Shown: piece by piece, positions 1 through 56,219 of the stretch
Numbering within the stretch: the stretch's first letter is position 1
Layout of the letters: every line of letters begins with the position of its first letter
NCBI GenBank assembly: GCA_020850325.1
Contig: JADZEW010000007.1
Location: 1 to 56,219 of the forward strand
Source of the DNA: Methanoregulaceae archaeon
GTDB taxonomy: Bacteria > Armatimonadota > Fimbriimonadia > Fimbriimonadales > Fimbriimonadaceae
Direction of reading: 5' to 3'
DNA length: 56,219 bases
The notes under the pieces: model-generated
Databases searched by the model: none
The model's input: the letters and a program-made list of their open reading frames with translations, nothing else
Told to the model about the DNA's origin: nothing
Position numbers and translations under genes: made by a program

Positions 1-185
1 CCCAAGATAGCGTTCGACTCCCGCCGCGGACGACGCGTGCACACTCTCGCTATGGGCCTCGATTAGCCCAAGGGGAATCGTGCCTTCCCGCGTCGTTCCC
101 GACTCGCAGTGTTTTACTAGGGGAGGAGTTGGGCCACCGGATCCACCGAGCTCATTCCGAGCCTGCCTCTGCGCCATACTCAAAC

Positions 186-1190
186 ATGCCCGTCTCCGCT
201 GAGTGGATTCGCCAACTCCCCAAAGTCGAACTTCACGTCCACGTCGAAGGCTCCATCCGCCCCGAGACGGTTCTGAGGCTCGCCGAGAAGAACGGCATCT
301 CGCTGCCCGCGACCGACGTCGATGGCCTACGGCACTGGTATGAGTTCCGCGACTTCGCGCACTTCGTCGAGGTGTACATCAAGGTCACCGAGTGCGTGCG
401 CACCGTAGAGGACCTCGAGTTCGTGCTGCGCGAGTTCATCCGTGGCCAGGCCGAACAGAACATCGTCTACACGGAGGCCACCTACACCGCTTCGACGGTC
501 GAGACGCGGTGCGGCATTCCCTTCGCCGAGCAGCTGGGGGCCTTGCAGCGAGCACGGGCTTGGGGCAACGACGAACTCGGTGTCGATATCCAGTTCGTCC
601 TCGACATCGTGCGCGGCGACCGTCCGGAGCGCGCCATGCAGGTGATGCATTGGGTCGCTGACTCGCTTGGGCAGGGCGTGTGCGCGCTTGGCATCGCCGG
701 CTTCGAGAGCCGCGGCACGATCATCTACCGTGAAGTCTTCGCAGAAGCCCAACGGTTGGGCATTCCGGTAACCGCCCATGCGGGCGAGACTGAAGGCGCG
801 TGGTCCGTCGCCGAGACGCTGGACATCACGGGAGCTCACCGGATAGGGCATGGTATCCGCAGCATCGAAGACCCGGTTCTTATGCGCCGACTCAAAGATG
901 AGGGGGTCGTCCTTGAGATCTGCCCGACGAGCAACGTGTGCCTAGGCGTCGTGCCGCTGCTCAGCCAGCATCCGTTACCGAAGCTCATGGAAGCTGGCGT
1001 CGCGGTGACGGTGAACTCCGATGATCCACCCATGTTCGGCACGACGCTGACCGATGAGTGGATTCGGTGCGCGGAGACGTTCCAGTGGGACGAGGCGACG
1101 ATCCTCCGCCTCAACGAAACCGCAATCGAAGCCGCCTTCCTCGACGACGAGGCTAAGCGTTCGATCCCGCGGCCATCACGATCCGGCTAA
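186..1190 (+). CDS. add: Adenosine deaminase
   Basis: Deaminates adenosine (and deoxyadenosine) to inosine in purine salvage, in the cytoplasm. The 334-residue protein has the full order of metal-dependent deaminase motifs: HVHVEG near the N-terminus (two Zn-binding His), TEATYT, the HAGE motif, GHGI, CPTSN and the SDDP motif whose Asp completes the zinc site. Length fits the family. The frame is open from a TTG at 129, but that codon directly abuts the purine-rich GGAGGAG with no spacer, and the 19 extra residues are unlike the family, so the ATG at 186 is preferred. The 3' end overlaps the convergent triosephosphate isomerase gene by 38 bases. The family call is secure; the substrate (adenosine rather than adenine) is inferred from overall similarity. 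Confidence 0.93.
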   Translation: MPVSAEWIRQLPKVELHVHVEGSIRPETVLRLAEKNGISLPATDVDGLRHWYEFRDFAHFVEVYIKVTECVRTVEDLEFVLREFIRGQAEQNIVYTEATYTASTVETRCGIPFAEQLGALQRARAWGNDELGVDIQFVLDIVRGDRPERAMQVMHWVADSLGQGVCALGIAGFESRGTIIYREVFAEAQRLGIPVTAHAGETEGAWSVAETLDITGAHRIGHGIRSIEDPVLMRRLKDEGVVLEICPTSNVCLGVVPLLSQHPLPKLMEAGVAVTVNSDDPPMFGTTLTDEWIRCAETFQWDEATILRLNETAIEAAFLDDEAKRSIPRPSRSG

Positions 1191-1956
1191 AGCTGTGGGG
1201 GTCGAGGCTCGCGCCCCCGACCAAGCCGCCGTCGATTTCCGGTTGCCGAAAAAGTTCGTCGGCATTATCGGGTTTGACGCTGCCGCCGTAAAGGATTCGG
1301 ATGTTTTGGGCGACATCGGCGTCGGTTAGGTCACTGATGACCTGGCGAATGAACCCGCACACCCGATTGGCTTCGGCAGCATCGCAGGTATTGCCCGTGC
1401 CAATCGCCCACACCGGTTCGTAGGCCACCGCGAAGAAGTACATCTCAGACGGATCGATCCCCTCGAGCGCAGAAGCCAGCTGGTTGCGGATGACCGCCTC
1501 GGTCTGACCCGCTTGGCGCTCGGCCTCCGTCTCTCCGACACACAAAATAGGGTTGATGGACTGGAACAGTAGGGCGCGAATCTTGAGATTGATCGTATGG
1601 TCGGATTCCGCAAAGTAGCCCAGGCTGGACTCCGCCACCTCGAGCTTGCCGAAGCGTCCCCGAGTCTCGGAGTGGCCGACGATGCAGTACGCACAACCGA
1701 TATCGCTGAGCATCGCCGGGCTAACCTGGCCCGTAAAGGCACCCGAATCCTTCCAAAAAACGTCCTGCGCGCCGACTTGGATATGGGTGTGGCGCAACAG
1801 TTCGCGCACCTTCGATAGCGCGGTAAACGGCGGACAAATCGCCACATCGACGTCGCGCCGAGCATCCACCCACCGTAACGATGCTTCAACCGTCGCCACC
1901 GCTTCCGCGAGCGTTTTATGCATTTTCCAGTTGCCGACGACGAGTTTCGTGCGCAT
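1153..1956 (-). CDS. tpiA: Triosephosphate isomerase
   Basis: Interconverts dihydroxyacetone phosphate and glyceraldehyde 3-phosphate in glycolysis and gluconeogenesis. The 267-residue TIM barrel shows the N-terminal NWKM (catalytic Lys), the electrophilic His region GHSETR, the catalytic Glu motif YEPVWAIGTG, and the phosphate-binding YGGSVK and GGLVGGASL. The ATG at 1956 is chosen because the protein then begins MRTKLVVGNWKMHK like its relatives; the frame is open 105 bases further upstream. GHSETR has a Thr where GHSERR is usual, a mild variation. It lies 56 bases downstream of the YciI-like gene on the same strand, so co-transcription is likely. Its end overlaps the add gene convergently. 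Confidence 0.96.
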   Translation of the reverse strand: MRTKLVVGNWKMHKTLAEAVATVEASLRWVDARRDVDVAICPPFTALSKVRELLRHTHIQVGAQDVFWKDSGAFTGQVSPAMLSDIGCAYCIVGHSETRGRFGKLEVAESSLGYFAESDHTINLKIRALLFQSINPILCVGETEAERQAGQTEAVIRNQLASALEGIDPSEMYFFAVAYEPVWAIGTGNTCDAAEANRVCGFIRQVISDLTDADVAQNIRILYGGSVKPDNADELFRQPEIDGGLVGGASLDPHSFSRIVMAAGSNA

Positions 1957-2012
1957 GGTTGCCCTCTGCCTCACTTTACCGCGCAACCTAGGTAAGTTGG
2001 CGGCCCGATTTG

Positions 2013-2312
2013 TTAAACCCTCGGTGGGGCGGCGGCTTGCTCGCCGACGACGGTGGTCCACTCGCGCACCTTCCAGTGCCTCACCAGCCCCTCCGTCACG
2101 TACACATCGTTGCGGGCAAACTCCTCGGCTGCTTCGGGTGAATCCCCCTGGAAGAGAAGATACGCTTGATCGGCCGGATCGGCGAGTGCACCGCCAAGGA
2201 CCAGTTCACCGCGGGCGACCGCCTCGCGGGCTTGTCGCAGATGCTCGTGGCGGAGCGGACCCCGCCGTTCGAGGTAGTCACCGGCCAAGTCGTAAATCAG
2301 CAGGTAGTGCAC
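2013..2312 (-). CDS. YciI-like protein
   Basis: A 99-residue protein of the YciI/YCII fold (dimeric alpha-beta barrel). It starts HYLLIYDLAGDYLERR and continues with a His-containing helix, GELVLGGALADPADQAYLLF, and a C-terminal stretch typical of the family. The role is unclear: some relatives are decarboxylase-like or dehalogenase-like, but no substrate can be read from the sequence. The GTG at 2312 is preferred because the protein then begins exactly at the first strand of the fold; the 32 residues encoded further upstream look non-coding. It sits between the lytic transglycosylase and tpiA genes on the minus strand and is probably in one transcript with them. Confidence 0.8.
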   Translation of the reverse strand: MHYLLIYDLAGDYLERRGPLRHEHLRQAREAVARGELVLGGALADPADQAYLLFQGDSPEAAEEFARNDVYVTEGLVRHWKVREWTTVVGEQAAAPPRV

Positions 2313-2373
2313 GAGCCGAGTATAGCGCGGAGCGGAGGAGTTGTTCGGATTGCCCGGGTTGGCTCGGGTTGCA

Positions 2374-3384
2374 CTACTGCCCAGTGAGTTGCCGATACAC
2401 GTCGACAACCTTGCGCACGTAGTTCTGCGTCTCGCGGTAGGGCGGGACGCCGCCGTGCTTGCGCACCGCGCCGCTACCCGCGTTGTAGGCAGCCAACGAG
2501 AGAATCAGCGCCTCGAAAGGATCGCCGCCGGTCTGCTTGTGGTAGCGCTCCAGGTGGCCGCGGATCGTGCGGACCGTGCCATAAAGATTCTCGGTCGTGT
2601 CGTAGGGATTGGAAACGCCCAGGCTCTGCGCGGTGGCGGGCATGAGCTGCCCCAGCCCCATCGCGCCCGAGCGAGACGTCGCGTTCGGATTGAAGCCGCT
2701 CTCCGCGATCAGAATCGCCATCACGAGGCGGGCATCGACGCCATATTGAATGCTGAAGGCGATGACGCCGTGAGCGATCTTCGTCGCTTCGGCATCACTC
2801 AGCCGCTTGTTGCGGTTCTTGATGAAGCTGGCGTAGGCGATGACCGCTTCCTCGGCGGGCACGACGCGCGGCGCAATCGTCGAGCGGCTGGTCAACTTCG
2901 TTCCGCCCCGGCTGATCGAACCGCGCAGTCCTGAAATCGAACTACCCGACTTGGGCGACGAGGTCTTTGGGGCATTGCGGCTGCGCTCAGCGGCCTCGAG
3001 CGGCGCGATCTGGGCGTCGGTAGCGGCTCCAAGCAAGAACGCCGACAGTTCGCCGTTCTCGTGCTCGCGGGTGGCCTTGATCAGCAGCCGAACATCCATC
3101 TCGCTGGCAGTGAGCCACTCAGGCGCGCTCCGGGTGACGATGCGCAGGGTCTCGCCATCGGCGAGCTGAAAGATGATGTTCGTGAGGTCACCGGACCCAA
3201 CGACGCCCTGAACGATACCGATAATCTCGAACGACTTGGTGCCGACGAGAGCATTGAGCGCAACCGAGTTTGCCGGCGAAGAAATCTTAGAGGCGCGACG
3301 CACCTTCAAGTAGTCGTCGAGTGACTGAGCAAAGCCGCTCGCCGCGATGACCATCGCCAGTGCCAATCCGAGAATCCGTTTCAT
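2374..3384 (-). CDS. Exported lytic transglycosylase (SLT domain)
   Basis: Probably cleaves peptidoglycan in the periplasm. The 336-residue protein has a signal peptide (MKRILGLALAMVIAASGFAQ), an N-terminal region of about 170 residues with an OB-like strand pattern, then a C-terminal goose-type lysozyme-like domain. That domain carries AILIAESGFNPNATS (catalytic Glu in the ES motif), GAMGLGQLMPATA and LAAYNAGSGAV, the three standard SLT blocks. The ATG at 3384 begins the signal peptide; the longer frame would run into the tRNA gene. It lies 33 bases downstream of tRNA-Ser on the same strand, so it may share the tRNA transcript. Confidence 0.9.
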   Translation of the reverse strand: MKRILGLALAMVIAASGFAQSLDDYLKVRRASKISSPANSVALNALVGTKSFEIIGIVQGVVGSGDLTNIIFQLADGETLRIVTRSAPEWLTASEMDVRLLIKATREHENGELSAFLLGAATDAQIAPLEAAERSRNAPKTSSPKSGSSISGLRGSISRGGTKLTSRSTIAPRVVPAEEAVIAYASFIKNRNKRLSDAEATKIAHGVIAFSIQYGVDARLVMAILIAESGFNPNATSRSGAMGLGQLMPATAQSLGVSNPYDTTENLYGTVRTIRGHLERYHKQTGGDPFEALILSLAAYNAGSGAVRKHGGVPPYRETQNYVRKVVDVYRQLTGQ

Positions 3385-3417
3385 ATATCTCGTCGTCCCG
3401 GCCCCAAAAGCAGTAAC

Positions 3418-3507
3418 TGGCGGAGAGATCGGGATTCGAACCCGAGAAGAGATTTCTCTCTTACCCACTTAGCAGGCGGGCGCTTTCGTCCACTCAGCCA
3501 TCTCTCC
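3418..3507 (-). tRNA. tRNA-Ser (GCT)
   Basis: Read on the minus strand, the 90-base gene folds as a class II tRNA. The acceptor GGAGAGA pairs with TCTCTCC, followed by a discriminator G and an encoded CCA (3420-3418). The anticodon loop is CTGCTAA with anticodon GCT. The long variable arm forms AAGAGA/TCTCTT around GAAA, and the T-arm is CGGG-TTCGAAT-CCCG. It reads AGC and AGU serine codons. A TATACT at 3520-3525 (minus strand) could be its -10 box. Confidence 0.96.
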
Positions 3508-3540
3508 GCGCCGAGACGTAGTATAACATGATCGGCGCGA

Positions 3541-3558
3541 AACCGCCATTTCTGGCGG
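3541..3558. repeat. Short inverted repeat upstream of transketolase
   Basis: CCGCCA and TGGCGG flank a 4-base TTTC loop, between the divergent tRNA-Ser and transketolase genes. It could be an operator or a chance hairpin; nothing further supports either. Confidence 0.4.
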
Positions 3559-3629
3559 GTATTGACCTACTTTGTTGGTCGCGTGGGTGTCTGCTCTCAT
3601 GTGCCAGCGGGGGTACCCTAGACGACGCC

Positions 3630-5600
3630 ATGGCCGCATCTGCTCCCCCCGATCTTCATCTCGAAACCCGCTGTATCAACGTGATTCGAGGGCTCGCGAT
3701 CGATGCGGTTCAGAAGGCGAACTCGGGGCATCCCGGCATGCCGATGGGCGCAGCACCGATGGCCCACGCACTGTGGACACGCCACCTCAGACACAACCCC
3801 CGCAACCCCAAGTGGTTCAATCGCGACCGGTTCATCCTGTCCGCGGGCCATGGTTCGATGCTCCTGTATGCCCTGCTGCATCTGACCGGGTATGACCTCT
3901 CGCTCAACGACCTGAAGCAGTTCCGACAGTTCGGCAGCCGAACTCCGGGCCACCCGGAGAACGTGGCCACCCCGGGTGTCGAGATGGCGACCGGCCCGCT
4001 CGGCCAAGGGGTCTCCACCGCTGTCGGCATGGCCATCGCCGAAGCCCACCTCGCCGCTGTTTTCAACCGCCCCGACTTCCCCATCGTCGACCACTACACC
4101 TACGGAATCTGCTCGGACGGCGACCTCATGGAAGGCATCGCTCAGGAAGCCTGCTCCCTTGCGGGGCACCTGCGCCTGGGCAAGCTGATCTTCCTTTACG
4201 ACGACAACAACATCACGATCGACGGCCGCACCGATCTTGCGTACACCGAAGATGTCACGAAGAAGTTCGAGGCTCTGGGTTGGCAGGTTCTCGCCTGCGA
4301 CGGCATGGACATCGAGGCCGTGGATCGCTGCCTGACCGAAGCCAAGGCGAACACCGAGCGCCCAACCCTCATTCGGGCGCGCACGATCATCGGATTCGGC
4401 AGCCCGAATCGCGCCGACACTAGCAAAGCCCACGGCGAGCCGCTGGGCGCCGACGAGGTCCGACTAACCAAGCAAGCGCTAGGGCTACCCGAGGATGAGT
4501 TTTATGCGCCGGACGAAGTGGTCGGTTACTATCGGGGGGCGATCACCGACGGCGGGGTCGCGGAATCCGGTTGGATCGACTTGCTCAGCCGCTACGCTCA
4601 GGCATTTCCTGATGAGGCCGTCCGATTCCACAAAGCACTTGCGGGCGATGTCAGCGAGGCCGTGGCCGCATTGCCCACTCTGTCCGACAAAGTGGCCACC
4701 CGCGCCGCCAGCGGCGTCATGGTTAACGCGGTCGCACCTCATTTGACCGGCTTCCTCGGCGGCGGGGCCGACCTGACCGGCAACGTCAACGTGGTCCAAA
4801 AGGACGGCGGCGTTTTCTCGGCGACCAACCGCGCCGGCCGAACGATTCACTACGGAGTGCGCGAGCACGCGATGATGGCGGCGGTGAACGGCATCACGCT
4901 GCACGGAGCCGCTCGTGGCTTCGGCGGTACGTTCCTCATCTTCAGCGACTACTGCAAGCCTTCGGTGCGTCTCGCCGCGCTCATGGAGACGCCTTCGATC
5001 TTCGTGTTCACCCACGACTCGATCGGCCTCGGCGAAGACGGACCGACTCACCAGCCGGTCGAGCAGATTGCCGGATTGCGCGCGATTCCCAACCTCAACG
5101 TGTTCCGCCCGGCCGACGGACATGAAACCGCGGCAGCGTGGAAGGTCGCCTTGGAATCGAAGCACACCCCAACCGCGCTGATCCTCTCGCGGCAGGCCCT
5201 GCCCTGCATCACGCCGGCCTTCGAAGGCTCGCATCCTGCCGAGCTGGGCGGCTACATCCTGCGCGATGTTGAGAATCCGGAAGTGGTCCTGGTGGGTTCG
5301 GGGAGCGAACTTCAGCTTGCTTTAGCCGCCGCGGATCAGATGGAACTTCGCGCTCGGGTCGTGAGCTTGCCGAGCTGGCTGTTGTTCGAGCGTCAAGATG
5401 CGGAGTACCGCGAGTCCGTGCTTCCGAAGGGTGTTCCGACGGTTAGCGTCGAAGCCGCTTCGACGTTCGGCTGGGGTCGTTATGCGCAGGCGCATGTGGG
5501 ACTCGATCGCTTTGGAGCGTCCGCTCCGGGGGATGTGAACTTCCGGGAGCTGGGCATCACCGCCGAGGCGGTCGTGGCCGCGGCGAAGTCGTTGTTGTAG
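3630..5600 (+). CDS. tkt: Transketolase
   Basis: Thiamine-diphosphate enzyme that moves two-carbon units between sugar phosphates in the pentose phosphate pathway. The 656-residue protein has the N-terminal TPP domain ([19 protein letters not shown], and SDGDLMEG with DDNN as the TPP/metal motif), the pyrimidine domain ([11 protein letters not shown], whose Glu activates the cofactor, and [11 protein letters not shown]), and the C-terminal domain. Length matches the family. The ATG at 3630 gives the normal N-terminus; the frame is open to an ATG at 3528, which would add 34 residues unlike any family member. No clear Shine-Dalgarno precedes 3630. It is flanked downstream by a paired REP-like repeat. 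Confidence 0.94.
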
Positions 5601-5612
5601 GGCTGCGCATTT

Positions 5613-5640
5613 GTAGGTGAGGGATGCGTCGTGCCCTCAC
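5613..5640 (+). repeat. REP-like element, copy 1
   Basis: Begins with GTAG and forms a hairpin GTGAGGG/CCCTCAC around the core ATGCGTCGTG. Together with the opposite copy at 5649-5676 it makes a large inverted repeat between the convergent transketolase and 5694-6302 genes. The pair could also act as a two-way terminator. Confidence 0.75.
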
Positions 5641-5648
5641 TCCACTTG

Positions 5649-5676
5649 GCGAGGGCACGACACATCCCTCGCCTAT
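5649..5676 (-). repeat. REP-like element, copy 2 (inverted partner)
   Basis: On the minus strand it begins ATAG (GTAG in other copies) and forms GCGAGGG/CCCTCGC around ATGTGTCGTG. It is the head-to-head partner of 5613-5640, so the two form a BIME-like pair with an 8-base gap. Confidence 0.75.
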
Positions 5677-5693
5677 AAACCCGTTTTTGGGTT

Positions 5694-6302
5694 CTAGCGC
5701 CTCAAGAACCAGCCAAGCGCGAATCCCAGAACCCCCGCGCCAACGCCGGTCCAGAGCATGCCTATCTTGAGTTGCGCCTTGTCGGTGATCGAAAGCGGCG
5801 TGTTGTTCAGCAGGCGCACCTTGTCGACCGACACCGTCTCCACGGTGCCCCAGTAGTTGAATGTGACCGTGAGCGCGTCACGGTTGAAATGGACAACCGG
5901 CTGACTCACCCACATGTTCATGCTGGGAGATAAGTAGTTCAGCCGTTGGCCCGGCGTAAAGGAGACTTCTCGGAGATCCGAAACGGGCAGGGTGGCGGTG
6001 CCGCCATTGAGAAACTTCACGGTCGCCTTCTGGTCCGCAACGCCCTCCAACTTGGCCATATAGAAGTGGCGGTCGGCCGAACGGGCGAATACGTACTCAC
6101 CGGGGGCGGGCACGTGCGTCGGAAAACCGAGCCGCTCGCGGAGCGCCTGTAGCGTGGCCTCGCGGGAGATGCCCGCCTCCTCGGCAGCAACGATGTACTC
6201 CTCGAGGTCGTCTTGGGAATGAACCTGAGACGACGACTGGATTTCCTGCGCCCGGCGCAACACATCGGAGAGAACTTCGGGCTCGAGATTCGGCATCGCC
6301 AT
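5694..6302 (-). CDS. Hypothetical protein with C-terminal membrane anchor
   Basis: I do not recognise a named family. The 202-residue protein has a helical N-terminal part (about residues 1-60) with the pattern VLRRAQEI...EEAGISREATLQALRERLG. A strand-rich middle follows (GEYVFARSADRHFYMAKLEG, ATVKFLNGGTATLPVSDL), which looks like a small SH3- or Tudor-like barrel, and a single transmembrane helix near the end (GMLWTGVGAGVLGFALGWFLRR). The helical segment resembles the short domain often found in front of membrane anchors in signalling and stress proteins, but that is inference. A second in-frame ATG at 6296 is an equally good start. REP-like pairs lie on both sides. Confidence 0.72.
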   Translation of the reverse strand: MAMPNLEPEVLSDVLRRAQEIQSSSQVHSQDDLEEYIVAAEEAGISREATLQALRERLGFPTHVPAPGEYVFARSADRHFYMAKLEGVADQKATVKFLNGGTATLPVSDLREVSFTPGQRLNYLSPSMNMWVSQPVVHFNRDALTVTFNYWGTVETVSVDKVRLLNNTPLSITDKAQLKIGMLWTGVGAGVLGFALGWFLRR

Positions 6303-6356
6303 TAGATTACGCGATTGGGGCGCGAAGGGTTGTCAGACGTTAGGACGCTCACAATC

Positions 6357-6384
6357 GTAGCCACGGGATGATACGTGCCCGTGG
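6357..6384 (+). repeat. REP-like element, copy 3
   Basis: GTAG followed by CCACGGG/CCCGTGG around the core ATGATACGTG. It lies upstream of the 5694-6302 gene and is paired with the inverted copy at 6403-6430. Confidence 0.75.
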
Positions 6385-6402
6385 AGGCAAAACCTCGCCC
6401 TT

Positions 6403-6430
6403 CCGGTGGCACGTATCATCCACCGGCTAC
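6403..6430 (-). repeat. REP-like element, copy 4 (inverted partner)
   Basis: On the minus strand, GTAG followed by CCGGTGG/CCACCGG around ATGATACGTG. The core equals that of copy 3 while the stem bases differ in a compensated way. Confidence 0.75.
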
Positions 6431-6448
6431 AAACGGGCTCTATCCACC

Positions 6449-6937
6449 TCAGAAGTCGCCGGTCACGCCAGCATTCGGCGAAGCCAACAGGTAGTCAGCC
6501 ATCGAGACTGTCCCATCTTGGTTGAAGTCGCAGTCCATTGGCGCAAACCCAGATACGTCCCACCAGGCCAGAGTTCCGCTGGTGCTTCCAATCGAGGCAA
6601 AAACGAAGTCAACTTCTACTTGCGAGACATAGTTGTCGCCGTTGAGGTCGCCGTACTTCACTTTGAGGTCGAGGCCGCCAACACCCACCGCGGGGTCCCA
6701 GTTGATCGTTATCTTCTTTCGCAGCGCGCCCTTCGCATGCACGTACGTGTGATAGATTCCGCCCGGTTCGTCGAGCCAGAAGCTCGCAACCCCATTGACG
6801 GCATCGGTGGAGTATAAGTTGCGTGGTGCACCGTACTGCGAATACGAGTCCACGTAGAGCCTTCCAAACGCGTTCGTGTTGCCCGCGTACACCTCAGGCA
6901 TCACGAACGATAGTGCGATGATTGCCAGATTCACCAT
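6449..6937 (-). CDS. Secreted dockerin-like protein
   Basis: A 162-residue exported protein of unknown role. It has a short hydrophobic signal sequence ending near VYA, a beta-rich middle (NLYSTDAVNGVASFWLDEPGG, ALRKKITINWDP), and two C-terminal calcium-loop repeats. The repeats are GDLNGDNYVSQVEVDFVFASIG and DCDFNQDGTVSMADYLLASPNAG, with the Asp/Asn spacing of type I dockerin half-modules. Dockerins normally bind cohesins in cellulosomes; in this type of bacterium they are common at the ends of cell-surface proteins with no known cohesin partner. The ATG at 6937 follows a purine stretch (GGTAAGG). No neighbour suggests a substrate. Confidence 0.75.
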   Translation of the reverse strand: MVNLAIIALSFVMPEVYAGNTNAFGRLYVDSYSQYGAPRNLYSTDAVNGVASFWLDEPGGIYHTYVHAKGALRKKITINWDPAVGVGGLDLKVKYGDLNGDNYVSQVEVDFVFASIGSTSGTLAWWDVSGFAPMDCDFNQDGTVSMADYLLASPNAGVTGDF

Positions 6938-7056
6938 GGATGGACCTTACCTTTGATGCGTCCCCGAATCTACTAGTAAAGTTACTGGGAGACACGCTTC
7001 GCTTGGAGTTGATCGGTCTTATGAGGTTCTAGCAATCATCGGCGAAGTACAGCTAA

Positions 7057-7097
7057 CCCTCCGCCCTACGGACACCTCCCCTTCTATCAATGGGAGG
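7057..7097. repeat. Imperfect direct repeat, unit a
   Basis: Shares CCCTCCGCCCT, an ACYTCCCCTT block and the following ATC/ATG hairpin half with the unit at 7195-7231, about 138 bases away. Confidence 0.5.
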
Positions 7098-7194
7098 TTT
7101 CTCGTTCCACGTTTGAAAGTGCTCCCCTACCAGGGGAGCTGTCGAGCGACGCGAGACTGAGGGGTAGGTGTCGACCAAGGGCGATGACACCCAC

Positions 7195-7231
7195 CCCTCC
7201 GCCCTTTGGGTACTTCCCCTTTGATGAAGGG
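7195..7231. repeat. Imperfect direct repeat, unit b
   Basis: Second unit of the pair with 7057-7097. It contains internal AAGGG/CCCTT complementarity typical of intergenic palindromic repeats. Confidence 0.5.
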
Positions 7232-7249
7232 CAGGGCGCGCAAGCCGCT

Positions 7250-7294
7250 TGACCGCAGGGCCTCGTCGCTACGCGACTCGAAACCTGCGGCTAC
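7250..7294 (-). repeat. GTAG-headed hairpin of a second REP-like type
   Basis: On the minus strand GTAG is followed by a CCGCAGG/CCTGCGG stem that encloses a smaller TCGCG/CGCGA-type hairpin. It shares the GTAG head with the 5.6 and 6.4 kb repeats but not their core. Confidence 0.5.
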
Positions 7295-7303
7295 AACATT
7301 GCA

Positions 7304-8203
7304 TTAGATCTCAGGCACGCCGAACAACCGCATCTCAATCTCGCCGTCTTGGCAGATCCACATCGGGAACTCGCCCGTGGTGCACGACGCGCCGAACTCG
7401 CCCGAGTTCGACATTGCGAGCACGACGCACATCATCTCGGTCGACTTTGGCTGCCGCCGGATCATTTGCCGGATCGTGGCGTCGCACGCTTCCTGAGGAG
7501 ACATCCCACCCCGCATGTACTCCACGGTGCGGAAGGACGCAGCCGCCTTCCAGAGCTCTTCGCCCCAGCCCGTCGCGCCTGCGCATCCGACTTCGTCATC
7601 GGCATAGATGCCCGCACCGACGATCGGCGAATCGCCGATTCGGCCCGGCATCTTCCAAGCCAATCCACTCGTCGACGAGGCCGCGACCACATGCGATGGA
7701 GCCTCCCAACCCAACACCGTCACCGTGTCGCCATGGTGCTCCTTATCGGAGAGCGCGTGGACGTACTCCTCGGTGCCTTCACGCGGCTTGTCGCGCCACT
7801 CCTCGTACCACCGCACGTTGTCGGTGGTCATCAGGTTGCGGACCTCGAAGCCCTTGCTCAGCGCAAACCGACGCGCCTGTTCGCCCGCCAGCATGACATG
7901 GGGGGTCTCTTCCAGCACCTTCCGCGCGACTGAGATCACGGGGACGATGCCGCGGACGCCGCAAACCGCACCCGCTTCTAAGTCGTGCCCGTCCATCATC
8001 GACGCATCGAGCTCGACCTCGCCGTCCGCGTTGGGAAGCGCGCCAAGTCCGATCGCAACGAGCGTCGGATCGAGTTCAGAAGCGGCAAGTCCAGACTCCA
8101 GCGCATCGCGCAGAGATCCTCCAGACGCGCGACGCTCCCAGGCCGCCTTGATCGCAACCTGGCCAGGCTCGCGCCATGTGGCAAGCAGAGTCGTCTTCGC
8201 CAT
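7304..8203 (-). CDS. N4-(beta-N-acetylglucosaminyl)-L-asparaginase
   Basis: N-terminal nucleophile hydrolase that splits the GlcNAc-Asn bond of glycoasparagines, releasing aspartate. The 299-residue precursor should cut itself between Asp159 and Thr160 in the sequence HHGDTVTVLG, which exposes Thr160 as the nucleophile. The beta-subunit then shows the family block STSGLAWKMPGRIGDSPIVGAG and the CAGATGWGE loop. No convincing signal peptide is visible ([14 protein letters not shown]), so a cytoplasmic location is likely. The start codon overlaps the aconitase stop by one base, so translation is probably coupled. Isoaspartyl peptidase activity is an alternative within the superfamily, but the motifs favour the glycosylasparaginase branch. 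Confidence 0.88.
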   Translation of the reverse strand: MAKTTLLATWREPGQVAIKAAWERRASGGSLRDALESGLAASELDPTLVAIGLGALPNADGEVELDASMMDGHDLEAGAVCGVRGIVPVISVARKVLEETPHVMLAGEQARRFALSKGFEVRNLMTTDNVRWYEEWRDKPREGTEEYVHALSDKEHHGDTVTVLGWEAPSHVVAASSTSGLAWKMPGRIGDSPIVGAGIYADDEVGCAGATGWGEELWKAAASFRTVEYMRGGMSPQEACDATIRQMIRRQPKSTEMMCVVLAMSNSGEFGASCTTGEFPMWICQDGEIEMRLFGVPEI

Positions 8204-10851
8204 CAGTTCGCCAAAAGCTGCCGCAGCACGTATTGGAGAATGCCGCCGTGGCGGTAGTACTCGAGTTCCTTCGGCGTGTCGATGCGCACCAGCACATCGA
8301 ACGCCTTGGTGTCTCCGTTGGCGACCGTAGCGCGCATGCGCAGCTTCTTGCCGTCGCGGAACTGACGATCCGCTTCGTAGGACAGGTCGAGCAACGAGTA
8401 CTCTTCGGTGCCTTCCAGCCCAAGACTCGCCGCGCTCTCGCCGGGCAGGAACTGGAGCGGAAGCACACCCATGCCGATCAGGTTCGAACGGTGGATCCGC
8501 TCGAAGCTCTCCGCGAGAACCGCCTTGACGCCCAGTAGGAACGTGCCCTTCGCCGCCCAGTCACGGCTCGATCCCGTGCCGTATTCCTTACCCGCGATGA
8601 CAAGGAGCTTGGTCTCGCGCCGGCGATACCGCTCGGCGGCTTCAAAGATGCTAACGACCTCGCCCGTCGGATGGTGGACCGTGAATCCGCCCTCGGTCTC
8701 CGGCGCAAGTTGGTTGCGCAGCCGGATGTTGGCGAAAGTGCCGCGAACCATGACTTCGTCGTGGCCACGGCGCGAGCCGTAACTGTTGAAGTCCTTCGGC
8801 ACGACGCCCCGACTCTGCAGCCACTCGCCCGCCGGCGAGTTCGCCTTGATCGCCCCCGCCGGAGAAATGTGGTCGGTGGTGATGCTGTCCCCGAGCAGCG
8901 CAAGCACCTGCATCGCGTTGAGATCTTGAATCTCTCGGGGAGCGTAGGCGGTCATGTCGTGGAAGTAGGGCGGGTTCTTGACGTAGGTCGACTCATCATT
9001 CCAGGCGAACCGATTGCCGCTCCCGCCGTCGATCTCGGCCCACTTCTCGTCGCCCTTGAACACGTCTTCGTACGATTCCACGAACAACTCGCGGCTGACG
9101 GCAGCTTCGATCATCGATGCGACATCCTCCTGCGACGGCCAGATGTCCTTGAGGAACACGTCGTTCCCTTCACTATCCTGACCGAGAGGGTCGTTCTGCA
9201 GGTTGATTTCGAGCGTGCCCGCGAGCGCATAGGCAACCACGAGCGGCGGCGACATCAGGTAGTTCGCCTTGACTTCCTGTTGGACTCGACCCTCAAAGTT
9301 GCGGTTGCCGCTGAGCACGGAGCACACGACGAGTTCCTCCTCTTGGATCTGCTTGCTAACCCATTCGGGGAGCGGTCCGGAGTTGCCGATGCACGTCGTG
9401 CAACCGTAGCCAACGACGTGGAAACCCACCTTCTCAAGATCTTCGAGGAGGTTCGCCTTCTTGAGATACTCGGTGACGACGCGCGAACCGGGAGCAAGCG
9501 ACGTCTTTACCCAGGGCTTGGGATGCAGGCCCCGACGGGCCGCATTTCGGGCGAGCAGCCCTGCCGCGACCATCACGGAGGGGTTACTCGTGTTTGTGCA
9601 GCTGGTGATCGCGGCGATCACGACGCTGCTGTGGGATAGCTTGTCGGGCTCAGGCGTGACGCCGTCAAGGGTCGGGAAAGCGGCGTGGAGAGATTCGCGC
9701 GCCAGTGCCAGCGGGATACGGTCTTGGGGACGCTTAGGACCCGCTACCGCCGGCTCTACTCCGGAGAGATCGAGCTCGAGGATGTCGGTGTAATCGGCTT
9801 CTGGCGTGTTCTCGTCATAGAACATGCCCTGCTCGCGGAGGTACGCCTCGACGAGTTGAATCTGTTCTTCTGAGCGGCCGGTGAGGCGGAGATAGCGCAG
9901 GGTGATGGCGTCAATCGGGAAGATGCCGCAGGTGGCGCCGTACTCAGGGGCCATGTTGGCGATCGTTGCGCGGTCGGCGAGCGGCAGAGTCAGCAGGCCC
10001 TCTCCGAAGAACTCGACGAACTTACCGACAACGCCCTTTTGGCGGAGCATCTCGGTCACGCGCAGGACCAGGTCCGTCGCGGTTGCGCCTTCGCGGAGCT
10101 TGCCCATCAAGCGGAAGCCAATGACCTGCGGAATGAGCATGCTGATCGGCTGGCCCAGCATGGCCGCCTCGGCTTCGATGCCCCCCACTCCCCAGCCGAG
10201 GACGCCAAGGCCGTTGACCATCGTCGTGTGGCTGTCCGTGCCAACCAGCGTATCGGGATAGGCCACGCCTTCATCGTTGACGAACACGACCCGCGAGAGG
10301 TATTCGAGGTTGACCTGGTGGCAGATTCCGGTGTTCGGCGGGACCACCTTGAAGTTCTTCAGGGCCGACTGGCCCCACTTCAGGAACTGGTACCGCTCAT
10401 AGTTGCGCTCGAACTCGAGGTCGCGATTGATCAGCAGGGCGGCTTCGCTGCCGTAGGCATCGACCTGGACCGAGTGGTCGATGACGAGTTCGACGGGCTG
10501 GAGCGGGTTGATCTTGGCGGGGTCACCGCCGAGTTCGGCCATCGCGTCGCGCATGGCGGCGAGGTCGACTACGCACGGGACACCGGTGAAATCTTGGAGC
10601 AAGACACGTGCGGGCATGAAGGCGATCTCATGGCTGGGTTCCGCCTTCGCGTCCCAGTTGAGAAGCGCTTCGACGTCTCCCTTGTCAACCGTGCCGTTAC
10701 CTTCGCATCGAAGGAGATTCTCCAGGAGAATCTGGAGAGAGAAGGGCAAGCGGTCGAGCCGGTGTCCCTGTTCGACGAGCGTTTTGAGGCGGTAGACGGT
10801 GAGCTCTTTGCCCGCCATCGAGAGGGTCGCACGTGCCTGAAAGGAGTTCAT
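8203..10851 (-). CDS. acnA: Aconitate hydratase (AcnA type)
   Basis: Citrate to isocitrate isomerase of the TCA cycle. The 882-residue protein has the AcnA/IRP domain order: an N-terminal catalytic part with [27 protein letters not shown], the iron-sulfur ligands in [11 protein letters not shown] and [12 protein letters not shown], and the swivelling C-terminal domain with [34 protein letters not shown] and [16 protein letters not shown]. All three cluster Cys are present. Length fits the family (about 890). The ATG at 10851 gives [22 protein letters not shown], normal for AcnA. It shares a transcript with the glycosylasparaginase, the two genes overlapping by one base. Confidence 0.96.
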
Positions 10852-10903
10852 TGTGTTGGGTTGAGGATACCGCCAACGGGATGACCGATTTCAGATTCCC
10901 GTG

Positions 10904-10945
10904 ACTCCCCCTCCCCGCAACCGGGGTTCGGGGGCTGGGGTCAAC
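10904..10945 (+). repeat. Inverted repeat flanking the RHS locus (left arm)
   Basis: ACTCCCCCTCCCCGC ... GGGGGCTGGGG ... GTCAAC. The same blocks occur in reverse at 12953-12998, so the two copies bracket the RHS region. The unit resembles common GC-rich intergenic hairpins. Confidence 0.55.
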
Positions 10946-11534
10946 GTTCGACCTGGCACCCCGCCGACAAGACCCTACCCGTGGCTGGCTCGTAATACCT
11001 CGCCCGCATGTAGATCAACGAGCTCTCCGAGTCGGATACGTGCCCAATCGAAGCGACATACCCTTGCTTCGGATCAGCAGAAGATCCTCCACTACGCACG
11101 GAGCCCCACACATCATAGGTCTTCCAGTTTCCGGTGTCGTAGCCCGTGCCATCGCGAGTCAGCAACGCTCGCATGTTGCCATGCCCGTCATACATCGGGT
11201 AGGCCAGGGTGGTACTCCCCGACTCCGTCCGGGCGATTCGATCAATCCCTCTTGCGCCGAGGATGTACCGGTTGACCTGAGTCACCGTCCCCGAAGGGTT
11301 GTAGTCGTCTTCACATCTCATCTGCCCATCGTAATAATAACGCGTTGTCGGCTGGTTCGTCGCGTAATTGACGTCGTAATGCCCCGAAGGGTTGCCCATG
11401 GTGGTTCCCGGACCGGTGGTTGTCCACACGTAGGTGGCCCCTTCGACCTTCTCGATGCGCTGGCCGTCGGCTCGGTAGGCATAGCCCGCGCCGGTGGAGG
11501 GCTGGGCCAGGAGGGTCATGCGGTTGAGGACGTT
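10941..11534 (-). pseudogene. Displaced RHS core fragment
   Basis: A remnant of an RHS repeat protein. From NVLNR (about 11534) to YYEPATGR it matches residues 73-252 of the neighbouring RHS protein, including YAYRADGQRIEKVEG, RYYYDGQM, LGARGIDR, YDGHGN, TYDVWGSVRSG and the core-ending SLIYMRARYYEPATGR. After ATGR it diverges (VLSAGCQVER, then stop) where a tip domain should begin, so the tip is lost. Upstream of NVLNR the frame runs into the 44-residue ORF at 11573-11707, and no start or ribosome site fits. The likely history is an orphan RHS C-terminal module displaced by recombination and then trimmed. Confidence 0.8.
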
Positions 11535-11572
11535 GCCTCTTGGCAGCACGATAGAGCCATTTTCAGATTCGT

Positions 11573-11707
11573 CTAGGATGATGTGAGATAGAGCCACAAT
11601 GCCACACCACCTAAAAGCACAAACCCTAGGATTCGGATCACAATCTCATCCAGTAAAGCATCCAAGAGAAGAGACCACCAGCGTGACTTGGTAGGCTTAG
11701 TATCCAT
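11573..11707 (-). CDS. 44-residue membrane protein, candidate RHS immunity protein
   Basis: A small gene that starts inside the last codons of the RHS gene (the ATG lies within ...TATGGATACTAA), in another frame. A strong GGAGGA sits 9 bases before the ATG. The product begins MDTKPTKSRWW, has a short amphipathic stretch (SLLLDALLDE) and one transmembrane helix (IVIRILGFVLLGGVALWLYL). Overlap with the toxin-bearing gene, ideal ribosome site and membrane character match what is known of immunity genes beside RHS or contact-dependent toxins. By hand count 57 of the 120 bases at 11581-11700 are G or C, low for this window. The immunity role is inference; no homologue is recognised. Confidence 0.6.
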   Translation of the reverse strand: MDTKPTKSRWWSLLLDALLDEIVIRILGFVLLGGVALWLYLTSS

Positions 11708-12926
11708 ACAGTAGTTCCTCCATGATCAACACTGCGTTACCCATGTGCGCAGCCAACACACGGCCAATGGGGCCATTGAGCTCTCTGCGTTCATCATGAA
11801 AGGGCTGGGAACCTGTAAACAGCACTTTTCGTCCCGCTGCCGCTGCTGCTCTCGCATAGAGGTGCTTTCCCAGCTCAATGCGATTCATCGCTCGGATGGC
11901 TTGCCCCATGGTCATTGTAACTTTCAATGCTTCTGTGAAGTGCTTCACCCAAGCTGCTCCAATAGCACCTGTAGCCATCGAAATCGCTACCTCTCCCAGG
12001 TCAATGCTACCGTACAGCAAGTATTGCATCCCGGCACTAAACAAGCCACTCACGAGGGCCCCAGCTACCAGATGCCAGAATTTGCCACTGAAGTCCGCTC
12101 GATCAATCGGGTTACTTCCGCAGTAAAGAAACCAATTGGCCCCATCCCTAGCGGGATCCTCGGAGATGAACCTCCCCGTCGCGGGTTCGTAGTATCTCGC
12201 CCGCATGTAGATCAGCGACGATTCATCATCCGCGACATGCCCAATCGAGGCGACATACCGGCTCTTCGGATCTCCAGTGGCGGAACCTGATCGCACGGAG
12301 CCCCAGACGTCGTAGGTGCGCCAGTTCCCCGTGCCGTAGCCGGTTCCGTTCTTGGTGAGGATGGCGCGGCAGTTGCCGTGGCCATCGTAGATGGGATAGC
12401 CGTGCGTGGTGGCGCTGTTCTCGGTGATCGAGATTCGGTCGATGCCCCGCGCGCCGAGGACGTTGCGCGTCACCTTCGTGATTGTGCCCGAAGGGTTGTA
12501 GTCGTCTTCAAATCCCATCTGCCCATCATAATAATAACGCGAAGTGGGTCGGTTTTGGGCATAATTCGTGTCGTATTGGCCAGATTCTCGGCTGCCGGAC
12601 CACGAGAACGTGATCCCTTCCACCTTCTCGATGCGCTGGCCATCGGCTCGGTACGCATAGCCCGCTCCGCCGGTGGGCTGGGCGATGAGGGTGGCCCGGT
12701 TCAGCACGTCCCAGTCGTAACGCATGGGGTGGGCGTGGTTGGCGGTGGAGGCATTTCGGCGGGTGCGGTTGCCGAGGATGTCGTGTTCGTACGTCCACGC
12801 GCTCAGCGAACCGCCCGAGACGAGCGGCGGCGAGGTGGTCATGCGATTGAGGTGGAGAGCCTGTCGCGGGACGAACCCACCGCGACGCTCCGTGTCAATC
12901 CGAGTTCTGAACTCTTCAATATTCAA
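11697..12926 (-). CDS. RHS repeat-associated core protein with variable C-terminal tip (N-terminally short)
   Basis: Polymorphic-toxin type protein. Of 409 residues, about 1-80 are RHS repeats (AWTYEHDILGNRTRRN, MRYDWDVLNRATLIAQ) and 81-257 the RHS core, ending in RARYYEPATGRFISEDPARDG and NPIDRADFSG. Residues 282-409 form the tip, with two hydrophobic segments (HLVAGALVSGLFSAGMQYLLYG; EVAISMATGAIGAAWVKHF) followed by a charged end. Complete RHS proteins are usually over 1000 residues with a signal or export module. This frame starts abruptly without a ribosome site, so it is probably the surviving C-terminal part of a larger gene or an orphan module. The tip matches no toxin family known to me; the hydrophobic pairs suggest membrane activity. 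The stop overlaps the candidate immunity ORF. Confidence 0.8.
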   Translation of the reverse strand: MNIEEFRTRIDTERRGGFVPRQALHLNRMTTSPPLVSGGSLSAWTYEHDILGNRTRRNASTANHAHPMRYDWDVLNRATLIAQPTGGAGYAYRADGQRIEKVEGITFSWSGSRESGQYDTNYAQNRPTSRYYYDGQMGFEDDYNPSGTITKVTRNVLGARGIDRISITENSATTHGYPIYDGHGNCRAILTKNGTGYGTGNWRTYDVWGSVRSGSATGDPKSRYVASIGHVADDESSLIYMRARYYEPATGRFISEDPARDGANWFLYCGSNPIDRADFSGKFWHLVAGALVSGLFSAGMQYLLYGSIDLGEVAISMATGAIGAAWVKHFTEALKVTMTMGQAIRAMNRIELGKHLYARAAAAAGRKVLFTGSQPFHDERRELNGPIGRVLAAHMGNAVLIMEELLYGY

Positions 12927-12952
12927 TCGTCAGTCATCAGTCGTCAGTCGGG

Positions 12953-12998
12953 TTGACCCCACCCCCCAGCCCCCTCCCCGCTCGCGGAGAGGGGGAGT
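12953..12998 (-). repeat. Inverted repeat flanking the RHS locus (right arm)
   Basis: On the minus strand it reads ACTCCCCCTCTCCGC ... GGGGGCTGGGG ... GGGTCAAC, matching 10904-10945 in opposite orientation. Just beyond it (12927-12950) is a short run of GTCAGTC/ATCAGTC repeats. Confidence 0.55.
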
Positions 12999-13163
12999 AC
13001 CGGAGCCTCAGCGAATCCGCGAGCAGAGAGACTGAGTCCACGTGTAAGCTCACGCACTCGCGCAAAGAGCCTAACCGGGGCTAAAGACCGGAACGGCACC
13101 ATCGTGCGCGCGTCCCACGTTTATAGAAATGGGCAACACCTGCCGCTCATGGAGGATCGTTTG

Positions 13164-14114
13164 ATGAGGAAGATTTCCGTTTTCGCCTTGACCGCCTTGG
13201 CCGCCCTATCGATGGCCCAAATCGACTCGACCCGCACCATTGCCGTCATCAACGGCGAAGAGATCAAGGCGGCCGAGTATTACCGCCGCATGGAGTTCCT
13301 CTCCGGCGTGGGTAAGCAGGTCGGCAACTCCTTTGCCGAGTTCCCGCCCGGGTTCCTTACGATCGAGCAAATGATCACCGAGCGTCTCGTCCTGCAGCTT
13401 GCCAAAGAGCGGGGCGTGCTGCCCACCGCGGCGGAAGTCGAGGCCGAAGTGAAGCTCATTGAGACCGACGAACCCACCGTGATGGCGAACTGGCTCGCCT
13501 CGGGACAGACCCGCGCCGAGTTCGCGTCCATGACTCGCTACTCGATGGCCCAGTTCCGACTCACGACCCGGGGCATCACCATCACGGACGCCGAGGTCGA
13601 CAAGTTCTACAACGATAACCCGTCGCTGTTCTCGATTCCCAAGCAGGTTGGCCTACGCATCCTCGTGGTCAACACCGATGAGGCCCAACGTGCCGTCGAC
13701 GCCGAACTGGGGTCGGGGAAGAAGTTCGAGGACGTGGTCAAAGCGCACAGCATCGACTTGAGCAAAACTTCCGGCGGAGACTTCGGGATGCGCGCCTGGG
13801 ACGAGCTGTCTGAGCAGGCCCGCAAAGCGCTTGAGAACGTCCAGACCGGACAGACCAGCGCGTGGGTCGTGAGCGGCCCCACTCGGGTCAAGTTCATGGT
13901 GACGTCGGTCGTGGCTCCGCGCAAGCAAACACTCGATGCTCGACTGCGCCGATTGATCCGTCGTGAGCAGATGTTGACCAAGGGTCGCATCTCGAACAAC
14001 CTCACCAAGGACATGGCGGACTATCGTCGACGCGCGGTGATCGATATCAAAGAGAAGTCGTTCAGCGACTCGTACCGCAAGTTCGTCGAGACCCTCATCG
14101 GCGGCGGACAGTAA
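13164..14114 (+). CDS. Exported parvulin-type peptidyl-prolyl isomerase (SurA/PpiC-like)
   Basis: Periplasmic folding helper. The 316-residue protein has a signal peptide (MRKISVFALTALAALSMAQ), a helical SurA-type chaperone region beginning IAVINGEEIKAAEYYRRMEF, then a parvulin domain (about residues 165-260) with VGLRILVV, GKKFEDVVKAHSID and SGGDFGMRAWDEL. A helical tail follows. The ATG at 13164 is preferred over the upstream TTG because GGAGG lies 8 bases before it and the signal peptide begins there. A lipoprotein paralogue is at 25777-26832. It stands alone between the RHS locus and the pst operon. Confidence 0.87.
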   Translation: MRKISVFALTALAALSMAQIDSTRTIAVINGEEIKAAEYYRRMEFLSGVGKQVGNSFAEFPPGFLTIEQMITERLVLQLAKERGVLPTAAEVEAEVKLIETDEPTVMANWLASGQTRAEFASMTRYSMAQFRLTTRGITITDAEVDKFYNDNPSLFSIPKQVGLRILVVNTDEAQRAVDAELGSGKKFEDVVKAHSIDLSKTSGGDFGMRAWDELSEQARKALENVQTGQTSAWVVSGPTRVKFMVTSVVAPRKQTLDARLRRLIRREQMLTKGRISNNLTKDMADYRRRAVIDIKEKSFSDSYRKFVETLIGGGQ

Positions 14115-14167
14115 GTTCTCAACGGGCATCGGTTCTTCCGAATCGATGCCCGTTTTGCTGCGTAAAC

Positions 14168-14944
14168 CTATCCAAATCGTCCGTTGAGGTAGTCCCGCGT
14201 GACTTCGGATTGGGCCGACTCGAAGACCGCCTCGGTGTCGCCCATCTCGACTAATTCGCCCAGCATAAAGAACGCGAGCTGTGAACTGACCCGGTGCGCC
14301 TGCTGCAAGTTATGGGTGACGATCAGGACCGTATAGTCCTTCGACAGCTCCGAAATCAGGTCCTCGATCTTGCCGGTCGAGATCGGATCGAGCGCGCTGC
14401 ATGGCTCGTCCATCAGCAGGATTTCCGGCTCCACGGCGAGCATCCGCGCCAGACAAAGCCGCTGCTGCTGGCCACCTGAAAGCTCAAGCGCACTTCGGCG
14501 CAGGTGGTCCTTCACCTCGTCCCACAGGGCCGCGCGCTTTAGCGTTTCCTCAACCATGCCTTCGAGGGTCGAGCCCTTGATTCCGTAGTGCAGGCTGGGG
14601 GCAAGGGCGATGTTCTCAAACACGCTGCTCGGGAAGGGATTCGGCTTCTGGAACAGCATTCCGACGGCGCGGCGCAAGCGCATAAGGTCGGCGTTCTTCG
14701 CGTAGGGATCCATGCCCGCGACGTCAAACTTGCCAGTCACCTTCGCGCCGGGAATCCGATCGTTCATGCGGTTGAGGCAGCGCAGGAAGGAACTCTTGCC
14801 GCAGCCGCTCGGGCCGATCATGGCGGTCACCTGCCGCGCAGGCGCGGCAAAGTTGATCCCCTTCAGGGCTTGCTTCGTGCCGTAGTACAGGTTCACGTCC
14901 TCGGCGCGAACCGCGTGCTTAACGGCGCTTGCGACCGCTACCAT
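14168..14944 (-). CDS. pstB: Phosphate ABC transporter ATP-binding protein PstB
   Basis: Powers phosphate import through PstC/PstA at the inner membrane. The 258-residue protein has Walker A GPSGCGKSS, the Q-loop in LFQKPNPFP, signature LSGGQQQR, Walker B ILLMDEPCSALDP and the switch His in IVTHNLQQA; MRLRRAVGMLFQKPNPFP is typical of PstB. The ATG at 14944 lies inside the end of pstA (7-base overlap), so translation is coupled. The frame is open much further upstream, but that part is antisense-like read-through of pstA. It is the last gene of the phosphate operon; no phoU follows. Confidence 0.96.
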   Translation of the reverse strand: MVAVASAVKHAVRAEDVNLYYGTKQALKGINFAAPARQVTAMIGPSGCGKSSFLRCLNRMNDRIPGAKVTGKFDVAGMDPYAKNADLMRLRRAVGMLFQKPNPFPSSVFENIALAPSLHYGIKGSTLEGMVEETLKRAALWDEVKDHLRRSALELSGGQQQRLCLARMLAVEPEILLMDEPCSALDPISTGKIEDLISELSKDYTVLIVTHNLQQAHRVSSQLAFFMLGELVEMGDTEAVFESAQSEVTRDYLNGRFG

Positions 14945-15849
14945 CCCGCCTTCTTCCTCGCGCGAGTGCGGATGACGATCGCGAACAAGTTGATCGTCAA
15001 GACGAAGAGCATGAGCGTCAGACAGGTTCCCCATATGATTTTCTCCGGAATAACTCCACCCTGCCGATACCCTTCGGCGAGGTGGTAGGGCAAGTTGGCG
15101 ACCGGCTTCTTGAGGGTCTCCCAACCCAATGACAGCTTCTCGGTCGAGTAGTAAATGGCCGCGGTCATCAAGATCGGCGGCGCTTCTCCCGCGGCGCGGG
15201 TGACGGTAAGGACGAGGCCGGTCATGACTCCCGGCAGGGCCGAGGGCAACATGACTTTCCAGATCGTTTGCCATCGGGACAGGCCAAGCGCGATCGCGCC
15301 GTCTTCAATGGACTCAGGGACGGCACGCAGCGCCTGCTCGGTGGTGAGCACGACGATCGGGATCGAGAACAAGGCGAGCGTGAACCAGCCCGCAAGCAGC
15401 GAGGTGCCGAGCTTCAGTTTCAGCACAAAGATGGCGAGCCCGAACAGGCCGAAGATGATGGAGGGCGTACCGGCAAGCGTGGCGATCGATGCTCGTAGGG
15501 TCCGGGCCATACGGCCCTCGCCCGCGTACTCGGCAAGCCAGATTCCACCCAAGAGACCGAACGGTAACGTGAGGGCCAGCGTCCCGACCATGAGGAGGAT
15601 GGAGCCACGAAGCATCGGCCAGATGCCGCCCTTCGTCATTCCCTCCTCCGGATACGACGTCAGGAACTCCCAGCTGATCGCGGGCAACCCCTTGACCAAG
15701 ATCGTTCCGATCAGCGCCAAGGTCATCGCCACAACCAGGTAGTGGATTGACGTCGCTACCCCGACCAGGAACTTGCCCTGGCGCAGCCGCCGAACGTCGC
15801 GCTGGTGAAGTTCAGCTTGATTCGGACGCGCGCTTCCTAAGACCGCCAT
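14938..15849 (-). CDS. pstA: Phosphate ABC transporter permease PstA
   Basis: One of the two inner-membrane channel subunits for phosphate. The 303-residue protein has about six transmembrane helices and a binding-protein-dependent transport loop, EQALRAVPESIEDGAIALGLSRWQTIWKVMLPSALPGV, with the EAA-type Gly. GGIWPMLRGSILLMVGTLALTLPFGLLGGIWLAEYAG is also typical of PstA. The start overlaps the end of pstC by 13 bases and the stop overlaps pstB, so the three genes are translationally linked. Confidence 0.95.
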   Translation of the reverse strand: MAVLGSARPNQAELHQRDVRRLRQGKFLVGVATSIHYLVVAMTLALIGTILVKGLPAISWEFLTSYPEEGMTKGGIWPMLRGSILLMVGTLALTLPFGLLGGIWLAEYAGEGRMARTLRASIATLAGTPSIIFGLFGLAIFVLKLKLGTSLLAGWFTLALFSIPIVVLTTEQALRAVPESIEDGAIALGLSRWQTIWKVMLPSALPGVMTGLVLTVTRAAGEAPPILMTAAIYYSTEKLSLGWETLKKPVANLPYHLAEGYRQGGVIPEKIIWGTCLTLMLFVLTINLFAIVIRTRARKKAGW

Positions 15850-17300
15850 GCGGCCCTCCTCGCCAAGCGCTGACCCAGCAGATTACACACGATGGTGATG
15901 GCAAAGAGCACGAGGCCGATCAAGAACAAATGGCCATAGTGGGGCTGCTCGAACTCGACATTGGCCATTTCGATGCCCACGGTGTCGGCGATTCCGCGGG
16001 TCGATGCCACCAGAGCATCGACTCCCGTGGGCATGGCGGGAGTCCCCCCGGAGAGGATCCACACGATCATCGTTTCGCCGATGGCGCGGGCAAAGCCGAG
16101 GAGCAAAGCGGCATAGAGCGCAGGTTTTGCAGCTGGCAAGATCACCCGACGAATCGACTCACCCGACGTTAAGCCAAGCGCTTCAGCCCCGTCGCGGAGC
16201 GAACGCGGGATGTTGCGGAGCCCGTCCTCGGCGATCGATACGATCGTGGGGATGGTGAGCACGCCCATGACTACTGCCGCGGTCAGCAGACTTCGGCCCG
16301 ATTCCATGCCGAACGCCCTGCCCACCGTCGCCATCAAGCCTGGGGCAACAATCATCAAGCCGAAGTAACCGAGAACAACGGTCGGGATACTCGCCAGGAG
16401 TTCGATGATCGGCTTCAGCCACTCCCTTAAGCGGTGCGGAGCAAACTCGCTGAGATAGAGCGCGGTGAGCAGAGCGGGGCCGATCGCGAAGAGGATGGCG
16501 AGGATGGTGATGATCACCGTCGATAGCAAAAGCGGCATGAGGCCGTAGCGTGGATACTGCGTCGTCGGTGCCCACTCGGTCTTAAAGAAGCCACGAAGCG
16601 TCGCTCCGATTGCGCTGATCCCGGTGGGAGTCGATTCCAGCTCAAAGACGTAGCCTTGGGTGCGCTCGTCGTCGGTCTTGGCGATGAATGCGGGCAGCTC
16701 GATCTCGCCTCGGGGTCGAGTGCGCAGGTCGATGTCTACCGCGGGGGCGTCGATGCCCGCCGGTGCCTTGATCAGCTTAAGGCGAAGGTTATGGACGCTG
16801 AGGTCCGCATCGAAGGCCGCATCCGGCTCCCAGCGAAGGACAAACGACTTGTCTTGGTGTTCGGGGGTGGCGAAGGCGAAAAGCAAGAACTTCCGCTGTC
16901 CACCAGCATCGTGCCAGGATTGCCAGTTGTCGCGAGCAAGCATCAGCGGGTCGATGTTCGCGAGCTCACCCTCGACCAAACTGCCCGTCGCGAGGGTTGC
17001 AACCCCCTGGAGTTCAGCAAGGGTCGGCATCGGGATCGACTCTTTGTCATCGAGCCCGTCCATGCCGTCCATGTGAGAGGTCAGGACGCTGGCATTCGGA
17101 TCCATCTCGACCGCCTCACTTCGAGGAGCAGAGACAGGTTGAGCAGCGATTCGATACCCGTAGGGAAACTTGCGGTCGAACGCGTACCGCGACTCGAGCG
17201 ACAAGTACGCGAACATTCCGACGACCATGAGGCCAATAGCGACCCCACAAAACGCCACGAGGCGCTCCATGATCCAGTCGGTGACGCGGCCCTTCCTCAT
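15837..17300 (-). CDS. pstC: Phosphate ABC transporter permease PstC with large periplasmic insert
   Basis: The second channel subunit. Of 487 residues, the last 240 are an ordinary PstC (LLLSTVIITILAILFAIGPALLTALYLSEFAP, SIPTVVLGYFGL, and the transport loop EDGLRNIPRSLRDGAEALGLTSGESIRRVILPAA). Between the first helix (about residues 15-34) and the second lies an insert of about 200 residues, acidic and strand-rich, predicted to face the periplasm. E. coli PstC (319 residues) lacks it, although longer PstC forms with such inserts exist in other bacteria. It lies 41 bases downstream of pstS. Confidence 0.93.
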   Translation of the reverse strand: MRKGRVTDWIMERLVAFCGVAIGLMVVGMFAYLSLESRYAFDRKFPYGYRIAAQPVSAPRSEAVEMDPNASVLTSHMDGMDGLDDKESIPMPTLAELQGVATLATGSLVEGELANIDPLMLARDNWQSWHDAGGQRKFLLFAFATPEHQDKSFVLRWEPDAAFDADLSVHNLRLKLIKAPAGIDAPAVDIDLRTRPRGEIELPAFIAKTDDERTQGYVFELESTPTGISAIGATLRGFFKTEWAPTTQYPRYGLMPLLLSTVIITILAILFAIGPALLTALYLSEFAPHRLREWLKPIIELLASIPTVVLGYFGLMIVAPGLMATVGRAFGMESGRSLLTAAVVMGVLTIPTIVSIAEDGLRNIPRSLRDGAEALGLTSGESIRRVILPAAKPALYAALLLGFARAIGETMIVWILSGGTPAMPTGVDALVASTRGIADTVGIEMANVEFEQPHYGHLFLIGLVLFAITIVCNLLGQRLARRAAWRS

Positions 17301-17341
17301 AGGAATGTCGGGCCGGAGCCGAGGCTCCGGCCCAGTGCGGA

Positions 17342-18154
17342 CTACTTGACGGAGTAGTAGCCCACCTGCTCGACGATCCTCTGGCCCTCAGCGGAGAGGC
17401 AGAAGTCGATGAACGACTTGGTTGCGCCCGATGGCTTGCCATTGGTGTAGTAGTAGAGGTATCGCCAGATCGGATACTTCTTGCTTCGCACCATCTCCTC
17501 GGAGGGAGGGACAGGCTCGGCGCCCTTCGTCGGAGCGATGGGCAGCATCTTGGTGTTCTTCTTGTTAGCGAAGTAGGCCACACCGCCGTAAGCAATGCCG
17601 TTGGGGGTGCGGGCGACTTCTCGAACCTCTTCTGACGTCGACGGCATGAAGCGAACCTGCGAGCCCCAGTTCTGGTTGCGAAGCACCTTCTCCTGGAAGA
17701 AGCCGTAGGTTCCCGAGTTGCTGTCGCGGCTGAACACCGTGATCGAAGCGTTCGGTCCGCCCAACTCGCTCCAGTTCTTGATCTGGCCGATGTAGATGCG
17801 GCGAAGTTCGTCCATGGTGAGCGACTTCACCGGGTTCGACTCGTGGACCAAGATGGCCAAGCCATCGAGGGCGACCGGAATCTCGTTCGCGATGGCTCGG
17901 TTGCTGCGTGCGCTGGCGATTTCGCTGGCCTTCATCTTGCGCGATGAAGCGCAGATCTCGGCGACGCGGTTGATGAACGCTCGGATGCCGATCGACGATC
18001 CACCGCCGGTCACGCTGATCGAGACGTTAGAGTTGGACTTGCCATAGGCTTCGGCCCACCGCTGATTGAGAATCAGCAGGGTATCCGAGCCCTTAATGGT
18101 CACCGAGCCGGATTGGCCGGTGAGCATGGTAGCCGCAATGAGGGTGGTTAGCAT
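17342..18154 (-). CDS. pstS: Phosphate-binding protein PstS
   Basis: Periplasmic receptor that delivers phosphate to PstC/PstA. The 270-residue protein has the motifs of the class: GSDTLLIL, SVTGGGSSIGIRAFIN (phosphate contacts), SSRKMKASE, ALDGLAILVHESNPV, LRRIYIGQIKNWSELGG, and FSRDSNSGTYGFFQE, where the Arg/Asp/Ser/Thr residues bind phosphate. The signal peptide is short and lacks the usual positive charges (MLTTLIAATMLTG), so the true start could differ, but no better upstream start is seen. It begins 12 bases after the porin stop, in one operon. Confidence 0.94.
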   Translation of the reverse strand: MLTTLIAATMLTGQSGSVTIKGSDTLLILNQRWAEAYGKSNSNVSISVTGGGSSIGIRAFINRVAEICASSRKMKASEIASARSNRAIANEIPVALDGLAILVHESNPVKSLTMDELRRIYIGQIKNWSELGGPNASITVFSRDSNSGTYGFFQEKVLRNQNWGSQVRFMPSTSEEVREVARTPNGIAYGGVAYFANKKNTKMLPIAPTKGAEPVPPSEEMVRSKKYPIWRYLYYYTNGKPSGATKSFIDFCLSAEGQRIVEQVGYYSVK

Positions 18155-18166
18155 GATGGTGTTCTC

Positions 18167-19573
18167 CTAGAACCGCACCTGAAGGCGGATGGTCGTCTGG
18201 TTGTTCTTCACATCGATGCCCTGCTCCTTGAAGACTTCATGAGCAAAGGTCAGGCGAAGACCAGGGTTGAACATGTAGGACCAGGCTAGGCCCCACGCTT
18301 GGGTGTTGTCGTTGACACCGGTGTTGGGGTCAAAGAACTCGATGCGGGCGCTGACCGTGTTCCGGTAGTTCGGCATGTAGCTCACCTGGAGGTGGTTGCC
18401 GCGGACCGTTCCGAACTGCATGTTTGTGCGTCGGCTGGCGCCGCTTCCGCTGAACGTCGGCACTCGGTCGTGGCCAATCATGACCTCACCGCGAACCGTC
18501 CACTGGGGATTGATGATGTACGCGCCGTCGATGTAGAAGAACCGGCGGTCACCCGAAGGCGTGGTCACCGCGGCGCCGCCCGTCGGCGTGAACGTGATGC
18601 CGTTTCGGTATCCGAAGAATCCGCTCAGACCGAGCTCGTAGTTCGGCGTTGAATATTTCAAACCGGCATGGTAGGCCAGTCGCGTGCCCGACAGGTTTCG
18701 GAAGGTATTGGCTTCCACCTGCTGGGGATCGTTGTAGGTAAGGCTGTTCCATGCACCGGCGTGAACGAAAAGGTTCTCGTTGATGCCGTGCTTAACATAG
18801 ACACCGCGTCCGCGCTCGCCCGCGAGCATGATCCGGTTGTACGCGGTGCGCTCGGGGAACTCACGCTCGGATGACGAACGCTCGAGTTCGTATCCGAGCG
18901 GGATGTTTTGCTGGCCAGCTAGAAGCTGGGTGCCGACCTTATCCGCGCTGGGCTCGATGTCGTAGATGATCTGAGCGTCCTTCAGTTCGGCACCCAAACG
19001 CTGCGATCCCGAGCTGAAGTCGACCGCCATCTTGTAACTGGTGCGCGAGTCGATCGTGCCGGTGTGGCTGAAGCGCGTTCGGCGCATATTGAAGCCATCG
19101 TTCGGCCTCGGCGTACCCGCGTTGTTCTGCGCGTCCGAGTACTGGACTTGCAGATACGAGCCGTTCTTATACTTCTTGAGGTCGCTGATGTCCTGAGCGA
19201 TGATCGGCAGGTTTTCGTTTTGACCCTCGATCCACCCCTTGATGTCCTCGATCTCGTCCTGCATCTTTTTCAGTTGCTCGTTGATCTGTCCGAGTTCCTG
19301 AACCAGTTCCTTAAGGGCAGCGACGGTTTCGTCGTTGGTGTTGAGCTTGCCGCTCGAAGCGAGATCTCCGATCTTGCTCGTGACGGCGTTCGCGCGCTCG
19401 CGCAGCTTCGTCACCTCGGCGAGTCGGGGCGCCATCGCTTTGGCAACCCGAGTCTTGTTGTCCTTCGTAGCGGGTTTGATCTCTGTTGACTTTGTGTCCT
19501 GGGCTGTGGCAAGCGACGCACCGAGCGCGATCGCTGCCAGCACCGGCCAAGACCTCGAATAAAGATTGGGCAT
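18167..19573 (-). CDS. Phosphate-selective porin (OprO/OprP-like)
   Basis: Outer-membrane channel, probably for phosphate. The 468-residue precursor has a signal peptide (ending LATAQ) and a periplasmic helical region (about residues 45-120, rich in heptads such as VQELGQINEQLKKMQDEIEDIK) that may form a trimeric coiled coil. A beta-barrel follows with alternating strands (MRRTRFSHTGTIDSRTSYKMAVDF) and the terminal Phe (RLQVRF) needed for barrel assembly. The ATG at 19573 is preceded by GGGAGGAGGAACT. As first gene of the pst operon behind a PHO-box-like array, it would supply phosphate to PstS. Phosphate selectivity is inferred from family and context. Confidence 0.88.
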   Translation of the reverse strand: MPNLYSRSWPVLAAIALGASLATAQDTKSTEIKPATKDNKTRVAKAMAPRLAEVTKLRERANAVTSKIGDLASSGKLNTNDETVAALKELVQELGQINEQLKKMQDEIEDIKGWIEGQNENLPIIAQDISDLKKYKNGSYLQVQYSDAQNNAGTPRPNDGFNMRRTRFSHTGTIDSRTSYKMAVDFSSGSQRLGAELKDAQIIYDIEPSADKVGTQLLAGQQNIPLGYELERSSSEREFPERTAYNRIMLAGERGRGVYVKHGINENLFVHAGAWNSLTYNDPQQVEANTFRNLSGTRLAYHAGLKYSTPNYELGLSGFFGYRNGITFTPTGGAAVTTPSGDRRFFYIDGAYIINPQWTVRGEVMIGHDRVPTFSGSGASRRTNMQFGTVRGNHLQVSYMPNYRNTVSARIEFFDPNTGVNDNTQAWGLAWSYMFNPGLRLTFAHEVFKEQGIDVKNNQTTIRLQVRF

Positions 19574-19608
19574 AGTTCCTCCTCCCACGGGCCATGGTGG
19601 AGGAGCAA

Positions 19609-19656
19609 TGTTAAGAAATCTTCAACGAAGTGTTAGGGGAATGTGAAGATTGTTAA
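19609..19656 (-). promoter_or_regulatory. PHO-box-like array upstream of the phosphate operon
   Basis: On the minus strand TTAACA-like hexamers stand at 19651-19656 (TTAACA), 19642-19647 (TTCACA), 19631-19636 (CTAACA) and 19609-19614 (TTAACA). Spacings are 9, 11 and 22 bases, that is close to one helical turn. This is the arrangement of PhoP/PhoB direct repeats. It lies 36-83 bases upstream of the porin start. Confidence 0.65.
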
Positions 19657-19708
19657 GGAGATGAGGGGCCAGATTGTCTGCGGATTCACCGCAGGTCTAA
19701 TGGCCTGC

Positions 19709-19732
19709 TGCACGTAATACGTTTTTCGTGCA
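19709..19732. promoter_or_regulatory. Candidate operator of the TetR-family gene
   Basis: TGCACG and CGTGCA are separated by 12 bases, and within them lies the perfect palindrome ACGTA-A-TACGT (19712-19722). It is centred about 30 bases before the TetR gene start, where autoregulatory operators usually lie. Confidence 0.5.
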
Positions 19733-19751
19733 TTGATGTATCATATCTGGC

Positions 19752-20390
19752 ATGGCCGCCGTCGCATCAACCCGAACAAACCCGAAACCTGAGACCCGAG
19801 AGACCATCCTGGACGCCTGCGACCGCATCATGTCCCGTTACGGATTTCGCAAGATGACCATGGACGACTTGGCCAAGGAAGCCCGGCTGAGCAAGCGAAC
19901 GCTCTACCTATACTTCTCCGGAAAGGAGGATGTCGGGCTCTCTTCGATCGGTAGGGTTGTCGAGTCGGTGCATGCCGAGCTGGAGCAGCTTGCGGATTCA
20001 TCCGCACATCCCGCCGATCGCTTGCGCCAGATGCTCGAGCGACGCGTGATGGGCCGGGTGGAGCAGGTCCAGGCCTACCACCAGAGTCTTGACGAACTGT
20101 TCGAAGTGGTCCGCCCTGCCTACATGACGCGCCGGCAGCACTACTTCAATGTCGAGCGCGACTTGATCGCCTCGGTCCTCGGCGAAGGCACGCTCAGCGG
20201 CCAGTTTTCTGTTGCCGACCCACCCTCCACGGCGGAGGCGCTTTTATTGGCGACCAACGCCTTTCTCCCCTACAGCCTCAGCGTTCGCGAGCTCGGCAAT
20301 CCCGATGGCATTCGCACGCGACTGGCCCCGATGCTCGATCTCCTCTTGCGAGGAGTCCAATCTCCAACCCACAAGGAAGCCCAACCATGA
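19752..20390 (+). CDS. TetR/AcrR family transcriptional regulator
   Basis: DNA-binding repressor. The 212-residue protein has an N-terminal TetR helix-turn-helix (about residues 15-62: RETILDACDRIMSRYGFRKMTMDDLAKEARLSKRTLYLYFSGKEDV) and a helical ligand domain with no recognised ligand. The stop overlaps the start of the S41 peptidase gene in ATGA, so the two are made together and the peptidase gene is the likely target. It is divergent from the phosphate operon; a palindrome lies just upstream. Confidence 0.9.
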   Translation: MAAVASTRTNPKPETRETILDACDRIMSRYGFRKMTMDDLAKEARLSKRTLYLYFSGKEDVGLSSIGRVVESVHAELEQLADSSAHPADRLRQMLERRVMGRVEQVQAYHQSLDELFEVVRPAYMTRRQHYFNVERDLIASVLGEGTLSGQFSVADPPSTAEALLLATNAFLPYSLSVRELGNPDGIRTRLAPMLDLLLRGVQSPTHKEAQP

Positions 20391-21427
20391 TCACCACCAC
20401 TCTCATCACTGCGCTGTTGCTGAATCCCTTTTCGGCACTGGTTGCGAACCTCGACCAAACTACGAAGGACTCCGTAATGGACAATCTCGTGCGTGAAATG
20501 AACGCTCGGTACGTAATGCCCGACATTGCGAAGAAGGTCGAGGGAGCACTCGCCGACTGGCGCAAGAAGGACGATTACAAGCAGATCACCAACCCCAACA
20601 CCTTCTCAGCGAAGGTCAACGAGATTCTCAAGGCGAACGTCACCGACGCTCACCTCCGATTCCGCTACTCGGCGACTCCACTACCCCCCCGACAGAACCC
20701 ACGCGAGCCATCTCAAGAGGAAATCGAGCGACAGTCTTTCCAGACCCGATTCGTGAACTCCGGCTTTGAGAAGGTGGAGCGGCTACCTGGAAACGTGGGC
20801 TACGTCAAGTTCAACTTCTTCGGCAGTCCGGAGGACATGGCGCGACCGGTGGAGGGGGTGATGAAGTTCCTTTCCAATACGGACGCCATGATCATTGACC
20901 TCCGCGACAACGGCGGCGGCCACCCGGCAGGCGTCCAGCTGTTCTGCAGCTACTTCTTTGGCGAGAAGCCGGTGCATCTCAACAGCATCTACTTCCGCGA
21001 GGGCAACCGAACGGACGAGTTCTGGACTTTGGAGAAGCTGCCCGCCCCACGCTATCTCGACCGACCCGTGTTCGTACTGGTCAGCAAGCGCACCGGGTCG
21101 GGAGCCGAAGAGTGCAGCTACAACCTTCAGCAGTTGAAACGGGCAACGCTCGTGGGCTCAAACACGTGGGGAGGCGCCAACCCAGGAGGCGTGGTTCGGC
21201 TGGGCGATCATTTCTCGTGCTTCATCCCCACCGGCCGCGCCATCAACCCGTACACGAAGACTAACTGGGAGGGCACCGGCGTCACGCCCCACGTGGCGGT
21301 TGATCCCGCAAAGGCGCTGGACTACGCTCACGCTGCCGCGGTGAAGAATGTCGTCACCAAGGTCCAGGATCCAGAGTTGAAGAAGAGCCTGGAAGCGCTG
21401 GTAAAGGAGCTGGAGACGAAAGGCTGA
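20387..21427 (+). CDS. S41 family peptidase
   Basis: Serine protease of the tail-specific/IRBP type. Of 346 residues, 1-125 form a helical N-terminal domain with VMDNLVREMNARYVMPDIAKKVEGAL, and 130-310 the catalytic core: PGNVGYVKFNFF, MIIDLRDNGGGHPAGVQLFCSYFF, VLVSKRTGSGAEECSYNLQQL (nucleophile Ser238), and TLVGSNTWGGANPGG. No PDZ domain is seen, which fits the IRBP-like subgroup. The N-terminus is hydrophobic but lacks basic residues, so export is uncertain. It is translationally coupled to the TetR gene, suggesting ligand-controlled expression. Confidence 0.88.
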   Translation: MITTTLITALLLNPFSALVANLDQTTKDSVMDNLVREMNARYVMPDIAKKVEGALADWRKKDDYKQITNPNTFSAKVNEILKANVTDAHLRFRYSATPLPPRQNPREPSQEEIERQSFQTRFVNSGFEKVERLPGNVGYVKFNFFGSPEDMARPVEGVMKFLSNTDAMIIDLRDNGGGHPAGVQLFCSYFFGEKPVHLNSIYFREGNRTDEFWTLEKLPAPRYLDRPVFVLVSKRTGSGAEECSYNLQQLKRATLVGSNTWGGANPGGVVRLGDHFSCFIPTGRAINPYTKTNWEGTGVTPHVAVDPAKALDYAHAAAVKNVVTKVQDPELKKSLEALVKELETKG

Positions 21428-21435
21428 CTCGCCTC

Positions 21436-21468
21436 CCCCTCTCCTCGGTGAACGTCCGGGGAGAGGGG
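21436..21468. terminator. GC-rich hairpin between convergent genes (a)
   Basis: CCCCTCTCC and GGAGAGGGG form a stem just after the S41 peptidase stop. A two-way terminator or dispersed intergenic hairpin. Confidence 0.45.
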
Positions 21469-21512
21469 ACTTCGGGTCTGTGGCCCCTCACCCCGGTTCG
21501 CTCCGCTCACCG

Positions 21513-21540
21513 ACCCTCTCCCCGCTAGCGAGGAGAGGGT
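21513..21540. terminator. GC-rich hairpin between convergent genes (b)
   Basis: ACCCTCTCC and GGAGAGGGT flank a self-complementary CGCTAGCG loop, 13 bases before the end of the P5C dehydrogenase gene (minus strand). No long T-run follows. Confidence 0.45.
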
Positions 21541-21552
21541 TGATCATTGCAA

Positions 21553-23178
21553 CTATCCCAAGAACGGATACCGATAGTCCGTCGGAGGCACAAACGTCTC
21601 CTTGATCGTGCGGGCGCTGAGCCAGCGATAGAGATTTAGCGCCGAACCCGCCTTGTCGTTCGTGCCCGACACCCGCGCGCCGCCGAAGGGCTGCTGGCCG
21701 ACGACCGCACCGGTCGGCTTGTCGTTGATGTAGAAGTTGCCCGCGCTGTTGCGAAGCTTCCACACCGCGGTGTCGATCGCGGCTCGGTCCTGCGAGATGA
21801 TCGCACCCGTCAAGGCATACGGCGACGTCGTGTCGAGGATGTCGAGCGTCTCCTCGTACTTGTCCTCGTCGTAAACGTAGATCGTCAGCACCGGGCCGAA
21901 GATCTCCTCGCACATGGTCGTCGTGCGGGGTTGCTTGGCTTCGATGACGGTCGGCTCGATGAAGTAGCCGACCGACTTGTCGTAGCCCCCGCCGACGAGA
22001 ATCTCGGCGTTGGGGTCGGACTTGGCACCGTCGATGTACTTCGTGATGCTGTCGAACGACTTCTCGTCGATGACCGCGTTGATGAAGTTGGAGAAGTCCT
22101 CCACGGAGCCCATCTTGAAGGTCTTGATCCCGGCGACGAGCTTCTCCTTGATCTGCGCGGCCAAGTTCGAAGGCAGATACGCGCGCGAAGCCGCCGAACA
22201 CTTCTGGCCCTGATATTCGAATGCGCCCCGGAGCAGCGCAGTAACGACCACGTCGACGTCCGCCGAAGGATGAACCATCACGAAGTCCTTGCCGCCGGTT
22301 TCACCCACGATGCGCGGATAGGAACGGTAGTTGTCGAGGTTCTCGGCAATCGAGCGCCACATCCGGTTGAAGGTTCCCGTCGAGCCGGTGAAGTGAACGC
22401 CCGCAAAGTGCGGATCGGCGAAACAGACGCCGCCCACGGTCGGGCCGTCGGTGAACACGAGGTTGATCACGCCGTCGGGCAAGCCAGCTTCTTTCAGCAC
22501 CTTCATGATCATCTGGGCACTGTAGATCTGGGTGTTGGCGGGCTTCCAGACCACGACATTGCCGCACATCGCGGGCGCGGTCGGCAGGTTGCCAGCGATC
22601 GCGGTGAAGTTGAACGGGGTGATCGCAAGCACGAACCCTTCCAGCGGGCGGTACTCCATGCGGTTGTGGATTCCCGGCGAGCTGACGGGCTGTTGGCGGT
22701 AGATCTCGTCCAGGAAGTGGACATTGAAGCGCAGGAAGTCGATGATCTCGCACGCGCTGTCGATCTCGGCTTGATAGGCGTTCTTGCTCTGGCCGAGCAT
22801 CGTGGTGCCGTTCATGTACGGCCGGTACTTGGTGGCCATGAGGTCGGCGGCCTTGAGGAAGATCTGCGCACGGTTCTCCCAGCTCATCGCCTCCCAAGCG
22901 GGCTTGGCGGCAAGGGCGGCGTCGATCGCCTTCTGCACATGGGTGGCGTCGCCCTTGTGGAAGTGGCCGAGGAGATGGGCGTGCTCATGGGGTGGGCGTA
23001 GATCGCCCAGATTCCCGGTTCGCACTTCCTCGCCACCGATGAACATCGGCACATCGGCAACCTGGCCCTTGAGTTCGGCGAGCACGGTTTGCTGGCGCGC
23101 TCGTTCGGGGGAGCCGGGAGCATAGCTCAGCACGGGCTCATTGGCGGGAAGGGGATAGTTGAAGATTCCGCGAACCAT
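21553..23178 (-). CDS. pruA: Delta-1-pyrroline-5-carboxylate dehydrogenase
   Basis: Oxidises glutamate semialdehyde/P5C to glutamate with NAD in proline breakdown. The 541-residue protein fits the long PruA branch of the aldehyde dehydrogenases. It shows FVLAITPFNFTAIAGNLPTAPA and VVWKPANTQ (cofactor binding), GVHFTGSTGTFN, VGETGGKDFVMVHPSAD (general-base Glu), FEYQGQKCSAASRAYLP (catalytic Cys) and EEIFGPVLTIYVY. The start at 23178 gives MVRGIFNYPLPANEPVLSYAPGS, typical of the family. No proline dehydrogenase lies nearby. Confidence 0.96.
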   Translation of the reverse strand: MVRGIFNYPLPANEPVLSYAPGSPERARQQTVLAELKGQVADVPMFIGGEEVRTGNLGDLRPPHEHAHLLGHFHKGDATHVQKAIDAALAAKPAWEAMSWENRAQIFLKAADLMATKYRPYMNGTTMLGQSKNAYQAEIDSACEIIDFLRFNVHFLDEIYRQQPVSSPGIHNRMEYRPLEGFVLAITPFNFTAIAGNLPTAPAMCGNVVVWKPANTQIYSAQMIMKVLKEAGLPDGVINLVFTDGPTVGGVCFADPHFAGVHFTGSTGTFNRMWRSIAENLDNYRSYPRIVGETGGKDFVMVHPSADVDVVVTALLRGAFEYQGQKCSAASRAYLPSNLAAQIKEKLVAGIKTFKMGSVEDFSNFINAVIDEKSFDSITKYIDGAKSDPNAEILVGGGYDKSVGYFIEPTVIEAKQPRTTTMCEEIFGPVLTIYVYDEDKYEETLDILDTTSPYALTGAIISQDRAAIDTAVWKLRNSAGNFYINDKPTGAVVGQQPFGGARVSGTNDKAGSALNLYRWLSARTIKETFVPPTDYRYPFLG

Positions 23179-23187
23179 GCCCGAATT

Positions 23188-23868
23188 CTACCGGGTCGGG
23201 GGAGCGGGACCGGTTGAGTCCTTGCTTAACTTCGCTCTTCGCTCAGCTTCAGTCCGAAGTGAGTTGATCTGTTGATCCCACGACACGGATACGCCTGGCT
23301 TGCTCGACGGGAAGTGTTTCAAACCAAGGGCCGTCAACTTCTTCCGATCCCGCTCAGCGGCGAAAGCAGCGGCACTATAGGGTAAGGCGTCGACTCTTCC
23401 TGCTCGCAGCCCTTCGAGTAGCCATGCGTTTGAGAGGGTCGCGTAGAGCGTGTTCCAATAGCCCCACTTCTTCTCCACAGCTTGAAATGCGACGCTCACG
23501 CCTACGCTGAGCTGAATCTTGTTCACCCAGTACATCCGCTCACACGAGCCGACGCCTTGATCGAGATTCAAGCTCATCTGGTACTCACCAACTCCACCTC
23601 GAAACGCTGGCGAGAGGTACTTGGTGAAGACCTCTCGCAACTCATCGTTCGAGAGGCCATAGCGGCTCGCTTCCCCGGGGGGAAGCGATGCCCTCCACTT
23701 TACGAAGTCGCCCTTCTCAAGTGCAATAAGAGACTCCTTAGCGAGGTCAGCCAAATCGTGACGTCCACGCGCTACGTGGTAAGGTTCGCGGTTAGGCGAT
23801 CGAAGAAGAAGAACCGTTAGGGCAATCATCGCGATCGCCACCGCACCAAGCGTGAGTTGTCGCCTCAT
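23188..23868 (-). CDS. Hypothetical membrane-anchored protein
   Basis: No family recognised. The 226-residue protein has an N-terminal signal anchor (LGAVAIAMIALTVLLL) and an external helical domain with KESLIALEKGDFVKWRASLPPGEASRYGLSNDELREVF, a pattern of small lipid- or peptide-binding folds, then a basic C-terminus ending PAPPTR. It overlaps the upstream Cys-rich gene by four bases and is the last gene of the operon starting at 25669. Confidence 0.65.
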   Translation of the reverse strand: MRRQLTLGAVAIAMIALTVLLLRSPNREPYHVARGRHDLADLAKESLIALEKGDFVKWRASLPPGEASRYGLSNDELREVFTKYLSPAFRGGVGEYQMSLNLDQGVGSCERMYWVNKIQLSVGVSVAFQAVEKKWGYWNTLYATLSNAWLLEGLRAGRVDALPYSAAAFAAERDRKKLTALGLKHFPSSKPGVSVSWDQQINSLRTEAERRAKLSKDSTGPAPPTR

Positions 23869-24305
23869 GGTGCGGAAGGTGGCGAACCCGAACAGCTATA
23901 CTCGCCTGGCCCGCTACAGTCACCCTGTGCGACAAACGGAGTGCAGTAAGCGGGGTTCTGCGCTCGCGTCGTTCGGATTTCCCTTAGAACAGCCTGAACT
24001 CTGGTGTTACCTTCTGGATAGTAGTAGGAGTATGTGGTTATGCAGCACCAGTTCGATGATTCAGTGGAAGCATTTTGGCACCACTGGTAGGATCCGAAGT
24101 AAACATCATTGTCCTTAGCTTTGCCCCAATTTACGTTGCAGTAAATCCCTTCAGCGCATCCGCCCTTTGAGGGGTTCGATAGGTCAAGCATGTTTGACGA
24201 CAATGCTTTCACGCCACCGTCAAGCTGCAATTGGCTCCGACGGTACATCACGAGAAGCATAACAATCCCCACAAGGCAGACTGCCGCAATCACCCATCTC
24301 GCCAT
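23865..24305 (-). CDS. Cys-rich exported protein, paralogue B
   Basis: No family recognised. The 146-residue protein has an N-terminal membrane segment (WVIAAVCLVGIVMLLVMY) and a Cys-rich domain nearly collinear with paralogue A: GCAEGIYCN, FGSYQWCQNAS, NWCCITTY, YYYPEGNT, VLREIRTTRAQNPAYC, GDCSGPGEYSC. Eight conserved Cys suggest four disulfides in an exported domain. The ATG at 24305 overlaps the stop of the preceding paralogue by one base; an upstream in-frame start at 24344 would lie inside that gene. Tandem duplication is evident. Confidence 0.7.
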   Translation of the reverse strand: MARWVIAAVCLVGIVMLLVMYRRSQLQLDGGVKALSSNMLDLSNPSKGGCAEGIYCNVNWGKAKDNDVYFGSYQWCQNASTESSNWCCITTYSYYYPEGNTRVQAVLREIRTTRAQNPAYCTPFVAQGDCSGPGEYSCSGSPPSAP

Positions 24306-24676
24306 TAACCAGGTCCGGGCGGCATGGGCGCCGTGAAGACGCACGAGTAAACGCCAGGGCCATCACAGTTGCCGTTTCCGACGTAAGGATAGCAATAGGC
24401 TGGATTCTGTGCCTTAAACGTCCGAATCTCACGCAACACGGGAGCTACGTTGGTGTCGCCTTCAGGGTAGTACCAGTTGTAGGTGGTGATGCAACACCAA
24501 CTGGACGACTGTGTCGAGGCGTTCTGGCACCACTGAAACGTGCCAAAGAATAAGTCATCTTCCTCCGCAGTGCCGACATTTAGGTTGCAAGCAGTTCCGG
24601 CGCACCCGGATGACGGGAGCTGGGCGTGTGCGATGAGGCCAGTAAGCAGGCCAGCTACTAGAATGACTTTGATCAT
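24305..24676 (-). CDS. Cys-rich exported protein, paralogue A
   Basis: No family recognised. The 123-residue precursor has a cleavable signal peptide (MIKVILVAGLLTGLIAHAQ) and a domain with the spaced motifs GCAGTACN, DDLFFGTFQWCQNAS, WCCITTYNWYYPEGDT, VLREIRTFKAQNPAYC and GNCDGPGVYSC. AAGGAG lies 8 bases before the ATG at 24676, which fixes the start. That ATG overlaps the stop of the upstream gene in ATGA. Its partner at 23865-24305 shares all eight Cys. Confidence 0.75.
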   Translation of the reverse strand: MIKVILVAGLLTGLIAHAQLPSSGCAGTACNLNVGTAEEDDLFFGTFQWCQNASTQSSSWCCITTYNWYYPEGDTNVAPVLREIRTFKAQNPAYCYPYVGNGNCDGPGVYSCVFTAPMPPGPG

Positions 24677-25293
24677 ATTGGTTTCTCCTTGATCGGCATC
24701 GACTTCCACCAGGGTGCGTCTTGGTCTTCCCAATGCTCTCTAGGCACGGTGAGCCAATACTCCTTGCTTCTGTCCCAAAATCTGCTGTGCGGAATCCACC
24801 AGGCACCGAGTTGGCGCTTTCCCATCAATGTGCCTCCTCGATTCATCTCACTGGTGCGATAGAGATAGTTGTCGAGTAATGGTGGAACGTCGTCGTTATG
24901 GTTGAGACACGCCCAGATCACCGCGTAATCGCCTTCGGATTCGCGCTTTACCCTAAAGCTCGGAGTAAGAACTTCGCCGTAGACCGCTCGCTGTTCACGC
25001 GGCAGGTACATGTAGGGCATCTTCGCGAAAAATCTATGCCACGGTTCTTCCTCGCAGGGGTCGTCGAACATCTCCTCGACCATGTCAACGGCAACGGACA
25101 ATGGCGGAAACCCCAAGAGATCTCCGTTCTCGCCGTGATCCTGCTGATAGATTGAAGTGGCCTGCCAAAGCTTCTTCAAACTCTGCGTGCAGACCACTTC
25201 CTGCTGGTTCACCCTGGCGCATCCCATGACGACAAGTCCCAATCCCCACGCACCGAAGACAGCCGCACTAGCGCCCAGCAAGAAACTCTTCAT
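24673..25293 (-). CDS. Exported or lipoprotein, pseudopilin-like segment
   Basis: The 206-residue protein has an N-terminal hydrophobic stretch ending in VVMGC, a possible lipobox. Just after it comes VCTQSLKKLWQATSIYQQDHGENGDLLG, which resembles the [18 protein letters not shown] block of the pseudopilin at 41477-42253. The rest (PWHRFFAKMPYMYLPREQRAVYGEVL, Trp-rich C-terminus) is unfamiliar. No FTLIELL cleavage motif is present, so it is not an ordinary pilin. The ATG at 25293 follows GGAGACCT and lies inside the end of the thioredoxin-like gene (26-base overlap). Confidence 0.65.
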   Translation of the reverse strand: MKSFLLGASAAVFGAWGLGLVVMGCARVNQQEVVCTQSLKKLWQATSIYQQDHGENGDLLGFPPLSVAVDMVEEMFDDPCEEEPWHRFFAKMPYMYLPREQRAVYGEVLTPSFRVKRESEGDYAVIWACLNHNDDVPPLLDNYLYRTSEMNRGGTLMGKRQLGAWWIPHSRFWDRSKEYWLTVPREHWEDQDAPWWKSMPIKEKPI

Positions 25294-25669
25294 AGGTCTC
25301 CTCAATGCGTTGCAAGCTGACTTTTCCATCGAGGCTCACAAAACCAAGTCGTGGCACGACCGCTTCTGGGTGGAACGAACTATAGATGTCAGGCGCAAGA
25401 ACTGCAGTTGGCAATCCATTCTTCATAACTGGCGCCGGCGTCCCCCGATCCACGTACACGACCAAAGCCGGCCGACCGCCGATCTTTGCGGCCAGGCGGG
25501 ACAGATCGGTGCAACCAGAACATTCTCCGGCAAAAACGAGCACCCGACCTTTCGCGGCTTGCATGAACGCGGACGGCAGTGCATGCATACGAGTGTCAGA
25601 TTCGCATCCTGTCGCAATCGATACAAACAGTATTAATGCCCACCCGCAACTACCCGTTCGCGCACGCAT
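25268..25669 (-). CDS. Thioredoxin-like lipoprotein with CSGC motif
   Basis: The 133-residue protein has a lipoprotein signal (WALILFVSIATGC) and a thioredoxin-like domain: GRVLVFAGECSGCTDLSRLA with a CxxC, then PALVVYVDRG, TPAPVMKNGLPTAVLAPD (a cis-Pro-like region) and LGFVSLDGKVSL. It could be an envelope thiol-disulfide protein that acts on the Cys-rich proteins encoded downstream; this is inference. It is the first gene of a five-gene minus-strand operon, and its ATG sits 6 bases after a perfect TATAAT, implying a leaderless mRNA. Confidence 0.7.
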   Translation of the reverse strand: MRARTGSCGWALILFVSIATGCESDTRMHALPSAFMQAAKGRVLVFAGECSGCTDLSRLAAKIGGRPALVVYVDRGTPAPVMKNGLPTAVLAPDIYSSFHPEAVVPRLGFVSLDGKVSLQRIEETYEEFLAGR

Positions 25670-25675
25670 GAACGT

Positions 25676-25709
25676 ATTATATCGCGGGGGGGGGGGGGGG
25701 GCGTGTCAA
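25676..25709 (-). promoter_or_regulatory. Promoter with homopolymer in the spacer (candidate phase-variable)
   Basis: On the minus strand a perfect TTGACA (25709-25704) and a perfect TATAAT (25681-25676) are 22 bases apart, and 16 of those bases are an unbroken C tract (G tract on plus, 25686-25701). Optimal spacing would be 17, i.e. 11 Cs. The predicted +1 falls on the A of the start codon at 25669. Confidence 0.7.
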
Positions 25710-25776
25710 GAGTCTTTGAAAAAAATAGTCACCAGCAGCCTGCTGGTGACTTGATAGAACAAGGTTACGTGACCCT

Positions 25777-26832
25777 TTAGTTAGCGTCGCCGCGGGAGCC
25801 GGTCAGGCCCTCGAGCTTGTTCTCGGCCATGAACCGCTTGTAGGCGGCCTTCCACTGCTCTTGGAATGCGGTCCGATTCACATCGACCTTACTGTCCTTG
25901 AGCTTCGTGAGCACCTGACGATTGATGTCCTTGCCCTGAGCGCCCTTCAGCTTAGCCATCTGGCGTCGGAGAGCTTCCTTCTTCGTATCGTCCATGGTAA
26001 TCGGCTTCTCGGCCGTCTTCTTGTGGACGTAGAACTTGCCCCAACCATCGACGAACCGAATCCAATCGGTCGTTTCGCCGCCGTTGAAGTTGGCGATGGC
26101 CTTTTGCACGTCCTGAGGCAGCGACGTGATGGTGGGAGGCCCGGCGGCACTCAGCTTTCCGTTGTTGGCCTTCGCGTCCGGTGCTTCCGAGTAGCGAAGG
26201 GCGACCGTCGTGAAGCTCTGGCCGCTGGAGAGTTCTCGATCGACGGCGTCCTTCGTGCGTAGATCGCTCACCTTGATGTACGAGAGGTCGGCCCGAGCCG
26301 GATCGATAAACTCCTTGGGATTGTCCTTGACGTACTTCTCAGCGTCCGCAAGCGTGACCGTCACGTCCTTGGTGAGCATCTTCTCTTGGATGATGTCCAT
26401 GGTGATGCTCTGCCGGATCATGTCGAACGTGAGACCCCGGGCCGTGAGCGCCGTGAGGAAGTTGGGCTCCAGCTTCTTGCGGAACTCCAGTTCCTTGTTG
26501 ATCTCGTCCTCGGTCGGATACATCTGCTTGTCTTTGGCCAGCTGCATCGTGACCTTCTGAGCGATCAGATCCTGCATAGCTTGGAAGCCGAGAACGCCTT
26601 CGGTCCGCAGACTTGCGACTCCGTTCGCGGTGATGACTCGGACCTCGGGTTTGAACTCGAGGTAGCTGTAGTACTCTTTCTCGGTAATCGGCTCGCCGTT
26701 GATGACGGCGATGACGTCGGCGCCCTTACCGCAGCCGCTGACTCCAAAAATCAAACCGCAGGCGGCGAACCCTGCGATGGCGCCGATCATGAGACTGGTG
26801 TTATGCGTCTTCAAGCGATTGCCCCCGAACAT
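25777..26832 (-). CDS. Parvulin-type peptidyl-prolyl isomerase, lipoprotein
   Basis: Envelope folding factor of the SurA/PrsA type. The 351-residue protein has a signal ending GVSGC (lipobox), a helical chaperone region starting VIAVINGEPITEKEYYSYLEF, a degenerate parvulin domain with ADLSYIKVSDL, GQSFTTVALRYSEAPDAKANNGKLS and GGETTDWI, and a basic helical tail. The lipid anchor makes it PrsA-like. It is a paralogue of the exported protein at 13164-14114, which shares AVINGE and the same plan. The ATG at 26832 follows AGGA. Confidence 0.84.
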   Translation of the reverse strand: MFGGNRLKTHNTSLMIGAIAGFAACGLIFGVSGCGKGADVIAVINGEPITEKEYYSYLEFKPEVRVITANGVASLRTEGVLGFQAMQDLIAQKVTMQLAKDKQMYPTEDEINKELEFRKKLEPNFLTALTARGLTFDMIRQSITMDIIQEKMLTKDVTVTLADAEKYVKDNPKEFIDPARADLSYIKVSDLRTKDAVDRELSSGQSFTTVALRYSEAPDAKANNGKLSAAGPPTITSLPQDVQKAIANFNGGETTDWIRFVDGWGKFYVHKKTAEKPITMDDTKKEALRRQMAKLKGAQGKDINRQVLTKLKDSKVDVNRTAFQEQWKAAYKRFMAENKLEGLTGSRGDAN

Positions 26833-26920
26833 ACGTGTTCCTAGTAATTGTAGTTGATGCCGCGCTTCCTTGCGTTAGGCCGCATCGTTGAATAACGTCT
26901 CGGACGCACAAAACGTGCCC

Positions 26921-27136
26921 CTAGGCTTCGATATCGAGATGATATGGCTGTTCTACCAGGTCTGCAGACACTGGGGATGCGCCTTCGGACTCTTCCTCAG
27001 GGACCTTGGTCAGGTCCAGCGAGTCCTCGCGCGGCTCGCGATGGGTATCGGGTCTTCCCCGCTCGCGCTGACGGTCACCGACGCGTGGTAGCGATGGCAA
27101 GGCCCCTAGCCGGTGCACCCGCTCGATTTCGCCCAC
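26921..27136 (-). CDS. Small hypothetical protein downstream of the sigma factor
   Basis: A 71-residue acidic and basic frame that starts with GTG three bases after the sigma-factor stop and ends YHLDIEA. It has no hydrophobic segment and no recognised domain. Position and the continuing GC-rich third positions suggest a real gene in the same operon, but a read-through frame is possible. Confidence 0.4.
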   Translation of the reverse strand: MGEIERVHRLGALPSLPRVGDRQRERGRPDTHREPREDSLDLTKVPEEESEGASPVSADLVEQPYHLDIEA

Positions 27137-27139
27137 GGG

Positions 27140-27919
27140 TCATTTGGCGGGGACTCCGCCCTCCGCCTGAATAAAGTTGCGCAGCCGGTTCATCGCCTGG
27201 GTGTGCAGCTGGTACACCCGCGACTCACTGACCGTAAGCACCTTGCCGATTTCTTTGAAGGTGAGACCCTCGAAGTAGTACAGCGCAATCACCAATCGCT
27301 CACGCTCGGGGAGTCGGTCCACGCCCGACGCAAGCATACGTCGAATCTCGCGGCCCTCGACTTCGGCACCGGGATTGGCGGTTTCGTCCTCGATTAACTC
27401 CACGAAGTGGACGTGGTCATCGCCGTCACCGGTCGACAAGATGTCGTCGAGCGAGTAGATATTGGTGCGGCCCATGCGGACCAGCAGTTCGTTGACCTCT
27501 TCAATGGTGAGGCCCATGGTCTCGGCGACCTCATGCCCGGTAGCTGGGCGGCCGAGTTTGGTTTCGAGGCTCATCATCGTGCGATCCAGAGCCTTTAGCT
27601 TCTCGCGGATCGAACGCGGAACCCAGTCCTCGTCGCGGAGCATCTCCAGAATCGCGCCGCGGATCAGCGCGATGGCGTAGGTTTCAAACTTGACGTCGCG
27701 GGTGGGGTCGAACTGATCGACGCTCTTGACCAGGCCGATGACGCCAGCGCCGATGAGATCCTCCCGATCGAGACCTCCGGGAAGGCTCGTCACCAACCGT
27801 CCGGACGTGATCTTGACCAAGTAGGAGTAGTGGTTGATCAGGTCGTCGCGGGCAGACTCGTGCTTGTAAACCTTGAAGTCCATCCAAGCGCGCTTAAGTT
27901 GTTCGGCTGATAACGGCAT
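27140..27919 (-). CDS. FliA/WhiG family sigma factor (sigma-28 type)
   Basis: Directs RNA polymerase to motility- or development-type promoters. The 259-residue protein has region 2 (DLIGAGVIGLVKSVDQFDPTRDVKFETYAIALIRGAILEMLRDEDWVPRSIREK, with the WVPRSIR signature of the class), region 3 (RPATGHEVAETMGLTIEEVNELL) and region 4 (LPERERLVIALYYFEGLTFKEIGKVLTVSESRVYQLHTQAMNRLR). No flagellar gene is in the window, so its regulon cannot be read here. A small membrane protein precedes it by 29 bases. Confidence 0.93.
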   Translation of the reverse strand: MPLSAEQLKRAWMDFKVYKHESARDDLINHYSYLVKITSGRLVTSLPGGLDREDLIGAGVIGLVKSVDQFDPTRDVKFETYAIALIRGAILEMLRDEDWVPRSIREKLKALDRTMMSLETKLGRPATGHEVAETMGLTIEEVNELLVRMGRTNIYSLDDILSTGDGDDHVHFVELIEDETANPGAEVEGREIRRMLASGVDRLPERERLVIALYYFEGLTFKEIGKVLTVSESRVYQLHTQAMNRLRNFIQAEGGVPAK

Positions 27920-27948
27920 CTGATCTGCTTTCCTCCGGTTCGTCGCGG

Positions 27949-28149
27949 CTACATTGAGCTTGAGGGCCCCTTATCGGTCGATCCGCGTTCTACCCTTACT
28001 GTAAAGAACACGTACCACACTTGAGTTAAGAGCCAACCAAGCAAGAATGCGAGGCCCGCGCGCCCTATAATAGCGACGGGTTCAACCTGCCGAAGGATGC
28101 CCGCTGCAAGCGCAACGAGTGCAGCAAGTCCTCCAACTAGGTTCGGCAA
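27949..28149 (-). CDS. Small two-helix membrane protein upstream of the sigma factor
   Basis: A 66-residue protein starting with TTG at 28149, supported by GGAGG 8 bases before it. Two hydrophobic segments (LVGGLAALVALAAGIL and AIIGRAGLAFLLGWLLTQVWYVFF) are followed by a polar tail. No family is recognised. The spacing of 29 bases to the sigma gene suggests one operon. Confidence 0.65.
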   Translation of the reverse strand: MPNLVGGLAALVALAAGILRQVEPVAIIGRAGLAFLLGWLLTQVWYVFFTVRVERGSTDKGPSSSM

Positions 28150-28306
28150 CCCGAAACCCTCCAGGGCGCATTCCCCACACTAGTGATTATTGTAGGTTCC
28201 TTCGCGCCCCGTTAGGGTGAATCTGAACAATCTTGTGAGGGATTTGAGCTTGGAACCTGCAGCAGGCAGCGGCAACGCCTCAAGAGCCTGCAGTACGCTA
28301 GAGGCC

Positions 28307-29173
28307 ATGTTGGTCTTGGCCACCTCAACCAATGCCCTCGAACTCTCGGAGGAAGACTTCACGTTGCTCGATGCGCTGGTCGCGCTCGGAGTGCCAGCAA
28401 AGCTCGTTGCCTGGGATGATCCGTCCTTCGAATGGGCGCATGCATCGCACGTGATCATCCGTACCACCTGGGACTACCACTTGCGGCTCCCCGAGTTCTT
28501 GGGCTGGCTCGACCGGGTATCGGCATCGGCAATCATCTGGAACTCGCCTGCCCTCATTAGATGGAACAGCGATAAGCGATACCTGCTCGAGCTCCAAGAG
28601 AAGGGCGTGCCAATCGTCGAGTCGTTGGCGGCAACCGAGCCCATCGACGTGGCTGTAGCCGCGGAGGCGATGAACTGGTCCAGCATTGTCATCAAGCCCA
28701 CCGTCGCGGCAGGTGCGTACGAGACCCTTGTCTTCGAACTGCCAGAAGATGCAGCCGCGGCCCAGACCCATTTCGAACGGCTGATTGAGAAAGGCACAGT
28801 CTTGATTCAGCCCTACATCGACGGCATTGTGGTCGAGGGCGAGACATCGCTCGTGTTCTTCGATGGCTTCTTTAGCCACGCCGTTAAGAAGAAGCCTAAA
28901 GCGGGCGATTTCCGCGTGCAGATCGAGTTTGGGGGCAAGTACACCGTGGTCAAGCCCACCCCCGCGCAGACCGAGACTGCGGAGCGCATCATGTCCGCAC
29001 TTCCTGAGATGCCGCTTTACGCGCGCATTGATCTGGTCGATGTCGGTGGTCAGCCGAGACTGATGGAACTGGAGCTGATCGAGCCCGAACTGTTCTTCCT
29101 GTTCGTCCCCGAAGCCGCAGTCGAGTTTGCGGACATCGTCCGCGAGCGAATCGCCGAGCATACGTTGCGGTAA
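28307..29173 (+). CDS. ATP-grasp domain enzyme (glutathione synthetase-like)
   Basis: ATP-dependent carboxylate-amine/thiol ligase of unknown substrate. The 288-residue protein shows VIIRTTWDYHLRLPEFLGWLD, NSPALIRWNSDKRYLLEL, then the ATP-grasp parts IVIKPTVAAGAYET (ATP-binding Lys and Gly-rich loop), VLIQPYIDGIVVEGETSLVFF, and the metal-binding YARIDLVDVGGQPRLMELELIEPELFF. This set resembles the DcsG-type (O-ureidoserine cyclo-ligase-like) branch, a family seen in many genomes without a cycloserine pathway. The ATG at 28307 starts at the first strand; the frame is open to 28217. Confidence 0.82.
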   Translation: MLVLATSTNALELSEEDFTLLDALVALGVPAKLVAWDDPSFEWAHASHVIIRTTWDYHLRLPEFLGWLDRVSASAIIWNSPALIRWNSDKRYLLELQEKGVPIVESLAATEPIDVAVAAEAMNWSSIVIKPTVAAGAYETLVFELPEDAAAAQTHFERLIEKGTVLIQPYIDGIVVEGETSLVFFDGFFSHAVKKKPKAGDFRVQIEFGGKYTVVKPTPAQTETAERIMSALPEMPLYARIDLVDVGGQPRLMELELIEPELFFLFVPEAAVEFADIVRERIAEHTLR

Positions 29174-29225
29174 GGGCCAAAGGAATGGCTCGGTTGGCTC
29201 GGATGTCCACCAATCGAATTTGTTG

Positions 29226-29253
29226 GTGGGCGAGGGATGTGTCGTGCCCTCGC
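29226..29253 (+). repeat. REP-like element, copy 5 (single)
   Basis: GTGG followed by GCGAGGG/CCCTCGC around ATGTGTCGTG. From GCGAGGG onward it is identical to copy 2 at 5649-5676, 23 kb away. It has no inverted partner and lies between the ATP-grasp gene and the PspB-like genes. Confidence 0.75.
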
Positions 29254-29326
29254 AACCCCGCGTCAGTGGGACCAAGGGACCTCCTGCTGCAACCCATTCC
29301 CTATAATGAGCGCAGGAGATACAAAG

Positions 29327-29581
29327 ATGGAATTCGAGTTCCTCATCCCAATCACGGCCCTGCTGATTCCGATCGTGGCGATCCTCACGTACCATCAGCG
29401 GAAGATGGCGGAGATCGTCCACCGTCATGGCGCAACCCCCCAGGTGATGGGTGAGGTCGAGCGGCTACGCCAAGAAGTCGCCCACATGCGAATGCTGCTC
29501 AACGAGCAAACCATTGCGGTCGATAACGCGCTGAACGCCCTGCGCATCCCTGGGGCCGAGACCAACGTCAAACAGTACTAG
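29327..29581 (+). CDS. PspB-like small membrane protein 1
   Basis: An 84-residue protein with one N-terminal membrane helix (FLIPITALLIPIVAIL) followed by YHQRKMAEI and an amphipathic helix (VERLRQEVAHMRMLLNEQTIAVDNAL). The plan resembles phage-shock protein B. AGGAG lies 8 bases before the ATG at 29327, and TATAAT is at 29312-29317. It is the first of three tandem paralogues; its stop is two bases before the next start. Confidence 0.7.
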   Translation: MEFEFLIPITALLIPIVAILTYHQRKMAEIVHRHGATPQVMGEVERLRQEVAHMRMLLNEQTIAVDNALNALRIPGAETNVKQY

Positions 29582-29583
29582 AC

Positions 29584-29859
29584 ATGGAAGGCTACATCGC
29601 ACTCATGATCCCGATCACCGCGTTGTTGATCCCCATCGTGGCGATCCTAACGCAACATCAGCGGCGCATGGCTGAGATCATGCGGCAGAACCTCCCAACT
29701 GGAGTTCATGAGATCTCAGAACTGCGTCGCGAAGTTCACCAGTTGAAGGAGATCGTCAATCAGCAGGCCCTTCAGATGGATGACTTCCTGACCAAGCAGG
29801 GTCAGCTCATGGCCCCCCCGCCCGCACCCCAGAATCTGCACGAGCGGTTGAACTCATGA
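29584..29859 (+). CDS. PspB-like small membrane protein 2
   Basis: A 91-residue paralogue with the same helix (LMIPITALLIPIVAIL), then QHQRRMAEIM and the helix ELRREVHQLKEIVNQQALQMDDFL. It ends in a Pro-rich tail (MAPPPAPQN). It follows the first copy by two bases and overlaps the third by four (ATGA). Confidence 0.7.
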   Translation: MEGYIALMIPITALLIPIVAILTQHQRRMAEIMRQNLPTGVHEISELRREVHQLKEIVNQQALQMDDFLTKQGQLMAPPPAPQNLHERLNS

Positions 29860-30116
29860 ACGAAGACGTCCTCGCCGCAATCGCCCTGGTGATCTGCGCG
29901 CTCATCCCCATCATCTATATGCTGATCAAACATCAGCAGACGATGGCGAAGATCCTCCACGAGAACCAAAACCGAACCGACGATGGCCTGCGGCGCGAGG
30001 TCGATCAACTCAAGCAACTCGTCATGCAGCAGACGATCACTTTGGACAGCCTCGCCCAAGAAAATCGGCAGCTACGCGACCGCTCGACGTCCGAAACCCA
30101 CGTTCGCCAGTTCTAG
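29856..30116 (+). CDS. PspB-like small membrane protein 3
   Basis: An 86-residue, more diverged paralogue: helix LAAIALVICALIPIIYMLI, KHQQTMAKIL, then LRREVDQLKQLVMQQTITLDSLAQENRQL. Its start overlaps the second copy, and its last four bases overlap the convergent ribBA gene. Confidence 0.68.
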   Translation: MNEDVLAAIALVICALIPIIYMLIKHQQTMAKILHENQNRTDDGLRREVDQLKQLVMQQTITLDSLAQENRQLRDRSTSETHVRQF

Positions 30117-31324
30117 CTCTCGTCTGGGAGCAGGTGGCCCATCTTGTCGCGCTTGGTCTCGAGATACTTCTCTCGAGGCTCGATCGCCTCGGCAATCAGC
30201 GGCACCTGCTCAACAATCTCCAAGCCATAGCCCGTCAGTCCCGCCATTTTCTTGGGGTTGTTCGTCATGAGCTTGAGGCGCCGCAAGCCAAGGTCGGCAA
30301 GGACCTGCGCCCCTAGGCCGTAATCGCGGAGATCGGCCTTGAAGCCAAGCGCGATGTTCGCCTCGACGGTGTCCATGCCCTGATCCTGCAGCTCATAAGC
30401 CCGCAGCTTGTTCGCGATGCCGATGCCCCTGCCCTCTTGGGCGATGTACACGACGACGCCCCGACCCGCCTCTTCGATCCGCCGCAGCGACATCTCCAGC
30501 TGGTCGCCGCAGTCGCAGCGCAGGGAGGCCATCAAGTCGCCGGTGAGGCAACTGGAGTGCATCCGTACGAGCACGGGTTCCTCGGTGCACACGTCGCCCT
30601 TGACGATGGCGATGTACGGCTCTCGCTCGACGAGCGGCTCGTAACAGTACAACTTGAAGTGTCCAAACTTAGTCGGAAAGTCGATTGGTCCGGCCACGCG
30701 CTCCACTAGCTTCTCGGTGCGTCGGCGGTAGGCAATGAGGTCGGCGATGGTGACGATCTTGAATCCATGCTTCTCGGCAAACTCGATTAAGGCGGGAAGA
30801 CGCATCATTTCGCCGTCGTCGCCGATGATCTCGCACCCCACGCCCACCTTGGCGAAGCCCGCGAGGTCCATGAGATCGACGATCGCCTCCGTGTGGCCAG
30901 CGCGGCGAAGGACGCCGCCTTCTTCGGCGCGCAGAGGGATGATGTGGCCAGGGCGGCCGAGGTCGCTCGGTTTCGCCTCGGGGTCGCAGAACACCTGCAC
31001 GGTGAGCGCGCGGTCCGAAGCAGACACGCCGGTGGTGGCCCCCCTGATCGCGTCCACGGTCTCCGCCATCGCCGTCCCGTACCGGGCGGTGTTATGCTTC
31101 GTCATCATCGGGATGTCGAGTTCCTGCAGCCGCTGCTCGGTTGTGGGGATGAACGGTACTCCCCTCCCATGAGTGATCATGAAGTTCATGATCTCGGGGG
31201 TGCAGTGCGGCCCGGCGACGACAAGGTCGCCCTCATTCTCGCGGTCGGGATCATCGACGACGATGATCATGCGACCAGCGCGAAGTAGTTCAAGGGCCTC
31301 GGGGATCGTGGCAAACACGCTCAC
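30113..31324 (-). CDS. ribBA: Bifunctional DHBP synthase / GTP cyclohydrolase II
   Basis: Makes both riboflavin precursors. Of 403 residues, 1-200 are 3,4-dihydroxy-2-butanone-4-phosphate synthase ([54 protein letters not shown]) and 205-400 GTP cyclohydrolase II, with the zinc ligands in [17 protein letters not shown], then [21 protein letters not shown] and [12 protein letters not shown]. Both active sites look complete. No FMN riboswitch is visible upstream and no other rib gene is adjacent. Confidence 0.95.
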
Positions 31325-31327
31325 GTT

Positions 31328-32839
31328 CTAATTGTACGCCTTCGGCCGGGCAGGCGTTGGCTCCCCGGTGCGAAGGCCCGTGCCGGAACCTACACCAGCC
31401 CCATCCACGGTAAGACCAGCCACAGCCCCAGCAACGTCACCACAAAGCCGATGATATCGATCAGGATCCCCGGAAGTGAGCATCTCCCGCGAGGGCACCA
31501 GCCCCGACGAGTAGACGATCGCATTCGGCGCGGTGCTCACCGGCAGCATGAAGCCGAAACTCGCCCCGATCGCGACGCCCAAAGCTGGCGCCACGGGCGA
31601 CACTCCAGCTCCCTCGGCGAGGCCCATCGCGACCGGGATGAGGGTCGTCGCCGCGGCCGTATTGCTGGCGAGTTCGCTGAGCAGAATCGCGGCCACGATG
31701 CACAGCGCGGTGATCGTCCACAGGGTGTTCGCCCCGGAAGCCCGCGCCGCGGCCTCGCCAAGCGTCTTCGCCAGCCCGCTCGCGAACATCGCCTGCCCCA
31801 GCGCGATTCCGCCGCCAAAGAGGATGATGGTCCCCCAGTCGATCGTCGTCGCCTGTCGCCAAGTGAACCGATCTTTACCCGAAGCGGGCAAGGTGAACAG
31901 CAACGCCGCCCCGGTGAGCGCGGCCACCGCAGCGGTGATGTGTCCCTGCATCCACTTCGCGGCCAGATGCTCAGCCCCCAGAACCGCCGCCGACATATCC
32001 GGCACGATCCACATCGCCATCGCCGCCGAAAACGCGATGATCGTGTTCCGTTCGGCCACCGAGATCTTGCCCATCTCGCGCGCCCTCGTCTGGGCAAGTG
32101 CTCGCGCCTCCGAAGTGTCGAGTTGCGGACGTCCGTAGCGCCACTGCAGCACGAGCCAGCTGCCGATGACCATCGCGAGCGTGATCGGCATGCCAAACGT
32201 CATCCACTGGGTGAACGAGATCTTCACGTTGGCCGTGGATTCGAGCATGCCCAAGGCGATGAGATTGGGGGGCGTGCCCACGGTTACGCCGACGGCCACG
32301 CTCGAACCCCAAGTGAGCATGAGCATCATCGCGACCGGGTAACGGCTGGAGTCGGCGCGCTTGATCGCGCTGAGCATGCTCAGGCCAATCGGCAGGAACA
32401 CCGCGGTCGTGGCGGTGTTGGAGACGAACAGCGAGATGAGACAGGTGAGCCCGCCCATGGCGAGCAGGAGCCGCGACGAACTGGCGGTGGCCCAGTTCCG
32501 GCCGAGGATCGCCCACGCGATCCGGTCGCTGAGCTTGGAGATCTCCATGGCCTTGGCGAGCATGAAGCTGCCGATAAAGAGCGGGATAATCGGGTCACCA
32601 TAGGCTCCGAACGCCTTCTTCTCGTCGACCCCCGCGAACACCACGAGCGCCGCCGTGCTGAGCAGCGCGGTCATCGCGTAAGGAAGCAGCTCGAGCATCC
32701 ACAGGGATACCGTGATGGCGAAGACGCAGCCGACGATGCGCTGATCGGCGGTGACGCCGATCAAGGCTAACCAGGCCAGCAATCCGGCAGCGGGAGGTAT
32801 TCCCCACTTCAACCGACCCAGCTTAGAGTCATCCGACAT
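31328..32839 (-). CDS. DASS/SLC13 anion symporter, frameshifted near its end
   Basis: Inner-membrane sodium-coupled carboxylate or sulfate transporter with about 11-12 helices. Family motifs include [28 protein letters not shown], and near the end [22 protein letters not shown] and [15 protein letters not shown]. After MLTSG the frame reads a Gly-rich nonsense tail ([14 protein letters not shown]...). Shifting by one base at the four Cs at 31468-31471 (one C fewer on plus) gives [25 protein letters not shown], a perfect last helix, ending at 31390. The open frame given here is therefore the shifted version. Substrate cannot be told (citrate, succinate or sulfate). Confidence 0.85.
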
Positions 32840-32881
32840 TGCGCACTAGCTTAGCCAATCTCTCTGGGCTAGAATGCGGGC

Positions 32882-33643
32882 ATGCTGCTCGTTGGCGCGT
32901 TGATCGGATTGGGGCTGGCGCTTGCGATGCTGGCCATTCGCGCGCGATGCTGGGCAGCAGTCCGGCCGATCGGCGTGATCTCGCTCGTCCTGTTGGGCCT
33001 GCTCAGCGTTGCTGCTGTGCTCTTCCTGTTCTCGGTGGGCGCGAAGGGGAGTGAGGGCGGCATCGCCGCGCTCACAGCGCTCGTCATTCTTGTCCTTGGC
33101 TTAACTCTCGTGCTCGGTCTGATGGTCCTTGTGGGCGCCAACCAAGCCGCCGCTTTCAAGCTCCCTATGTGGACCACGTGTCTGAGTGTGATACCGGAGA
33201 TCGTCGTTCTCGGCCTTCTTCTCCTGGCCTACCAGTCGCAGGTCGCCGCGCCGGCCAGCCGAGCGGTCACCGCGGAGTGGTGGGAACGCGAACTGGCCCA
33301 CCGAAACAGCCGAAAGGCCAAGCGAGAAGAAATCCCCGAGCAATATCGGGGAATCACAACGCAGATGTTGAACGAGCACGTGAAGACCCAAAGCGACATG
33401 GCCAAGCACGGACTGTCGGTGCCGCCATTGGTTCCCCGCGAGGTTGAGAATGCGATCCGAAATGCTGAACTTCAGACCATGGATATTGGACCTATCCCCG
33501 ACCGAGCCCGTCAACTGCAGATCGGAGTAGACGAGAACAGCTTCCGCAAAGGAGCGGTGGGAGCATGGCTCCTAGGGGCACTTGCGTGCCCCTGGATCAT
33601 CCGAAAACGGGTGCTCCCGCCTTGGCACCTGCCTACAGCTTGA
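32882..33643 (+). CDS. Hypothetical polytopic membrane protein
   Basis: No family recognised. The 253-residue protein has about four hydrophobic helices in residues 2-120 (LLVGALIGLGLALAMLAI, VISLVLLGLLSVAAVLFLF, LTALVILVLGLTLVLGLMVLVG, LSVIPEIVVLGLLLLAY). A polar region with RKAKREEIPEQYRGIT follows, and a fifth hydrophobic stretch near the end (AVGAWLLGALACPWII). Its end overlaps the convergent exported-protein gene by 11 bases. Confidence 0.68.
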   Translation: MLLVGALIGLGLALAMLAIRARCWAAVRPIGVISLVLLGLLSVAAVLFLFSVGAKGSEGGIAALTALVILVLGLTLVLGLMVLVGANQAAAFKLPMWTTCLSVIPEIVVLGLLLLAYQSQVAAPASRAVTAEWWERELAHRNSRKAKREEIPEQYRGITTQMLNEHVKTQSDMAKHGLSVPPLVPREVENAIRNAELQTMDIGPIPDRARQLQIGVDENSFRKGAVGAWLLGALACPWIIRKRVLPPWHLPTA

Positions 33644-34058
33644 TATCGACGATCCCAGTGACGGCGACGCCATCGACCTTGCGGATCGACTTGATCACGT
33701 CCTTGCTGCTCACCGGAATCAGCGCCTTCAGCCGGATCGTGCCGCCCAGCAGGTCAGCCTCGGGCTGAGCCACTGCGGCGACCTTGTCGACGAGGGCGGG
33801 CGGGCCCATGACCTGAGCCGCGCCGACCGCGCTGCTGCGGCCCAATCCGACCGACAAGATGGTGACGACCTTGGTCTTCATCCGGGCGGTGTCGCGATGG
33901 CCGGTGAGGCCATTGATGCCTTTGTTCATATCCTTGCCGAAGTTGTTGACGACGGCAGCAACTCCGCCGATCTTGATGAGCTGATCGAGCTGGGTGGCGG
34001 CGATACCGCCGAGGGCAAAAGTTCCGAGAAGGGCGAGGATGAGTTTCTTGCGGTTCAT
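33633..34058 (-). CDS. Hypothetical exported protein
   Basis: The 141-residue protein has a signal peptide (KKLILALLGTFALGGIAA) and a small alpha/beta domain with KTKVVTILSVGLGRSSAVGAAQVMGP and IRLKALIPVSSKDVIKSIRKVDGVAVTGIVDIKL. No family is recognised. It starts 9 bases after the beta-propeller gene stop (AGGA before the ATG), so the two are co-expressed. Confidence 0.7.
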   Translation of the reverse strand: MNRKKLILALLGTFALGGIAATQLDQLIKIGGVAAVVNNFGKDMNKGINGLTGHRDTARMKTKVVTILSVGLGRSSAVGAAQVMGPPALVDKVAAVAQPEADLLGGTIRLKALIPVSSKDVIKSIRKVDGVAVTGIVDIKL

Positions 34059-34067
34059 AGTGTTTTC

Positions 34068-36221
34068 CTACGGATTGATTGTCAGTTGCGTGTTGACAGC
34101 CGAGCCAAAGAGCTTTGCCGTTATTGTATACGTCCCCGCCTTGCTCCCCGCTACCGTCAGAAGTTGGGCGGTGCCCGAGTACTGGCCTGCGGGAATGAAT
34201 ACGTTCGTCGGCGTCAACACCGACGTCGTGTAGTCGTACAGCAAGACCGTGACACCGCCAGCAGGCGCCGACTTCGTCAGATTGACGGTCAGCGTGGCGC
34301 TCTGCCCTTTGTTCACCGCACTCGGACTTAAGCTCAGCGTGCTCACGAACGTTGGATAGGGGTTCTTGAGGCTATAGAGCGTGCGATCCCGAACCGCGTA
34401 CACGTCGTGATTGGTCGCGCTGAACTCAATCTTGGAGAACTGAGCATTCACGAGCCAAGTGATCATCGGAGCAAAGGCGAACGCATTTACGAACCCGGTG
34501 GCCACGTCACCGCAGATGGCAATCACCCGGCCGTCTCGCGACAGCGCCATATCGCGGACATATCCTACGGTAGCATCGGCATCGAACACCTTGTGTTCAT
34601 TCCAGGATTCGATACCGCCTGCCGAAGTTTTCACCAACGACCGAAGCCCGTTTGTGGTCGTGGTAGAGGCCGCGTACAGAAAGGTCCCGCTGGGGTCGAA
34701 GCTCAGTTTGAGAATCGAGCCGCCCATGGTATAGCTCGTAATCAGACCCCAGGTATTCGTGGTGTCTACTTTAAAGACGTTGACCACGCCGTCAGCTCCT
34801 CCGGTGGCGATCCGGCCGCCATCCCGAGAAAACGTGATTGCGGTCACGGTGCCGCCGTGGTTTCCGAGGTCATTCAGGAAGTTGCCGGTGTTCACCCGAT
34901 ACAAACGAGTGACGCTACCGTTTCCAAACGCGACCACCGGTCCGTGCGCCGGCAGGCTCGTGCTGTAGGCGATAGCCTTCGGAATGTTCGCGGGAGTGAT
35001 TGCCGAGGCGTTGGTCTGAACGCCGTTGATGTTGTAGATCTTCACCTTCCCGCTGGGTGAGCTGGTCGCAACGGCAACGCTGAGGGACGTAGGAGCGTAG
35101 GCAATGGCCTCGATGGGCGTACCGTCCGCGTTCAGCCACCAGCGCTCGGATCCGTTCGGATTCCAGCAACGTAAGATTGGCTCACCCGAACTTCCTCCCG
35201 ACATCAATTGGGTGCCAGATGGCGCTACGGCGAGCGAGCTGATGTCGCGGTAATGCCCCGGTAGGTAACCAACGGAGTCGTCGGAAGCCACGTACATGGA
35301 TCGGGCAGAACTACCGTTACAGTGAACCCGGCCCAGCGAGTCTCTCCCCAAGTGAGTTGGCGAACCTGATAGGGCAACTCCAAGTTCAAAGTTGCCGTTG
35401 ATCTGTCTACGCTCGAGTTGATTGTCGATCCCCACCCAGATGTGCGTCCCCATCGGAGAGACCATCAGACTCTGAATCTGATCCGACACCGCGAAGTGGG
35501 TTCCCAGACCCCAAGTCGTCGTGCTGACGGGTGTCACAAACCCAAGATCGTTGCCCACATAGAGCATGCTCGAGTTCGGGCTATAAGCTTGGGCGCGAGC
35601 ATCGGTTATGCTCCGCGTGGCAAGGGGCGACGTCGACAGAGTCTGCAGGTCAAAGGCCTTTAGAGTGTCACTGGCAACGTCCGTGACCGTAAGCCACCTG
35701 CCGTTCGGCGATGCGGCAATCGAGGCAATCTCGGAGAAACCCGAAAGGGTCTGGACGAGGATCCAACCCACTCCATCGAAGACATAGACGCCGACCTGAG
35801 TTGAACTCGCGACGATCACCATCTGCTCGCCGGATGTCGAAACGGCGGAGACGGCGAACTTGGTGAGCGGAATCACATAGAACTGGGCGGTTTGCGCGCC
35901 GCTATCGAGGTCGAACCCGTACACGGTCGACGTTCGGCACATCATCACGTGGCGGCTATCGGCGGTCATCACCACCCAAGCGTAGAGGCCGGGGCCGCTG
36001 GGAACACTTCGCACGCGGAGGTCACTCGCGTTCCGCACCACAACTTGGTTGCCGGTTGCCACAGCGACTTTCTGCCCATCCGCAGAAACGAGCGGACCAC
36101 GATCTTGGTCAGCGTAAGGCGAAAGATCCAGCCAGTTGATGGGTGGGGAGAACTGGGCGGAGTTAAGCGAGGCGAGGGCTAGGAAGCCGACGACGATTGA
36201 AGGTTGAGTGAGTCGGCACAT
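34068..36221 (-). CDS. Secreted beta-propeller protein with C-terminal Ig-like domain
   Basis: The 717-residue exported protein has a signal peptide (QPSIVVGFLALASLNSAQ). About residues 25-610 are WD40-like repeats: GPLVSADGQKVAVATGNQVVV, SIAASPNGRWLTVTD, RDISSLAVAPSGTQLMSGGSSGEPILRCW and NHGGTVTAITFSRDGGRIATGGADGVVNVFKV are the clearest. An Ig-like strand domain ends it (FVSTLSLSPSAVNKGQSATLTVNL ... GTYTITAKLFGSAVNTQLTI). Probably a cell-surface or secreted scaffold; partner unknown. It is followed closely by the 141-residue exported protein. Confidence 0.75.
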   Translation of the reverse strand: MCRLTQPSIVVGFLALASLNSAQFSPPINWLDLSPYADQDRGPLVSADGQKVAVATGNQVVVRNASDLRVRSVPSGPGLYAWVVMTADSRHVMMCRTSTVYGFDLDSGAQTAQFYVIPLTKFAVSAVSTSGEQMVIVASSTQVGVYVFDGVGWILVQTLSGFSEIASIAASPNGRWLTVTDVASDTLKAFDLQTLSTSPLATRSITDARAQAYSPNSSMLYVGNDLGFVTPVSTTTWGLGTHFAVSDQIQSLMVSPMGTHIWVGIDNQLERRQINGNFELGVALSGSPTHLGRDSLGRVHCNGSSARSMYVASDDSVGYLPGHYRDISSLAVAPSGTQLMSGGSSGEPILRCWNPNGSERWWLNADGTPIEAIAYAPTSLSVAVATSSPSGKVKIYNINGVQTNASAITPANIPKAIAYSTSLPAHGPVVAFGNGSVTRLYRVNTGNFLNDLGNHGGTVTAITFSRDGGRIATGGADGVVNVFKVDTTNTWGLITSYTMGGSILKLSFDPSGTFLYAASTTTTNGLRSLVKTSAGGIESWNEHKVFDADATVGYVRDMALSRDGRVIAICGDVATGFVNAFAFAPMITWLVNAQFSKIEFSATNHDVYAVRDRTLYSLKNPYPTFVSTLSLSPSAVNKGQSATLTVNLTKSAPAGGVTVLLYDYTTSVLTPTNVFIPAGQYSGTAQLLTVAGSKAGTYTITAKLFGSAVNTQLTINP

Positions 36222-36258
36222 GACCCAGTATTGCCGATGGGGTGTGCAAGCTAACGAA

Positions 36259-36290
36259 AACGGTCCCTGAACCGAAGTTCAGGGACCGTT
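36259..36290 (-). terminator. Rho-independent terminator of the SLH porin gene
   Basis: AACGGTCCCTGAAC and GTTCAGGGACCGTT form a perfect 14-base stem with a 4-base loop. On the minus strand it is followed by TTCGTT. It lies 27 bases after the porin stop. Confidence 0.88.
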
Positions 36291-36316
36291 TGCTATCGAT
36301 TTAGTCTTAACCGAAG

Positions 36317-38263
36317 TTAGAACTTGATCGAGAGCTGCGTGGTGATCAGGTTACCGCTGAATCGACCCGTGGCATTGCCCGGGGCGGCCCAGAGACCGGT
36401 GGTCTTGGCTTCGGCGTCGCTGATCTGCCACATCAGGCGGAGGCTGGCGTACTCGGACAGGTTGTAGCCCAGTCCAAGGGTGTACCAGCGCTGCGTGGCG
36501 CGGCTCGTAGCACCGGTGGGTCGGAAGTCGACGAACTCACCACCGAGCATGGCGTTCCAGCCGTTGCTCATGTTGTAGTTCAGGTCGATCTTGTACGAGT
36601 CCACCTTGTCGCTGGTGCGGAGACCGTTGAAGAACACGCCCGAACCGTTGAAGGTCTGGATGTTGTTCTTGCCGATACCGCTCAGGAACTCGGCGCGAGC
36701 GTTCAAGGTCAGGTTGTCGCTGAAGTCGAAGTGACCCGCAACATGGAAGCCCTTGACGTCGGTCGGATTCCACCAGGTGCCGATTCGGCCCCAGTCACCA
36801 GCCGCGGCGAAGTGGCGCTGGATTTCGCGGTAACCCGCACCCAGACCCCATCGCTCGGTCTCGTAGTTGGCCATCAAGTGCCAAGCGAAGTTGTTCTTGT
36901 TCAGAACATTGCGCTTGCCAACGTAGACGTTGCTCTGCGAGTAGCCTGCGTTCAACGCGATCGCGCCGAAGTTGTACTTCAGGTCGCCACCGAAGACGTG
37001 AACGTTGTCCACGGCCGGCACGCCAGCCGGGGTGTTCCCGCTGTGAATCAGGTAAGCGAGATCAACGCCGCCGTTCTCACCCAACGGGAGGTTGAGGTGA
37101 GCACCGAAGGTCGTGTCGGCAGCCAAGAGGCTGGGGCCGTAGCCCACAACGCCCGGAGCACCGGCACCGAGAGCGCCAGCCGTCACGCCGGAGAGTTCGG
37201 TACCCGCCGAGGTATTGCGGCCGTTGGTGCGGCCAAGCAGAACGTTGAACTTGGCGCTGCCGAAGTTGAATCCTAGCAACGCGCCGTCCATGGTCCACTC
37301 GCCCTTATCATAGGCGCTGTTGAAGTACGGATTGGTATCCGGGGCCATGTAGATGTACGGGCTGATCTTGTAGCCCATGCGACCGATCTTGGCACCGAAG
37401 CTCTGACCGAGCAGCGACTCATCGAACTCGGCCACGAGGCGGCGGAAACCGAAATCGGTCACCGCTTCGTCGTTGCGCGAACCGCCAGCAGCGGTCGCCA
37501 TCACCGTGTTGCCATAGCCGTTGAGCATGTTGCCGATCGTGAGAACGGCATGCCACTTGGGACCCTCTTCGTTGGTACCCGCGATCTTGAGGTTCGCCTC
37601 ATGGAAAACACTCAGACCGTCGAGCAAGCCCGAAGCGCGGGTGGCATTCTCAGTCGTGCCGCCCACGAGCTGGCCATCGGTACCAAGGCCGAATCGACCA
37701 CTGGTGCCCTTGCCGGCTTGGATGAAGAAGTTCACGTCACCATGAACGGTGATCGGGAGAGCATTCTTCTCAAGCTTCGTGACGCGATCATTCAGGTCCT
37801 TGAGGTCCTTCTTCATCGCTTCGACGTCCACGCCCATGGAGGCAAGCTCCTTCTCGAACGTGGCGGCCATCCGCTTCAGGTTGTTGATGTCGTCGCCCCA
37901 ACCCTTCATCGAGTTCACGTCGCGCTGAAGCGCTTCGAGAGCATCGCGAATCGGGCCGAGATCGACCGGGCTACCCGGCTTCTTCAGATCATCGATCTGG
38001 CTTTGGAGGCCGTCGGTGATGTTCTTCAGGTGCTGGTAGGTCGCGTGGATCGCAACTGCCATTTCGTATCGAGTGGCAGGGCGGCCGCCGCGGAAGAGGC
38101 CGTCGGGGTAACCGACGAGCAGTCCATTTCGCTTCATGTTGGCCAAGGCCTCATAGGCCCAATGGTTCTCCGGGACATCCGGGAACTGATCCTGAGCGAT
38201 CGCGGATCCGAGGATACCGATCGAGAGGACCATGCCAAGCGCAAGCTTAAGCGTCTTGTTCAT
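36317..38263 (-). CDS. SLH-domain outer-membrane porin
   Basis: Channel that also ties the outer membrane to the cell wall. The 648-residue precursor has a signal peptide (LALGMVLSIGILGSAIAQ) and one S-layer homology domain (residues about 22-75: FPDVPENHWAYEALANMKRNGLLVGYPDGLFRGGRPATRYEMAVAI). A coiled-coil stalk follows (about 80-165, with MKKDLKDLNDRVTKLEKNALPI), then a large beta-barrel ending in the terminal Phe (TTQLSIKF). SLH porins of this plan are known from deep-branching diderms, where the SLH domain binds cell-wall polymer. It is monocistronic with its own promoter, a long leader and a strong terminator, as expected for an abundant protein. Confidence 0.9.
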   Translation of the reverse strand: MNKTLKLALGMVLSIGILGSAIAQDQFPDVPENHWAYEALANMKRNGLLVGYPDGLFRGGRPATRYEMAVAIHATYQHLKNITDGLQSQIDDLKKPGSPVDLGPIRDALEALQRDVNSMKGWGDDINNLKRMAATFEKELASMGVDVEAMKKDLKDLNDRVTKLEKNALPITVHGDVNFFIQAGKGTSGRFGLGTDGQLVGGTTENATRASGLLDGLSVFHEANLKIAGTNEEGPKWHAVLTIGNMLNGYGNTVMATAAGGSRNDEAVTDFGFRRLVAEFDESLLGQSFGAKIGRMGYKISPYIYMAPDTNPYFNSAYDKGEWTMDGALLGFNFGSAKFNVLLGRTNGRNTSAGTELSGVTAGALGAGAPGVVGYGPSLLAADTTFGAHLNLPLGENGGVDLAYLIHSGNTPAGVPAVDNVHVFGGDLKYNFGAIALNAGYSQSNVYVGKRNVLNKNNFAWHLMANYETERWGLGAGYREIQRHFAAAGDWGRIGTWWNPTDVKGFHVAGHFDFSDNLTLNARAEFLSGIGKNNIQTFNGSGVFFNGLRTSDKVDSYKIDLNYNMSNGWNAMLGGEFVDFRPTGATSRATQRWYTLGLGYNLSEYASLRLMWQISDAEAKTTGLWAAPGNATGRFSGNLITTQLSIKF

Positions 38264-38440
38264 TCCTTGTATTTGCTCCTTGTTTGGTTTTTGAACCCAG
38301 GAGCTTCCACCGAACCGGATCGTGTCATCCGTGGCATAGACTCGCAAACTTGCCTAGTTTCCTTACAAGCCCCTGCCCCTAGCGATACGATCAGCTAGGC
38401 TTCGCTTCCTGCGTTCAAAGATTCAGACGTGCTGAATCCC
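38264..38440 (-). promoter_or_regulatory. Long structured 5' leader of the SLH porin gene
   Basis: From the predicted start near 38440 to the ATG is about 177 bases. It contains a GATTCAG/CTGAATC hairpin with a 5-base loop, and a GCCTAG/CTAGGC pair enclosing a TAGCxGAT/ATCGCTA-type hairpin. AAGGAG lies 12 bases before the ATG. No known riboswitch class was recognised. Confidence 0.5.
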
Positions 38441-38445
38441 TCTTA

Positions 38446-38474
38446 AGTATACGGTTTTTGGCGGCGAATCGCAA
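38446..38474 (-). promoter_or_regulatory. Promoter of the SLH porin gene
   Basis: On the minus strand TTGCGA (38474-38469) and TATACT (38451-38446) are exactly 17 bases apart. Confidence 0.6.
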
Positions 38475-38488
38475 GGGGTCCCAACAAA

Positions 38489-38520
38489 ATACTGCCGAAT
38501 CGCGAACGATTCGGCAGTAT
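38489..38520 (-). terminator. Rho-independent terminator of pspA
   Basis: ATACTGCCGAATCG and CGATTCGGCAGTAT form a perfect 14-base stem with a 4-base loop, followed on the minus strand by TTTTGTT. It lies 25 bases after the pspA stop. Confidence 0.88.
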
Positions 38521-38544
38521 GAGGTGGTCTAAGAGCGGATTTTC

Positions 38545-39336
38545 TTAGGCGCTTGAGCCGCCCGACCGCTTTTCGAGTTCTTCCAACTGGCGGTCGATTT
38601 CCGAGGGCTCGGGCGCATCAACCGCCCCACCTATCGAAATTGATTGCTCGAGGGTGTCCTCGACCGCAGGCGCCGTCCGCATCCCGAGCCGCTCTTCAAG
38701 CTTCTGCAGTTCGGCTTCGGCCTGAAGGTCCATCGCCTGGTCCTCCATGTCCATGATCTTGCCCTGGAGCGAGTTCTGCATCATCTCGTTGCGGGCATTG
38801 ACTTCGGCTTGAGCCTCTTCGATGCGCTCCTTGGCCGCGCCAAATCCTTCGAACTGGTTCTCGAAAGTAAGACCTTCAAGGGCCTTGCTGATCGAGTTCT
38901 GGATCTGCGCCTGCTTCCACTGAGCCTTCATTGCGAGGGCTTCGGCCGCCTTCTTGCGAACCTCCTCTTCTTGACGCTTGATGGCGACCTTTACGGCCTC
39001 GACCGCTTGGTTCGCATTGTCAAGCGACACCTTGAGTTGCCCTAGGACGGCGTCGTTATTCGCCTTCTCCCGGACGAAGTTGCGGGCGAGATCGCGCTTG
39101 CCCTGCTGCAACGCCATGACCGCCTGCTGCTCCAGTTGCTCGCCCTTTTTGCTGTGCTCGTTAAACAGCGTCTGCAGTCTGTTCCGCTGAGTGATCGCCT
39201 GAACGGCCTTCTCGCGGTTGGAAACAAGAGCTTCGCTCATGTCCCGACGAGCTTGGTCAAGCATGACCTCTGGATCTTCCAGTTTGTCCATGCCCCGGTT
39301 GAAAATGGCCTTCAGCCAGCGAAAAAAGCGCTTCAT
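38545..39336 (-). CDS. pspA: PspA/IM30 family envelope-stress protein
   Basis: Peripheral inner-membrane protein that repairs or guards the membrane, of the ESCRT-III-like superfamily. The 263-residue protein is almost wholly helical coiled coil: MKRFFRWLKAIFNRGMDKLEDPEVMLDQARRDM is the typical amphipathic start, followed by KKGEQLEQQAVMALQQGKRDLARNFVREKA and KRQEEEVRKKAAEALAMKAQWK. A short acidic tail ends GGSSA. The ATG at 39336 gives the family N-terminus. PspB-like genes at 29.3-30.1 kb are not adjacent. Confidence 0.92.
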   Translation of the reverse strand: MKRFFRWLKAIFNRGMDKLEDPEVMLDQARRDMSEALVSNREKAVQAITQRNRLQTLFNEHSKKGEQLEQQAVMALQQGKRDLARNFVREKANNDAVLGQLKVSLDNANQAVEAVKVAIKRQEEEVRKKAAEALAMKAQWKQAQIQNSISKALEGLTFENQFEGFGAAKERIEEAQAEVNARNEMMQNSLQGKIMDMEDQAMDLQAEAELQKLEERLGMRTAPAVEDTLEQSISIGGAVDAPEPSEIDRQLEELEKRSGGSSA

Positions 39337-39480
39337 AATTGTTCTATTCCCTCCCCGTCCGAGGGTCTCCGCATTATACACGGGGGCCTTGCGAACCGGG
39401 ATGCGCGAGTAGGCCCAAAGGAGCAGAAACCCCGAAACCCTGCGGAGTCGCGCAGCCTGCGGGTGAGGAAAGAAAGCCGC

Positions 39481-39633
39481 ATGACGGGGCGGACGTTACG
39501 GGGCGAACTGGTTAAGGCGGCACTCGCCGTGTGCCTTGGGGTGTGCTTTTTGCAGCAAGTTGCGGCGGCGTCCGGCGAAGTACCTATCGGACTCGACGGC
39601 TCGGCCCGGCAGGGATACTCGCTGGGTGAGTAG
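39481..39633 (+). CDS. Possible 50-residue exported peptide
   Basis: Starts MTGRTLRGELVKAALAVCLGVCFLQQVAAASGE, a plausible signal peptide with AAA before the cleavage site, and leaves a mature part of about 20 residues. GAGGAAAG lies 12 bases upstream. There is no recognised family. It ends 12 bases before the left arm of a long inverted repeat. A real gene is possible but unproven. Confidence 0.4.
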   Translation: MTGRTLRGELVKAALAVCLGVCFLQQVAAASGEVPIGLDGSARQGYSLGE

Positions 39634-39645
39634 CGCCAGGCGAAT

Positions 39646-39695
39646 GTCGGTTGTTGAATGTGGATGGAAGATACGAGCCACATTCAACATCCGAC
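39646..39695. terminator. Long inverted repeat between convergent genes
   Basis: Arms of 18 bases (39646-39663 and 39678-39695), with TTGAATGTGG/CCACATTCAA and GTCGG/CCGAC pairing, stand just beyond the guaB stop. Probably a two-way terminator. Confidence 0.55.
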
Positions 39696-39704
39696 GTACA
39701 GCAT

Positions 39705-41183
39705 CTACTCTTCTTGACCGCCTGCGAAGGGCGACGAGTAGTTCGGCGGCTCCTTGGTAATCCACACATCGTGGGGGTGGCTCTCGCGCAATCCCGCACC
39801 GGTGATCTTCATGAACTCCGCTCGGGCGCGCAGCTCTTCGAGGTTAGAAGCGCCGCAGTAACCCATACCGGATCGCAATCCGCCAACCAACTGGACGACC
39901 GTCTCGTTGATCGGCCCTTTGAATGGAACGCGGCCTTCGACGCCTTCCGGCACCATCGCCGCGCCAGAATCTTTGACCTGCATGTATCGGTCGCTGGAGC
40001 CCTGCTTCATCGCGCCGATCGAACCCATGCCGCGATACACCTTGTAGGCGCGGTTTCGGTAGATCTCGAGTTCGCCCGGTGACTCTTCGCAACCCGCGAA
40101 CATGTTGCCCATCATGACGCTGTTCGCGCCGGCTGCGAGACACTTCACGATGTCGCCCGACGACCGGATGCCTCCGTCGGCAATCGTCGGAATGCCCAAC
40201 TTGAGCGCCTCAGCGGCGCACTCCATCACGGCAGTGAACTGGGGCACGCCGATACCGGCGACGACTCGCGTGGTGCAGATCGAGCCCGCACCGATTCCAA
40301 TGCGCAGGGCGTCCGCACCCAGATCGTAGAGCGCCCGCACGCCTTCTTTCGTCGCGACATTCCCGGCGACGACCTTGAGATCGGGCAGTTTAGACTTGAG
40401 CATCTTCACGCAGTCCATCACGCCGCGGCTGTGGCCGTGGGCGGCATCGATAACGATGAAGTCGACGCCCGCATCCATCAGCGCTTTCGAACGCTCATAG
40501 GGTTGTCGGAGCGCACCGATGGCCGCGCCGACAACAAGTCGGCCCTTGTGATCCTTGGTCGCGAACGGATGGCGCTTGACCTTTTGGATGTCCTTGATTG
40601 TGATCAAGCCCATCAGCTTTCCGTCGGCATCGACGATCGGCAGCTTCTCGATCCGGTGCTCAGCGAGGATTTCCTCGGCGTGCTCCAGATTGGTCCCTAC
40701 CGATGCGGTAATGAGCCCCTTGCTCGTCATCCGCTCGTGGATCGCCTTGGTGAAATCGGTCTCGAACCGGATATCGCGATTCGTGAGGATGCCGACCAGC
40801 TTGTTCGTCTCATCGACGATCGGCACGCCGCTGATGTGGTAGCGCTCCATCAAGTCGAGAGCATCTTGGATGCGCTCATCGGGCCCGAGCTTGATCGGGT
40901 GGGTGATGATGCCGTGTTCCGACCGTTTAACCCGATCGACTTCCTCGGCCTGTTTCTCGATCGTGAGGTTGCGGTGGATCACGCCAACGCCCCCCTCGCG
41001 AGCAATCGCAATGGCGAGTCGGGCATCGGTCACCGTATCCATCGGCGCAGAGACGATGGGCACGCTAAGCGTGATTCCCGGCAGAAACGGGGTTGTAAGA
41101 TCGACCTCACTGGGGAGGACGTAGGATTCGCGCGGCAAAAGTAAAACGTCGTCGAAGCTGAGACCTTCGCGAAAAGCGGACAT
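39705..41183 (-). CDS. guaB: IMP dehydrogenase
   Basis: Oxidises IMP to XMP with NAD, the committed step to GMP. Of 492 residues, the barrel is interrupted by two CBS domains (about residues 95-205: [25 protein letters not shown] and [24 protein letters not shown]). Catalytic Cys303 is in [20 protein letters not shown]; other blocks are [33 protein letters not shown] and [10 protein letters not shown] with the flap SSDRYMQ. An AAGGAG ribosome site precedes the ATG at 41183. It is divergent from the riboswitch-controlled pseudopilin. Confidence 0.97.
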
Positions 41184-41261
41184 TAGAGCTCCTTGCTTTT
41201 CGTTTGATTATGGCAGGCTGGAGGCTCCCCTCGCCGCACACGTAAGGCCCGGTAGACTTTC

Positions 41262-41410
41262 CGTCGTACGAAGACCGCGTCGTCGTGGCGGGGTTGAGAG
41301 ATGGGGGAAGCCGGTGAAACTCCGGCGCTGTGCCGCAACGGTGAAAGCCCGAATGCCCACTTCGTGCGAAATGCAGAGTGCTATCGCCTACGAGCATGGG
41401 CGTCCGGTAG
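41262..41410 (+). ncRNA. Cobalamin (B12) riboswitch aptamer
   Basis: The conserved core of the class is at 41305-41360: GGGAAGCCGGTG, AAACTCCGGCGCTGT, GCCGCAACGGTGAAAGCC and CGAATGCCCAC (B12-box region). Arms of P1/P2 extend on both sides; the outer limits are approximate. Downstream lie a CGTGCC/GGCACG hairpin (41411-41425) and a stem that can hide the ribosome site of the pseudopilin gene, so repression of translation by B12 is expected. Confidence 0.88.
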
Positions 41411-41454
41411 CGTGCCCCGGGCACGAACTTGGCGGTTCGTCTCGCATCCGATGG

Positions 41455-41470
41455 CCTCGAACAAACGAGG
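41455..41470 (+). promoter_or_regulatory. Candidate ribosome-site sequestering hairpin
   Basis: CCTCG (41455-41459) pairs with CGAGG (41466-41470). The latter contains the GAGG Shine-Dalgarno 6 bases before the ATG at 41477. Suits a riboswitch expression platform. Confidence 0.6.
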
Positions 41471-41476
41471 TCAACT

Positions 41477-42253
41477 ATGAAACGAGCATTTACGTTAATC
41501 GAACTCCTGGTCGTGATCGCGATCATCGCCATTTTGGCCGCGATCCTGTTCCCCGTCTTCGCCCAAGCGAAGGAAGCCGCGCGCAAGACGGTTAGTCTCT
41601 CCAATCTCAAGCAAATCGGCACGGCTTGGCTGATGTACAACGCCGACCACGACGACATCCTCATGAGGGTGCGGATTCCGGGCAACGACCGAACCTACTA
41701 CTGGTGGGGCAGTTTCGACGGGGTGGTGTTCCGCCCCGAAGAGGGGCTTCTCTACCCTTACACCAAGAACCACGGCGTTGCCCAAGATCCCTCGTTTCCC
41801 AATCGACTCCGATCAGCCTTGGGGCTGACGGGCTACGGCTACAACTACGCCTACTTGGCCCCGAGTACGTACGAGCCGCCGACGTGGGAAGAAACTGCGG
41901 TCCCGGTCAACGGGAGCCAACTAGAAGATGCGGCCGGGACCATCGCATTTGGGACGGCCGCCCGCATGAACAACTGGTCTTACACGTCACCAATCCTCGA
42001 GGGAAACACGTACCTCGACCCGCCTTCCATGGACTATCCGGGATTCCAGGGACGCCACAACGGTCGTGGCGTCCTCTTGTGGACCGACGGACACGCCTCG
42101 AGCGCAAGTCCGTCGCTTCGATCGGGTCCCTTCGGGTACGGCTTTCATGGCGACGACTTCCGACCCCACATCCTCGGCGATGTCTTGGCCGATGGATGTC
42201 CCGTAGATTCCACATGTGAGGATGAGCTGTTCTCACTAACGAAGAACCGGTGA
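41477..42253 (+). CDS. Pseudopilin-like secreted protein (prepilin N-terminal motif) under B12 riboswitch
   Basis: Type II/IV-pilin-like protein of 258 residues. It begins [38 protein letters not shown]: a prepilin peptidase motif with Ala in place of the usual Gly before FTLIEL, and Glu5 conserved. [21 protein letters not shown] follows, then a Tyr/Trp-rich domain with [18 protein letters not shown] near the end, the H-x-GG-x-DGH type block of the large pseudopilin families of Armatimonadota and Planctomycetes. Function of these families is unknown. Control by a cobalamin riboswitch is unexpected and hints at a role in B12 capture or uptake; that is inference. Confidence 0.85.
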
Positions 42254-42273
42254 CCCGCTCGGGCCAGTTCGCG

Positions 42274-45200
42274 CTAATCCACCACGACTTCTTCGCGAAC
42301 AGGCCCTGCGGAGGCCATCGTCGGCTCGATGTTCGCCGCAGATGAGAGGTCACGGTCGTCCTTTCTGAGCTTCCGGGCAAGGTCATCGAAGAGCGTGTAG
42401 ACCACCGGGATCACGAGCAAGGTCAAGCCGGTCGACGTGATCAACCCGCCGATGACAACCGTCGCCAACGGCGCCTGCAACTGAGAAGCCGCGCCAAGCG
42501 CGGCCGCAATCGGCAGCATCCCAAAGACCGCCGACGCCGATGTCATGAGGATCGGGCGTAGTCGAGTGGGTGCGGCGCGCAGAATCGCTTCGTCGCGTGA
42601 TAGACCCGTGGCGCGAAGTTGGTTCGTGTAGTCGACGAGCAGAATCCCGTTCTTGACCACGATTCCTATCAACATCAGCAGACCCACGAACGCGGTCAAA
42701 CCAAAGGCTCGGTCCGTCAAGAACAGCGCCAGCACGACGCCGACGACGCACAACGGGACGGTCGCGAGAATCACGAGCGGAGTGATGAACGACTCGAACT
42801 GCGACGCTAGGAGCATGTAGATGAGCGCCACCGCGAGGACAACCGCCAGTCCGAGCCCGGCAAACTCTTGAGCGCGACGCGTCTGTCGCTCGCCAAACGC
42901 CCAGTACGAGCCGCGCGGCAGTTCCATCCCCGCCAGTGCTGCGGAAACGTCCGCCTGGACTTCACTCTCGGCCCGATCGGCGACCCTTCCCTGCACCGAG
43001 ATGTACCGCTGCCGGTTTAGGCGGTTGATCTGGTTGGGGCCCATCTCGATGACCGGCTCAGCGACCTGGCCCAGAAGCACCTGGACCGACGATCCCGGTG
43101 CGGAAGGCTTGATCGGGAGCTTCATGAGTTCCTCGACCGATTCCCGCTGCGCTTCGGGCAACTGTACGTAGATCGGATACTGGAATCCGCCCTGCTGAAA
43201 ATAGGAAGCCAGACTGCCTCGGGTGCTCGTTCCGATCGCGGCGGCGATGTCGGCGAAGCTCACCCCGAGCGCCTGAGCCTTCTGCCGATCGACCTTCCAC
43301 CTCAGCTCCGGGGTCGACTCTTGGATGTTGAGATCGAGGCCCTCAAGGCCGGGGATGTCGCCAATCTTCTCCATCACTTGGCGGGCCACAATCGTCAGTT
43401 CACCGAGATCCTGGCCGAATACATCGACCTGCATGCCCTGGCTTGCACCGCCCAGGATGTTGGCAACAAGGTCGAACGGGCTGACGTTTGCGCGGATGCC
43501 CGGAATCTTGACAAGCTCTTTCTGCAGCCGCTTCACAACCTCTTCGGTTGTGCTCTTGCGATTACTCTTCAGGTGGACGTTGGCCGAGCCTTCGAACGAA
43601 GCGGCATTACCTACTGAACCGCGGAATCCGATGTTGGCGCCCGCGGCGAGGAAGACCGTATCGATATCGGGATCGGCAAGAAGCACCTGCTCGACCTGGG
43701 CCATCTTGTCCTTGGTCGTGGCGAGAGCGGTACCGACCGGCAGCTTGACGCGCACCTGAAGGTCACCCGAATCAGTCTGAGGTAGCGACTCGGTTCCGAC
43801 CATTGACCATAGCGGCAACACCATGAGGGTGGTCGCGGCCACTGCGCCAAGCACCCACCATCGCCGGCGCAGCGCCCACTGCAGCGACGTGCGGTACGAG
43901 TGGTCGAGTCGGCCGAACATCAGGGTCATCCGGTCGAAAAGTCGCGAACTGACTGTCGATGGCTTGCCGTGAGCCTCCCGAAGTCCGGGGTGCTCGAGTT
44001 CTTCGACCTGATCGGCGCGGATGACCCGCGAAGCGAGCATCGGAACGACCGTCGCCGCATCGAGCAGCGACACCGCGAGAGCGAAGATGACGACGAGTGC
44101 GAGCTGAGTAAAGATCTGGCCGCTCTGACCTTTGATCAAGAAGAGCGGCAAGAACACGACCATAACGGTCGTAGTCGATGCCACGACTGCACCCATGATC
44201 TCCTTGGTGCCACTGACTGCCGCCTGCACGGGCGTCTTCTTATCACGTTCGATGTGGCGGAAGATGTTCTCCAGAACAACAATTGCGTCATCCACGATGA
44301 GTCCCGTCGCCAAAGCAAGCGCGCTCAGCGAGATGGTGTTCAGCGTGAACCCACAGAAGTACATGAGCGCGAAAGTGCTGGTGATCGAAATCGGGATGCT
44401 CAGGGCCACAACCAGCGTCGACCGCAGGTTCCTCAAGAAGAACATGATTGCGAGGATCGCGAGGGTTCCTCCGATGATCGCATGCTCTTGCAGCAGCGTG
44501 ATCGAGTCCTGAACGAAACCGGACTGATCATACGAAACGCCGAAGGTGAGTTCGGGGAACTGCTGCTTGACCAACTCCAGCTTCTCGTTCACGCCGCGCA
44601 CGGTCTCGACGGTGTTCGCATCGCTCTGCTTGATGATCGTCAGGCCCACGGCGGGATCGCCATTGAAGCGCGTGAAAATCCGCTGGGTTTGGCTGCCGTC
44701 GATGACCTCGGCAACATCCCTGAGCAGGATTTGTCGTCCGTCGCGAGAGCCCAATGGCATCAACTGGGCATCTTCGATGCTCTCGAAGAAGCCGACGGAC
44801 CGGATCGTGTACTCCGTCTGCCCCTCGCGTGCAATGCCCGCCGGTTGAGTGATGTTCTCGGCCTGCAGGCGGCGGGTGATGTCGGGCAACGTGAGGCCGA
44901 CGGACTGCAGTTTCGCGGGATCGACGCTGACGATGATCGCTCGTTCTTGGCCACCCGAGAGGTTCACCTGCGCAACGCCGCCCGCCGACTCGATGATCGG
45001 GGCGACCTCGTTTCTCAAGAGGGTGCGGAGCTTGACCGGATCGTCGATTCCCGTCACGCCCAAAATGAGGATCGGGAAGGTGTTGGGGTCGAACTTGAAG
45101 ACGGTCGGACTCTGAAGTGTGGGATCGCTCGGAAACTCGCGCCGAGCTCGCTGGACAAACTGGAGGACATCCGCCGCGGCTTTATCGACATCGACGCCGT

Positions 45201-45489
45201 AGTCGAGCGTGATGCGAACCGAGGAGCGACCGAGCTCCGATGTGGAGTTGACGGAGTACAGCCCGGGCACCGTGGAAACCGCTTGCTCAATGGGGCGCGT
45301 AATCTGCGTCTCCATCTCCTCGGGCGAGGTGTTCGGCCACTCGGTGTTGACCGCAACGATGCCCAGTTCCACCCGCGGTAGCAGGTCCACCGAAAGCCGC
45401 ATGAAACAGATGACTCCGAGCAACACGAGCGCCGCAATGCGCATCGTGACCGCGACCGGACGAGTTACCGACCACTTAGCAACATTCAC
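42274..45489 (-). CDS. RND efflux pump, HAE1-type
   Basis: Proton-driven inner-membrane exporter, probably for drugs or lipophilic compounds. The 1071-residue protein has the AcrB plan: 12 helices and two large periplasmic loops. Key blocks are SVTRPVAVTMRIAALVLLG, EMETQITRPIEQAVSTVPGL, the TM4 relay LIVDDAIVVLENIFRHIERD (Asp-Asp) and LIGIVVKNGILLVDYTNQLR (TM10 Lys). It overlaps the adaptor gene by four bases (ATGA). No outer-membrane channel is in this pair; a TolC elsewhere may serve, for example the one at 48294-49619. Confidence 0.93.
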   Translation of the reverse strand: MNVAKWSVTRPVAVTMRIAALVLLGVICFMRLSVDLLPRVELGIVAVNTEWPNTSPEEMETQITRPIEQAVSTVPGLYSVNSTSELGRSSVRITLDYGVDVDKAAADVLQFVQRARREFPSDPTLQSPTVFKFDPNTFPILILGVTGIDDPVKLRTLLRNEVAPIIESAGGVAQVNLSGGQERAIIVSVDPAKLQSVGLTLPDITRRLQAENITQPAGIAREGQTEYTIRSVGFFESIEDAQLMPLGSRDGRQILLRDVAEVIDGSQTQRIFTRFNGDPAVGLTIIKQSDANTVETVRGVNEKLELVKQQFPELTFGVSYDQSGFVQDSITLLQEHAIIGGTLAILAIMFFLRNLRSTLVVALSIPISITSTFALMYFCGFTLNTISLSALALATGLIVDDAIVVLENIFRHIERDKKTPVQAAVSGTKEIMGAVVASTTTVMVVFLPLFLIKGQSGQIFTQLALVVIFALAVSLLDAATVVPMLASRVIRADQVEELEHPGLREAHGKPSTVSSRLFDRMTLMFGRLDHSYRTSLQWALRRRWWVLGAVAATTLMVLPLWSMVGTESLPQTDSGDLQVRVKLPVGTALATTKDKMAQVEQVLLADPDIDTVFLAAGANIGFRGSVGNAASFEGSANVHLKSNRKSTTEEVVKRLQKELVKIPGIRANVSPFDLVANILGGASQGMQVDVFGQDLGELTIVARQVMEKIGDIPGLEGLDLNIQESTPELRWKVDRQKAQALGVSFADIAAAIGTSTRGSLASYFQQGGFQYPIYVQLPEAQRESVEELMKLPIKPSAPGSSVQVLLGQVAEPVIEMGPNQINRLNRQRYISVQGRVADRAESEVQADVSAALAGMELPRGSYWAFGERQTRRAQEFAGLGLAVVLAVALIYMLLASQFESFITPLVILATVPLCVVGVVLALFLTDRAFGLTAFVGLLMLIGIVVKNGILLVDYTNQLRATGLSRDEAILRAAPTRLRPILMTSASAVFGMLPIAAALGAASQLQAPLATVVIGGLITSTGLTLLVIPVVYTLFDDLARKLRKDDRDLSSAANIEPTMASAGPVREEVVVD

Positions 45490-47075
45490 TTCTTGGCACC
45501 CCGCTCCGCGGCTACGTTCACCTTCTGTCCGGGCTTGACGGCCTGATAGGAGAGCACGACGACCCGGTCGCCCGGCTGAACTCCGCTAAGGATCTCGATG
45601 CCGCCCCGATCGGTGCCGCCGGTCGTCACCTTGCGTTCCTCGATCTCATCCTTATCGGTGACGACCATCACCGTGGCGGAGTCACCGACTTGCCGAACGG
45701 CCTCGGCTGGGACGACGGTCGCACCGTCGGTTCGCCCGACAATCACCCGAACCTTGGCGAAGGCCCCCGGACGTAACATGCCGTCGAGGTTCTGAATCTT
45801 GATCTTAAGTTCGACCTGGCGGGACTGCGGATCCGCGGCTCGGTTGACCTTGTCTACGGTTCCGTTGAAGACCTGATCGGGGTAGGCGTCGAGCCGAACT
45901 TCAGCGGCCTTGCCGACGGCGATCTTGTTCGCCGATTCGACGGGCACTGAAGCGCTCACGTAAAGCCAGTCGATTGCCTCGATCACCACGAGGCTCTGAC
46001 CGGGAGTCGCGAGCGATCCGGGATCGATGGCACGCTCGGTAACCGTGCCCTTGAAGGGAGCCCGGAGTTCGGTGTCCGATCGTCGCGAGGCCGCTTGGCT
46101 CAGTTCGGCGTCGGCGGAAGCAACGCCCGCTTCGAGAGCCCGGAGGTTTTGTCGGAAAGCGGGGGTACGGGAGCGATTGGCCCTGGCTTGGGCCAGCGCC
46201 GCCTCAGCCTGAGCAACGGCTGCTTTCGCGAGCTTGATTTCGGTAGCGACGGACTGTTTGGTGATGGACACTCGCTTCTCGGCCGAGGTCTTTCGAGCGC
46301 GGGCCGCGGTGATCGAGGCCTCGGCGGAGGCACGCTGGCCGTTTCTGACGTCCAGCGCGGCGCGCTTCGATTCGACTTGAAGCGAAGCGTCCTCCACATC
46401 CTGGGCGGCAACGTAGCCGAGCTTGGAAAGTTCCTCGACGCGGTTCTTACGGGCGGTTGCGTTCGCGAGATCGGCTTGGGCGGCGCGCACCTCGGCTGCC
46501 GCGTTCGTGAGTTGCGCCTGGGCGCCCACCAACTGGGCACTGGCGTCATCGACTGCCGCCTCGGCCGCCGCGATCTCCGCATCCTGATTCCGCTCGGCCT
46601 TCTCGAGGTCCGCTCGGGCGCGACTCAGAGCGGCTTCCTGGGTGGATATCTGCGTCTGGACTTCGGACTCGGTCGACGCAAAGCGCGCTTGGGCCTCGGC
46701 AAGTCGGGCGCGCGATTCCGATACCGACGCTCGCTGCTGCAGAACGACCGCGTCGAGCTCTTGCGGATCCACCCGAACGAGGACTTGGCCCGCGCTCACC
46801 AGGTCGCCTTCGCGGACGTCGATCGACACCACCCGGCCAGCGGTCCGCGGAGAGAGCCGCGCCCGGAATGGCGACTCTAGAGTGCCGACGGTTTCGATGG
46901 TGTCCAGAATCGCCCTTGTTTCGGCGCGCGCAATTTCTACGGCGGGTGTGGAACCGCGGCGTGCTCCCTGCTGCTGCTTGAGCTCTTCCGCTGCCGCGAC
47001 CTCGCCCTTCCACCGCCAGCCGATGAGACTGAGCAAACCAATCCCGATGACGCCAACCCCAACCCAGACTTTCAT
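45486..47075 (-). CDS. RND efflux adaptor (membrane fusion protein)
   Basis: Periplasmic partner of the 42274-45489 pump. The 529-residue protein has an N-terminal membrane anchor (VGVGVIGIGLLSLIGW), first lipoyl half (GTLESPFRARLSPRTAGRVVSIDVREGDLVSAGQVLVRVDP), and an unusually long helical hairpin (about residues 105-330, Ala/Arg/Glu-rich heptads). The second lipoyl half follows (TELRAPFKGTVTERAIDPGSLATPGQSL), then the beta-barrel and membrane-proximal domains. Adaptors are commonly nearer 380-420 residues; the extra length is all in the hairpin. First gene of its operon. Confidence 0.9.
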   Translation of the reverse strand: MKVWVGVGVIGIGLLSLIGWRWKGEVAAAEELKQQQGARRGSTPAVEIARAETRAILDTIETVGTLESPFRARLSPRTAGRVVSIDVREGDLVSAGQVLVRVDPQELDAVVLQQRASVSESRARLAEAQARFASTESEVQTQISTQEAALSRARADLEKAERNQDAEIAAAEAAVDDASAQLVGAQAQLTNAAAEVRAAQADLANATARKNRVEELSKLGYVAAQDVEDASLQVESKRAALDVRNGQRASAEASITAARARKTSAEKRVSITKQSVATEIKLAKAAVAQAEAALAQARANRSRTPAFRQNLRALEAGVASADAELSQAASRRSDTELRAPFKGTVTERAIDPGSLATPGQSLVVIEAIDWLYVSASVPVESANKIAVGKAAEVRLDAYPDQVFNGTVDKVNRAADPQSRQVELKIKIQNLDGMLRPGAFAKVRVIVGRTDGATVVPAEAVRQVGDSATVMVVTDKDEIEERKVTTGGTDRGGIEILSGVQPGDRVVVLSYQAVKPGQKVNVAAERGAKK

Positions 47076-47190
47076 ATTCTAAGGTTGTACTACGCAGAGC
47101 GAGGGGCTCAGGGACGCCAACCGTGATTAAGTTCAGCGCAATCCAATCTGATCCGGACACATCTACCGAACCCACGTCAGATCACGATTT

Positions 47191-47207
47191 CTGGGCCAAA
47201 TGGCCAG
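47191..47207. promoter_or_regulatory. Near-palindrome upstream of the metal operon
   Basis: CTGGGCCA-AA-TGGCCAG, a palindrome with one extra G, lies 20 bases before the -10 box at 47227. It may be a repressor or activator site. Confidence 0.35.
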
Positions 47208-47226
47208 TTTTCCCGCAAAGCCCCGC

Positions 47227-47232
47227 TATAAT
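47227..47232 (+). promoter_or_regulatory. -10 box immediately upstream of the metal operon
   Basis: A perfect TATAAT ends 7 bases before the ATG at 47240. The mRNA would start at or next to the start codon. No good -35 is seen, which suggests an activated promoter. Confidence 0.5.
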
Positions 47233-47239
47233 GACATTC

Positions 47240-47686
47240 ATGTTGTGGCAGCGCAACGCTCGATCAGTGATCCGCCTTATCGGCGCGGTCTTGGTCGTGC
47301 TGAGCCTGTCCGGCCCGGCGATTTCAAAGTCGGCGTGTGTCGCGGCCCTTTGCGATTCCAGCTGTGAAATGCACGCGGCGCGCAAACCCGCGTCATGCTG
47401 CCCTGAAGCGACCGTCGCAAAAGAAGCTTCCTGCAAAGAATGCAAATGCATTAAAGCCCCGGTCGAGACTTCGGCGGACATCGATGCGGTAGCCGCATGG
47501 TCGTTCAACCTCGTCGTCTGCTTTCCTGAGCGGTTGCCCGTCCCCGAACCTGAGTGGATCGACCTAACTTCGACGAGGCGAATCATCGCCTTTTCAGATG
47601 GGTCGCCACCCTCTGTGCCGAAAGGCCCCCATTCCGGACGGGCTCCCCCGTGCTCCTTGGGTTTGCCGCTCGCATGTCGAGCGTAA
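47240..47686 (+). CDS. Cys-rich exported protein heading the metal-efflux operon
   Basis: No family recognised. The 148-residue protein has an N-terminal hydrophobic signal (SVIRLIGAVLVVLSLSGPAIS) followed by a Cys-rich stretch (ACVAALCDSSCEMHAA, ASCCPEA, ASCKECKCIKAP) that could bind soft metals such as Cu(I). A Pro/Ser-rich tail follows. The ATG at 47240 begins the signal peptide; another ATG at 47231 overlaps the -10 box. It lies 74 bases before the next gene in the same direction. Confidence 0.6.
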   Translation: MLWQRNARSVIRLIGAVLVVLSLSGPAISKSACVAALCDSSCEMHAARKPASCCPEATVAKEASCKECKCIKAPVETSADIDAVAAWSFNLVVCFPERLPVPEPEWIDLTSTRRIIAFSDGSPPSVPKGPHSGRAPPCSLGLPLACRA

Positions 47687-47760
47687 GCCGGGGCATGAAC
47701 ACTTAGACCACGCGTTACCCCGGCGTTCTATTCACACGAAGAACCCTGGAGTAACACCGT

Positions 47761-48297
47761 ATGTCAAGACCGATTCATAGTCCCCGGCGCCTTGGGCCTG
47801 GAAGTGTCGTCATGGTTGTGGGGCTGGTTGCCTTTGGCCTGTACGGCTACCTTTCTCAACCCGGCCCCGTCAAGACGAACTACTACGAAGCTGACGCGAG
47901 CGGCAACCTCAAACTCGTTGACCGCCCGTCCCTTCCGGCGAGAAAACCGCTGGTACCGCTTTCCCGGCTGAAGCCCGAGCCAACGATGATCCTCGAGCAC
48001 GCCACCGTGCTGAGGTTGCAGCCTGCCCAAAGTGCGAAACTCGACGTGCTGACCAAGACGTGGCAGGAGAGAAAGGAGGCCTTTCAGCGCCAGATGGGGC
48101 AGGAACAGAAGACCGCCCAGCCCGCAACGGGTTCTCGCACCTCGCTCCGCAATCTCAAAGTCGACCTTGCTGAGTATTCGCGGCTCTCCGTCGAATATGA
48201 CTTGGAGCGCCAAGAGCTGTGGGGCCGCTCCCTCGCCGTACTCGATGCCTCTCAGCGACGACGCATCGAGCGCTTCCTGGCGGGAGGGACCCTATGA
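47761..48297 (+). CDS. Membrane-anchored periplasmic protein, Spy/CnrX-like helical
   Basis: The 178-residue protein has one membrane anchor (VVMVVGLVAFGLYGYL) and a periplasmic helical part: LRLQPAQSAKLDVLTKTWQERKEAFQRQM and LRNLKVDLAEYSRLSVEYDLERQELWGRSLAVLDASQRRRIERFL. Long helices with a L-x-x-x-Q start resemble the Spy/CnrX/ZraP group of metal-linked periplasmic proteins, but the match is weak. GGAG lies 9 bases before the ATG. The stop overlaps the TolC-like gene in ATGA. Confidence 0.65.
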   Translation: MSRPIHSPRRLGPGSVVMVVGLVAFGLYGYLSQPGPVKTNYYEADASGNLKLVDRPSLPARKPLVPLSRLKPEPTMILEHATVLRLQPAQSAKLDVLTKTWQERKEAFQRQMGQEQKTAQPATGSRTSLRNLKVDLAEYSRLSVEYDLERQELWGRSLAVLDASQRRRIERFLAGGTL

Positions 48298-49619
48298 TCC
48301 GCGCCCTCGCCTCATGCGTCGTGGCGGTGCTCGCCGTCGGCTCGCTCGCCCAGACGGAGAGGAGTCTCTCAATCGAGGATGCCGTCACCTTCGGCCTCAA
48401 GCACAGTCCGAAGCTCGCGGCAGGCCTGGCGGAAGTCGAAGCGGCGCGCGCCCTAACCAAGGGAACCCGCGGCATGGAAGGACCTCAGCTGGTCTTCAAC
48501 GGATTCGCAACGCGAAGCACGATGCCGACCGCGTTCGGTTCTGCGATGGGAGTTTCACCATCGACCACCGTCGTTGCCCCGGAGGGCAACTGGCTTGACG
48601 CTGGCCTCATGCTGATGGTTCCACTCTACACCGGAGGATCTCTCTCCGCGATGACCGCCGCCGCCGATGCGCTGGAGAAGGCAGCGATGGCCGGCCTGTT
48701 TGAGATGAGAGCCGAGGTCGCGCTCGAAGTCAGGATGGCCTTCCTTGAGGCCCTCTTCGCCCAGCGTCAGGTCACAACGGCCGCATCTCGCCTCGATGCC
48801 TCCAAGGCGATGGCGGAGAACGCTCGCACGCTGCTTGCCAATGGCAAGGGAATCGAAGCCTCCGTGCGCCGGGCCGAGGCCGAACAGTCGGAAGCCGAAG
48901 CTGACTTGCTGTCAATGCAGGCCGAGCGGCAGAAGATGGTGCTCGAGCTCCTCCTCGTGATGGGTGAAAAGCTCGATGCCGCGGTCGCTCTCGAAGAGTC
49001 CTCAGCTTCTTCGCTGCCGCAACTTACTTTCGAGGAACTGTTGAAGACGGCAAAGGCGAGCCGAGGCGAAGCGGTACGGGCGCGACACCGAGTGCGCGCA
49101 GCTCAGGCCGAACGACGGGCCGCGGAAGCTGCGCTCGGGCCCCAGCTATACGGGGTCGCCATGGGCGACATCTTTTCTCCGCAAGATGGGATGGGGCGCA
49201 GGAGCGGTGGAGCCCTGGGCCTTGCGCTCAGTCTTCCGCTGTTCGATGGCGGGCAGCGACGTGCCGCATCCCGACAAGCGCAGGCGATGATCGTCCAGGC
49301 CCAAGCCGAGCTCTTAGGGGTTGAGCGGCGGATCGAGGTGGACTTGCGCAAGGCGTGGCTGGACTTGGAGACCGCACAGCAAATGAAAGTCTCAGCCGAG
49401 CGCGGGGAGCAAGCCGCGCTCTCGGCCTACAACACGCAAGTCGTCCGCGTGGAGAGTGGAGTCGGGATTTTCGTCGATCAACTCGACGCGCTTGCCGCCC
49501 TGACCCGGGCGCGCGCCAACTCTGCGCGCGCCGAGTTCGACCTGCAACTCGCGGTCGCCAAGCTCTATCGAACCGCGGGCTTGGTCGGCCCAACGGCTAC
49601 CTCGGAGGTACCGAAGTGA
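48294..49619 (+). CDS. TolC/CusC-like outer-membrane efflux channel
   Basis: Outer-membrane exit duct. The 441-residue protein has a signal peptide (LASCVVAVLAVGSLAQ), the duplicated TolC plan of two helical hairpins with strands between (SLSIEDAVTFGLKHSPKLAAGLAEVEAARA; GGALGLALSLPLFDGGQRRAASRQAQAMIVQAQAELLGVERRIEVDLRKAWLDLETAQ), and Ala-rich coiled coil. The ATG at 48294 overlaps the preceding stop by four bases, and its own stop overlaps the adaptor's GTG by four. Context makes it the channel of the metal pump. Confidence 0.9.
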   Translation: MIRALASCVVAVLAVGSLAQTERSLSIEDAVTFGLKHSPKLAAGLAEVEAARALTKGTRGMEGPQLVFNGFATRSTMPTAFGSAMGVSPSTTVVAPEGNWLDAGLMLMVPLYTGGSLSAMTAAADALEKAAMAGLFEMRAEVALEVRMAFLEALFAQRQVTTAASRLDASKAMAENARTLLANGKGIEASVRRAEAEQSEAEADLLSMQAERQKMVLELLLVMGEKLDAAVALEESSASSLPQLTFEELLKTAKASRGEAVRARHRVRAAQAERRAAEAALGPQLYGVAMGDIFSPQDGMGRRSGGALGLALSLPLFDGGQRRAASRQAQAMIVQAQAELLGVERRIEVDLRKAWLDLETAQQMKVSAERGEQAALSAYNTQVVRVESGVGIFVDQLDALAALTRARANSARAEFDLQLAVAKLYRTAGLVGPTATSEVPK

Positions 49620-51976
49620 AGCTTCTTCTGACAACTCTGTTCTTTCTCGTTGCGATGGTGGGCGCGTGGGCCCAGGTCTCTACAACGGCCGGCCCCTATC
49701 GAGTCTCGATGACGGCGCAGCCCAAGGTCATCCCGGTCGGTAAGGCCCGGCTGACGTTTTCGATCACGTCCGAAAGCGGCGAACCGGTTACCGACCTAGA
49801 GGTCCGCGCGATCGCCCGCATGCCCGGCATGTTCATGGGAGAGCGCGAGCAGCGAGCTCTCCCCGCAAGCGAACCGGGGACCTACGCGATGGATGCGGCA
49901 TTCCCCATGGCGGGGCAGTACGAGGTTGAAGTCCAGATCCAGGGCCAGCCGGGAGCAGCGACTGCCAAGTTGGGTGCGCGAACGGGCCAAGATATCGGTG
50001 CCGGTACATCTGGAGGCGGCTTTAGCCCGCTCAGTTTGCTCCCGTGGGTGATCGGCATTTCGCTTGCCGCGTTTGTGATCTACCGGGTTCGCAAGTCTGG
50101 ACAGCGGGTCGATGGCCGCGCCATGTTCAACCGCGCAACGATCGGCGGCACTCTCCTGCTTGTTGCGATGCTCGCCGGCGCAATCTACGCCGTCAACAAC
50201 TTGCGCCGACCGGGATCGATGACCCCGATCGAGGCTCAGGTCATGGAGATGAACACCCCGGCTCCGCCCGGAACGACCGCGGTCGAGCTTGCAACCGTCG
50301 AAATGGGTGAGCTCGTACCTGTCGCGAGCTACTCCGGGCAAGCCGTGGGTTTTGTCGAACAAGACGTAAACCCCCGGGTTGGGGGCACGGTCCTCGACGT
50401 GGTCGTGTATGTCGGCGATCGGGTCAAGAAGGGCCAGGTCCTCGCTCGTCTCGATACCTCCCAACTCGATCCTCAGCTAGCAGAGCGAGCCGCGATGACC
50501 GACATGGCCGCGAAGTCGGTAGGAGTCGCCGCCGCCGAGTTTGAGGCGGCTCTTCAAGAAGTGGCCGAGGCCCGCGCCGAAGTCGCCGTCCGCGAAAACA
50601 TGGTGTCGGAAGCGCTCGCTATGCTCGACGCCGCCAAGCAGGAGCAGTCGGCAATGGCGGCCGAGGTACAGGCCATGAAGTCAGACGTAGTGTCCGCCGA
50701 GGCGGAAGTTACCGCTGCCGAGCAAATGTCCCGGTTCCAGACCGACGAATTGGCGCGCATGAAGGAGCTCTTCTCAAAGGGGGCGATCAGCCGATCCGAG
50801 CTGCAGATGGCGGAATCTCAGACCGCCGAAGCCGACTCTAAGCTGAGGCAAGCCCGATCAATGGTCCGAAACGCCGAAGCCAAGGTGGCGGCCGCTCAGG
50901 CGAACGCTCGCCAGGCTGATGCGATGGCGCTCGCGGCGAGTCGCCGCGTGTCGCAAGCCCGCTCCGAAGTCGTTGCCGCCAAGGCCGGAGTCCAGGCTCG
51001 CCAGAAGTCGGCCCAAGCGGCAAGGTCCATGATCGACCGCGAGCGAGCCGGGGTTACCCAGGCAAGAGCGGGCTACCAGAGCGCGGCCGCCCAACGCGGC
51101 TATGCGGTACTCCGGGCCGACCGCGATGGCATGGTCTCCCAGCGGCTGGTGAGTCCCGGTACGACCGTGACGCCAGGCCAGACCATCCTCAAGATCGCGC
51201 AGATCGATCCGATCCGGCTCCAGGCGAACGTCGCTCAAAACGACCTGGCACGCATTTCGGTCGGTTCCAGCGTAAAGATCTCTGCTGCCGGCCAAGAGGC
51301 GCTCGACCTCGATCTGCGCGTGACCAGCGTTAGCCCGACGGTCGACCCCCAGAGCCGACTCGGAGTGGTCGAGGCCCTTTGGCCCAACCCCCAGGGCCGG
51401 ATACTCCCCGGCCAGTTCGTAACGATGAAGATCAGTCTGGGGACACCCAAGGCGGGCCTCACGATGCCCATCTCGGCACTGCAGCAGACGGCAGGCGAGC
51501 CCGGAAAATCCGCAGCCTATGTGTGGGTTGCCGAAGCCTCGGGCGCACCGGGAAGCTACGTGGTCAAGCGGACTCGGGTGGAAGTCGGCACCGATGACGG
51601 CCAGCGTGTGCTCGTCCTCTCGGGGCTCAAGGAGGGCCAGCAGGTTGTCACCCGCGGAGCCGCATTCCTGACGGAGCAAGGTGAAGTTACTGCCGTAACG
51701 CCCACCGAGGAAGCCAAGGGACAGGTCATCGAAATCTTGGGAGGAACCTATGAACCGAACACCGTGCGCGGAGAGGTGGGCAAACCGCTCACGCTCACGT
51801 TCATTCGGCGAACGGAAGAGACCTGCGGCACCGAAGTCATCTTCCCTGACTTCAAGATCAACGAGCCGCTCCCGCTCAACAAGCCGGTAACGATCACAAT
51901 CACGCCCAAGTCTTCGGGGACCTTCCGGTTCACCTGCGGCATGGACATGTTCGACGGCAAGGTGGTCGTGCAGTGA
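49616..51976 (+). CDS. Three-part RND adaptor: YtkA-like domain, membrane fusion protein, cupredoxin
   Basis: A 786-residue fusion starting with GTG at 49616 (GTGA overlap). Residues 1-18 are a signal. About 20-115 form a YtkA/FixH-like strand domain (GPYRVSMTAQPKVIPVGKARLTF, ARMPGMFMGERE, FPMAGQYEVEVQIQG). Two membrane helices follow (about 138-156; 178-200). About 235-640 are a CusB/HlyD-like adaptor (ASYSGQAVGFVEQDVNPRVGGTVLDVVVYVGDRVKKGQVLARLD; long Ala/Met hairpin; LRADRDGMVSQRLVSPGTTV). The last 75 residues form a cupredoxin with TCGTEVIFPDF and FRFTCGMDMFDGKVVVQ, giving Cys and Met ligands. Adaptor, metal sensing and metal binding seem joined in one chain. The domain order is seen in sequence; copper specificity is inferred. 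Confidence 0.85.
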   Translation: MKLLLTTLFFLVAMVGAWAQVSTTAGPYRVSMTAQPKVIPVGKARLTFSITSESGEPVTDLEVRAIARMPGMFMGEREQRALPASEPGTYAMDAAFPMAGQYEVEVQIQGQPGAATAKLGARTGQDIGAGTSGGGFSPLSLLPWVIGISLAAFVIYRVRKSGQRVDGRAMFNRATIGGTLLLVAMLAGAIYAVNNLRRPGSMTPIEAQVMEMNTPAPPGTTAVELATVEMGELVPVASYSGQAVGFVEQDVNPRVGGTVLDVVVYVGDRVKKGQVLARLDTSQLDPQLAERAAMTDMAAKSVGVAAAEFEAALQEVAEARAEVAVRENMVSEALAMLDAAKQEQSAMAAEVQAMKSDVVSAEAEVTAAEQMSRFQTDELARMKELFSKGAISRSELQMAESQTAEADSKLRQARSMVRNAEAKVAAAQANARQADAMALAASRRVSQARSEVVAAKAGVQARQKSAQAARSMIDRERAGVTQARAGYQSAAAQRGYAVLRADRDGMVSQRLVSPGTTVTPGQTILKIAQIDPIRLQANVAQNDLARISVGSSVKISAAGQEALDLDLRVTSVSPTVDPQSRLGVVEALWPNPQGRILPGQFVTMKISLGTPKAGLTMPISALQQTAGEPGKSAAYVWVAEASGAPGSYVVKRTRVEVGTDDGQRVLVLSGLKEGQQVVTRGAAFLTEQGEVTAVTPTEEAKGQVIEILGGTYEPNTVRGEVGKPLTLTFIRRTEETCGTEVIFPDFKINEPLPLNKPVTITITPKSSGTFRFTCGMDMFDGKVVVQ

Positions 51977-54900
51977 AGCACGACCCCGTAAAGTTCGAAA
52001 CGAAGCGGCACAACCCGCTTCACATGATCCACCGATGGAGCATCGAACACCCCTACGCAATCATCGCCCTCTACGTTGGAATCCTCGCGATGGCGTGGAT
52101 GGCGATGACCGGGATCATTCCAAAGCGGTTCGCGCCCTACGTCGAGAGCCCGATGATCGGCGTCGTCACCATGATGCCGGGCTTGTCGGCCCAAGAGATG
52201 GAGCTGTACATCTCCAAGCCGATCGAAGAGCAGCTCGTCAATCTGCAAGGCGTCCGCTACATTCGATCGACGTCGCAAGATGGATTCTCGATCGTCGCGC
52301 TGGAGTTCCCCTACGGCTCCAACATGCAAAAGGCGTTGGTCGACGTTCAGTCTTTGATGAACGTCACCCAGTCCAACCTCCCGGCGACAGGGGCAAACCT
52401 CAAACCCTCGTTTATCGTCCCGATCGATCCGCTGAACTTGCCGATCCTTTCGCTAGCGGTTACCGGCGAGCCGGGCCAAGGGTGGGACCCGGTCCGGGTG
52501 CGCGAGTTTGCCGACAACGAGATCGTCCGGCGGCTCAAGTCGGTGTCTGACGTGTACTCGGTCGTTCCCTTTGGGGGCTACCGCCGGCAGATGCAGGTCA
52601 TCGTTGATCGCGAAAGTCTCGCCGGGTATGGACTCTCCATCCTTGAGGTTCGCGATGCCATCGACCGGGCCAACGTCACTCGTTCCTCGGGCACGCTAAC
52701 CTCCGAGGGCCGCGAGGGCGTCGTCCGCGTAGATACGCGAACCCTATCGGCGAAGGACATCCTCAACTATCCCATCCGCCAAGTCGGAAGCAACGCATCG
52801 ACTTCGGTGTCCACCCCGGGCTCAAGCGGTATGGGGGGCATGGGCGGCGGTGCCGCGGTCCAACCCGGCCCGACTGCGCCAGCACAATCATCCACCTCAT
52901 CGACACCGCCGAAGCTCGTTTACATCCGCGATGTGGCACGGGTCGAAGACTCCCACTGGGAAACCCGTTCGGGCTATCGATACTACAGCAACCCGAAGGA
53001 TAAAGAACCTTCCTCAGTTGCCGCCATCGAAGTCTCCGTCATCCAGAATCCCGGCGCGAGTTCGGCTTCCGTTGTGCCTGCCGTCATGCGGGTCATCGAG
53101 CAGCTCGAAAGCGAGAATCCTGGCCTGAAGTTCGATATCGCGTATGACAATGCGAGCTTTGTCGAGATTCTGTTCAACAACGTGTGGCATGAACTCGGGC
53201 TGGCCGTGTTGCTCACGGGTCTCGCCGTGCTCCTCTTCTTGGGTGAGTGGCGGGGCACGATGATCGCCATGGTGACGCTTCCAACGTCTTTGGCGTTTGC
53301 GATCCTGATGATGGTCCCCTTCGGCATGACGTTCAACAGCGGCACCCTAATCGGTCTCCTGTTGTCGATTGGCCGTCTCGTTGACGACAGCATCATTGAT
53401 ATTCACGCGGTCGAGCGTCACCTAAGGATGGGCAAGGACCCCAAGACCGCAACGGTCGACGGTATCGCCGAGGTCCGAGTGGCGGTGCTCTCGACCACAT
53501 TCATGATCGTGCTCGCGCTCTTGCCCCTGGTCTTTTCGGGTGGCATCGTTGGGCTGATGTTCGTCGAGCTCGTTTGGCCGTTGATCTTCGGATTGATCGC
53601 GTCGACGCTCGTCTCGTTCACGCTGACCGCGCTCCTTTGCGCCAAGTTCCTTCGACCCGAATCGGCACGAGATAAAGACCGCAAGCACCCCGTACTGAAG
53701 TGGCTCTATGCGATCCTCGACCCGTTCCAGCGAGGTTTGGATCGGCTAGAAGCAGGCTACGGGCGGGCAATCGCTTGGACGCTGAAGCATCGCTTCGTCA
53801 ACTTCGCCCGCGTGACCGCCATCCTCATCATCGGCTTCACCTTCTACTACTTCATCGGGAGTGAGATGATGCCTCTGGCCGACACGGGCCAAGCTGTTGG
53901 CTTCATCGAGATGGAGCCCGGGACCTCGTATCGCGGCACGGAGGAGGCGGTCGTACAGCTCGAGAAGATCATGGCGAAGCACCCTGAGCTCGAGAAAGCG
54001 AGTATCGAGATCGGGGCCGAGTCCATGTTCGAGACGTGGTCTCCGTTCTTTACCGGCTATCAAATGCCGCAAGTGAGCGGAGCGGCCCTGATGCTGACCT
54101 TCAGCGACAAGGATACGCGCGAGCGCACGATCTTCGAGGTCATGGACGACATCCACCGTGAGGCGTACGAGACCATTCCTGGGCTACGACGCATCCAAAT
54201 CAAGGAGATGGGATCGGACGTCATGGCCACGGCCGCCGCCCCCATCCACGTCAACATCTACGGTCCGGATCTCAAGGAGCTCGACCGCTTGGGCCACGAG
54301 GTCGAAGCCGTGGCGTGGAAGATGCCTGAGGTCTTCCAGCCTTCGCGAACCTGGACGATGGGCGTTCCCGACTACCGTATCCAAGTCGATCTCGAACGGG
54401 CGCAGCAGCTTGGGCTATCGCCGGAGTCCATCTCGCAACAAGCCTACTATGCTCTGCGAGGCGGTTTGACGAACGAGTTCTACCGCCTGCCCAACTTGCG
54501 GCAGAACACCATCCTTGTCCGGTACGACGCCCCCGTCAGGGAAACGAAGCAGGACCTTGAGGAACTCTATATCACCCCACCCAGCGGTCCACCAGTACCG
54601 CTCAAGTCGGTGGCCTCGGTGGTTCAGGATGAAGCCCCGACCGCGATCGAACACGATGGGTTGCGCCGCGTCGTTGGTGTCACTGGCTATTACCGTATTG
54701 GCAACTTACCCAGCATGGATGTGGTGATGAACCTCGTCGCCTACGCTTATGGCGGCAACCCTAAACTGGGTATCGAACCCGTGAACTTCCCACCCGGTTA
54801 CGGCATGGAAATGCGCGGCGACATGACCCAGATGATGGACTCGTTCCGCCGGCTGATGAACGGACTGGTGCTCGCTTTGGCGATGATGTACCTCGTGCTG

Positions 54901-55416
54901 GTCATCCAGTTCCGGGGTTTCACCCAGCCGCTGCAGATGCTCGCTTCCCTGCCGCTGGAGTTGGCTGGCGTGTTCATCGCGCTGTGGCTAGCTGGCCAAG
55001 CGTTCTCTACCGTCTCGATCCTCGGCATCATCGTGCTGACCGGCATGGATATCACCACCGCTGTGCTCATGATCGATCTCATCATGAAGTATCGAGATCG
55101 CGGGATTCCCCGTGACGAGGCGATTATTCGGGCTTGCCCGGATCGATTACGACCGATCCTCATGACGGTCGGCATCACGCTGATCGTCATGGTGCCGATC
55201 GCGTTCGCGCCCAAGACCGGCCTCGACGCCTATCAGCCGCTTGCGATGGCCGTCATCGGTGGACTGGCCATGGGCACGATCCTGAGCTTGTTCGACATCC
55301 CGATCATGCACACCTACGTGGACGACGCGATCCGGTGGTTCCATCGCACGTTCCTGGGCCGCGAGTGGACCTGGCCCGTCACTGAGACGTCGGAAGATCC
55401 ACACGAGACCCTATGA
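51973..55416 (+). CDS. HME-type RND heavy-metal efflux pump (CusA/CzcA-like)
   Basis: Proton-driven exporter of Cu(I)/Ag(I) or divalent metals. The 1147-residue protein has the RND plan: WSIEHPYAIIALYVGILAMAWMAMTGIIPK (TM1), EMELYISKPIEEQLVNL, the TM4 relay SIGRLVDDSIIDIHAVERHLRMGKD (Asp-Asp, as in HME pumps), MMPLADTGQAVGFIEMEPGTS, and RLRPILMTVGITLIVMVPIAF. The first large loop carries an extra low-complexity run rich in Gly, Met, Ser and Pro (SSGMGGMGGG...). GTG start at 51973 inside the adaptor stop (GTGA). Copper is favoured because of the cupredoxin partners; zinc or cobalt is not excluded. Confidence 0.92.
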   Translation: MKHDPVKFETKRHNPLHMIHRWSIEHPYAIIALYVGILAMAWMAMTGIIPKRFAPYVESPMIGVVTMMPGLSAQEMELYISKPIEEQLVNLQGVRYIRSTSQDGFSIVALEFPYGSNMQKALVDVQSLMNVTQSNLPATGANLKPSFIVPIDPLNLPILSLAVTGEPGQGWDPVRVREFADNEIVRRLKSVSDVYSVVPFGGYRRQMQVIVDRESLAGYGLSILEVRDAIDRANVTRSSGTLTSEGREGVVRVDTRTLSAKDILNYPIRQVGSNASTSVSTPGSSGMGGMGGGAAVQPGPTAPAQSSTSSTPPKLVYIRDVARVEDSHWETRSGYRYYSNPKDKEPSSVAAIEVSVIQNPGASSASVVPAVMRVIEQLESENPGLKFDIAYDNASFVEILFNNVWHELGLAVLLTGLAVLLFLGEWRGTMIAMVTLPTSLAFAILMMVPFGMTFNSGTLIGLLLSIGRLVDDSIIDIHAVERHLRMGKDPKTATVDGIAEVRVAVLSTTFMIVLALLPLVFSGGIVGLMFVELVWPLIFGLIASTLVSFTLTALLCAKFLRPESARDKDRKHPVLKWLYAILDPFQRGLDRLEAGYGRAIAWTLKHRFVNFARVTAILIIGFTFYYFIGSEMMPLADTGQAVGFIEMEPGTSYRGTEEAVVQLEKIMAKHPELEKASIEIGAESMFETWSPFFTGYQMPQVSGAALMLTFSDKDTRERTIFEVMDDIHREAYETIPGLRRIQIKEMGSDVMATAAAPIHVNIYGPDLKELDRLGHEVEAVAWKMPEVFQPSRTWTMGVPDYRIQVDLERAQQLGLSPESISQQAYYALRGGLTNEFYRLPNLRQNTILVRYDAPVRETKQDLEELYITPPSGPPVPLKSVASVVQDEAPTAIEHDGLRRVVGVTGYYRIGNLPSMDVVMNLVAYAYGGNPKLGIEPVNFPPGYGMEMRGDMTQMMDSFRRLMNGLVLALAMMYLVLVIQFRGFTQPLQMLASLPLELAGVFIALWLAGQAFSTVSILGIIVLTGMDITTAVLMIDLIMKYRDRGIPRDEAIIRACPDRLRPILMTVGITLIVMVPIAFAPKTGLDAYQPLAMAVIGGLAMGTILSLFDIPIMHTYVDDAIRWFHRTFLGREWTWPVTETSEDPHETL

Positions 55417-55533
55417 AGACGCGTTTGCAGAATGGCCCAGCAGTTAACAAGCCTGGGCCCCATGACGTTATAGAGAAAGGTTGCCAAGCTTCAAGAAGTC
55501 CTTCGCGAGGCCCAGGCATCGAGGTGAAAAATT

Positions 55534-55929
55534 ATGAGTACAAAGCTGTTTAGCCTGATCGTCGTACCCGTCGTCCTTGGCCTAGCCATTGCCGGTTGCT
55601 CATCTGGGACTGACACATCCCAGACAGAGACCCCGACACCGACGACAAGCACCACTTCTGATGGAGTTCAGAGAGCCACCATAACGATTGACGGCGGGAA
55701 GTACACACCGAGCGTGGTGACGGTCGAGCGCGGCAAACCCGTGGAGCTGAGCTTCGTTGGCGGCCAAGAGCTGGGCTGCGGTGGCACGGTCGTCTTCAAA
55801 TCCCTCAACCAATCGAAAGATGTTGCATCGGGCAAGTCCGTGATGTTTTCCTTCACTCCCGACGAAGCGGGTGAGATCCCATTCACCTGTAGCATGGACA
55901 TGTACGACGGCAAGGTGGTCGTGAAGTGA
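55534..55929 (+). CDS. Cupredoxin-domain lipoprotein
   Basis: Envelope copper-binding protein. The 131-residue precursor has a lipobox (VLGLAIAGC), a Ser/Thr-rich linker (about residues 22-45) and a cupredoxin_1-type domain: RATITIDGGKYTPSVVTVERGKPVELSF, LGCGGTVVFKSL and IPFTCSMDMYDGKVVVK. The Cys-Met end closely matches the C-terminus of the adaptor at 49616-51976, so it may hand metal to the same pump. GAGG lies 11 bases before the ATG. It is the last recognisable gene of the metal operon, 117 bases after the pump. Confidence 0.85.
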   Translation: MSTKLFSLIVVPVVLGLAIAGCSSGTDTSQTETPTPTTSTTSDGVQRATITIDGGKYTPSVVTVERGKPVELSFVGGQELGCGGTVVFKSLNQSKDVASGKSVMFSFTPDEAGEIPFTCSMDMYDGKVVVK

Positions 55930-56219
55930 CCGGTGTCTTGCGAGTCCGTGCCCCGAAAACCGTGTGTCTTAACTCGGTTCTCCGTCTCAATTCATAAGAA
56001 CACCGTTCGGATGTAGCTCGAAATGACCCTATATGAGGTTCTTCCGAGTGCAAATCCCATGAGCCGAACAAACCTCTTTCACCAAGTCACCCTGGTCTGC
56101 CCCCATTTTCCGGTCCACTCACAACATTAGACTCTTGTAGATGACGTGCCAAAGTCGGTGCGGAGGGAGGGCGAAGCCCGACCGGAGCGCAGACTTTGAG
56201 CGACGGCGACCGCCGGAGG
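55930..56219. other. Non-coding end of the window
   Basis: I see no convincing gene. The last 70 bases hold a partly self-complementary element (56151-56197) with GTAG 13 bases before it. Confidence 0.5.
56151..56197. repeat. Imperfect palindromic element at the window end
   Basis: AAAGTC (56151-56156) pairs with GACTTT (56192-56197), and GGGC/GCCC pair around GAA at the centre. The arms between are only partly complementary. Looks like a dispersed intergenic repeat. Confidence 0.4.

Follow-up and report, generated by a model that had tools for sequence, protein, structure and literature searches.

Does the short open reading frame (ORF) that overlaps the end of an RHS gene fragment encode the immunity partner of a toxin tip, and if so, where would such a toxin act? 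This question is raised by a locus in the window, by which we mean the whole stretch of 56,219 nucleotides that was analysed, contig C7 of a 3.5-Mb genome. An earlier note, made from the letters of the sequence, had described the locus as an RHS protein with a hydrophobic tip and a small overlapping immunity gene. The features of the locus are collected in Table 1.

An orphan RHS cassette in a variable island

The 409-aa ORF shows the arrangement of Rhs C-terminal cassettes, a core end of the RYYxPxTGRFxxxDP type followed by an unrelated variable tip. The NCBIfam model TIGR03696 (Rhs_assc_core) covers its residues 205-281 (E=1.2e-16), and the core motif RYYEPATGRFISEDP occupies 12197-12153, with about 150 residues behind it. 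This confirms the RHS core with a standard motif end that the earlier note had described. The designation as RHS protein is not borne out in the sense of a complete protein, as only the 3′ end of such a gene is present: the ORF lacks the N-terminal delivery half and its frame begins inside the RHS core, and therefore it is an orphan cassette and not a complete Rhs effector. By eye, no ribosome-binding site (RBS) is visible in front of its TTG start. In PHROGs the ORF matches two families of unknown function, both over the core only, and a PADLOC search with the whole 409-aa ORF gave no match. Just beyond the 44-aa ORF begins a second RHS-core fragment, which the earlier note does not mention and which is also devoid of an N-terminal half and breaks off at YYEPATGR, the expected start of a tip. 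The two cores are 74% identical, with a dN of 0.23 and a dS of 1.16 (dN/dS about 0.2). Elsewhere in the same genome five RHS places are present, which are only 27-31% identical, and thus no close full-length parent was found there. The loci L082, L083 and L084 (contigs C1, C8 and C35 of this genome) represent a second, distant RHS type, of which two copies carry a near-identical tip on different contigs.

Both fragments are located in an island of 2.17 kb. When window positions 8201-17400 were compared with a congener (G130) using blastn, the congener matched 13044-16959 and 10112-10873 at 90% nucleotide identity and nothing between. In its place G130 has different open frames over about 2.1 kb; by eye, one product is secreted and another resembles a glycosyltransferase. 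Since the congener has no RHS island at this site, the island varies among species of the same genus. The palindromic repeats flanking the island were considered as the signature of a mobile element; a strict pattern was found in one copy in the window genome.

Table 1. Features of the orphan RHS locus (window positions).
Feature	Position	Strand	Basis
Island with both RHS fragments	10874..13043	no strand	blastn gap vs congener G130
Orphan RHS C-terminal ORF, 409 aa, TTG start	11697..12926	minus	TIGR03696
RHS core remnant, end = RYYEPATGRFISEDP	12153..12845	minus	up to 60% identity to same-family cores
Variable tip, 130 aa, candidate membrane-acting toxin	11700..12089	minus	KD profile, no family match, AF2
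GGAGGA RBS of small ORF, within last tip codons	11716..11721	minus	
44-aa ORF, ATG start; candidate immunity peptide with a single predicted membrane helix	11573..11707	minus	
Second fragment with RHS core (frame of 218 aa, homologous part 10965-11534), tip missing from YYEPATGR on	10941..11597	minus	
GC-rich palindromic repeat, one island end	12955..12997	plus	
Similar palindromic repeat, inverted, opposite island end	10905..10942	minus	

The variable tip and the small ORF behind it

Counted from SGKFWH, the tip comprises 130 residues. The earlier note had given it 128 residues and two hydrophobic segments; these are present, with best 19-residue Kyte-Doolittle (KD) means of 1.57 (residues 7-25) and 1.15 (residues 29-47), but they are modest and are joined by a third (KD 1.13) close to the C-terminus. 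The strongest segments thus stand at the tip start, and residues 50-105 are less hydrophobic. Neither the tip nor the 44-aa peptide matches Pfam, NCBIfam, PHROGs or PADLOC, in agreement with the view of the earlier note that they belong to no known family. A PDB sequence search with the tip gave no match, a search through 291 genomes of the phylum yielded no convincing homologue, and the tip was absent from the genome contigs, viral contigs, phages and plasmids searched. Two matches within the phylum, in G004 (E=0.003) and G031 (E=0.006), were taken as chance, and among the open frames listed for these regions there is no RHS core. Kinship with the tip of locus L059 (phmmer, E about 2e-5 among 67) was rejected as well: one of 500 shuffled copies equalled this score, an iterated search did not hold the group together, and the corresponding alignment (A4) has no common pattern. 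The AF2 model of the window tip is all-helical, but its confidence is too low (pLDDT 49) for the model to be used, and a glycine zipper (GxxxGxxxG-like motif) is absent from the tip.

The 44-aa ORF overlaps the tip stop by 11 nt, its ATG is preceded at a distance of 8 nt by GGAGGA, and it contains a single clear hydrophobic segment (KD 2.2). The GC content falls from 0.616 in the core to 0.531 in the tip and 0.467 in the small ORF, and GC3 falls from 0.765 to 0.546 and 0.511, respectively; in the comparison with other cassettes described below, the GC values of the window cassette are 0.598, 0.531 and 0.488. The overlap, the ideal ribosome site, the one membrane helix and the lower GC that the earlier note had ascribed to this ORF were therefore all recovered. 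When the 170 nt downstream were resampled, 35% of the trials produced an ORF of 44 aa or more that began near the tip stop; a hydrophobic ORF of this size came up in 3.5% of all trials, and one that also had a Shine-Dalgarno-like site in 1.7%. At this last rate it is unlikely that the ORF is fortuitous, yet the number is not overwhelming on its own. The peptide has no homologue in the loci examined. At 44 aa it marks the lower limit of the 49 membrane partners collected with a looser core pattern, the longest of which has 246 aa, and as it ends about 40 nt short of the next RHS homology, it is possible that it was truncated by the neighbouring RHS fragment.

Rhs cassettes of related genomes

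A related RHS core (E<=1e-15) is present in 75 of the 291 phylum genomes. From the best-scoring regions of two families 40 were drawn, which together with the window make 41 loci. Full-length relatives have about 1,400-1,500 residues and an N-terminus that by eye resembles a signal peptide, and several loci contain head-to-tail arrays of cassettes, e.g., five in L042 and eight in L056. In the light of these cassettes and arrays, the RHS part of the window can be regarded as a displaced cassette of a sort that is usual in this clade. The arrays in L042, L052, L056, L059, and L063, each within a single genome of the family, consist of four to eight RHS-core/tip/partner cassettes, nearly all of them with different tips. 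In one genome two cassettes each occur twice, at a distance of about 130 kb and with the same tip in both copies (L053 and L054; G150, contig C1), and the cassette at 4491 of L047 has a simple repeat of GPRPKAQ in place of a tip and is apparently invaded or degenerate.

The best database matches of 63 tips from these loci are no better than 0.003 in Pfam and 0.004 in NCBIfam, and the tips are thus unannotated. A glycine zipper was rejected as tip signature, with the strict motif in 16 of the 63 tips vs. 10.6 in shuffles. A diverse, hydrophobic tip family (alignment A6, 12 aligned sequences, L049:2666-3040:-, L057:4265-4651:+, and L042:8722-9090:+ among them) has a common C-terminal pattern AV.A..AYSL...G.L. 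The model of this family has four long helices at moderate confidence (pLDDT 67.7). Using this model Foldseek found no match at E<=0.001, and the best match by VIA (Z 12.0), to a membrane subunit of the Mrp antiporter, is in the non-specific range for helical bundles and may at best hint weakly at a bundle in the membrane. Known pore-forming toxins were not among the fold matches listed, which excludes nothing, and for the window tip the family model would say little. On the partner side, Pfam FGE-sulfatase matches two of 63 (best E=2.2e-26; alignment A2; by eye those of L064 and L078); they seem to stand behind non-hydrophobic tips, and an enzyme-like domain is unusual at the immunity position.

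The type of the partner follows the type of the tip

In total, 70 cores gave 63 non-redundant cassettes, with three short tips (below 60 residues) and four cases without an ORF left out. Blind to hydrophobicity, we took as partner whichever ORF was longest among those of 40 or more codons that start on the same strand within 60 nt of the tip stop. A partner was called membrane-like if a 19-residue stretch reached a mean KD of at least 1.9, and a tip was called hydrophobic at a value of at least 1.5. By these rules membrane-like partners are present in 48 of the 63 cassettes, vs. 30 of 194 after non-RHS frames, a baseline of other long open frames from the same and outgroup loci, some of which are spurious. 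Behind hydrophobic tips 47 of 56 partners are membrane-like, behind other tips one of seven (Fisher p=4.5e-4; 4.9e-4 without the window). Using the looser core pattern, tip and partner are concordant in 54 of 64 cases, a value equalled by seven of 20,000 permutations. The association holds at most cut-offs and is weaker at a tip cut-off of 2.0 (p 0.07 to 0.25). Some of the nine exceptions were made by the rule itself: in L055 and L072 it passed over a hydrophobic frame in favour of a longer neighbour, and the hydrophobic frame of L063 begins just beyond 60 nt. That the partner type follows the tip type is to be expected of a partner that has to work at the site of the toxin.

The membrane partners are also closely linked to the tips in position, as 34 of the 48 overlap the tip stop and 12 begin within 20 nt. 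GC is below that of the core in 60 of 63 tips and in 62 of 63 partners, and the drop in the tip correlates with that in the partner (rho 0.49, p=5e-5). This common drop and the match of the types support that tip and partner are exchanged as one unit. Hence, a downstream partner that moves with its tip was found for the class; of the exact window pair no second copy was found. The window cassette fits the set in layout, RBS and GC, and is a weak case in hydrophobicity (rank 53 of 63, just over the cut-off of 1.5). The layout of a toxin with an overlapping immunity gene proposed in the earlier note thus gains indirect support from the relatives with their membrane partners, but not as part of a complete RHS protein. 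Among other families of the phylum (L086-L105), four of 19 partners are membrane-like by the same rule, with six further cassettes without an ORF; as this set is small and some of its tips are hydrophobic, it does not demonstrate that membrane-type cassettes are restricted to the branch.

A probable displaced toxin-immunity cassette and its alternatives

We read the window locus as a displaced Rhs toxin-immunity cassette that is probably membrane-acting, like Tse5/Tsi5 or the CDI ionophores, without demonstrated kinship to them, and give this reading a probability of about 0.55. From the layout and from these analogies we infer toxicity, membrane depolarisation, immunity and delivery; most likely, the tip would insert into the membrane and depolarise it, and the membrane partner would prevent this. 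Carried by a complete Rhs protein that is exported through Sec, such a tip would reach a neighbouring cell, where its helices would enter the cytoplasmic membrane and the membrane potential would be dissipated. The 44-residue peptide, with its one helix in the membrane of the producer, would block insertion or assembly and in this way probably protects against the toxin tip. As an orphan, the cassette is probably either a silent reserve of a tip or a remainder that confers no more than immunity.

Several other readings have to be weighed against this one. It is conceivable, although on balance unlikely, that the locus is dead, with both fragments as degenerating remains of an Rhs locus that has been lost, a partner truncated at the junction and no expression. 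Such decay would agree with the loss of the tip from the second fragment, the distance to all other RHS places of the genome (27-31% identity, no close full-length parent), the absence of the island in the congener, the TTG start of the 409-aa ORF and the partner being the shortest of 49. However, the 409-codon frame is unbroken, the small ORF has kept a strong RBS, the correct overlap and a hydrophobic helix, and the dN/dS of the cores also speaks against decay, though it reflects their earlier history. Rather improbable is that the hydrophobic half of the tip is an entry or linker segment and that the true toxin, a cytoplasmic enzyme, resides in the C-terminal 75-85 residues. The position of the strongest hydrophobic segments at the tip start and the less hydrophobic residues 50-105 would suit this arrangement, but a soluble partner would then be expected, as behind six of the seven non-hydrophobic tips of the relatives, and the tip matches no enzyme family. 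We consider it quite improbable that the 44-residue ORF arose by chance: resampling did yield a hydrophobic ORF with a Shine-Dalgarno-like site in the few cases given above and the ORF has no homologue in the loci examined, whereas 48 of 63 cassettes of the relatives have a hydrophobic ORF at the same position and the ORF shares its GC shift with the tip. Finally, a toxin-antitoxin module that acts within its own cell from an internal promoter, as reported for rhs genes including a Salmonella orphan (PMC7043789), would explain the orphan layout, the overlapping partner and the missing delivery half, but is very improbable, as the antitoxins described there are protein-binding and differ from a membrane peptide of one helix.

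Relation to known systems

Taken as a displaced toxin-immunity cassette, the locus belongs to a known kind, a polymorphic toxin tip with membrane immunity. Tse5/Tsi5 of Pseudomonas aeruginosa (PMC9637101; see also PMC10684867) resembles the window cassette in having an Rhs C-terminal tip without predicted enzyme activity. Tse5 inserts into membranes and Tsi5 is an integral-membrane immunity protein, properties that are predicted for the window counterparts. Tse5 has an N-terminal PAAR-like domain and is delivered by a T6SS, whereas the window holds an orphan fragment with relatives that start with a signal-peptide-like sequence, and Tsi5 has two predicted membrane regions instead of one helix in 44 aa. 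The CDI ionophores of Escherichia coli make up a large and polymorphic collection of helical tips that depolarise membranes, and every tip is paired with a dedicated CdiI, a small hydrophobic immunity protein (PMC11630599). They are carried by CdiA and not by an RHS core as in the window, are predicted as five-helix bundles, whereas the tip family of the relatives was modelled with four helices, and CdiI proteins are hairpins of two helices with 72-100 residues, longer than the one-helix partner in the window. EsxX/ExiCD of the Staphylococcus aureus T7SS can be likened to the proposed window pair by its membrane-depolarising C-terminal domain and membrane immunity proteins, but has an LXG/T7SS carrier and a glycine zipper, which the window tip lacks (PMC12744356). 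Similar to the window cassette, the orphan rhs of Salmonella Typhimurium is a fragment without delivery part and with a partner gene; it adjoins a full-length rhs, in contrast to the window genome with no close parent found (PMC7043789).

Significance

In the open-access literature no paper on Rhs polymorphic toxin systems of Armatimonadota or Fimbriimonas was found, and the lone match for phylum and toxin topic, PMC12419801, concerns lipocone domains. The hydrophobic tips of the branch and their small membrane partners have no convincing Pfam match, and the tips have no convincing NCBIfam match either. Tentatively, and at slightly less than even odds, we propose that this branch of the Armatimonadota specialised its Rhs arsenal on membrane-acting tips, with the window cassette as a minimal case that has a one-helix immunity peptide of 44 residues. 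Such an arsenal might, with the same reserve, comprise dozens of mostly unalignable hydrophobic tips in arrays, each with a small membrane immunity protein. Taken alone, the window locus offers a known layout on a small scale and in partial decay; the set to which it belongs matters more, as it provides many unannotated pairs of tip and membrane partner in arrays from a poorly studied phylum. If these are ionophores, they would offer dozens of independent toxin-immunity pairs for studying how small membrane proteins recognise and block pores and what minimum length suffices for this.

Follow-up and report, generated by a model that had tools for sequence, protein, structure and literature searches.

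Can a five-gene operon of exported proteins be switched at random by a homopolymer run in its own promoter, and if so, what would such an operon place on the cell surface or release from the cell? The question is raised by a minus-strand operon in a contig assigned to the Fimbriimonadaceae (assembly GCA_020850325.1, contig JADZEW010000007.1), of which a stretch of 56,219 nucleotides, referred to here as the window, was analyzed. The initial annotation had proposed five overlapping genes, and all were found as described, on the minus strand and with overlaps of 26, 4, 1, and 4 nt at the four junctions (Table 1). Two features in front of them had been overlooked: the stem-loop at 25751–25727 behind ppiC, which sets the operon apart from its upstream neighbour, and a promoter that holds a run of 16 C on the operon strand. 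A Shine-Dalgarno-like sequence precedes genes 2 and 3, gene 1 has none, and the operon promoter is apparently leaderless.

Table 1. Features of the operon and its surroundings (positions in the window)
Feature	Positions	Strand	Remarks
Whole cassette	23203..25792	-	Segment present here, absent from the sister species
Terminator-like stem-loop	25727..25751	-	11-pair stem, then ATTTTTTTCA (T-run); 3' of ppiC, just upstream of the operon
-35 hexamer TTGACA	25704..25709	-	Exact consensus
Homopolymer, G16 on the plus strand (C16 on the operon strand)	25686..25701	.	Lies between the two hexamers (spacer 22 bp); proposed to switch by slippage
-10 hexamer TATAAT	25676..25681	-	Exact consensus; gene 1 ATG 6 nt 3' of it
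Gene 1	25268..25669	-	CSGC thioredoxin-like lipoprotein, 133 aa, lipobox ..SIATGC
Gene 2	24673..25293	-	Pseudopilin-derived lipoprotein, 206 aa, lipobox ..LVVMGC
Gene 3	24305..24676	-	Exported eight-Cys protein, 123 aa, cleavable-looking signal
Gene 4	23865..24305	-	Eight-Cys paralogue with N-terminal anchor, 146 aa
Gene 5	23188..23868	-	N-terminal membrane anchor, 226 aa

The families of these proteins had been left unrecognised, and this holds: none of the five matched Pfam, NCBIfam, PADLOC or PHROGs past a curated cut-off or at E < 0.03. The PADLOC models for anti-phage defence matched none of ten proteins at E ≤ 0.1, and genes 1 and 3 found nothing usable among PDB sequences. The Cys-rich pair (genes 3 and 4) was not found in the plasmid sequences or in the genome-contig and viral-contig collections searched, and phages gave nothing convincing, with 16 records of which the best had E = 3. 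Of the 291 phylum genomes, the 290 besides its own had no match at E ≤ 0.001, and 11 of them returned noise-like matches (E 0.014–0.097).

Gene 1 carries the CxxC motif as CSGC at residues 50–53. It has no Pfam match above the cut-off and no thioredoxin-clan match in Pfam or NCBIfam, its AF2 model (pLDDT 36) is too low to use, and its likeness to the other thioredoxin-like genes is weak, both by profile comparison (E = 0.015) and in the alignment around the shared CxxC with gene 1 of a second cassette of the same genome, cassette E (BLASTP E = 0.002). Gene 2, which has no Pfam match, had been called a pseudopilin-like lipoprotein. The lipobox stands, as does the likeness after the N-terminus and helix, where gene 2 aligns with pseudopilins of other cassettes over 77 columns (hhalign Prob 79.5, E = 1.5e−5), and the same profile finds it within the window genome (E = 0.006), but the prepilin N-terminal motif (Glu before a hydrophobic helix) is absent and the lipobox LVVMGC occupies its place. 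Genes 3 and 4 are 54–56% identical and are tandem paralogues, as had been claimed; the eight Cys residues of gene 3, each of them kept in gene 4, are C25, C30, C50, C61, C62, C95, C104, and C112. The predicted structure of the pair (pLDDT 42) is too low for a disulfide pattern. An equivalent of gene 5 closes cassette E and the cassettes of two other genomes, G146 and G158 (hhalign E = 2.2e−6 over 184 columns). The last gene of another window-genome cassette, C, was also considered as a relative of gene 5 and dropped, as neither BLASTP nor hhalign supported it.

The promoter reads TTGACA, 22 bp holding the C16 run, TATAAT, i.e., two exact hexamers flanking a homopolymer as in promoters of the porA type. 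In Neisseria meningitidis, the porA and opc promoters reportedly carry a poly-G or poly-C run between their hexamers, the length of which sets the spacing and hence transcription. The window promoter shares this arrangement of a G/C run flanked by hexamers, but it is apparently leaderless, heads a five-gene operon, belongs to an environmental member of the Armatimonadota, and has an assembled spacer of 22 bp. The C run would slip during replication and thereby change the −35/−10 spacing; the assembled spacer exceeds the length that suits a good sigma-70 promoter, and loss of some of the C residues would bring it to about 17 bp. As spacing would vary with run length, the operon would be on in only some cells at once. 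Such switching is well supported by the anatomy of the locus. A second parallel is offered by Bordetella fim2, fim3, and fimX, which encode exported surface proteins and have promoter regions with a long stretch of C, the length of which affects transcription (PMC1891110). In both cases a C run lies at the promoter region of exported proteins, and in cassette C the run is found 19 bp upstream of a TATAAT, but the window products are not fimbrial subunits.

Against this stands the reading that the operon is a stable envelope operon and that C16 is neutral or a sequencing artefact which switches nothing. C16 is the longest G/C run of the window genome, where an order-3 Markov model expects 0.004 runs of at least 14, but runs of at least 10 number 8 against 33 expected at order 0, so that an excess exists only under the order-3 model. 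Since order-0 composition allows many runs, including those of 10–12, the case for switching rests on position (hexamers and cassettes) and not on run number. Draft relatives also carry many of their runs at contig ends, where poly-G artefacts are possible. C16 itself, in contrast, sits between exact hexamers and is flanked by unique sequence, and among 97 tracts it alone has an exact TTGACA as well as an exact TATAAT beside it. TTGACA occurs in the 16 nt upstream of 9 of the 97 tracts (expected 0.23–0.26) and, once the window and the pattern-fetched loci are removed, of 5 of 88 (0.23 expected, P = 4.6e−6). The motif TANNNT-N5..7-ATG follows 7 of the 97 (0.35 expected) and 6 of the 88 unselected tracts (0.32 expected, P = 1.1e−6), so the runs specifically adjoin TTGACA and TANNNT-N6-ATG. 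Tract lengths differ between paralogues, the searched genomes being one per species: two neighbouring paralogues in G169 have matching promoters with G17 and G9 (spacers of 24 and 16), and three paralogous promoters in G012 have C10, C12, and C11. The association of runs with Cys-rich cassettes extends to the single-contig genome G008, and a stable operon is an improbable explanation.

Five cassettes of this genome, the window operon among them, draw on the same gene types (thioredoxin-like, pseudopilin, Cys-rich exported, and membrane-anchored), all with a G/C run of 9–16 at the front, and 13 further genomes of the order have similar cassettes placed at G/C runs (in one genome recognised by eye only). 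The gene types of the window recur in the same order in cassette E, in G146, and in G158, which supports the earlier proposal of one machine in the envelope. The expectation that these genes would keep company elsewhere was borne out by gene type but failed by sequence, as a direct search of the 291 phylum genomes gave no convincing homologue of genes 1, 3, 4, and 5; Cys-rich proteins from different cassettes mostly fail to align with each other as well. Among the top 30 pseudopilin loci of the window genome, 4 have a Cys-rich exported neighbour, and a G/C run of at least 8 is found at those same 4 and at none of the other 26. When "near" is defined as within 2.5 kb, 9 of 13 Cys-rich exported genes of a first set lie near runs, an excess that is not significant by region (p = 0.14), and a replication set gave 8 near and 1 far (permutation p = 0.00045). 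Both sets amount to 17 of 22 (permutation p = 5e−5 by gene, 5.5e−4 by region), and control loci contained one such gene in 890 kb. Taken alone, pseudopilins show no enrichment, as 10 lie near runs and 16 far from them (p = 0.17). In cassettes B and C the run lies outside any recognisable −35/−10 pair, and two cassettes are weaker, that of G141 because its run is located past the Cys-rich end of the operon and that of G172 because no pseudopilin was seen there. At other loci the run is placed within the first gene, where switching would act by reading frame.

A pseudopilin-type protein is part of nearly every cassette, that of cassette D matching Pfam N_methyl at E = 1.6e−8, and the lineage is rich in pilins, with 43 pilin profile matches in the window genome and 79 PulG-type genes reported for Fimbriimonas ginsengisoli (PMC4072686). 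By eye, most cassette pseudopilins also have a C-x2-H motif in common. The Cys-rich product could then be a minor pilin-like adhesin that sits at the tip of a pilus or fibre subject to phase variation, with the cassette pseudopilin and the genome's type IV pilus or type II secretion system as its carriers. Cassette pseudopilins resemble the PulG type in their N-methylation motif, and gene 2 aligns with them after the N-terminus, but gene 2 has a lipobox and the cassette pseudopilins adjoin a Cys-rich gene. Moreover, the pseudopilin-like proteins of the window, of one G158 cassette, and of G164 lack the prepilin motif, which would make entry into a filament by the usual route impossible for them. 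We regard a pilus tip as a tentative possibility, with the balance somewhat against it.

We consider it likely that the operon is a phase-variable envelope cassette exporting disulfide-rich proteins with the help of pseudopilin and thioredoxin or VKOR partners. The earlier suggestion that the thioredoxin-like protein may shape the disulfides of the Cys-rich pair gains indirect support from the redox partners of other cassettes. In G046, VKOR (Pfam E = 2.9e−14) and DsbA/thioredoxin domains (Thioredoxin_4 E = 1.1e−6) lie beside the Cys-rich protein as in disulfide-forming VKOR-DsbA pairs, but are split by a C12 run that leaves them in different frames in the assembly; the window has only the small thioredoxin-like lipoprotein. 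CxxC proteins accompany the Cys-rich protein in G146, G158, G141, and cassette E. No redox gene was seen in cassettes B and C or those of G008, G036, G129, and G172, so an oxidation step would not be general. Less firmly, the Cys-rich protein may be cargo that crosses the inner membrane by Sec and is oxidised with help from a thioredoxin-like or VKOR/DsbA partner, after which the cassette's own pseudopilin-type protein, together with the last, anchored protein, could place it on the surface or release it.

The cassette as a whole comes and goes: in the sister species the site is empty, with ppiC immediately before the gene for aldehyde dehydrogenase, and GC3 is 0.54–0.66 in genes 1–5 vs. 0.78–0.85 in their neighbours. 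This presence and absence would also suit antagonism, in which the Cys-rich protein would be secreted as a toxin or bacteriocin and the producer protected by the anchored last protein or by gene 4, and so would exported proteins that are small, disulfide-rich, and fast-diverging, the tandem anchored paralogue, and the conserved position of the anchored last gene. Such a role nevertheless appears unlikely: the operon has no dedicated protease or transporter, none of ten other Cys-rich proteins matched a toxin, RiPP or bacteriocin family in NCBIfam, and the sole such match of gene 3, FlmA_fam_RIPP (E = 0.049), reached 13.8 bits, below the cut-off of 30. Fast-diverging cargo in a come-and-go cassette fits the envelope reading, as would be expected of a product that is displayed or secreted and subject to frequency-dependent selection, for which phage, grazers, rival strains or adhesion are candidate agents.

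To our knowledge, phase variation by homopolymers is known chiefly from host-adapted bacteria. We give roughly even weight to the broader proposal that the Fimbriimonadales possess an undescribed class of contingency loci, i.e., slippage-switched, come-and-go cassettes, each with its own fast-evolving disulfide-rich cargo, its own pseudopilin-type exporter or anchor, and often a redox partner, together forming a repertoire (at least five in the window genome) of which each cell would display or secrete a random subset. If true, an environmental lineage would use homopolymer switching in leaderless consensus promoters of exported cassettes, and it would provide a new system for asking what selects random switching outside hosts, be it phages, grazers or rivals. 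As a natural on/off switch would be combined with naturally empty sites, the role of these Cys-rich proteins of unnamed families would become testable.

The initial annotation had listed a CSGC lipoprotein (gene 1), another lipoprotein (gene 2), a pair of paralogous Cys-rich proteins (genes 3 and 4) and a protein anchored in the membrane (gene 5), and this description was correct: the five genes overlap, and eight Cys are common to the two paralogues. Directly 5' of gene 1 the operon strand reads TTGACA, CG, C16, GCGA, TATAAT, ACGTTC, ATG, so that both the −35 and −10 hexamers are exact consensus and the 22-bp spacer between them contains the C16. No other G/C run found in the own genome (8 runs ≥ 10 in 3.52 Mb) is as long. 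A terminator-like hairpin of the upstream ppiC gene stops just short of this promoter. Shine-Dalgarno-like sequences are present for genes 2 and 3, none was seen upstream of gene 1, and the transcript is likely leaderless. The operon has a sigma-factor gene as neighbour, whose named relatives assign the genome to Fimbriimonadaceae (Armatimonadota), and shares the window with a presumably RHS-bearing stretch (Table).

The sister species (G001) aligns closely around the operon (sigma factor 99.6%, ppiC 88%, aldehyde dehydrogenase 97% identical in the aligned part), and its dehydrogenase gene directly follows ppiC, with ~100 bp between them. Since homology breaks at about window position 25793 and returns at about 23202, the 2.59 kb of promoter and five genes are present or absent as a unit; the gene 5 stop codon falls within resident sequence and the GC3 of the operon is below that of its neighbours. 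The difference would be either a gain or a loss.

Four of the eight runs ≥ 10 of the own genome stand at the front of cassettes that draw, in varying combination, on thioredoxin/redox-type, pseudopilin-type, Cys-rich exported and membrane-anchored genes. The remaining four are within or close to individual genes, exported or otherwise. In the reverse direction, a profile (A2) built from eight cassette pseudopilins of four genomes gave 43 matches in the own genome, the last being window gene 2 (E = 0.006). Among the 30 best loci, four combine a Cys-rich exported neighbour with a run ≥ 8, three of them known beforehand from their runs and included in the profile; the fourth, cassette E, was newly found and has the gene order of the window save the second Cys-rich copy. 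The other 26 have neither such a neighbour nor such a run. At locus L226 a fifth gene was flagged, but this is a pseudopilin that contains Cys and has no run, and 11 regions extending L224 and L226 and covering the remaining matches showed no additional cassette.

Table. Cassettes, runs and neighbouring features (G, genome, G000 being the own genome; L, fetched locus; positions as contig:nt)
Feature	Location	Run	Content
Cassette A (window operon)	window 25669–23188, minus strand	C16	genes 1–5
Cassette B	G000, C8:80061	C13	Cys-rich, anchored protein, pseudopilin
Cassette C	G000, C8:166173	G12	pseudopilin, Cys-rich, anchored protein
Cassette D	G000, C16:12087	G14 within first gene	CxxC-pair membrane protein, Cys-rich, pseudopilin, lipoprotein
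Cassette E	G000, C35:68595	G9, seven nt after start codon	Trx-like CASC protein, pseudopilin, Cys-rich, anchored protein
Other run (L050)	G000, C30:86753	C12	run in exported-protein frame, broken in assembly
Other run (L051)	G000, C35:183760	C11	run immediately past lipobox of exported-protein frame
Other run (L045)	G000, C5:49022	G10	run within frame of signal-peptide protein
Presumed RHS/YD-repeat-like C-terminal region	window 10941–12926, minus strand		two tandem near-copies
Full or partial cassettes at runs	G001 (orthologue of C), G008, G036, G046, G058, G059 (by eye), G129, G141, G146, G158 (two), G164, G169, G172
Paralogous promoters (L066, L067)	G012, C16:53312, 61999, 65340	C10/C12/C11	before large exported proteins
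Run pair (L119)	G012, C2:9884 and 9995	G20 and C12	~100 bp apart, opposite orientation
Interrupted run (L263)	G164, C94:9916–9952	C23-NN-C12	ahead of cassette; assembly gap within run
Small sigma-factor-like genes (L148, by eye)	G058, 7647–8270 and 11930–12619		5' of run-bearing Cys-rich genes
Small sigma-factor-like gene (L154, by eye)	G059, 9183–9905		5' of run-bearing Cys-rich gene

The window order of thioredoxin-like, pseudopilin, Cys-rich and anchored protein genes recurs in G146 and in one G158 cassette. Gene 5 is homologous to the last anchored proteins of E, G146 and G158 (hhalign E = 2.2e-6, 184 columns) and gene 2 to cassette pseudopilins (E = 1.5e-5), the prepilin motif being absent from the pseudopilin-like protein in the window, the second G158 cassette and G164. 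Gene 1 is weakly similar to the other thioredoxin-like genes; firm Pfam redox support was obtained in G046 only (VKOR, Thioredoxin_4), a Redoxin match in G158 was below the cut-off (E = 0.0028), and in D, G141 and G164 the membrane proteins with CxxC look VKOR/MauE-like to us, a reading that no Pfam model supports. The Cys-rich proteins mostly did not align across cassettes, and ten of them matched no NCBIfam family. The sigma-factor-like genes of L148 and L154 are possible dedicated regulators.

Of the 61 genomes searched as relatives, 27 have a run ≥ 12, as do 51 of the 109 searched from the order; both tallies include the own genome. In a first set of 61 loci (6 + 55; runs near contig starts excluded), 43 were usable (run ≥ 12 at ≥ 300 nt from locus ends; 18 dropped), and 9 of 13 Cys-rich exported genes, the nine including one VKOR and one Cys-containing pseudopilin, were ≤ 2.5 kb from a run (p = 0.0026 against an expectation of 28%; in a circular-shift permutation, p = 0.009 for genes and 0.14 for regions). 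With definitions kept and runs near contig starts again excluded, 34 usable of 35 new loci gave 8 of 9, including one VKOR-like-looking gene in G141 (p = 2.5e-4; permutation, p = 0.00045). As VKOR, pseudopilin and VKOR-like genes are among those counted, the joint figure of 17/22 (permutation p of 5e-5 for genes and 5.5e-4 for regions) covers Cys-rich membrane or exported products. Pairs of Cys-rich gene and pseudopilin within 1.8 kb were found eight times near a run and never far from one; pseudopilins alone showed no excess (10 near, 16 far). Sixty sigma-gene loci, 890 kb in total, served as an outside control and contained one Cys-rich exported gene and one run.

The promoter pattern was examined in 97 distinct interior runs ≥ 9 drawn from the fetched loci. 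TTGACA lies entirely inside the 16 nt 5' of the run in nine (expected 0.26), and TANNNT starting ≤ 9 nt 3' of the run, then 5–7 nt and ATG, in seven. Loci L066–L071 had been fetched by a pattern, first noticed in the window, with TTG required ahead of the run and TANNNT behind it; with these and the window removed, the counts were 5/88 (expected 0.23, P = 4.6e-6) and 6/88 (expected 0.32, P = 1.1e-6), respectively. Both hexamers are exact in the window only. G-run promoters of the form TTGAC(A/T)-spacer-TANNNT-N6/7-ATG (L267 in G169:C4, L265 in G167:C1, L110 in G023, L271 in G169:C9) directly precede genes for small or mid-size proteins, mostly with signal peptide, and indicate that the putative run-type switch is broader than the cassettes.

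Evidence for the proposed slippage comes from runs compared between paralogues or homologues, within and between genomes. Two adjacent paralogous exported-protein genes of G169 have near-identical promoters with G17 and G9, which puts TTGACT and TAGCGT 24 and 16 bp apart, respectively. Three paralogous G012 promoters, TTGACATA-C(n)-..TCCTTATCCT with n = 10, 12 and 11, two of whose products are ~1240-aa near-copies, are predicted to be phase-variable promoters without a Cys-rich cassette. The run follows, or is close 5' of, homologous Cys-rich coding sequence in G058 (G15 and G10) and G059 (G12, by eye), and in G046 and G146 a C12 separates two parts, in different frames, of one redox gene. The gap inside the L263 run is expected if run length is unstable, and the L119 runs are possibly a divergent phase-variable pair.

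A full-text search, with most subscription journals outside its scope, found no paper on phase variation in Armatimonadota or armatimonads. Fimbriimonas ginsengisoli is reported to have 79 pseudopilin genes of the PulG type (PMC4072686), and there are published treatments of the C-stretch of Bordetella (PMC1891110) and of Neisseria repeats (PMC5084427). To the observed anatomy, recurrence, association with runs and promoter pattern we add a proposed mechanism. Slippage would alter promoter spacing in A, G012 and G169, and reading frame in E, G046, G146 and G058, for which the sequences give good support. More modestly supported, the Cys-rich protein may be the cargo of the cassette, its disulfides formed with the redox protein where the cassette has one, and the pseudopilin-type and anchored proteins may manage its export or anchoring. 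Fast divergence, presence or absence, and the proposed random switching suggest that the product serves in interactions with other organisms.

Follow-up and report, generated by a model that had tools for sequence, protein, structure and literature searches.

A candidate leaderless, phase-variable promoter with a 16-base cytosine run in its spacer, read as a member of a wider group of poly-G/C contingency loci of an Armatimonadota genome

The promoter at positions 25667-25709 of the window, by which we mean the whole stretch of 56,219 nucleotides analysed here, is best explained, with a probability of about 0.83, as a leaderless phase-variable sigma-70-type promoter of the porA/tp0126 type; at its present length we expect it to be weak or OFF, and we place it in a larger contingency set. 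On the minus strand, from 25709 to 25667, the sequence reads TTGACA CG CCCCCCCCCCCCCCCC GCGA TATAAT ACGTTC ATG. The -35 box TTGACA (25704-25709) and the -10 box TATAAT (25676-25681, with no TG extension) both match the consensus perfectly, and they are separated by a spacer of 22 nucleotides (25682-25703) that consists of CG, a run of 16 Cs (25686-25701; G16 on the plus strand), which is the proposed slippage site, and GCGA. Six bases, ACGTTC (25670-25675), lie between the -10 box and the ATG codon at 25669. These elements had been described in the original prediction and were confirmed on the minus-strand sequence, as was its arithmetic that 11 Cs would give the ideal spacer of 17 (2+11+4 = 17), but the count of 16 Cs may be affected by sequencing error.

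We infer that replication slippage in the C16 run would alter the distance between the intact TTGACA and TATAAT boxes, that with C11-C12, and hence about 17-18 nucleotides of spacer, RNA polymerase would contact both boxes and the operon would be ON, and that at the present spacer of 22 the promoter would be weak or OFF. The latter is predicted because no promoter-like pair with a spacer of 16-18 was found between 22900 and 26000 and because a TG extension is absent from the -10 box. The operon codes for small proteins that are predicted to be exported or anchored in the membrane, some of them rich in cysteine, so that with such a switch the cells of a population would differ in a surface or secreted trait. 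In this genome the TTGACA-N12..26-TATAAT pattern with both boxes perfect occurs four times in 3.5 Mb, and the other three pairs have a spacer of 18. Promoters of this genome that contain no run use spacers of 17-18, and an activity optimum near 17 is proposed here from such comparisons of spacers, including the clustering at 15-19 over 83 sites described below.

The transcript is predicted to start at the ATG or an adjoining base (~25669, minus strand), given the position of the -10 box, which begins 12 bp 5' of the ATG, and a first gene with no Shine-Dalgarno sequence. A TANNNT motif about 12 bp 5' of the start codon is a published signature of leaderless genes in bacteria (PMC3160421). Gene 1 would thus be translated from a leaderless transcript, and genes 2-5 would follow as a compact operon. 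Upstream of the promoter is a gene for a SurA-like peptidyl-prolyl isomerase, and between the two lies a terminator-like hairpin with an 11-pair stem and a T run (25727-25751, minus strand). This stem was the longest in a terminator scan that was non-significant overall (three hairpins, 2.9 expected).

The five genes downstream of the promoter are tightly packed on the minus strand, from 25669 to 23188. Gene 1 (25268-25669) encodes a protein of 133 amino acids with a lipoprotein-like signal and a CSGC motif, and gene 2 (24673-25293) a protein of 206 amino acids, counted from the ATG at 25293, with GAGGAG upstream and an N-terminal membrane segment. Gene 3 (24305-24676; 123 amino acids) has its own Shine-Dalgarno sequence, as does gene 2, and codes for a cysteine-rich protein with a signal peptide and a WCCITTY motif. 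The product of gene 4 (23865-24305; 146 amino acids) is membrane-anchored and 61% identical to that of gene 3 over about 100 amino acids, and the product of gene 5 (23188-23868; 226 amino acids) has an N-terminal membrane segment. All five proteins carry a hydrophobic N-terminal segment, either a signal peptide or a membrane segment, and for none of them was a Pfam or NCBIfam family found above the cut-off, so that, taken as a prediction, the original description of them as unfamiliar and exported is justified. From these N-terminal signals only, the operon is predicted to control surface or exported proteins. A thioredoxin fold for gene 1, a guess only, was not supported (single-sequence model with a pLDDT of 37 and no meaningful PDB match), and a hint of a FlmA RiPP in gene 3 (E 0.05) was below the cut-off and set aside. 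No relatives of the gene 3 protein were found in the 84 other genomes of the family, and none of gene 1 in the sister species G001; as far as these comparisons reach, the operon products are very lineage-specific.

We compared the window to the genome of this sister species. A cassette of 2.6 kb on the minus strand (23203-25792), which contains the promoter and the operon, is absent from G001, where 90 bp are found in its place between flanks that are 88-90% identical. At three other runs (C1:328180, C8:80060 and C21:194844), too, homology to G001 ends no more than about 100 nt away. The absence of the cassette and the ends of homology near runs suggest that promoter and operon come and go together. 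Among the runs shared by the two species, an intragenic run is C11 in this genome (L040) and C10 in G001 (L322). Another intragenic run is G9 in both (L034/L321), in a gene that is 97% identical over 1.4 kb and identical across 309 bp around the run; given the 88-90% identity of the window flanks, this gene may possibly have been transferred recently.

The C16 run is the longest G/C run of the genome (G000; 3.52 Mb in 41 contigs), and no other G/C run longer than 7 occurs in the window. Genome-wide, pattern searches recovered five G/C runs of at least 12 bases, as compared to 0.04-0.16 expected by extrapolation from the window. The length of the C16 run is far beyond chance. A G13 run (C8:80060/80061) and a G12 run (C8:166172/166173; L025) are located upstream of operons with cysteine-rich exported proteins. 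A G14 run on contig C16 (C16:12087-12100; L074 1588-1601) lies inside a gene for a membrane protein, and a G12 run (C12 on the coding strand; C30:86753; L075 3254-3265) inside a gene for an exported protein. Both are frame-breaking, as the two parts of the gene become one long open reading frame at a different run length: halves of 132 and 340 amino acids fuse to a frame of 455 amino acids in the first case, and a part of 119 amino acids with the signal peptide and a long downstream frame become one frame of 531 amino acids in the second. The genes that follow the one with the G14 run encode an exported protein rich in cysteine and a protein that resembles pseudopilins; directly upstream of the G14 gene, in the opposite direction, is a gene that we take, by eye, to be mutL (mismatch repair).

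The frame-breaking runs identified in genes for exported proteins comprise those of four loci (L028, G14; L037, C12; L033, G8, directly after the signal peptide; L034, G9), and in other genomes of the family runs were found within the sequence that codes for the signal peptide (L106, L134, L136, L139, L143). Two operons also have a G9 run in what is probably their promoter spacer (L020, TTGATT-19-TATGGT; L032, TTGGAA-17-TATACT), and their second genes are related. The best reading is that the C16 promoter belongs to a collection of poly-G/C contingency loci spread over the genome, in promoters as well as in genes for exported proteins, and that many more promoters of this kind exist in the phylum. 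Among the run-linked operons compared, only the second genes of those on contigs C1 and C21 proved to be related to each other (E 4e-8). That the four operons of similar layout (in the window, at C8:80k, at C8:166k and on contig C16) are paralogues had been suspected but found no support in gene comparisons; the resemblance of gene 2 to the pseudopilin of another run-linked operon was weak and non-significant (E 0.06), and that of gene 5 to its counterpart in another such operon gave no support either (E 1.9).

The promoter architecture recurs in the family and in the phylum. About 100 loci with runs of at least 11 bases were taken from 85 genomes of the family. Of 228 oriented runs, 8 had TTGACA at most 15 nt upstream, and none of the other 15-nt bins up to a distance of 300 nt held it more than twice. 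A search of the 85 genomes with the pattern TTGACA-N0..14-(G8)-N0..10-TANNNT, and with the corresponding C8 version, recovered 25 sites with a G run and 7 distinct ones with a C run, together 32 sites in 18 of the 85 genomes, and the reversed control pattern gave no match in the same genomes. Many runs in the genomes G057 and G068, where the surrounding DNA is repetitive or rich in G, were not taken as switches. When 291 genomes of the phylum were searched with the G version, 46 of them had matches, as compared to 3 control matches, and after the removal of overlapping duplicates 52 further G-run sites in 32 genomes were located outside the family. Reversal of the pattern allows for base composition but not for the natural co-occurrence of TTGACA with promoters, a gap that does not explain a long G/C run inside the spacer, and a chance origin of the architecture was rejected by these controls. 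The first genes behind the family promoters (L183-L214) code for small exported proteins that often contain cysteine, and related copies are present in one genome (G073; L193, L201, L205).

Spacers of 15-19 nucleotides were observed at 61 of 83 sites, a count that omits one family site with unusual spacing, versus 30% expected for uniform gaps (p ~2e-16). Family spacers of 20-22 (7 of 31) and 23 (1 of 31) were counted against the best explanation. An ATG codon follows the -10 box by 4-9 nt at 22 of the 32 family sites, and by exactly 6 nt at 12 sites, and these sites are nearly always predicted to encode an exported protein, a recurrence by which the leaderless reading is well supported. The leaderless start proposed for the window promoter is thus probable from comparison with the family sites, in which an ATG six bases after the -10 box recurs. 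When two sites with a poorer -10 box were added to the 32 family sites, an open reading frame of at least 60 amino acids was present within 60 nt of the run at 30 of the 34 sites, at a distance of 10-20 nt for 25 of them. Hydrophobic N-termini were found in 28 of these 30 first genes, as compared to 24 of 45 open reading frames in the window (p 1.5e-4). Leaderless promoters of a generic type that contain no run (TTGACA-N15..20-TANNNT-N4..9-ATG) numbered five in this genome, with spacers of 17-18 and gaps of 5-8 nt to the ATG, and the control gave none.

The homopolymer could instead be variable but act as an analogue tuner, with expression that is graded by its length in the manner of a rheostat or that depends on a bound regulator (opc and the Bordetella fim genes are examples), rather than through the spacing of the -35 and -10 boxes. 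The L025 run fits such an arrangement, since it overlaps the -35 position and is followed by TATAAT-6-ATG with no proper -35 box, which resembles opc and fim (PMC7864442, PMC1891110), and more than one submechanism may therefore exist. For the window promoter, however, we consider this explanation improbable, because TTGACA is intact there and at most of the family sites, with spacings near 17.

Changes in run length between related promoters favour the slippage switch. In the genome G057, related promoters contain C10 (L210), C11 (L214) and C12 (L213). Two copies of a promoter have G9 and G8 in G179, and two have G8 and G9 in G191, while copies in G183, G184 and G187 range from G8 to G11 between identical flanks. 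In the latter three genomes, the several copies per genome are of one promoter, TTGACAC-G8..11-ACAGAGTAGAAT. Such changes between paralogous promoters with matching flanks provide good indirect evidence, from relatives, for a change in run length. They also make it very unlikely that the G/C run is an invariant structural spacer, kept for DNA shape or for a G-quadruplex on the template strand. Sixteen Gs could form a quadruplex, and two runs do not differ in length between this genome and that of the sister species, namely the G9 run of L034/L321 and the only promoter-region run that both share, which is G12 in each (L025 1502-1513; L083 1498-1509), but G and C orientations both occur, and the intragenic runs break reading frames. 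The proposed slippage switch at the C16 promoter is thus supported, as a prediction, by the recurrence of the architecture, by spacers near 17 and by the differences in run length of paralogous promoters with matching flanks. That the C16 run is an assembly or sequencing artefact is hardly credible: several runs in draft genomes are located at contig ends, but the C16 run lies inside its contig with unique sequence on both sides, and the architecture is found in single-contig genomes (G005, G047, G077; Uphvl-Ar1 and -Ar2) and in many independent genomes, with a control near 0.

A strict leaderless pattern, TTGACA-N3..16-G8-TANNNT-N6-ATG, was also searched in genomes that represent one species each, where it matched 93 stretches, as compared to about 7 chance matches by a rough calculation. 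Among the 80 loci listed (L215-L294), long leaderless open reading frames for exported proteins include those of Phycisphaerales, Spirochaetia, Omnitrophota (prepilin-like) and Saccharibacteria, and many matches in Lachnospiraceae and Clostridia have an ATG followed by few codons only, for which reason the ATG in these is taken to be due to chance; their spacing still points to promoters. Among the same listed loci, related proteins are encoded behind the same promoter grammar in Phycisphaerales (L219, L230, L246), leaderless exported frames with this grammar occur in Spirochaetia (L249, L256), and prepilin-like genes are found in Omnitrophota and in FW104_bin.10 (L221, L223, L228, L260).

Simple-repeat phase variation has mostly been studied as a means of immune evasion in host-bound pathogens. 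The analysis suggests that environmental Armatimonadota may switch surface or secreted proteins by DNA slippage, as some pathogens do. More broadly, we think it somewhat probable that Armatimonadota, and probably several other environmental phyla, make use of numerous slippage promoters of the leaderless form (TTGACA, poly-G, TANNNT, six bases, ATG), together with poly-G reading frames, to diversify exported proteins specific to their lineages. Many of these would be on accessory cassettes that bring a switch of their own, and the whole would amount to a phasome outside host-associated pathogens with one grammar across phyla. The recurrence of this form in free-living and barely cultured bacteria implies another selective pressure, and phage, predators, surface attachment or kin interactions may be guessed at. 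Because the leaderless form joins the starts of transcription and translation in one module, the whole switch comprises only about 45 bp and would be able to travel with its cassette, and the promoter architecture offers a simple sequence signature for locating such switches in metagenomes.

A search within one collection of open literature recovered no paper on phase variation together with Armatimonadetes, which fits the original view that such a switch is new for these bacteria. The mechanism is known in pathogens, and it is the lineage, the leaderless form, the recurrence and the link to accessory cassettes that appear to be new. The window promoter shares with tp0126 of Treponema pallidum, an OmpW homologue, a poly-G run between the -35 and -10 boxes and, as far as the prediction for the window operon holds, an exported product, but T. 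pallidum is a host-bound pathogen, and leaderless geometry is not reported in the portion of the source consulted (PMC7864442). In porA of Neisseria meningitidis the homopolymer is likewise located in the spacer between the two boxes (PMC7864442, citing a 1995 J Bacteriol paper), and according to the same source the spacing optimum of both tp0126 and porA is 17. A homopolymer between intact -35 and -10 boxes is what was found at the C16 promoter, although porA is a single porin gene of an unrelated lineage and the C16 locus is an accessory operon with a predicted leaderless start. In opc of N. meningitidis and in fim2, fim3 and fimX of Bordetella, expression of a surface protein likewise depends on how long a C run in its promoter is (PMC3447861, PMC1891110), but in these cases the run extends into the -35 region or takes its place and a regulator is involved, whereas TTGACA is intact and perfect at the C16 promoter. 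The poly-G contingency genes of Campylobacter and Helicobacter, as described in the literature (PMC6321876, PMC2823697), are similar in their genome-wide G/C runs at surface genes and in frame switching; the difference is that the lineage studied here is GC-rich and environmental, and that its runs are often located in the spacers of putatively leaderless promoters.
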